Virus record (IMG/VR): IMGVR_UViG_3300022752_000401
Span: 1-23,677 of that record
Source of the DNA: a virus
DNA length: 23,677 nucleotides
Reading direction: 5' to 3' (one strand)
The notes under the pieces are model-generated. The model was not told the DNA's origin. It made no database searches and worked only from the letters and a program-made list of their open reading frames with translations. Positions 1 through 23,677 of this stretch are shown here, in pieces. Numbering within the stretch: the first letter of the stretch is position 1; each line of letters starts with the position of its first letter. The translations under genes were made by a program, and so were the position numbers.

Positions 1-119
1 ATTTTAATATTGGTGATGGTGTTGTGATTAACCAATCAACAGGTCAAATATCAGGTAGAGATTTTACAAAAGCACTATTCACTACTATGACACCATTTAT
101 TCTTGCACTATCAGATTAA
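1..119 (+). CDS. 3' end of an unidentified upstream gene (partial)
   Basis: The frame is open from base 3 and ends at TAA 117-119, giving 38 visible residues that finish TPFILALSD. The segment starts FNIGDGVVINQSTGQISG, which resembles the Gly/Asn/Thr-rich beta style of the phage structural proteins downstream, but no family can be named from so short a tail. The last codon abuts the ribosome binding site of the next gene, so the two are probably co-transcribed and translationally close. The start lies outside the window. Confidence 0.6.
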   Translation, partial: FNIGDGVVINQSTGQISGRDFTKALFTTMTPFILALSD

Positions 120-126
120 GGAGGAG
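118..126 (+). promoter_or_regulatory. Strong Shine-Dalgarno sequence
   Basis: AAGGAGGAG overlaps the stop codon of the upstream gene and sits 8 bases before the ATG at 135. It is the best ribosome binding site in the window and fixes the start of the 120-aa gene. Most of the large fibre genes here have no comparable site. Confidence 0.8.
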
Positions 127-134
127 TATTAGAA

Positions 135-497
135 ATGGCAATTGCGGCAGCAGCAGTAAATAATTTTAAAACATATACCAAAGTTGTTGGGTTGACGACT
201 GATACTGTCTATACAGCACCAGCAGGATATGTTGGAGTATTTCTATTAGCCCAGTGTGCTAATATTAGCACTAGTACTCAATCAATTAGTTGGTATCATA
301 ATCGTGTAAGTTCTGGTTCGACTGTAACCACAGAAATTGTAAAAGATTTTTATATTCCAGCAAACGACACAGTAAATCTATTACCTGGTAAATTGGTATT
401 GGAGACTGGTGATTTTATTACAATTAGTGGAAGTGCAAGTACAACTCCAGCAAAACTTAAGTTTATTACAAGTGTTCTTGAAACCTCAAATCAATAA
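135..497 (+). CDS. Small virion-structural-type protein, single beta-domain (120 aa)
   Basis: The start is set by the AAGGAGGAG site. The protein has no signal peptide or clear membrane segment and is rich in Thr, Ser, Val and Ile, suggesting a beta-sandwich. Its layout is a TAPAGYVGVFLLAQCANIS segment near residues 27-45, an IPANDTVNL segment near 74-82, then LVLETGDFITISGS. The same order appears in the 526-aa protein at 21830: LPAGTNKYLVHSIHVTNIS, then VPVGSAVELL, then LNSLDSIVLQST. I infer that this is a stand-alone version of that domain, perhaps a neck, tail or fibre-attachment protein. Function is not established. It lies 7 bases before the 565-aa fibre gene. Confidence 0.7.
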   Translation: MAIAAAAVNNFKTYTKVVGLTTDTVYTAPAGYVGVFLLAQCANISTSTQSISWYHNRVSSGSTVTTEIVKDFYIPANDTVNLLPGKLVLETGDFITISGSASTTPAKLKFITSVLETSNQ

Positions 498-504
498 TAG
501 ATAA

Positions 505-2202
505 ATGGCATCTCCAGGATTTCTCAGTAAAAGAGTTAGAAAGAAATCACAAACTGGTCTTACGACAGACCGTTATGAGTTTTTGGGTTTAGATCAAGCA
601 GAACCAGATTTAGGTGACCCATTAGTTGGTCTTTCTTCTATTGGTGCAAATCCTGCTCCAGTTGGTGGAACTCAATATGTTTTGGTCGCTGCTAGTGGAA
701 ATACTGGAAAAAGATATTGGGTTGCTACTTCTCAAATATCAGGAGCTGGATTAATTCCTGGTTCTTTTAGTGTATATAATAACAATATTCAAGTTGGTGC
801 TGCAAATAGTTTTAATAAATTCAATTTTGTTGGTAGTGGTGTAACTGTTGACCCAGTTGGTCCTGGATTATCAGAACAAACAGGTATTGCAACAGTTAGG
901 ATTACAGTAACGGATTTAGTTGGACCAGGGAATGTAAATTCAATACCTTATAAAGCAAGTAGTGGATTTTTAGCAGGAGCAACTGATTTTGTATATTCGA
1001 GTGGAAATATTGGTATAGGTTCTACACAACCAACAGTGCCACTAGATGTAGTAGGTAATGCAAAATTTACTGGTACTATAACTGCTTCTAGTTTTGTAGG
1101 AAACTTAACAGGAACAGCAACAACAGCAACTACTGCTAATAACGTAAGTTCTACTATTAATATAAACACTAGTGGTATTATAACTGCTTCTAGTTTTGTA
1201 GGAAGTCTCACTGGAAATGTAACAGGAAATCTTACTGGAACAGCAACTACTGCTAATAACGTAAGTTCTACTATTAATATAAACACTAGTGGTATTATAA
1301 CTTCTTCTAGTTTTGTAGGAAACTTAACAGGTACAGCAACTACTGCTAATAACGTAAGTTCTACTATTAATATAAACACTAGTGGAGTTGTAACTGCTAC
1401 TACATTTTATGGAACTTTAGTAGGTACTGTATCATCCACAGGGCAATCATTCAATACCATATCTGTTACTGGTCTTTCCACATTCACCAATGGACCAGTA
1501 TTAGTAGGAAGAGCAACAACAACAGGAACTGCAACACAAGCACTTCAAGTAGAAAGTGGTGGATACTTCAATGGTTCTGTTGGTATTGGAACTACAAATC
1601 CAACATCAAAACTTCACGTTATTGGTGATAGTAGATTTACTGGTGTAGTTACTGCTACTTCATTTTCTGGTTCTGGTTTAAATCTAACTGGTCTATTATC
1701 CAATACAGTATCAACTTCTTCCACAACTGTTCCACAATATATTGGGTTTGTAAGTGCCACTAGTGGAACTATAACATCTAATTTAGTAAGTAGTACATTA
1801 ACTTATATTCCATCAAGTGGAAATTTGGGTATTGGAACCACAAATCCAAAGACAACACTTCAAGTTGAAACTTATGGAGTAAAAACTGGTGTTGGAACAT
1901 TTACAGCATCTTTTGGTATTTCTACAACATTGGATAGTTTCTCTGTTTCTTCTACTGACTTTAAGGTTGCTGAATATACAGTTCATATTGGTTTTGGTTC
2001 GTATATTCAAGCACAAAAGGTTCTTGTAACACAAGACCAAACTACGGCATATTCAGAAGAATATGGAGTAATGTATAACAATTCATTAATTGTTTCTATT
2101 GGAGCAACAATTAGTGGAGGAAATTGTATTCTTCAAGCAACTCCACAAACTGGTATTAGTGGTCTGACGACTTATAGATTTGCAAGAAATACTTTACTTT
2201 AA
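505..2202 (+). CDS. Repeat-built tail fibre-like structural protein without S74 domain (565 aa)
   Basis: The N-terminus (MASPGFLSKRVRKK) is basic and is followed by a compact region with TQYVLVAASGNTGKRYWVA and NFVGSGVTVDP motifs of the kind seen in cyanophage structural proteins. Residues about 170-450 consist of GIGT-type modules (IGIGSTQP near base 1015, VGIGTTNP near 1579, LGIGTTNP near 1827) and three ANNVSSTININTSG units. About 105 C-terminal residues form a different domain, with EYTVHIGFGSYIQAQKVLV and AYSEEYGVMYNNSLIVSIG segments. No Ser-x4-Lys S74 motif is present, so unlike its neighbours it is not expected to self-cleave. There is no convincing ribosome binding site; the ATG lies 7 bases after the previous stop, so coupled translation is plausible. 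Probable fibre or baseplate appendage; the exact role is unknown. Confidence 0.8.
   Translation: MASPGFLSKRVRKKSQTGLTTDRYEFLGLDQAEPDLGDPLVGLSSIGANPAPVGGTQYVLVAASGNTGKRYWVATSQISGAGLIPGSFSVYNNNIQVGAANSFNKFNFVGSGVTVDPVGPGLSEQTGIATVRITVTDLVGPGNVNSIPYKASSGFLAGATDFVYSSGNIGIGSTQPTVPLDVVGNAKFTGTITASSFVGNLTGTATTATTANNVSSTININTSGIITASSFVGSLTGNVTGNLTGTATTANNVSSTININTSGIITSSSFVGNLTGTATTANNVSSTININTSGVVTATTFYGTLVGTVSSTGQSFNTISVTGLSTFTNGPVLVGRATTTGTATQALQVESGGYFNGSVGIGTTNPTSKLHVIGDSRFTGVVTATSFSGSGLNLTGLLSNTVSTSSTTVPQYIGFVSATSGTITSNLVSSTLTYIPSSGNLGIGTTNPKTTLQVETYGVKTGVGTFTASFGISTTLDSFSVSSTDFKVAEYTVHIGFGSYIQAQKVLVTQDQTTAYSEEYGVMYNNSLIVSIGATISGGNCILQATPQTGISGLTTYRFARNTLL
1081..1395 (+). repeat. Three direct copies of the NNVSSTININTSG module
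   Basis: The sequence encoding AN-NVSSTININTSG-(I/V)-(I/V)-T begins at about 1135, 1252 and 1345, with GNLTGTATTA linkers between. The stretch 1123-1196 is identical over 74 bases to 4699-4772 in the next fibre gene. Copies differ by small insertions of linker units, as expected from slippage or recombination. Confidence 0.85.
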
Positions 2203-2247
2203 TACTGAAACTTATATTATGTTCTTCGGTATGTTTAGTTCCCAATT

Positions 2248-2255
2248 CATAAATA
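2248..2255 (+). promoter_or_regulatory. Late-type promoter box CATAAATA
   Basis: CATAAATA followed by ACTAAAA lies 13 bases upstream of the 999-aa gene. T4-family late promoters use TATAAATA, and NATAAATA has been proposed in cyanophages. The extended string ATAAATAACTAAAA recurs exactly at 21799-21812, also just ahead of a structural gene. Assignment is by motif and position only. Confidence 0.6.
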
Positions 2256-2268
2256 ACTAAAAAGACCG

Positions 2269-5268
2269 ATGGCAGATAAAATTTTTGGAGTAAAGGGGAT
2301 AAACTTTGTTGGTGACCCTGGTACGCCAACAATTTCTATAGCATCTTCTATCATTACTTATGCGGGAAGTTTAAATCTTAATGCACCTACTGTTGCTATT
2401 AGTACAGATGTTTCCATCGGTGGAAAAGTTGTATCAAATGTAGTTGTATCAGATACTTATTCAGTTGGTATAGGGACCACAGTTCTAACTGAAAAATTAA
2501 ATGTAAGTGGAAACGCAAATATTTCTGGTGTTGTAAGTGCTACTAGTTTTGTTGGTTCTGGTACTAGTTTAACTGGACTATTAACAAATCAATCATCTGG
2601 TATTAATACTAATGCATATCAATATCTTTTAGTCACTCCTCAAAATTCTGGGACTATTTCGACTGTATCATCATCATATAATTATATTACTTTCAATCCT
2701 GCTGCAAATTATCTAGGAATTGGAACAAATACTCCTGCAGCAGGATTGGATGTAAATGGTACTGGTAGATTTATAGGAACTGTTACTGCTCCAACTTTTC
2801 AAGGTACTGCTACTACTGCTACGAATCTTGCTGATGCAGCAAATATAACGACTGGTATTGTTAGTACTGCTAGACTATCTGGAACTTATAATATTAGTAT
2901 TTCAGGAAATGTTGCAGCAGCAACCACTGCTTCCAATTTAACATCAACTGCTAATGTAAACACTAGTGGTATTATAACTGCTACTGGAGGTTTTGTTGGA
3001 AATCTTACAGGAACAGCAACCACTGCCACTGGACTAACTACAACTGCTAGTGTAAACACTACTGGTATTATAACTGCTACTAAATTTGTAGGACCAATTG
3101 AAGGTACTATTACTGGTGTAGCAGATACAGCAAAACAATTACAAAATACAAGATATTTTAGTGTAAGTGGTGATGTTTCTACTGGTTCTTCTGTTGCATT
3201 TAATGGAACTCAAAATGTTGGATTAGCAGTAACTTTAGCACTTTCTGGTGTTACTTCTGCAACTTATGGTTCAAGTACTTCCATTCCATCTATTTCAGTT
3301 AATGCTAAAGGAATTATTACTGGAGTAACCACTACTGGAATTACTGTTGGAAATGGGACATTAGATCTCAAAACATCTGGAACAGGATTATCAGGTATTG
3401 CAACGTTTACTGCAAATCAAGCAACAGGAACTGCAGTTACGTTTACAGTAACATCTGATGCAACAAGTACAAATACAGCAGGAGCAATTGTTGCTCGTGA
3501 TGCAAGTGGAAACTTTAGAGCAGGAATTATTACTGCTACTACTTTCTCTGGAACTGCTACTACTGCTAATAATGTAAGTTCTACTATTAATATTAATACT
3601 TCTGGTATTATAACTGCTACACAATTTTCTACTGGAATCTCAACTCAAAATGTTGGATTTACCACAGGCATTATTAGTGGTCCAAATACAATTTATATTA
3701 ATCCTTATCAAATTGGTGTATCCACAGGAACTGTAAGAATTCTTGGAAATCTTATAGTTGAAGGAACTACAGTTACTGCAGCACAAGCAACCATACAATC
3801 AAGTGCTACAACAATTGGAGTAGCAGTTTCAGAAACAAGTAATATTGTTTTGAATGATGCTGGAATTACGATTGGTTCAACATCAATTCAAAAAACTTTA
3901 CTTTGGAACTATGGTTCAACTGCATTAAAATCAAGTGAAAACTTTAATCTTGCAAATGGAAAAGTTTATCAAATTAATGATAATCCAGTTTTAAGTTCTA
4001 CTACACTTGCAAATAGTGTTACTACTGCTGCTGGTATTACTACTGTTGGAACTCTTCAACAATTAGTTGTTTCTAGTAATACATCAACAGATGCAGTCAG
4101 AATTACTCAAGTTGGTTCTGGAAATGCTTTGGTAGTTGAAGATGAAGCATCCCCAGACGGAACTTCTTTTATTGTAAGTTCTACTGGTTCAATTGGTATT
4201 GGAACTACAATTCCATCATATAAACTTACAATTACCAATAATGCTCTTCCAACTTTAGGATTAACAAATGCGATTGCTGATTTTACTGGTAGTGTAGATG
4301 GTTATACTCAACTTAATATCAGAAACTCTCTTGCTGCCGCAAATGCTTCTTCTGATTTGATTGCTACGGCAGATACTGGGTCTGATACAACTAACTTTAT
4401 TGATTTAGGTATTAATAATAGTGCTTTCTCTTCTGGTTCTTGGACGGTCAATGGAGCATTAGACGGATACTTATATACTTCTGATGGTAGTTTATCAATT
4501 GGTATTGCTACTAATAATACAGCAAAGTATCTTTCATTCTTTGCTGGTGGGGTATTGGCAGCAAATGAACAAGTAAGAATTAATCAAACTGGTGTTGGTA
4601 TAGGTTCTACACAACCAACAGTAAAACTTGATGTTATTGGTGATGCAAAAGTATCGGGCACAATAACTGCTTCTAGTTTCACTGGAAATCTTACTGGTAC
4701 AGCAACTACTGCTAATAACGTAAGTTCTACTATTAATATAAACACTAGTGGTATTATAACTGCTTCTAGTTTCACTGGAAATCTTACTGGTACAGCAACA
4801 ACAGCAACTACTGCTAATAACGTAAGTTCTACTATTAATATTAATACTTCTGGTATTATAACTGCTTCTAGTTTTGTAGGAAACTTAACAGGTACAGCAA
4901 CTACTGCAAATAACGTAAGTTCTACTATTGATATAAACACTAGTGGTATTATAACTGCTACTGATTTTGATTCACTTTCAGATTTCAACTTAAAAACTAA
5001 TATTCATCAAATTGAAGATTCACTTTCAAAAGTAATTCAAATTCGTGGTGTAACTTTCGATTGGAAAGAAACTAATAGGTCTTCTGCTGGTGTCATTGCA
5101 CAAGAAGTTGAGAAAGTATTACCAGAACTTGTAAATGGTGAAGAGATTAAGACAGTCAATTATAATGGTGTGATTGGTGCTTTGGTTGAAGCAGTCAAGG
5201 AACTGAAAGCAGAAAATGATATTCTAAAAGAAAAATTAGACGAAGTTTACAAAAAAGTTTTCGGTTAA
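2269..5268 (+). CDS. Tail fibre protein with C-terminal peptidase S74 chaperone (999 aa)
   Basis: Starts MADKIFGVKGINF and contains four GIGT-type modules (near bases 2464, 2713, 4192 and 4594). A KVYQINDNPVLSSTTL segment lies near residue 565, and a domain with ASSDLIATAD and FIDLGINNSAFSSG motifs spans about 664-777. NNVSSTININTSG repeats occupy about 800-900. The last 96 residues form an S74 domain: SDFNLK at 904-909 gives Ser904 and Lys909, the i+5 spacing of the Ser-Lys pair known from endosialidase-type fibres. It is followed by GVIAQEVEKVLPEL, KTVNYNGVIGALVEA and a coiled-coil tail. In that family the C-terminal domain drives trimer folding and then cleaves just before the Ser, so a mature protein of about 903 residues is inferred. 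A terminator follows immediately. Confidence 0.9.
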   Translation: MADKIFGVKGINFVGDPGTPTISIASSIITYAGSLNLNAPTVAISTDVSIGGKVVSNVVVSDTYSVGIGTTVLTEKLNVSGNANISGVVSATSFVGSGTSLTGLLTNQSSGINTNAYQYLLVTPQNSGTISTVSSSYNYITFNPAANYLGIGTNTPAAGLDVNGTGRFIGTVTAPTFQGTATTATNLADAANITTGIVSTARLSGTYNISISGNVAAATTASNLTSTANVNTSGIITATGGFVGNLTGTATTATGLTTTASVNTTGIITATKFVGPIEGTITGVADTAKQLQNTRYFSVSGDVSTGSSVAFNGTQNVGLAVTLALSGVTSATYGSSTSIPSISVNAKGIITGVTTTGITVGNGTLDLKTSGTGLSGIATFTANQATGTAVTFTVTSDATSTNTAGAIVARDASGNFRAGIITATTFSGTATTANNVSSTININTSGIITATQFSTGISTQNVGFTTGIISGPNTIYINPYQIGVSTGTVRILGNLIVEGTTVTAAQATIQSSATTIGVAVSETSNIVLNDAGITIGSTSIQKTLLWNYGSTALKSSENFNLANGKVYQINDNPVLSSTTLANSVTTAAGITTVGTLQQLVVSSNTSTDAVRITQVGSGNALVVEDEASPDGTSFIVSSTGSIGIGTTIPSYKLTITNNALPTLGLTNAIADFTGSVDGYTQLNIRNSLAAANASSDLIATADTGSDTTNFIDLGINNSAFSSGSWTVNGALDGYLYTSDGSLSIGIATNNTAKYLSFFAGGVLAANEQVRINQTGVGIGSTQPTVKLDVIGDAKVSGTITASSFTGNLTGTATTANNVSSTININTSGIITASSFTGNLTGTATTATTANNVSSTININTSGIITASSFVGNLTGTATTANNVSSTIDINTSGIITATDFDSLSDFNLKTNIHQIEDSLSKVIQIRGVTFDWKETNRSSAGVIAQEVEKVLPELVNGEEIKTVNYNGVIGALVEAVKELKAENDILKEKLDEVYKKVFG
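4660..4965 (+). repeat. Direct repeats of the NNVSSTININTSG module just before the S74 domain
   Basis: Three tandem-like copies encode TATTANNVSSTI(N/D)INTSG-IITA with GNLTGTA linkers. The first copy shares 74 identical bases with the 565-aa gene. The middle copy, 4814-4865, uses the alternative spelling AATATTAATACTTCT and is identical over 52 bases to 20647-20698 in the 2170-aa gene. A single related copy sits near 3565-3620. Confidence 0.85.
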
Positions 5269-5270
5269 GA

Positions 5271-5315
5271 CACTTTCCAAAGTGGCACAGACTCCCACAC
5301 AAGGGGGTCTTTTTG
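5271..5315 (+). terminator. Rho-independent terminator after the 999-aa fibre gene
   Basis: The main stem is AGACTCCC (5289-5296) with GGGGGTCT (5303-5310), loop ACACAA, one G:T pair, followed by a T run 5310-5314. A small hairpin CACTT-TCCA-AAGTG at 5271-5284 precedes it, and outer arms GCACA/TGTGC flank the stem. It closes the transcription unit of the fibre gene and separates it from the two small genes downstream. Confidence 0.8.
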
Positions 5316-5324
5316 TGCTAGAAT
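5316..5324 (+). promoter_or_regulatory. Possible extended -10 promoter (TGC-TAGAAT)
   Basis: TGCTAGAAT lies directly after the terminator and 26 bases before the first small gene. It fits an extended -10 element (TGN plus TAGAAT), but no good -35 is found at the right distance. It would allow the small-gene pair to be read separately from the fibre genes. Weak, positional evidence. Confidence 0.35.
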
Positions 5325-5350
5325 AATAGGGTAGTCAAAGAGTTTTGTTT

Positions 5351-5533
5351 ATGATGATTTCCCGTGACACTCTTGCTGACCTTCGTGGAATGCAAGAAGA
5401 TATGGCAGCACATTTTGTGGATGAGAACTTCCCGATTAGTGGTGAAACCTATTGGACGTGTGTGGAGTGTCTTGCGACAGCAAAACTTGCTGAACTTCGG
5501 GGTGAACTGAATGAGTTAAATACAAGTATGTAA
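5351..5533 (+). CDS. Small hypothetical protein (60 aa)
   Basis: I place the start at ATG 5351, about 8 bases after a weak AAAGAG site. ATG 5354 is equally possible, and a TTG six bases upstream is less likely. The protein contains ISGETYWTCVECLATAKLAE near residues 30-50 and a predicted helical C-terminus (LAELRGELNEL). It is mixed acidic/basic, soluble and has two cysteines in a C-x2-C pair, unlike the Ser/Thr-rich structural proteins around it. Family not recognised; it looks like a small accessory protein of the kind scattered in T4-like cyanophage genomes. It sits 10 bases before the next gene, probably in one operon. Confidence 0.65.
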   Translation: MMISRDTLADLRGMQEDMAAHFVDENFPISGETYWTCVECLATAKLAELRGELNELNTSM

Positions 5534-5543
5534 GGTTAATAAA

Positions 5544-5816
5544 ATGAAATATAAAATCACATATGCTTACTGCTGGTACAATCAAGGTAGTATGATTGTG
5601 AAAATGTATTTCATCAATGAAGTTCCTTTTACGTTTGATGAACTACCACATTATGCGTATGAAGACCCAGAATTAATGAAAAAAGCAGATTTACAAAGAA
5701 GGTTTGAACCAGAAGATTTATACCGTTCGTCTTTTTATTTGATAGATGAGGAAGCACACCCTTGTTTGTTTGATTTGGAATTAGAAAATCCACAAGATAT
5801 GCCTTGTGATGAGTAG
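5544..5816 (+). CDS. Small acidic hypothetical protein (90 aa)
   Basis: A weak AAGG site lies 7 bases ahead of the ATG. The protein is acidic and aromatic-rich (YAYCWYNQ near residues 7-14, then FTFDELPHYAYEDPELMKK and SSFYLIDEEAHPC), with no transmembrane or signal segment. I do not recognise a family. Composition suggests a globular cytoplasmic protein, possibly interacting with host machinery, but that is only inference. It is paired with the 60-aa gene, and the pair is bounded on both sides by terminators. Confidence 0.65.
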   Translation: MKYKITYAYCWYNQGSMIVKMYFINEVPFTFDELPHYAYEDPELMKKADLQRRFEPEDLYRSSFYLIDEEAHPCLFDLELENPQDMPCDE

Positions 5817-5845
5817 TTGCAAAAAATAAAAGAGTGTGTTATGAT
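5817..5845 (+). promoter_or_regulatory. Sigma-70-type promoter TTGCAA-N17-TATGAT
   Basis: The -35-like TTGCAA (5817-5822) starts one base after the stop codon of the 90-aa gene. The -10-like TATGAT (5840-5845) follows at the ideal 17-base spacing. Transcription would start near 5852 and meet the terminator at 5872-5898 after about 50 bases. It is a good match to a host housekeeping promoter, but unproven. Confidence 0.5.
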
Positions 5846-5871
5846 TTACTTTCCGTGTGAAGGAAGTCTTT

Positions 5872-5898
5872 AAAACCTCTCCTTTGGGGAGGTTTTTT
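5872..5898 (+). terminator. Rho-independent terminator upstream of the giant fibre gene
   Basis: AACCTCTCC (5874-5882) pairs with GGGGAGGTT (5886-5894) across a TTT loop with one T:G pair, followed by T 5893-5898. The stem is GC-rich in an AT-rich genome, which makes it stand out. It separates the small-gene pair from the 2474-aa gene. Confidence 0.85.
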
Positions 5899-5903
5899 AG
5901 TGT

Positions 5904-5910
5904 CTAAATA
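5904..5910 (+). promoter_or_regulatory. Late-type promoter box CTAAATA
   Basis: CTAAATA followed by TAACTAG lies five bases after the terminator T run and 29 bases before the giant fibre ATG. The same CTAAATA form occurs at 13361. This placement would give the 7.4-kb gene its own late promoter, insulated from upstream transcription. Confidence 0.6.
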
Positions 5911-5939
5911 TAACTAGAAAAGATTATAGTGCGAGTAAG

Positions 5940-8900
5940 ATGCCTCTTTCTAGATTAGAAAATTTCTTAAAGAATGCAGAAGGTAATATTCTTTATGTAA
6001 GTCCATCAGATTTTGATGCTACTGATAGTTTTGAAAACCAAGGCAACTCATTAACAAGACCATTTAAAACTATTCAAAGAGCATTAATCGAAGCAGCAAG
6101 ATTTTCATATCAAAACGGAAGAAATAACGATAAGATTGATAGAACTACAATTTTAGTATATCCAGGAACTCACTATATTGATAATAGACCTGGATATTCT
6201 ATTACTTCATCAGGAATCAATCCTGTTTATAAAAAAAGAACAGATGCTACAACTTGGACCACTACAACTCTTGATGAGTTTAGTACAAATACAAATTATG
6301 ATATTTTAGATACAAATAACGATTTATATAAATTTAACTCGGTTAATGGTGGTGTTGTTTTACCTCGTGGTACATCCATTATTGGTTATGATTTAAGAAA
6401 GACAAAAATTCGTCCTCTTTATGTTCCAAATCCAGAAGATGCTACTGTTGAAAATAGTAGTATCTTTAATGTAACTGGTACTTGTTACTTTAGTACATTT
6501 ACATTTTTAGATGCTGATACAACAAAGACAGTATTTAGAGATTATACGGATAATCGTTTTGTTCCTAATTATTCTCACCACAAATTAGTATCATTTGCTT
6601 ATGCAGATGGTGTGAATAAAGTTGTTCTAGGTGGAACAGAACAGACTGATTTAACTGACCTTGATATGTATTATTACAAGGTTGCAAGAGCATATGGTGA
6701 TTTAACTGGTAGAAATGTTGTTGACTATCCAAGTAATAGTGATTTTGAAACTTCTGTTGATGAATATCGTATTGTTGGTTCACTTCAAGCAAATCCTTTT
6801 GGCATTTCATCAATTTATGGTGGCAATGGAGTATCTAATCCAACAAATGTTATTACCGTAACAACTAAAGATTTCTTAACAGGAGATGACAAACCACACG
6901 GATTATCTGTCGATAGTCCTGTTTTGATTTCTGGAATTACAGCAGATGGTGCAGCATTTAATGGTTCATTTACTGTAAAAGAAGTTGTTGGTTTAACGAC
7001 ATTTACTTATACTTCTACTGCAGCACCAGCAAACGCAACTCCAGCAGCAAGTGATTATGAAAGTGGTATTGTAACAATTGAAGCAGATACAGTAAGTTCT
7101 GCTTCTCCTTATGTTTTTAGTTGTTCTATTCGTTCCGTGTATGGTCTTTGTGGAATGTGGGCGGATGGAGCAAAGGCAGATGGATTTAAGTCTATGGTTG
7201 TAGCCCAGTTTACTGGAGTTTCTCTTCAAAAAGATGATAATGCTTTCTTGATTTATGAGAATGGTGCTTATCAAAGTAATGCAACTTTAGATATTAATAG
7301 TACTCAAAGACCATTGCATACAAATGGGAATGCGATTTATAAACCAGATTATGAGAGTACACATATTCGTGTATCAAATAATGGATTCGTTCAGTGTGTT
7401 TCGATTTTCGCAATTGGTTTTGCTAAACACTTTTTAACTGAAAGTGGTGGTGATATGTCTATCACCAACTCAAACTCTAACTTCGGTGCAATTTCTCTTG
7501 AATCAACTGGATTTAGAAATGAGTCATTTGATAGAGATGACGTTGGTTATATTACTCACATTATTCCACCAAAAGAAATTGATGATATTGAAACTGAAGT
7601 TAATTGGTTGTCTTTGGATGTTGCAAAAACAATAGGAGTTGGAAGCACAAATAAATTATACATTTATAATTATAAATCTTTAGATCTAAAACCAATACAT
7701 CAAGTTGATAATTATAGAATTGGGGCAAGAGCAAATGATACTTTAAATCTTATATTTGAGAATACTTATACAACTCCAATTTTAATGCCAGTTCCAAGTG
7801 GAACTGGGGTTTCTTCGAAGAAAATTTATACTGTAACAAGGTCTGGTACACAAAATAATATTACCAATAATACATTCACATTAAATACCAATCATCAACT
7901 TTATAATGGTGAAAGTGTAAGAGTTTTCAGTGATACAAGTCAAGCACCAGATGGAATTGTTTTAGATACTGTATATTATGCAATTACGACAGGATTGGCT
8001 TCAAATGAAATTAAACTTGCATATTCTTTAAATGATGCAATTGCAAATCAACCAATTACATCAATTAATAGTAATGGTGGTATTCTCACAGTTATAAGTT
8101 CTGTATCCGATAAACTCCCAGGTGATTTAGGACATCCTATTCAATATGATACAACACAAAGACAATGGTATATTACTGGAACTGCAACAACTGAAACAAA
8201 TCAAATTTATAATATAATTAATCAACTTGGGACTGGAGGATTTGGCAATCAAACTTCATCAACATTTATAAAAAGAAAATCTAATAATCGTTCAATTGAG
8301 GATAGAATTTATAGAATTCGTTATGTAATTCCAAAAGAATTTACAACTGCAAGACCACCACAGGCAGGATTTGTATTACAAGAAACTAAAACAGTTGGTG
8401 TAAGTACAATTTCGTTTGATAATACATATACTCTTTCTGGTTCAACTCCACCTGCTTATTTGAGAAATGAAAAAATTATCTCAAATGCAACAGTTGGTGC
8501 TGTTTCGAATGGAACACAAACTGTAACAGCAACAACAGAACTTCCACATGGATTTATAGTTGGAGATAAAGTTAAAATCCAAAAAGTTAGAAGTACAAAT
8601 AATCCACTCGGTACTGGTCTAACTTCGACTTATAATGGTTCATATAAGGTTCTTTCAGTTCCAAGTACAAAACAATTTACGTATCAAATTTCTGGTGTAA
8701 AAATCAATCCAGGAACTTATACAAATCTAATTAATGAACGTGATACAAGACAAGAAAGAGACCAATTGCCGTTGGTATCAAGAGAACAATATTCTGGAAA
8801 TTATTTTATTTACAGAGTAAATACAATTAAAAATCACGTTCCAGGAACTGACGGTCAAGATGGAATTTATAATTTGATTGTTCTTGCAGCAAATGTAAGT

Positions 8901-11900
8901 CCACCATCAACAGTTGGATATGGTATTTCACAAAAAGCATTTAATCAAGATGTAAGAAATCTTTATCCACAAATTGACCGTGATAATTTTGTATCAGACC
9001 CAGTTGAAGCAGTTAGTTTTGCTGATATAAAAACATTAGGTAAAGTAGTTACTGGTGATAAGAAAAAATCAGTCACCAAAGAAGCAATTAATAGTTTTGT
9101 AAGAAATACAAGAATTGGTTTTGGAATTACCAATGTAACTTTAAGTGGGACTGGCAACACTACTGTTACAATTTATACAGATGTAGAGCATACATTAAAC
9201 TCATTAAAACAAGTAACAATTTCTGCTGCTGGTGCTGGTTATGGAAATACTACAATCTATGCATCAAATGTTGCTGGTGGTTCTGGTGCAAATGGTTCTG
9301 TAAGAGCAAATTTAGCAGCAGGAACAGTTCAATCTGTAAGTATTGTTGACCCAGGTTGTGCTTATGTAGTTGGAAATACACTTACAGTTTCTGGTCCTCC
9401 TGGAATTACTCCTTCGGTTAATTCAACACTATCAGTTGCAGAAATCAATAATAATGTTGGAGATGGTATTGAACTTTCTGGATTCAATCAAACTGATTTG
9501 AATGGTGTATTTAAGATTTTGAGTGTTACATCCTCTAAATCTTTTACAATTTATAATCCTGCTGGTGTATCTGCATATACTCAAAACACAAATGGAAGAA
9601 TACCAATAGCAGTTTTATCATCAAAAGGAGTTGGGATTACTTCATTCCGTTTTGATACAGCATCGACAGGAATTGTTACTGTTACAACATCATCCGCACA
9701 CGGTTTGATCGTAGGTAATAAATTTACAATTGTTGGAAGCGGTCATACAATTTATGATAATTCTTTCTTTATTAAAGATAATGTTGGTCTCAATACCTTC
9801 ACATTCTATGTCGGTATTGTAACTCAAACAAAAGCATCAACAACAGGAACTCTTCTCAAAGGTGCTATCAGTGCAAATGCACTTAACTTAACCAGAGGAG
9901 AAGAGAATCTTGGTTCAAGAGCATCATACATTTATGCTGGTATTACTACTACGTTAACTACAACATTTACAACTTCTAGTACTTCTGTTGGATTGAGTAG
10001 TGCTGCTGGATTTAATCGTGGTGATTATGTTCTTATTAATGCTGAAATTCTTCGTCTTGCAAGTGCTCCAACTGGAAATACTTTTACAGTTCTTCGAGGG
10101 CAATTTAGTACTTATAAAACAACCGCTGATGTAGGAACTCAAGTTAAGAAAATTAAAGTTCTACCAATGGAGGTTCGTAGACCTTCATTTATGAGAGCAT
10201 CAGGTCATACCTTTGAATATCTTGGTTATGGTCCTGGTAATTATTCAACTGGTATGCCACAAAAGCAATCTAGAACTCTTACTGAAGATGATGTTTTAAC
10301 TTCTCAAGCAAGAGAACAAGCAGGTGGTTCAGTCGTTTATACTGGTATGAACGACTTGGGTGAATTTTATTCAGGAGCTAAAAAATTAAGTTCTGCTACT
10401 GGTGAAGAAAAAGTTATTGATGCACCGATTATTACTTTTACTGGTGACGACGCACAAGGAGAAAATCAAAATAAATTAAGTGGTATTTTTGATGAGGTAC
10501 TTGTTAAAGAAAGAATTACAGTTGAAGGTGGAGAAAATGGAGATCAAAGTTCTCAATTTTATGGTCCTGTAAACTTTACAAAAAAACTTACAAATACTTC
10601 AGAAGAAGGAATATTTACAAAAAATTTATTAATCAAAGGTTCTTCATCACAAGGTAAGTTAATTACTGTTGGGATTTCTACTCCAACAACTACGACTATT
10701 GCTTCTCCTAATGCTGGTGACATTTCATTAAAATCAGACCCAACCAATTATATCGGTCAACTATATGATAAAACTACTGATAAATGGAAGAGATTTGGTT
10801 TAATTAGTAGTTCTGCTGATATTTTAGACATTAAAGTCGATAGACTTGGAATTGGAGATACAAGTGTATTCTCTAATGATGGTGGAGTTGGTGATGCGGA
10901 ATTATATGTTGCAGGAGAGACTAAACTTCAAAATGTAACAATTACTGGAACTACTGCATTTACATCAAACGTTGTATTGAATGATGTTAATTTTGGCAAT
11001 ATTAACATTCAAAAAACTGCAAAATTTAATGGACTTGGTTTAACAACTTCTTATGCAATCTATGTTGATAGTCCAAATGTTAATAATGGTAATACCTCAT
11101 TAAAATCAAGACTTTATGATTTAGAAGTTGCAAATGGCGCTTATGTTCTTGGTTCTGTTGGTATTGGAACTACAAATCCAAGTGCAAAATTAGATGTAAT
11201 TGGTAGTGCAAAGGTTGCAGGAGACTTAACAGTAAATAATGGTGACTTATACATCACTAGAACTGATACTGCAACTGGAGATATTATTGCAAATGGTGGA
11301 ACTGATGGTATTTTTGGAATATCTAACACTACGAATAGTGGTAGCATTTATCTTACTACTAAAAATAGTGGTGGAACTCCAAATAACACTATTACTCTTA
11401 ATTCATCATCAGCAACTGTTAATGGTGGTTTAAATGTTACTTCTAACATTACCAATGGTGGATTTGATTTTATATTAGGAAGTACAGACCAATCGTCAAG
11501 AGGAAATAGTGGAGCATCAAGAGCACTTGTTAAGAGTGGTAATGCATCTCTTGTTCTTAATTACAATGGTGATTTTACTGGTGGTGTCTATGTTGGTAGT
11601 TTTATTGGTGTTGGTGGAACCATTACTGCAACTGTAAATAATACTTTAACAGAAACCAGAGGAAGTCATTTAAGACTTACAAATTCTGGAAGTGGTGGTG
11701 ATGTTGTAATTTCTTGGGATAATAATGCTAGTGGTACTACAAAACAACGTTGGTATGCTGGTATTGATGCGAGTGATTCATATGCTTGGAAACTTGCAAA
11801 ACCAGATACTGCTTATTTTGATAATGAAAGTTTTGATAGAAATCTTGGTGGTGGTAATTTACCAGAAACTAAATTAAAGATTGATACAAGTGGTAATGCA

Positions 11901-13364
11901 ACCTTCCTTGGTGGATTAACTGCTGGTGATGGTTTAACATTAAACACCAATAAGTTTACTGTTGCTGGTGCTACTGGAAATACCACAATTGCTGGTAGTT
12001 TAGATATTGGTTCAAGTTTTAATATTAATGTTTCCAATTCTAATAAGTTTTCAGTAGATACAAGTGGTAATGTAACTAATGCTGGAACTCTTACTGCTAC
12101 TGAAAAAATAAAAACATCTGGAGATTTGGAAGTTGTTGCTGCAGCAACTGTTGGAACTACTCTAGGAGTTACAGGTCAAGTAACTGCATCATCATTTAAA
12201 GTTACTGGTAAAGTAACTCCAGATGACGACCCACTTTTATTAAGAGCATCTGGTATTGCTTCAAAATTAACCAAGACAGAAATTGATGCTGCTGCTGGAT
12301 TTTCAATTCAACCACCAGTTACAAATAGTACCTTACCAAATGGTAATTCAATTCAACTATTATCTTTAACTTTTGATGGAAGTGGTGCAAATGGAACTAG
12401 AACATTTGCACTTAAAAAAGTAGATAATACAGCATTTACTCCAATTAGTGCAGCAAACTTACTTGTATCTGTTGGTGGTATTATACAAAGACCAGATACC
12501 GATTATGTTGTAAATAAAGATGCAAATGGAAATCCATTACCTGGATATATAACATTCCCAGCATCTGCTTGGACCAATCCTCCTGCTGCTGGACTATCTT
12601 GTTTTATTATTGCTTTTGGTGGATTGGGTGGTCTTACCCAAAACCAAGATTGGGATACTGGAGATAAAGGTGTTCTTTTAGTTGGTACTGGAACTGATAA
12701 TTTGGGAGTTAAACTTGGTATTGGTGCAGATAATACAATATTAACTGCTGATAGCACTGCAACATCTGGTGTTGCTTGGAAATCTCCAGCAACACAATCA
12801 CCATCAATACCTTCTGGTGCTAAAGTATTATTCTATCAATCAACAGCACCCACAGGATGGACAAAAGTAACCGATCATGACAATAAAGCATTAAGAGTTG
12901 TATCTGGAACTGGTGGTGGTTCTGGTGGTTCTAGTTCATTTACAAGTGTTTTCACTTCCAGAAAGCCAGAAGGTTCTATAACTGGTGGCACTATAAGTAA
13001 TGGTAGTGCAAGTGGAAGTGTATCTGTAACTCTTTCTGGAAGTACTGAGTACCATTCATTGACTGAAGTACAAATGCCATCTCACTATCATGCATATAGA
13101 GTACGACAATATGGACAGGGTGGTGGAGATACTCAAAAATATGGATTAACTGCAGATATTTTTGATACTGGTTATCTAACGGATTATAGGAATACTGATT
13201 CGAGAGGTTCAGGTCAAGGGCACAAACATAACCTCAGTGGCACCTATAGTGGAAGTTTATCTGGAGTTAGCGTTAGTGGAAATCTTACTGGTGCTTCATT
13301 TAATGGCAGTGAAATGAGTTTTGCAGTCCAATATATTGATGTTATTATTTGCAGCAAGAACTAA
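5940..13364 (+). CDS. Giant tail fibre/adhesin with gp12-like collar tip (2474 aa)
   Basis: Domain order: residues 1-110 carry an N-terminal segment with SLTRPFKTIQRALIEAARF and ILVYPGTHYIDNRPG, the signature of right-handed beta-helix (pectate-lyase-like) proteins. Repeated beta-domains with HGL-x-VG-x-K-x-I and NGSF-x-V motifs lie near 303-360, 637-696, 857-918, 1071-1208 and 1241-1294. They resemble the FCCH-type domain annotated in many phage proteins. A conserved block follows near 1413-1490 (YLGYGPGNYSTGMP, GGSVVYTGMNDLGEFYSG). One VGIGTTNPSAKLDVIG module lies near 1739. The C-terminus, 2290-2474, is a phage collar domain (APTGWTKVTDHDNKALRV) with HYH at 2382-2384 and HKH at 2428-2430, ending QYIDVIICSKN. 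In T4 gp12 and gp37, HxH motifs bind metal in the trimeric receptor tip. I infer a trimeric adhesin; host receptor unknown. Confidence 0.85.
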   Translation: MPLSRLENFLKNAEGNILYVSPSDFDATDSFENQGNSLTRPFKTIQRALIEAARFSYQNGRNNDKIDRTTILVYPGTHYIDNRPGYSITSSGINPVYKKRTDATTWTTTTLDEFSTNTNYDILDTNNDLYKFNSVNGGVVLPRGTSIIGYDLRKTKIRPLYVPNPEDATVENSSIFNVTGTCYFSTFTFLDADTTKTVFRDYTDNRFVPNYSHHKLVSFAYADGVNKVVLGGTEQTDLTDLDMYYYKVARAYGDLTGRNVVDYPSNSDFETSVDEYRIVGSLQANPFGISSIYGGNGVSNPTNVITVTTKDFLTGDDKPHGLSVDSPVLISGITADGAAFNGSFTVKEVVGLTTFTYTSTAAPANATPAASDYESGIVTIEADTVSSASPYVFSCSIRSVYGLCGMWADGAKADGFKSMVVAQFTGVSLQKDDNAFLIYENGAYQSNATLDINSTQRPLHTNGNAIYKPDYESTHIRVSNNGFVQCVSIFAIGFAKHFLTESGGDMSITNSNSNFGAISLESTGFRNESFDRDDVGYITHIIPPKEIDDIETEVNWLSLDVAKTIGVGSTNKLYIYNYKSLDLKPIHQVDNYRIGARANDTLNLIFENTYTTPILMPVPSGTGVSSKKIYTVTRSGTQNNITNNTFTLNTNHQLYNGESVRVFSDTSQAPDGIVLDTVYYAITTGLASNEIKLAYSLNDAIANQPITSINSNGGILTVISSVSDKLPGDLGHPIQYDTTQRQWYITGTATTETNQIYNIINQLGTGGFGNQTSSTFIKRKSNNRSIEDRIYRIRYVIPKEFTTARPPQAGFVLQETKTVGVSTISFDNTYTLSGSTPPAYLRNEKIISNATVGAVSNGTQTVTATTELPHGFIVGDKVKIQKVRSTNNPLGTGLTSTYNGSYKVLSVPSTKQFTYQISGVKINPGTYTNLINERDTRQERDQLPLVSREQYSGNYFIYRVNTIKNHVPGTDGQDGIYNLIVLAANVSPPSTVGYGISQKAFNQDVRNLYPQIDRDNFVSDPVEAVSFADIKTLGKVVTGDKKKSVTKEAINSFVRNTRIGFGITNVTLSGTGNTTVTIYTDVEHTLNSLKQVTISAAGAGYGNTTIYASNVAGGSGANGSVRANLAAGTVQSVSIVDPGCAYVVGNTLTVSGPPGITPSVNSTLSVAEINNNVGDGIELSGFNQTDLNGVFKILSVTSSKSFTIYNPAGVSAYTQNTNGRIPIAVLSSKGVGITSFRFDTASTGIVTVTTSSAHGLIVGNKFTIVGSGHTIYDNSFFIKDNVGLNTFTFYVGIVTQTKASTTGTLLKGAISANALNLTRGEENLGSRASYIYAGITTTLTTTFTTSSTSVGLSSAAGFNRGDYVLINAEILRLASAPTGNTFTVLRGQFSTYKTTADVGTQVKKIKVLPMEVRRPSFMRASGHTFEYLGYGPGNYSTGMPQKQSRTLTEDDVLTSQAREQAGGSVVYTGMNDLGEFYSGAKKLSSATGEEKVIDAPIITFTGDDAQGENQNKLSGIFDEVLVKERITVEGGENGDQSSQFYGPVNFTKKLTNTSEEGIFTKNLLIKGSSSQGKLITVGISTPTTTTIASPNAGDISLKSDPTNYIGQLYDKTTDKWKRFGLISSSADILDIKVDRLGIGDTSVFSNDGGVGDAELYVAGETKLQNVTITGTTAFTSNVVLNDVNFGNINIQKTAKFNGLGLTTSYAIYVDSPNVNNGNTSLKSRLYDLEVANGAYVLGSVGIGTTNPSAKLDVIGSAKVAGDLTVNNGDLYITRTDTATGDIIANGGTDGIFGISNTTNSGSIYLTTKNSGGTPNNTITLNSSSATVNGGLNVTSNITNGGFDFILGSTDQSSRGNSGASRALVKSGNASLVLNYNGDFTGGVYVGSFIGVGGTITATVNNTLTETRGSHLRLTNSGSGGDVVISWDNNASGTTKQRWYAGIDASDSYAWKLAKPDTAYFDNESFDRNLGGGNLPETKLKIDTSGNATFLGGLTAGDGLTLNTNKFTVAGATGNTTIAGSLDIGSSFNINVSNSNKFSVDTSGNVTNAGTLTATEKIKTSGDLEVVAAATVGTTLGVTGQVTASSFKVTGKVTPDDDPLLLRASGIASKLTKTEIDAAAGFSIQPPVTNSTLPNGNSIQLLSLTFDGSGANGTRTFALKKVDNTAFTPISAANLLVSVGGIIQRPDTDYVVNKDANGNPLPGYITFPASAWTNPPAAGLSCFIIAFGGLGGLTQNQDWDTGDKGVLLVGTGTDNLGVKLGIGADNTILTADSTATSGVAWKSPATQSPSIPSGAKVLFYQSTAPTGWTKVTDHDNKALRVVSGTGGGSGGSSSFTSVFTSRKPEGSITGGTISNGSASGSVSVTLSGSTEYHSLTEVQMPSHYHAYRVRQYGQGGGDTQKYGLTADIFDTGYLTDYRNTDSRGSGQGHKHNLSGTYSGSLSGVSVSGNLTGASFNGSEMSFAVQYIDVIICSKN

Positions 13365-13367
13365 ATA
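13361..13367 (+). promoter_or_regulatory. Late-type promoter box CTAAATA overlapping the stop of the giant fibre gene
   Basis: CTAAATA contains the TAA stop (13362-13364) of the preceding gene and lies 22 bases before the 114-aa gene. A TATAATATAA run at 13371-13380 could serve as an additional -10-like element. The gene it would drive has no clear ribosome binding site. Confidence 0.5.
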
Positions 13368-13389
13368 TACTATAATATAATTTTTAACT

Positions 13390-13734
13390 ATGGCTAAAAT
13401 GAAACCAGGGGATTTTTGTCCTCTTATTAAAAAAGATTGTATGGGAATTAAGTGTTCTTGGTTTACTCAAATGAGAGGAACTAATCCAAATACAGGTGAA
13501 CCAGTAGATGAATGGGGATGTGCAGTTGCTTGGATGCCTTTTATGGCTGTAGAGATTGCACAAAAATCTAATCAAACTGGTGCTGCTGTTGAATCTTTTA
13601 GGAATGAAGTTGTAAGAGGAAATCAACAAAATCAACAACTTTATGTTCAAGCACTTCAGCAAGGAGTTATTCCAGCACAAATAACCCCACTGAATTCACC
13701 ACTAAATATTTTAGAAGAAGGAAAAGAAGAATGA
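13390..13734 (+). CDS. Small Cys4 protein, putative metal- or Fe-S-binding (114 aa)
   Basis: Four cysteines fall at 10, 17, 22 and 44 in the arrangement FCPLIKKDC-MGIKCSW ... EWGCAVAW. This resembles short CPL-x(n)-C-x(4)-C-x-W ... CA proteins thought to bind a metal or cluster. The C-terminal half (QQNQQLYVQALQQGVIPAQ) is a Gln-rich helix without cysteines. There is no signal peptide or membrane span. The stop overlaps the start of the next gene by four bases (ATGA), so it is translationally coupled to the fibre-chaperone-like gene. Role unknown; placement between fibre genes suggests adhesin assembly or a virion component. Metal binding is inferred from cysteine spacing only. Confidence 0.7.
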   Translation: MAKMKPGDFCPLIKKDCMGIKCSWFTQMRGTNPNTGEPVDEWGCAVAWMPFMAVEIAQKSNQTGAAVESFRNEVVRGNQQNQQLYVQALQQGVIPAQITPLNSPLNILEEGKEE

Positions 13735-14210
13735 AAATTACGATTATTGTTCCAGATAAATCTATTGGAATTGATGGATTATTTCTTTCAGAAATTCAAC
13801 AAGATTTATCTTGGATTCCATCCAATGTTCATGCAGTTCAGTGGGATGGCGGAAAAGGACATATTGAGTTTAATGATGGTTCTTTAAATGAACCTATCAA
13901 TGACCTTGGAAATTATGGAAGAGCAATAGAAACTTTTAATAATGAAAAACAAAGAATTGCTGATGAACAAAGAGCACAAGAAGAAGCAATAGAAGCAGCA
14001 AGAGATTACTGGGCAGAATTAAGATATTTAAGAGACCAAAAACTTACAAAATGTGATTGGACTCAAGGAAATGATTCTCCATTAAGTGAAGAACAAAAAA
14101 ATGCATGGAAAGTATATCGTCAAGCATTAAGAGAACTTCCTGGAAATATTACTGATCCCAAATCATTAGTTATAGACCACAATAATCCACTTTGGCCAAA
14201 ATTTGATTAA
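13731..14210 (+). CDS. Tail (fibre) assembly chaperone-like protein (159 aa)
   Basis: The N-terminal 65 residues look beta-rich (MKITIIVPDKSIGIDG, VQWDGGKGHIEFNDGS). A charged helix follows (EKQRIADEQRAQEEAIEAARDYW), then LRYLRDQKLTKCDWTQ near residues 97-112, WKVYRQALRELPGN near 126-139 and a WPKF ending. The run of R-x2-L/K-L-x3-DWTQ, then W-x-x-YRQALR-x-LP, then WP near the end is the pattern of the phage tail assembly chaperone family (Phage_tail_APC). These proteins help fibre tips fold and are usually adjacent to the fibre gene. The start overlaps the 114-aa gene (ATGA), and the next fibre begins 26 bases after the stop. Client fibre not determined: the giant collar fibre upstream lacks its own S74 chaperone and is the natural candidate. 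Confidence 0.75.
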   Translation: MKITIIVPDKSIGIDGLFLSEIQQDLSWIPSNVHAVQWDGGKGHIEFNDGSLNEPINDLGNYGRAIETFNNEKQRIADEQRAQEEAIEAARDYWAELRYLRDQKLTKCDWTQGNDSPLSEEQKNAWKVYRQALRELPGNITDPKSLVIDHNNPLWPKFD

Positions 14211-14226
14211 ATAGTAATAAAAGGAG
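14207..14226 (+). promoter_or_regulatory. Late-type box TTAAATA plus AAGGAG ribosome binding site
   Basis: TTAAATA (14207-14213) overlaps the stop of the chaperone-like gene (TAA 14208-14210). AAGGAG (14221-14226) lies 10 bases ahead of the ATG at 14237. The ribosome binding site firmly supports that start; the promoter is assigned by motif only and departs from ATAAATA at one base. Confidence 0.6.
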
Positions 14227-14236
14227 AGATACTCAA

Positions 14237-15055
14237 ATGCCTACCGAAGTACAGATTTATAAAGACGGAACAATTGTTTCTGCAGATATTGCTGATAATG
14301 CAGTTATTGCTACTAAGATTGCTGCTGGTGCTGTAGGAACATCGGTGATTGCTGATAATGCAGTTATTGCTACTAAGATTGCTGCTGGTGCTGTAGGAAC
14401 ATCGGTGATTGCTGATAATGCAGTTATTGCTACTAAGATTGCTGATAATGCTGTGACTGCTTCTAAAATTGCAGCAACACAAGTAAGTAAAAGCTTTTTA
14501 GCAATAGATTCAAATTCTCCATCTGGATTAACTTGGAAGCCTACTATAGAGTTAAATTTACGCAATGGTCAAGGAAGTCTTCTTATTGGTAATTATAATG
14601 TTACTTCTACTCAAACTGAAACTAGAGGAACGGTTTATTCAACATTATCTGCTGCTTTAAATCTTGGTACTACAAACGGTCAAAATTGCATTGGTTTCGT
14701 TTTTGGAACTAGTGTTGTTGGAGGTATTTCTCCAACAGGAACAGCATTTTCAAACTCTGATATAAGACTAAAAGAAAACATAATTCCATTAAAATATGGA
14801 CTAAATGAAATTTTAAATTTAAAACCAAGCTTTTTTAATTTTAAAACAAACAAAAAAGACCGCCAGGTTGGATTGATAGCACAAGAAGTAGAACCTTTTA
14901 TTCCAGAAGCTATTCATATGAATGCAGAAAGTGATATAAAACATCTTTGTTATGATCCAATTGTTACGACTTTAATTAATGCTGTGAAAGAACTTTCATC
15001 AAAATATGATACTCTTCAGAAAAAATTTGATGACTATGTTGCTCAACATCCATAA
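14237..15055 (+). CDS. Short tail fibre protein with S74 chaperone and 20-aa tandem repeats (272 aa)
   Basis: The start is supported by AAGGAG. Residues 18-80 are a repeat region of IADNAVIATKIAAGAVGTSV units, a pattern common in phage fibre shafts. A beta-rich middle (LLIGNYNVTSTQTETRGTVY) leads to the S74 domain at 174-272. SDIRLK gives Ser174 and Lys179, then QVGLIAQEVEPFIPEA, YDPIVTTLINAVKEL and a C-terminal helix (KYDTLQKKFDDYVAQ). It follows the canonical SD-x-RLK-x-NI motif more closely than the two larger S74 proteins, which have SDFNLK and SDINLK, so it belongs to a different S74 subgroup. Cleavage just before Ser174 would leave a mature fibre of about 173 residues. It is much shorter than its neighbours, so it may be an accessory or tip fibre. 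Confidence 0.88.
   Translation: MPTEVQIYKDGTIVSADIADNAVIATKIAAGAVGTSVIADNAVIATKIAAGAVGTSVIADNAVIATKIADNAVTASKIAATQVSKSFLAIDSNSPSGLTWKPTIELNLRNGQGSLLIGNYNVTSTQTETRGTVYSTLSAALNLGTTNGQNCIGFVFGTSVVGGISPTGTAFSNSDIRLKENIIPLKYGLNEILNLKPSFFNFKTNKKDRQVGLIAQEVEPFIPEAIHMNAESDIKHLCYDPIVTTLINAVKELSSKYDTLQKKFDDYVAQHP
14288..14443 (+). repeat. Perfect 60-bp tandem repeat, 2.6 copies
   Basis: Two identical 60-bp units (14288-14347 and 14348-14407) are followed by the first 36 bases of a third. Each encodes a 20-aa unit in frame. The absence of any base difference suggests recent expansion and potential for copy-number change without a frameshift. Confidence 0.95.
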
Positions 15056-15061
15056 TAAATA
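15055..15061 (+). promoter_or_regulatory. Late-type promoter box ATAAATA
   Basis: ATAAATA begins on the last base of the S74 fibre stop codon and lies 24 bases before the ATG of the 52-aa gene. It matches the late-box consensus seen at 2249, 15244 and 21799. Confidence 0.6.
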
Positions 15062-15085
15062 AACTCGTAGTTATTCTATATTTGT

Positions 15086-15244
15086 ATGAAACAACAAGAA
15101 ATGATTGAAAATCTTACCAAACAACTACAAAGTTTGGCTGAAGAACTACAAAGTTTAGAAAGACAATTTATTGCGAAGAAGGAACAATTTTTAAAAGTAC
15201 AAGGAGCACTTGAAGCACTTGTAGAACTAAACAAAGAAGAATAA
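15086..15244 (+). CDS. Very short coiled-coil protein (52 aa)
   Basis: Starts MKQQEMIENLTKQL and ends ALVELNKEE. Almost the whole chain is a charged helix with hydrophobic positions at heptad-like spacing (L in LTKQLQSLAEELQSL, then FLKVQGALEALVEL), so a coiled-coil dimer or trimer is likely. There is no signal peptide. It has its own late-type box upstream, and a second box starts on the last base of its stop. Family not recognised. Location between two S74 fibre genes suggests a structural or assembly helper, for example a trimerisation or linker factor, but this is inference. No clear ribosome binding site. Confidence 0.6.
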   Translation: MKQQEMIENLTKQLQSLAEELQSLERQFIAKKEQFLKVQGALEALVELNKEE

Positions 15245-15250
15245 TAAATA
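15244..15250 (+). promoter_or_regulatory. Late-type promoter box ATAAATA overlapping a stop and abutting a terminator
   Basis: ATAAATA begins on the last base of the 52-aa gene's stop codon. A start site 5-7 bases downstream would fall inside the left arm of the terminator hairpin at 15253-15274. A transcript starting here would therefore carry only part of the hairpin and should escape termination. It would drive the 2170-aa fibre gene at 15294. Confidence 0.6.
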
Positions 15251-15252
15251 CT

Positions 15253-15279
15253 AGAAGGATTATATAATCCTTCTTTTTT
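15253..15279 (+). terminator. Rho-independent terminator, perfect 22-bp palindrome plus T run
   Basis: AGAAGGATTAT (15253-15263) is exactly mirrored by its complement through 15274, and T 15274-15279 follows. It would stop transcripts reading through from the 52-aa gene and lies 14 bases before the 2170-aa ATG. Because the stem is perfectly symmetric it would also form on the other strand, but no T-run equivalent is needed there since no genes converge. Confidence 0.85.
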
Positions 15280-15293
15280 GTAGGTATATACCG

Positions 15294-18200
15294 ATGCCCG
15301 AACAACTACCATTTCGCATTAGACGATCTGCTGTAGAAGGAAAGAGACCACAAAACGCAGATTTAGAGTTAGGTGAGTTAGCTCTTAATACTTTTGAAGG
15401 TCGTTTATTTGCGAAGAAGGATACTGGTGGTGTCGGCATTGGAACGACTGTAGCATTATTAACACCTTGGACGGAAACAGTAGGTGTTGGAATTTATTAT
15501 AATGAAGGAAATGTTGGATTAGGAACGACAAATCCAACAACAAAACTTTTTGTTTCTGGTGATATTAACTTCACAGGAAACTTATATCAAAATGGAAATA
15601 TATTTCAAAGTGGTGGAGGTGGTGGAACTTCATCCCAGTGGGTTACATATGCAGCAGGTATAAGTACCACAAGTAATGTTGGTATTGGAACCACAAATCC
15701 AACATCAAAATTACAAATTAATGGAAGTGTAACTCTTGGTACTGGAAGTACAGATTTAATTAGTATTCCTGGAAGAATCTCTTCAAATTTCTATCCAGAT
15801 GGTGATGGTGTTTATGATGTAGGTAGAGCACCACAAATTGGTTCTGGGGCAAATCGTTGGAAAGATGCTAATTTTACTGGTAAAGGTACATTTGATAGTG
15901 GTGTAAACGCACACGATTTAGAACTTGGTGTAAGTTCTGCGAATTTAATTTATAGTACATCAGGAAATTTAGAATTAAACTCTCAAAGTGGAACAACAAA
16001 TATTGATGATAATGTAACTATATCTGGTAATACTGGTATTGGAACAGTAACACCAACATCAAAACTTCACGTTGTTGGTGATGGAAGATTTACTGGTGTA
16101 GTTACAGCAACTACATTTACTGGAAACTTAACAGGTACAGCAACTACTGCTACTAGTCTTTCAGATGCAGCAAACATAACCACTGGTACTATAAGTTCAT
16201 CTAGATTATCAGGTTCTTATGGTATTTCTATAACAGGTACAGCAACAACAGCAACTAACTTATCTGATGCTGCTAATATCACTACTGGAACCATTAGTAG
16301 TTCTAGATTATCAGGAACTTATGGTATTGATATTATTGGAACTGCTACTACTGCTAATAACTTATCTAATGCTGCTAATATTACTACTGGTACTATAAGT
16401 TCTTCTAGACTTACTGGTTCTTATGGTATATCCATAACAGGTACAGCAACTACTGCTACTAATCTTGCAGATGCTGCTAATATTACTACTGGTACTATCA
16501 ATAAAGATAGAATAACAACAACAAATGCACTTACAGTTCTTGGTGATTTATATGTAAGCAATAATATTTCTTTTGGTGGTACGACAACACAACTTAATTT
16601 GCAACAATTGCAGATTGTTGATGCTGATATTGTATTGGGTATTGGAACTTCTTTTAGTCCAACAGATAATACAGCAAATCATGGTGGGATTGCGATTGCT
16701 TCAACTGAAGGAACACCACTTGTAAGTCTTAATATTGTTCCTGGTGAAACCAACCCTTACACATATAAGAAAATTATGTGGTTTAAGGGTAGTACGATTG
16801 GTGCTGGTCTTACTGATGCTTGGTTATTTAATTATGGTGTTGGTATTGGAAGTACACAAGTACCTAATGGGGTAAGACTTGCTGTTGGTGGAATTCAAAT
16901 GACCGATAGTGCCATTACTGCAACTACATTTACTGGAAACTTAACAGGTACAGCAACTACTGCTACTAACTTATATAATGCTGCTAATATAACTACTGGT
17001 ACTATAAGTTCATCTAGATTATCAGGAACTTATGGTATTGATATTACTGGAACTGCTACTACAGCAACAAATCTATCTAATGCTGCTAATATTACTACTG
17101 GTACTATAAGTTCATCTAGACTTACTGGTTCTTATGGTATTAGTATTACTGGTACAGCAACTACTGCTACTAATCTTACGGATGCAGCAAATATAACTAC
17201 TGGAACCATTAGTAGTTCTAGGTTATCAGGAACTTATGGTATTGATATTACTGGGACTGCTACAACAGCAACAAATCTATCTAATGCTGCTAATATCACT
17301 ACTGGAACCATTAGTAGTTCTAGACTTACTGGTTCTTATGGTATTGATATTACTGGAACTGCTACAACAGCAACTAATTTATCTAATGCTTCTAATATTA
17401 CTACTGGTACTATAAGTTCATCTAGATTATCAGGAACTTATGGTATTTCTATAACAGGTACAGCAACTACTGCTACTAATCTTACGGATGCAGCAAACAT
17501 AACCACTGGTACTATAAGTTCATCTAGATTATCAGGAACTTATGGTATTTCTATAACAGGTACAGCAACTACTGCTACTAATCTTACGGATGCAGCAAAT
17601 ATAACTACTGGAACCATTAGTAGTTCTAGACTTACTGGTTCTTATGGTATTAGTATTACTGGAACTGCTACAACAGCAACCACTGCTCTTGGATTTTCTA
17701 CAACTGCTAGTATTAATACTTCTGGTATTATAACTGCTTTTAGTTTTATAAAATCTAGTGGAACATCAAGTCAGTTCTTAAAAGCAGATGGTTCAGTTGA
17801 TAGTAACACTTATTTAACAACTACTGGTTCTGGAACTGCACTAACAGGTATTGTAACTTCTATTGTTGCTGGAACTGGTATTACTATTTCTGGTTCCACA
17901 GGACAAGTTACTATTAATGCATCAGCATCTGGTGGGTCTTCATCACAATGGACTACATATCCAGCAGGTATAAGTACAACAAGTAATGTTGGTATTGGAA
18001 CGACAAATCCAATTTATAGTTTAGATGTTGCTGCAATACAAATAAGACAAGATGCTGGTTCAAATAACAGAATTGTTTTAAGAGGAACACCAGGTTCTGT
18101 TTCTCGTTGGAGTATTGATAATTTCCAGTCTGGTAATACATTTAGAATTTTTAGAGAAGATGATATAACTGCTGCAAATGGTTCTGTTGCTGTTAGTATT

Positions 18201-21200
18201 AGCACTACTGGAACTTTAACTGCTACTAAATTTTCTGGTGATGGTTCTTTGCTTACAGGTATTACAGCATCAGGTAGTGGTGTTGTAATACAAAATCAAG
18301 GTTCTAATGTTGGAACTGCTGGCACTATAAATTTCAGTACAAATCTAACAGCATCATTTTCGTCTGGTACTGCAACCATATCTCTTTCTAATAATCCTTC
18401 AATCAGTGGAATACTTACAGCAGACCAAGTTTATACATCAAACAATGGTAACGGACAAAATGTAAGAATAGGTGATGATTTTTGGTTGGGTGATGTTAAT
18501 GTAGCAAATACTACACGTTTTTCTGGTGCTCAAGATAGCACCAAAGCTTTTATTATTTTTGGTAGTTCTGATGCTGTTGCTTTAGGTAGAACTGGAACTG
18601 GTCCATTATATTATGGTGGAAATTTTACCTCTGCAGGCATTATAACTGCTTCTCAACTTGTTTCTAATGTAGCACAAGGAACTGCTCCAATAACAGTCGG
18701 TTCTTCTACATTAGTTACTAACTTAAATGCAAACTATTTGAACGGACAAACAAGTTCTTATTATACAAATGCATCAAACTTATCATCAGGTACTGTTCCA
18801 TCTACAAGAATTACTGCATCTTCTGGTGATTTTACAGTAGGAAATAACTTATTTGTAACTGGAACATTAAGTATTGGTGGATCTTCTGTAATCTTAAATG
18901 CTACACAAGTACAAATTAAAGATAAAGATATTGTAGTTGGATATACAACTGACCCATCTACTGGTGCTGATATTTCTAATGATGATACTGCAAATCACGG
19001 TGGTATTGCAGTCGCAAGTACAGTAGGAAGTCCACTCATCAATATTCCACTTCAAGTTGGAATTAATAGCAATCCATCCACATATAAACAATTGATGTGG
19101 ATTAAAGCAGGTAATTACTCTGGATGGGGTACTGATAGTTGGTTAACAAATTATCCAATTTCAATTGGAACTACTGTTATTCAAAATAATAGTAGATTGA
19201 CCGTTGGGTCTGGATTTACTGTTTATGATACTTACCTTGATACGACAGATATTAAAGCAAGAAATATTAATGCAACTGGTATTATAACAGCATCAAGTTT
19301 TTCTGGTAATGCTTCAAGTGCAACTTATGCTACAACAGCAGGAATAGCAACTTATGCTACTTCTAGTGGTATTTCTACTTATGCTACTAACGCAGGAGTT
19401 TCTACATCAGTTATTGGTGGTATTGCTTCTGTAACTCAATTAAGTGTTTCTGGTATTTCTACATTCTCAGGAATAACAACTCATACAGAATTATTATTTG
19501 GAACTCAAGCAAGTTTTACTGGTATCGTAACGGCAAGTTCATTTGTAGGAAATCTTAGTGGAAATGCAACATCGGCATCATTAATTAATGCTAGTGCAGC
19601 AAGTGCAAATTTTGTATATTCTCCAGTTCTTGTAAATGTCACTGGAGTAAATACAATTCCTTGGACTGATACCAACCTGATTTGGAATCCAAGTACTAAT
19701 ATTCTTGGTATTGGAACTACCGCAGTATCAGGAACATCAAATCAAAATCTTCAAGTTTATGGTGGTGCTTACATAAAAGGAAATATTGGACTTGGAGTTA
19801 CAACTCCTGCTTATGCAGTTGATACGACAGGAACAATCAGAAGTACTTGGACACCTACTAATGGTGTTCCAGCATTATGGGCATCTGGCACTACTCTTCA
19901 AACTAACTCAAAAACAGGAACTGCTGTTATTGGAACTCTCATTAGTTATAATGATAAGAGTATGCTTTTGACTGCTGCAGATAGTCAAAATGCATATGTG
20001 CAAGTTGTACTTCAAAATACAAATAGTGGTGTTAATGCCTCTTCTGACTTTGTTGTTAATAATGATGTATCATCAGTAAATGATAGTTATCTTGATCTTG
20101 GTATGAATGGCAGTGGGTATAGTGCTTCACCAGCATATGCCTTTGATACTCCTGGTGGAGCATATCTTTATGCAACATCTGTTTGGAATGCGAATGGTAC
20201 TTCTGTAACAACACCAGTTTCTTTTGCGATTGGTACTCAAGACAGTGGTGATGTTATAATTGCAACAGGAAGTGTAGGCAGTGGACTTCCATCTCAAACA
20301 TTTAGTGGTTTGCCTCTACCAAGAATTACTGTTAAAGGACTTACTGGTTTGGTTGGTATTGGATCTACTCAACCAACATCAACACTTACAGTTACTGGTA
20401 ATGCATTATTTAATGGAACTGGTATTATAACTGCTTCTCAACTTATTTCCAACGTAGCACAAGGAACTGCTCCAATAACAGTTGGTTCTTCTACATTAGT
20501 CACTAATTTAAATGCAAATTATTTAAACGGACAACCTGATACTTATTATACAAATGCAGGAAATTTAACTGGTACTATAAGTTCTTCTAGATTATCAGGA
20601 ACTTATGGCATCTCTATAACAGGTACAGCAACTACTGCAACCACTTCTAATAACGTAAGTTCTACTATTAATATTAATACTTCTGGTATTATAACTGCAA
20701 CAGAATTAGACTTAACTGGAAATGCGGCAACAGATAATAGTATTCTTTACTTATCTGGTGCTCCACTTGGAACAAGCACCAAAAATGGACTTTTAGGTAT
20801 AGGGCAACTTAATTTTAGTGATACTGATATTGTTGCTGACTTTACACACAATGTGAATAGTTACGCACAAGTAATTTTACAAAATAAAAATAGTGGAGCA
20901 AGTGCTTCAAGTGATTTTATTGTAAACAATGACCGTACTGCGGGCACAACATATTATGGTGACTTTGGTATTAATGGAACTACTTTCTCTGGTGGTGGTC
21001 CATTTGGAGACCCCGATGGTACTTATCTTTATTCTGCTGGTGGTACTCTTGCAGTTGGAACTAATGATGCAAAAGATTTTAGAATAGCAACTGGTAGCAC
21101 AACAGCAACACCAGTCACCAGAATGACAATTACTGGCATTGGTGGTTCTGTTGGTGTGGGAACTACATTACCATCACAATCTCTACACGTTCAAGGAAAT

Positions 21201-21806
21201 GTAAGAATTACTGGTGGTCTTTACGATTTTAACAATAATGTAGGAACTGCTGGTTCTGTTCTTTCCTCTACTGGTTCTGGTCTTTCTTGGATTGCTGCTG
21301 CTTCTGGTAGTTCTAACGTTTCAATTTCTACAAACACTACAAACCAATCACAATATCTAACTTATGTAACTGGAACTGGTTCTACAACTGGACTTGGTGT
21401 ATCTACAACAGGTCTTGTATTTAATCCTTCAACTAGTAATTTTGGTATAGGAACTGCAACTCCAACATCAACTTTACACGTTGTTGGTGGTGTATTAGTT
21501 ACTGGTGTTACAACTTCTACTGACTTCAACTCCTCATCAGACATCAATCTCAAAAATAATATTCAAAGAATTGAAAATCCAATTGATAAAGTTCTCCAAT
21601 TGGATGGTGTGACTTTTAATTGGAAATCAAATCAACGTCCATCAGTAGGTGTAATCGCACAACAAGTTGAAAAGGTTTTACCACAACTTGTAAGTGGTGA
21701 ATATTCCAAGACGGTTAATTATAATGGATTGATTGGATTATTAATTGAAGCAATTAAGGAACAACAGAAGGAAATAGAAGTTCTCAAAAAATACTTGAAT
21801 AAATAA
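15294..21806 (+). CDS. Giant tail fibre with 34-aa repeat arrays and C-terminal S74 chaperone (2170 aa)
   Basis: The N-terminus (MPEQLPFRIRRS ... DLELGELALNTFEGRLFAKKD) matches the attachment-type start of many phage fibres, with its LGELALN and GRLF motifs. At least eight GIGT-type modules follow. Arrays of a 34-aa GTATTATNLSDAANITTGTI-type repeat occupy residues 281-402 and 552-789. Three other modules are duplicated: DI(V)LG/DIVVG ... DTANHGGIA-x-AS near 436-535 and 1205-1308; SQL(V/I)SNVAQGTAPITVGS near 1118 and 1713; ASSDF(V/I)VNND near 1561-1695 and 1841-1960. Residues 2082-2170 form the S74 domain: SDINLK (Ser2082, Lys2087), GVIAQQVEKVLPQL, KTVNYNGLIGLL and a helical end. Self-cleavage before Ser2082 is inferred from the family. 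The final domain is a clear paralogue of that in the 999-aa fibre. Confidence 0.9.
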   Translation: MPEQLPFRIRRSAVEGKRPQNADLELGELALNTFEGRLFAKKDTGGVGIGTTVALLTPWTETVGVGIYYNEGNVGLGTTNPTTKLFVSGDINFTGNLYQNGNIFQSGGGGGTSSQWVTYAAGISTTSNVGIGTTNPTSKLQINGSVTLGTGSTDLISIPGRISSNFYPDGDGVYDVGRAPQIGSGANRWKDANFTGKGTFDSGVNAHDLELGVSSANLIYSTSGNLELNSQSGTTNIDDNVTISGNTGIGTVTPTSKLHVVGDGRFTGVVTATTFTGNLTGTATTATSLSDAANITTGTISSSRLSGSYGISITGTATTATNLSDAANITTGTISSSRLSGTYGIDIIGTATTANNLSNAANITTGTISSSRLTGSYGISITGTATTATNLADAANITTGTINKDRITTTNALTVLGDLYVSNNISFGGTTTQLNLQQLQIVDADIVLGIGTSFSPTDNTANHGGIAIASTEGTPLVSLNIVPGETNPYTYKKIMWFKGSTIGAGLTDAWLFNYGVGIGSTQVPNGVRLAVGGIQMTDSAITATTFTGNLTGTATTATNLYNAANITTGTISSSRLSGTYGIDITGTATTATNLSNAANITTGTISSSRLTGSYGISITGTATTATNLTDAANITTGTISSSRLSGTYGIDITGTATTATNLSNAANITTGTISSSRLTGSYGIDITGTATTATNLSNASNITTGTISSSRLSGTYGISITGTATTATNLTDAANITTGTISSSRLSGTYGISITGTATTATNLTDAANITTGTISSSRLTGSYGISITGTATTATTALGFSTTASINTSGIITAFSFIKSSGTSSQFLKADGSVDSNTYLTTTGSGTALTGIVTSIVAGTGITISGSTGQVTINASASGGSSSQWTTYPAGISTTSNVGIGTTNPIYSLDVAAIQIRQDAGSNNRIVLRGTPGSVSRWSIDNFQSGNTFRIFREDDITAANGSVAVSISTTGTLTATKFSGDGSLLTGITASGSGVVIQNQGSNVGTAGTINFSTNLTASFSSGTATISLSNNPSISGILTADQVYTSNNGNGQNVRIGDDFWLGDVNVANTTRFSGAQDSTKAFIIFGSSDAVALGRTGTGPLYYGGNFTSAGIITASQLVSNVAQGTAPITVGSSTLVTNLNANYLNGQTSSYYTNASNLSSGTVPSTRITASSGDFTVGNNLFVTGTLSIGGSSVILNATQVQIKDKDIVVGYTTDPSTGADISNDDTANHGGIAVASTVGSPLINIPLQVGINSNPSTYKQLMWIKAGNYSGWGTDSWLTNYPISIGTTVIQNNSRLTVGSGFTVYDTYLDTTDIKARNINATGIITASSFSGNASSATYATTAGIATYATSSGISTYATNAGVSTSVIGGIASVTQLSVSGISTFSGITTHTELLFGTQASFTGIVTASSFVGNLSGNATSASLINASAASANFVYSPVLVNVTGVNTIPWTDTNLIWNPSTNILGIGTTAVSGTSNQNLQVYGGAYIKGNIGLGVTTPAYAVDTTGTIRSTWTPTNGVPALWASGTTLQTNSKTGTAVIGTLISYNDKSMLLTAADSQNAYVQVVLQNTNSGVNASSDFVVNNDVSSVNDSYLDLGMNGSGYSASPAYAFDTPGGAYLYATSVWNANGTSVTTPVSFAIGTQDSGDVIIATGSVGSGLPSQTFSGLPLPRITVKGLTGLVGIGSTQPTSTLTVTGNALFNGTGIITASQLISNVAQGTAPITVGSSTLVTNLNANYLNGQPDTYYTNAGNLTGTISSSRLSGTYGISITGTATTATTSNNVSSTININTSGIITATELDLTGNAATDNSILYLSGAPLGTSTKNGLLGIGQLNFSDTDIVADFTHNVNSYAQVILQNKNSGASASSDFIVNNDRTAGTTYYGDFGINGTTFSGGGPFGDPDGTYLYSAGGTLAVGTNDAKDFRIATGSTTATPVTRMTITGIGGSVGVGTTLPSQSLHVQGNVRITGGLYDFNNNVGTAGSVLSSTGSGLSWIAAASGSSNVSISTNTTNQSQYLTYVTGTGSTTGLGVSTTGLVFNPSTSNFGIGTATPTSTLHVVGGVLVTGVTTSTDFNSSSDINLKNNIQRIENPIDKVLQLDGVTFNWKSNQRPSVGVIAQQVEKVLPQLVSGEYSKTVNYNGLIGLLIEAIKEQQKEIEVLKKYLNK
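16134..16499 (+). repeat. Array 1 of the 102-bp (34-aa) fibre repeat, about 3.6 units
   Basis: Units start at 16134, 16236, 16338 and 16440, exactly 102 bases apart. Each encodes GTATTA(T/N)-x-L-x-(D/N)AANITTGTI followed by SSSRL(S/T)G(T/S)YGI-x-I. The fourth unit departs after GTI into NKDRI. Amino acids are conserved while codons vary between units. Confidence 0.95.
16947..17681 (+). repeat. Array 2 of the 102-bp (34-aa) fibre repeat, seven full units plus a short eighth
   Basis: Units start at 16947 and every 102 bases to 17559; an eighth begins at 17661 and leaves the pattern after GTATTATT. The stretch 17403-17497 is identical over 95 bases to 17505-17599. LSGTYG and LTGSYG variants, and two synonymous spellings of each sub-segment, are shuffled between units. 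Confidence 0.95.
18645..18749 (+). repeat. Dispersed direct repeat, copy 1 (partner 20430-20534)
   Basis: Encodes TASQLVSNVAQGTAPITVGS through LNANYLNGQ. The 105-base partner at 20430-20534 encodes the same residues except Val to Ile, with scattered synonymous changes. The two copies are 1785 bases apart in one gene. Confidence 0.9.
20430..20534 (+). repeat. Dispersed direct repeat, copy 2 (partner 18645-18749)
   Basis: Same module as copy 1. It is followed here by a partial 102-bp-type unit (GTISSSRLSGTYGISIT) and then a NNVSSTININTSG module, so three repeat families meet in this short stretch. Confidence 0.9.
21799..21805 (+). promoter_or_regulatory. Late-type promoter box ATAAATA overlapping the 2170-aa stop
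   Basis: ATAAATAACTAAAA (21799-21812) contains the TAA stop of the fibre gene at 21804-21806 and lies about 24 bases before the ATG at 21830. The same 14-base string occurs at 2249-2262. Confidence 0.6.
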
Positions 21807-21829
21807 CTAAAAGCCGAGTGTAAACGAAG

Positions 21830-23410
21830 ATGGCTATTAAGGTTATTGGTACTACTGTTATTGATGATAGTAGAAATATACAAAACATTGGTATTGCAAC
21901 AATTACCACTACTTTAAATGTGGGAGCTGGTGGTACAGTTATTACAACTACTGGCATTGGTTCTGTTGGTATAGGAACCACAATACCATCAACAACTCTA
22001 CACGTTCAAGGAAATGCCAGAGTTACTGGTGCTGTTTATGATTCTACAAACTCACCAGGAACATCAGGTCAGGTTCTTCAATCGACTGTAACTGGAACTC
22101 AATGGACTACTTCTGCTGCTGGAGGTGGTGGTGGTAGTGGTCTGGGCAAATTTGATACAACGATTGATAGTGTACTTTACGTTCAACCAACAGGAACATT
22201 AGATAAAGTTGGTATTGGCACAACAGTCACTCAAATCACGACACTTCCTGCTGGTACAAACAAATATCTGGTTCATTCAATTCACGTTACAAATATATCC
22301 AATGGTGATGCTGAAATCACTGCTGGTTTTATAATTGATTCAAGAAAAGTTCCCGCAACAATTGTATCTGGTGGTGGTATTGGTAATGCCGCCGCAGGTA
22401 TTAATACAATTACAGTCAGTACTGCAAGTAGTATTACTGTTGGTATGGCTGTTACAGGACAAGGTAATATTGGAGAAACAACAGGTATTGGTTCAACTGC
22501 TGGATTCCAGTACAATACTTATGTAACAAGTGTTGATGGTAATAGTATTACATTAAGTAAACCAATAGCAGGTCAAGCAGTAAGTGGTACTGCGTGGTTC
22601 TCACCAGTATCTAAAGTTGTTTCGAGACTTCCAGTTCCTGTTGGTTCTGCTGTTGAACTACTTAAACAACCAATGATTCTCAACTCATTGGATAGTATTG
22701 TACTACAATCTACTGGTGCTGGAACTGGTATTGGTACAACTTCAACTGCTGTATTTTCGCAAACAGCAAACTCTGGAATTATAACTTGTACTGTTGGTGC
22801 TGCAATTACAAACTTCATTTTTGCAGGTCAATTAGTTCAAGGAACTGGTAGTAATACTGGTATTCAAACGAATACATTTATTGGTGTTGGTTATACTCCA
22901 GGGTCAAATATAATTCCACTCACAAGACCAGCAACATCCACATTGACAGGACAAATACTTTCATTCACTGATGTTGTTGTTCCAGAAGACGGTGCATTAC
23001 AAGCAACAATTGTTTATCAATCTTCAACAGATACTACGTATCAAAATGGAACTGGAACTGTTTCTGCTGCTTCCTCAACTACTACATCAGTAACTGCTGG
23101 TCTTTCCACAGTTCCAGTCTCTTATTATTCTGCTGGTATAACATCATCAGCAACTATTCAATCTATAAGAGTTTCAAATATATCTGATGGTTCAATCTAT
23201 CCTGGTGGGGATTATCCAGTTTGGGTAGGTATTGGTAATGCCGACACAATATTCTCTTGGTTGGCATATAATATGATCATTCCAAAGAACTCTTCAATTG
23301 AACTTTGTGAAGCACCAAAGAGATTAGGTATTGGTCAATCCATTTTTGCATATGCCAGTACACCATATACAATTGAAATACAAGTTGCAGGAAAACAAAA
23401 AACTTCTTAA
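21830..23410 (+). CDS. Virion structural-type protein with duplicated beta-domain and nested insertions (526 aa)
   Basis: Residues 1-100 carry one GIGT-type module (VGIGTTIPSTTLHVQG near 46-61) and a Gly-rich linker. A beta-domain follows: LPAGTNKYLVHSIHVTNIS near 139-157, LPVPVGSAVELL near 267-278 and LNSLDSIVLQST near 284-295. It is interrupted by two related insertions, about 184-258 (ITVSTASSITVGMAVTG, SVDGNSITLSKPIAG) and 308-380 (TCTVGAAITNFIFAGQLVQG, NIIPLTRPATSTLTG). A second copy occupies 430-526 (SIRVSNISDG, IIPKNSSIELCEAPKR, GQSIFAYAS) with no such insertion. The 120-aa protein at 135 looks like a third, stand-alone copy. No S74 or collar domain. Probable virion or fibre-attachment component; exact role unknown. 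It is followed three bases later by the glycosyltransferase-like gene. Confidence 0.75.
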   Translation: MAIKVIGTTVIDDSRNIQNIGIATITTTLNVGAGGTVITTTGIGSVGIGTTIPSTTLHVQGNARVTGAVYDSTNSPGTSGQVLQSTVTGTQWTTSAAGGGGGSGLGKFDTTIDSVLYVQPTGTLDKVGIGTTVTQITTLPAGTNKYLVHSIHVTNISNGDAEITAGFIIDSRKVPATIVSGGGIGNAAAGINTITVSTASSITVGMAVTGQGNIGETTGIGSTAGFQYNTYVTSVDGNSITLSKPIAGQAVSGTAWFSPVSKVVSRLPVPVGSAVELLKQPMILNSLDSIVLQSTGAGTGIGTTSTAVFSQTANSGIITCTVGAAITNFIFAGQLVQGTGSNTGIQTNTFIGVGYTPGSNIIPLTRPATSTLTGQILSFTDVVVPEDGALQATIVYQSSTDTTYQNGTGTVSAASSTTTSVTAGLSTVPVSYYSAGITSSATIQSIRVSNISDGSIYPGGDYPVWVGIGNADTIFSWLAYNMIIPKNSSIELCEAPKRLGIGQSIFAYASTPYTIEIQVAGKQKTS

Positions 23411-23413
23411 TTT

Positions 23414-23677
23414 ATGAGTCTTCTTATATCATTGCCTTGTTATGGTGGATTGGTGAATGAAAAAACCACAACATCACTTTTCAATCTTGGTAAACTTTTA
23501 GTTCGTAATAACATAGACCACGGCATTATGACTGTGGCAAATGAGTCCTTGATTACTCACGGACGGTCAAGAATTGCAAACTTCTTTATGAATAATACAG
23601 AGTTTGAATATTTGTTCTGTCTGGATGCTGATGTTGCATTTTTGCCAGAAGATATGTTGCAATTGTATTCTTATCAA
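23414..23677 (+). CDS. Glycosyltransferase-like protein, 5' part only
   Basis: Starts MSLLISLPCYGGLVNEKTTT three bases after the previous stop and is open to the window edge (88 codons seen). The chain ISLPCYGG ... HGRSRIANFFM ... YLFCLDADVAF fits the N-terminal half of a GT-A fold. LDADV would be the DxD-type motif that binds metal and nucleotide-sugar. Such genes are common in T4-like cyanophages and may modify virion proteins, host surface polymers or DNA; the substrate cannot be told here. No ribosome binding site is obvious, so translation may be coupled to the 526-aa gene. The 3' end is missing because the window ends. Confidence 0.75.
   Translation, partial: MSLLISLPCYGGLVNEKTTTSLFNLGKLLVRNNIDHGIMTVANESLITHGRSRIANFFMNNTEFEYLFCLDADVAFLPEDMLQLYSYQ

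Follow-up and report, generated by a model that had tools for sequence, protein, structure and literature searches.

Synonymous mosaicism in the 34-residue repeat arrays of a predicted cyanophage tail-fibre gene points to recombination between repeat units

How can the tandem units of a phage protein stay alike in amino acid sequence while their codons appear to have been shuffled from unit to unit? The question is raised by the window analysed here, a stretch of 23,677 b that is a complete IMG/VR virus record and is AT-rich in base composition (about 35% GC). Three of its ORFs end in a Peptidase_S74 domain, and the first 1020 aa of the large neighbouring fibre ORF at 5940–13364 matched 460 phage records, all of cyanophages or marine viruses; on the strength of these matches and the three S74-ending ORFs, the window is identified as a predicted cluster of tail-fibre genes from a T4-like cyanophage. 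The repeats lie in an ORF of 2170 aa at 15294–21806 on the + strand, which is also the strand of all repeat-unit features given below. Its C-terminus carries Peptidase_S74 (PF13884, E 2.2e-15, aa 2082–2133), and its best PDB sequence match was 6f45, “Long tail fiber distal subunit”, over aa 2071–2169. The product is a predicted phage tail fibre of the S74 (intramolecular chaperone) type. A smaller S74 fibre ORF at 14237–15055 contains a perfect tandem repeat of 60 b at 14288–14472 (2.6 copies, 100% matches), and the ORF at 23414–23677 is incomplete at the end of the window, its N-terminal part being glycosyltransferase-like by eye (MSLLISLPCYGGLVNEKTTTS).

The repeat unit, read directly from the sequence, is 34 aa (102 b) long with the consensus GTATTATNLSDAANITTGTISSSRLSGTYGISIT. 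The original prediction had described a single repeat stretch at 16134–17681; the coordinates were correct, but the units form two arrays split by a 405-bp unique domain. Array A consists of three full 34-aa (102-b) units, A1–A3 (16134–16439), followed by unit A4 (16440–16541), whose first half is canonical and whose second half is divergent (INKDRITTTNALTVL), forming the junction to the non-repeat domain (16542–16946; GDLYVSNNISFGG...). Array B comprises seven full 34-aa units with mosaic codons, B1–B7 (16947–17660), and an extra half unit, B8, which starts with GTATTAT at 17661–17681 before the sequence becomes TALGFSTTASINTSGIIT; with this trailing half unit the array spans 16947–17762. The eleven units of the prediction correspond to A1–A3, the half-divergent A4 and B1–B7. 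The last 30 b of the non-repeat domain repeat the leader that precedes array A, and the domain itself is a cassette that recurs in numerous phage fibre genes, adjoined by arrays in some cases and not in others. A4-type units also occur singly before homologous domains in other phages, the divergent unit alone preceding the domain in contig L175 and one such unit preceding it in other fibre contexts in L170–L174. Relatives of the domain were observed in 210 IMG/VR stretches and several fibre gene contexts, often after one divergent A4-type unit. Outside the arrays, lone unit copies lie at 20536–20641 of the same ORF (TGTISSSRLSGTYGISITGTATTAT; 85% DNA identity to the array) and at 2802–2925 in the neighbouring fibre ORF 2269–5268.

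Between units of the window arrays, pS was 0.47 and pN 0.09 (pN/pS 0.19), indicating that the protein is conserved and the codons are variable. These values and the mosaic tests described below bear out the prediction of arrays with a conserved protein and shuffled codons; its detailed spellings fared unevenly. For TGTISS, both proposed spellings were present, ACT GGT ACT ATA AGT TCA in five units and ACT GGA ACC ATT AGT AGT in four. For GTATTAT, GGT ACA GCA ACT ACT GCT was found in 6 of the 11 units, but the exact second spelling, GGA ACT GCT ACA ACA GCA ACA, was found in none of the 11; its near forms begin with GGG (B4) or finish with ACT (B5), and A2, A3 and B2 are hybrids. Likewise, “about two spellings per segment” describes codons 1–3 and 18–22, which have essentially two, but codons 7–11, 12–16 and 31–34 have three to five. 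The amino acid variants LSGTYG and LTGSYG, as read from the sequence, make surface variation possible. A diversity-generating retroelement target was considered and rejected because the variation is mostly synonymous (pN/pS 0.19) and block-linked, not adenine-directed and non-synonymous.

Site-compatibility analysis of the 10 full units of the window indicated that 92% of informative site pairs 1–6 b apart were compatible with one tree, versus 13% of those 51–102 b apart. A PHI-like permutation test on the window units gave p = 0.0002, remaining at p ≤ 0.0006 when only codons with an invariant amino acid (synonymous-only) were used, and the Hudson–Kaplan minimum was six recombination events. 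No single tree fitted the unit when it was divided into thirds, every third rejecting the trees of the other two (AU p < 0.001). When each unit was pieced together from stretches found identical and in the same register in its sister units, 59 segments were needed, versus 112 ± 4.5 with codons permuted within columns. Single units show the same structure: B7 equals B3 over bases 1–71 and B2 over bases 72–102, and A1 and B6 show only five differences though they lie in different arrays. The predicted exact duplication one period away was also found, 17403–17497 being identical to 17505–17599 at a distance of 102; at 95 b it exceeds every other exact repeat of the window, and a further exact pair of 71 b links 17151 and 17559. 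The 95-b duplication extends from mid-B5 to mid-B6, as expected from a one-unit tandem duplication with the crossover inside units.

Shuffling of this kind might be mimicked without any recombination if units drifted independently at synonymous sites and converged on favoured A- or T-ending codons. The AT-rich genome (about 35% GC) is consistent with such convergence, as is a pS of 0.47 that is not far under the 0.59 of random codon choice, so that homoplasy is expected. Drift with convergence, however, gives no compatibility that decays with distance, and in no-recombination simulations at equal divergence (60 at each of three divergences, 180 in total) z reached a minimum of −2.9, versus −5.6 observed in the window. 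This shortfall excludes convergent codon choice as the main cause in the window, and we consider an account without recombination extremely improbable.

The closest relative found, L001 (IMGVR 3300044608_000900), shares about 88% DNA identity with the window over 7.8 kb of the cluster and was the only match to the DNA pattern of the array A leader; a DNA pattern search for same-species contigs found none. Array A of L001 has five full units and one divergent unit (window: three and one), and in its array B five units precede a single NNVSST-type unit of 102 b, after which come three more (window: seven full and a half). This NNVSST-type unit is a member of the repeat family seen in neighbouring fibre genes. 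Neither the number nor the order of units is therefore fixed among relatives. The units of L001 are mosaic as well (p = 0.0003) and use the same spellings as the window, with no correspondence in unit order, and its two arrays have in common a 203-b exact copy, 1,527 b apart. Together, the conflicting trees and the changed unit number and order in this relative uphold the predicted recombination between units.

More distant relatives showed the pattern to differing degrees. In L250, the homologue of window ORF 2269–5268 carries a 7-unit array of 93-b units with a nearly identical peptide where the window has one unit; it uses two spellings, close to those of the window, and includes adjacent identical unit pairs. 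The cultured Synechococcus phage S-SKS1 has the same 34-aa unit in five, then two, then about two tandem copies, with exact copies up to 100 b. Its mosaicism is weaker (p = 0.018 for nearest-neighbour sites, 0.041 and 0.10 in wider windows), and no mosaic signal was found among the six units of L092. The sponge-source isolates Sf-CH5 and Sf-CH8, 99.4% identical with one gap, showed no dense 102-b array and no copy-number contrast. In these near-identical sponge-derived phages (L088 6539–10410 versus L090 6539–10411, one gap), the fibre gene is annotated in two pieces in Sf-CH5 and in one in Sf-CH8. In L250, the 93-b array at 1448–2116 is followed at 2767–4502 by 36-b and 27-b CAAGGT-type repeats, collagen-like in look.

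The best cases, the window and L001, are both IMG/VR metagenome assemblies, in which short-read contigs mis-joined inside a repeat array could produce both the mosaic and the unit number. The 203-b exact repeat of L001 and the exact adjacent units of L250 are poorly resolved by short reads. The longest exact repeat of the window, by comparison, is 95 b, short enough for usual assemblies; a usual long k-mer or read exceeds this length, so the path through the repeats is resolvable. Moreover, mis-joins would be expected to swap long stretches between common words rather than 20-b blocks, and the similar, if weaker, mosaicism of cultured S-SKS1 indicates that assembly error is not its general cause. 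We therefore regard an assembly artefact as very unlikely.

The explanation that we favour, and hold to be highly probable, is register-keeping unequal crossing-over together with gene conversion in the tail-fibre repeat arrays. Purifying selection on the protein would keep the 34-aa units alike, while misaligned copies would undergo homologous recombination, both inside one array and from one array to the other, and occasionally with segments of other fibre genes that resemble the unit. In-register unequal crossing-over would add or remove whole 102-b units with the frame intact, and gene conversion or template switching within units would re-combine old synonymous spellings. The natural candidate for the molecular route in this phage would be recombination-dependent replication, the obvious engine of such exchange among relatives of T4. 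Slipped-strand mispairing during replication, in place of recombination between distant copies, would account for the one-unit duplication at 17403/17505 and for the exact adjacent units of L250. It fails on exchange between arrays across the 405-b domain (the 203-b copy of L001 at 1,527 b; A1 and B6 with their five differences) and on the NNVSST unit within the L001 array. As the explanation of the whole pattern slippage is unlikely; it may contribute alongside recombination.

The spellings appear to be old. Within-array pS was 0.47 in the window and in L001, equal to the pS of 0.47 between units of the two phages, while orthologous flanks gave 0.28–0.39. Because diversity within arrays is as great as that between phages, the spellings are apparently older than the divergence of the window and L001, unless arrays mutate or import faster than the flanks. 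The original prediction traced the units to two ancestral cassettes. Exactly two did not hold up, given the three to five spellings at codons 7–11, 12–16 and 31–34, and the occurrence of the spellings in other phages and fibre genes means that two founders of the window array are not required. Homogenisation is weak, since units differed at 19.7 and 18.5 positions within the two genomes versus 20.1 between the window and L001; the marked within-genome likeness of concerted evolution, typical but not required, was not found. Genome-specific differences were single changes only, such as LTG in the window versus LSG in L001. At codon 26, all four CTT-linked copies of the window have ACT, versus AGT or TCA, and never ACT, in all 13 copies of L001, which shows that single changes do spread among units.

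It had also been suggested that selection against perfect DNA repeats, which otherwise delete units, keeps the synonymous spellings. Synonymous diversity in the array does exceed that of the orthologous flanks (0.47 versus 0.28–0.39), and related-array spellings differ even at serine codons without a one-step synonymous interchange. Neighbouring units differed from each other slightly more than randomly drawn pairs did, but the excess was not clear (p = 0.15 for the window, 0.05 for L001 and 0.38 for S-SKS1). Against such selection, L250 contains exact adjacent duplicates, exact copies of 95–203 b occur in the window, S-SKS1 and L001, and the pS of 0.47 is not above the 0.59 of random codon choice. 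Long perfect repeats also make a contig less likely to be assembled, a sampling bias that would mimic such selection. The suggestion thus finds no clear backing, and we rate it as quite unlikely. With equally low probability, DNA-level selection on synonymous sites would have kept the few discrete spellings for long across phages and fibre genes, the unlike DNA shielding the arrays from collapse.

The repeat region is part of the tail-fibre protein and probably of its shaft, judging from its context and its composition. For four units, AlphaFold2 produced no usable fold (eight-row alignment, pLDDT 58), and a unit-domain-unit stretch reached pLDDT 30, so that the term shaft rests on context. 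A PDB sequence search with the array returned chance-level matches only, and a tblastn search of phages with it had no hits, probably owing to low-complexity filtering. Pfam matches on the array (HTH_psq, Flagellin_D3, CSTF1_dimer) were short, marginal and biologically implausible and were rejected. Shaft length could vary, as predicted, unit number differing between the window and L001, and such changes may affect fibre length or host binding.

Known systems share parts of this picture. In the Xanthomonas phages OP1, Xp10 and Xop411 and in T4, duplication or deletion of tail-fibre domains has been associated with altered host range (Inoue 2006; Tetart 1996; both as cited in PMC2248197). There, as here, the number of repeats in a fibre gene differs between close phages; those cases involve a few copies of N-terminal or adhesin domains, whereas the window has eleven units with fine synonymous mosaicism. 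The Plasmodium circumsporozoite gene has synonymous repeat allotypes that were attributed to slipped-strand mispairing (PMC3729580). It resembles the arrays in having tandem units of similar peptide in several spellings, with order and number varying by duplication and deletion, but its product is a surface antigen of a eukaryote, its units are far shorter, and the likeness is in mode of evolution only. The shafts of T4 gp34, gp12 and gp37 contain quasi-repeats, motifs tens of residues long along the fibre rod (PMC3004832). Repeated motifs common to several fibre genes are likewise found here, but the 34-aa unit has no sequence match to any solved fibre repeat in the PDB sequence search. The S-SKS1 fibre protein AGH31523.1 has the same 34-aa unit in tandem and the same kind of mosaic, but its unit reads TISSDRLTGSYDIDIT, with other codon spellings and lower synonymous diversity (0.26). 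The literature searched, itself limited in extent, contained no account of these cyanophage arrays. The locus is a clear but ordinary case of repeat recombination; changes in fibre domain number and synonymous repeat types are known elsewhere. Its synonymous blocks serve as natural markers that trace exchange between fibre repeat units, unconfounded by protein selection, and they show that a marine phage group can alter the number of its fibre repeats in whole-unit, frame-keeping steps.

A second repeat family, NNVSST, is present in the window with two linked spellings, ATA AAC ACT AGT and ATT AAT ACT TCT, its sites being too few for a mosaic test. Members of this family (NNVSSTININTSGIITA) occur at 1138, 1255, 1348, 3568, 4714, 4816, 4909 and 20649, across three fibre ORFs.
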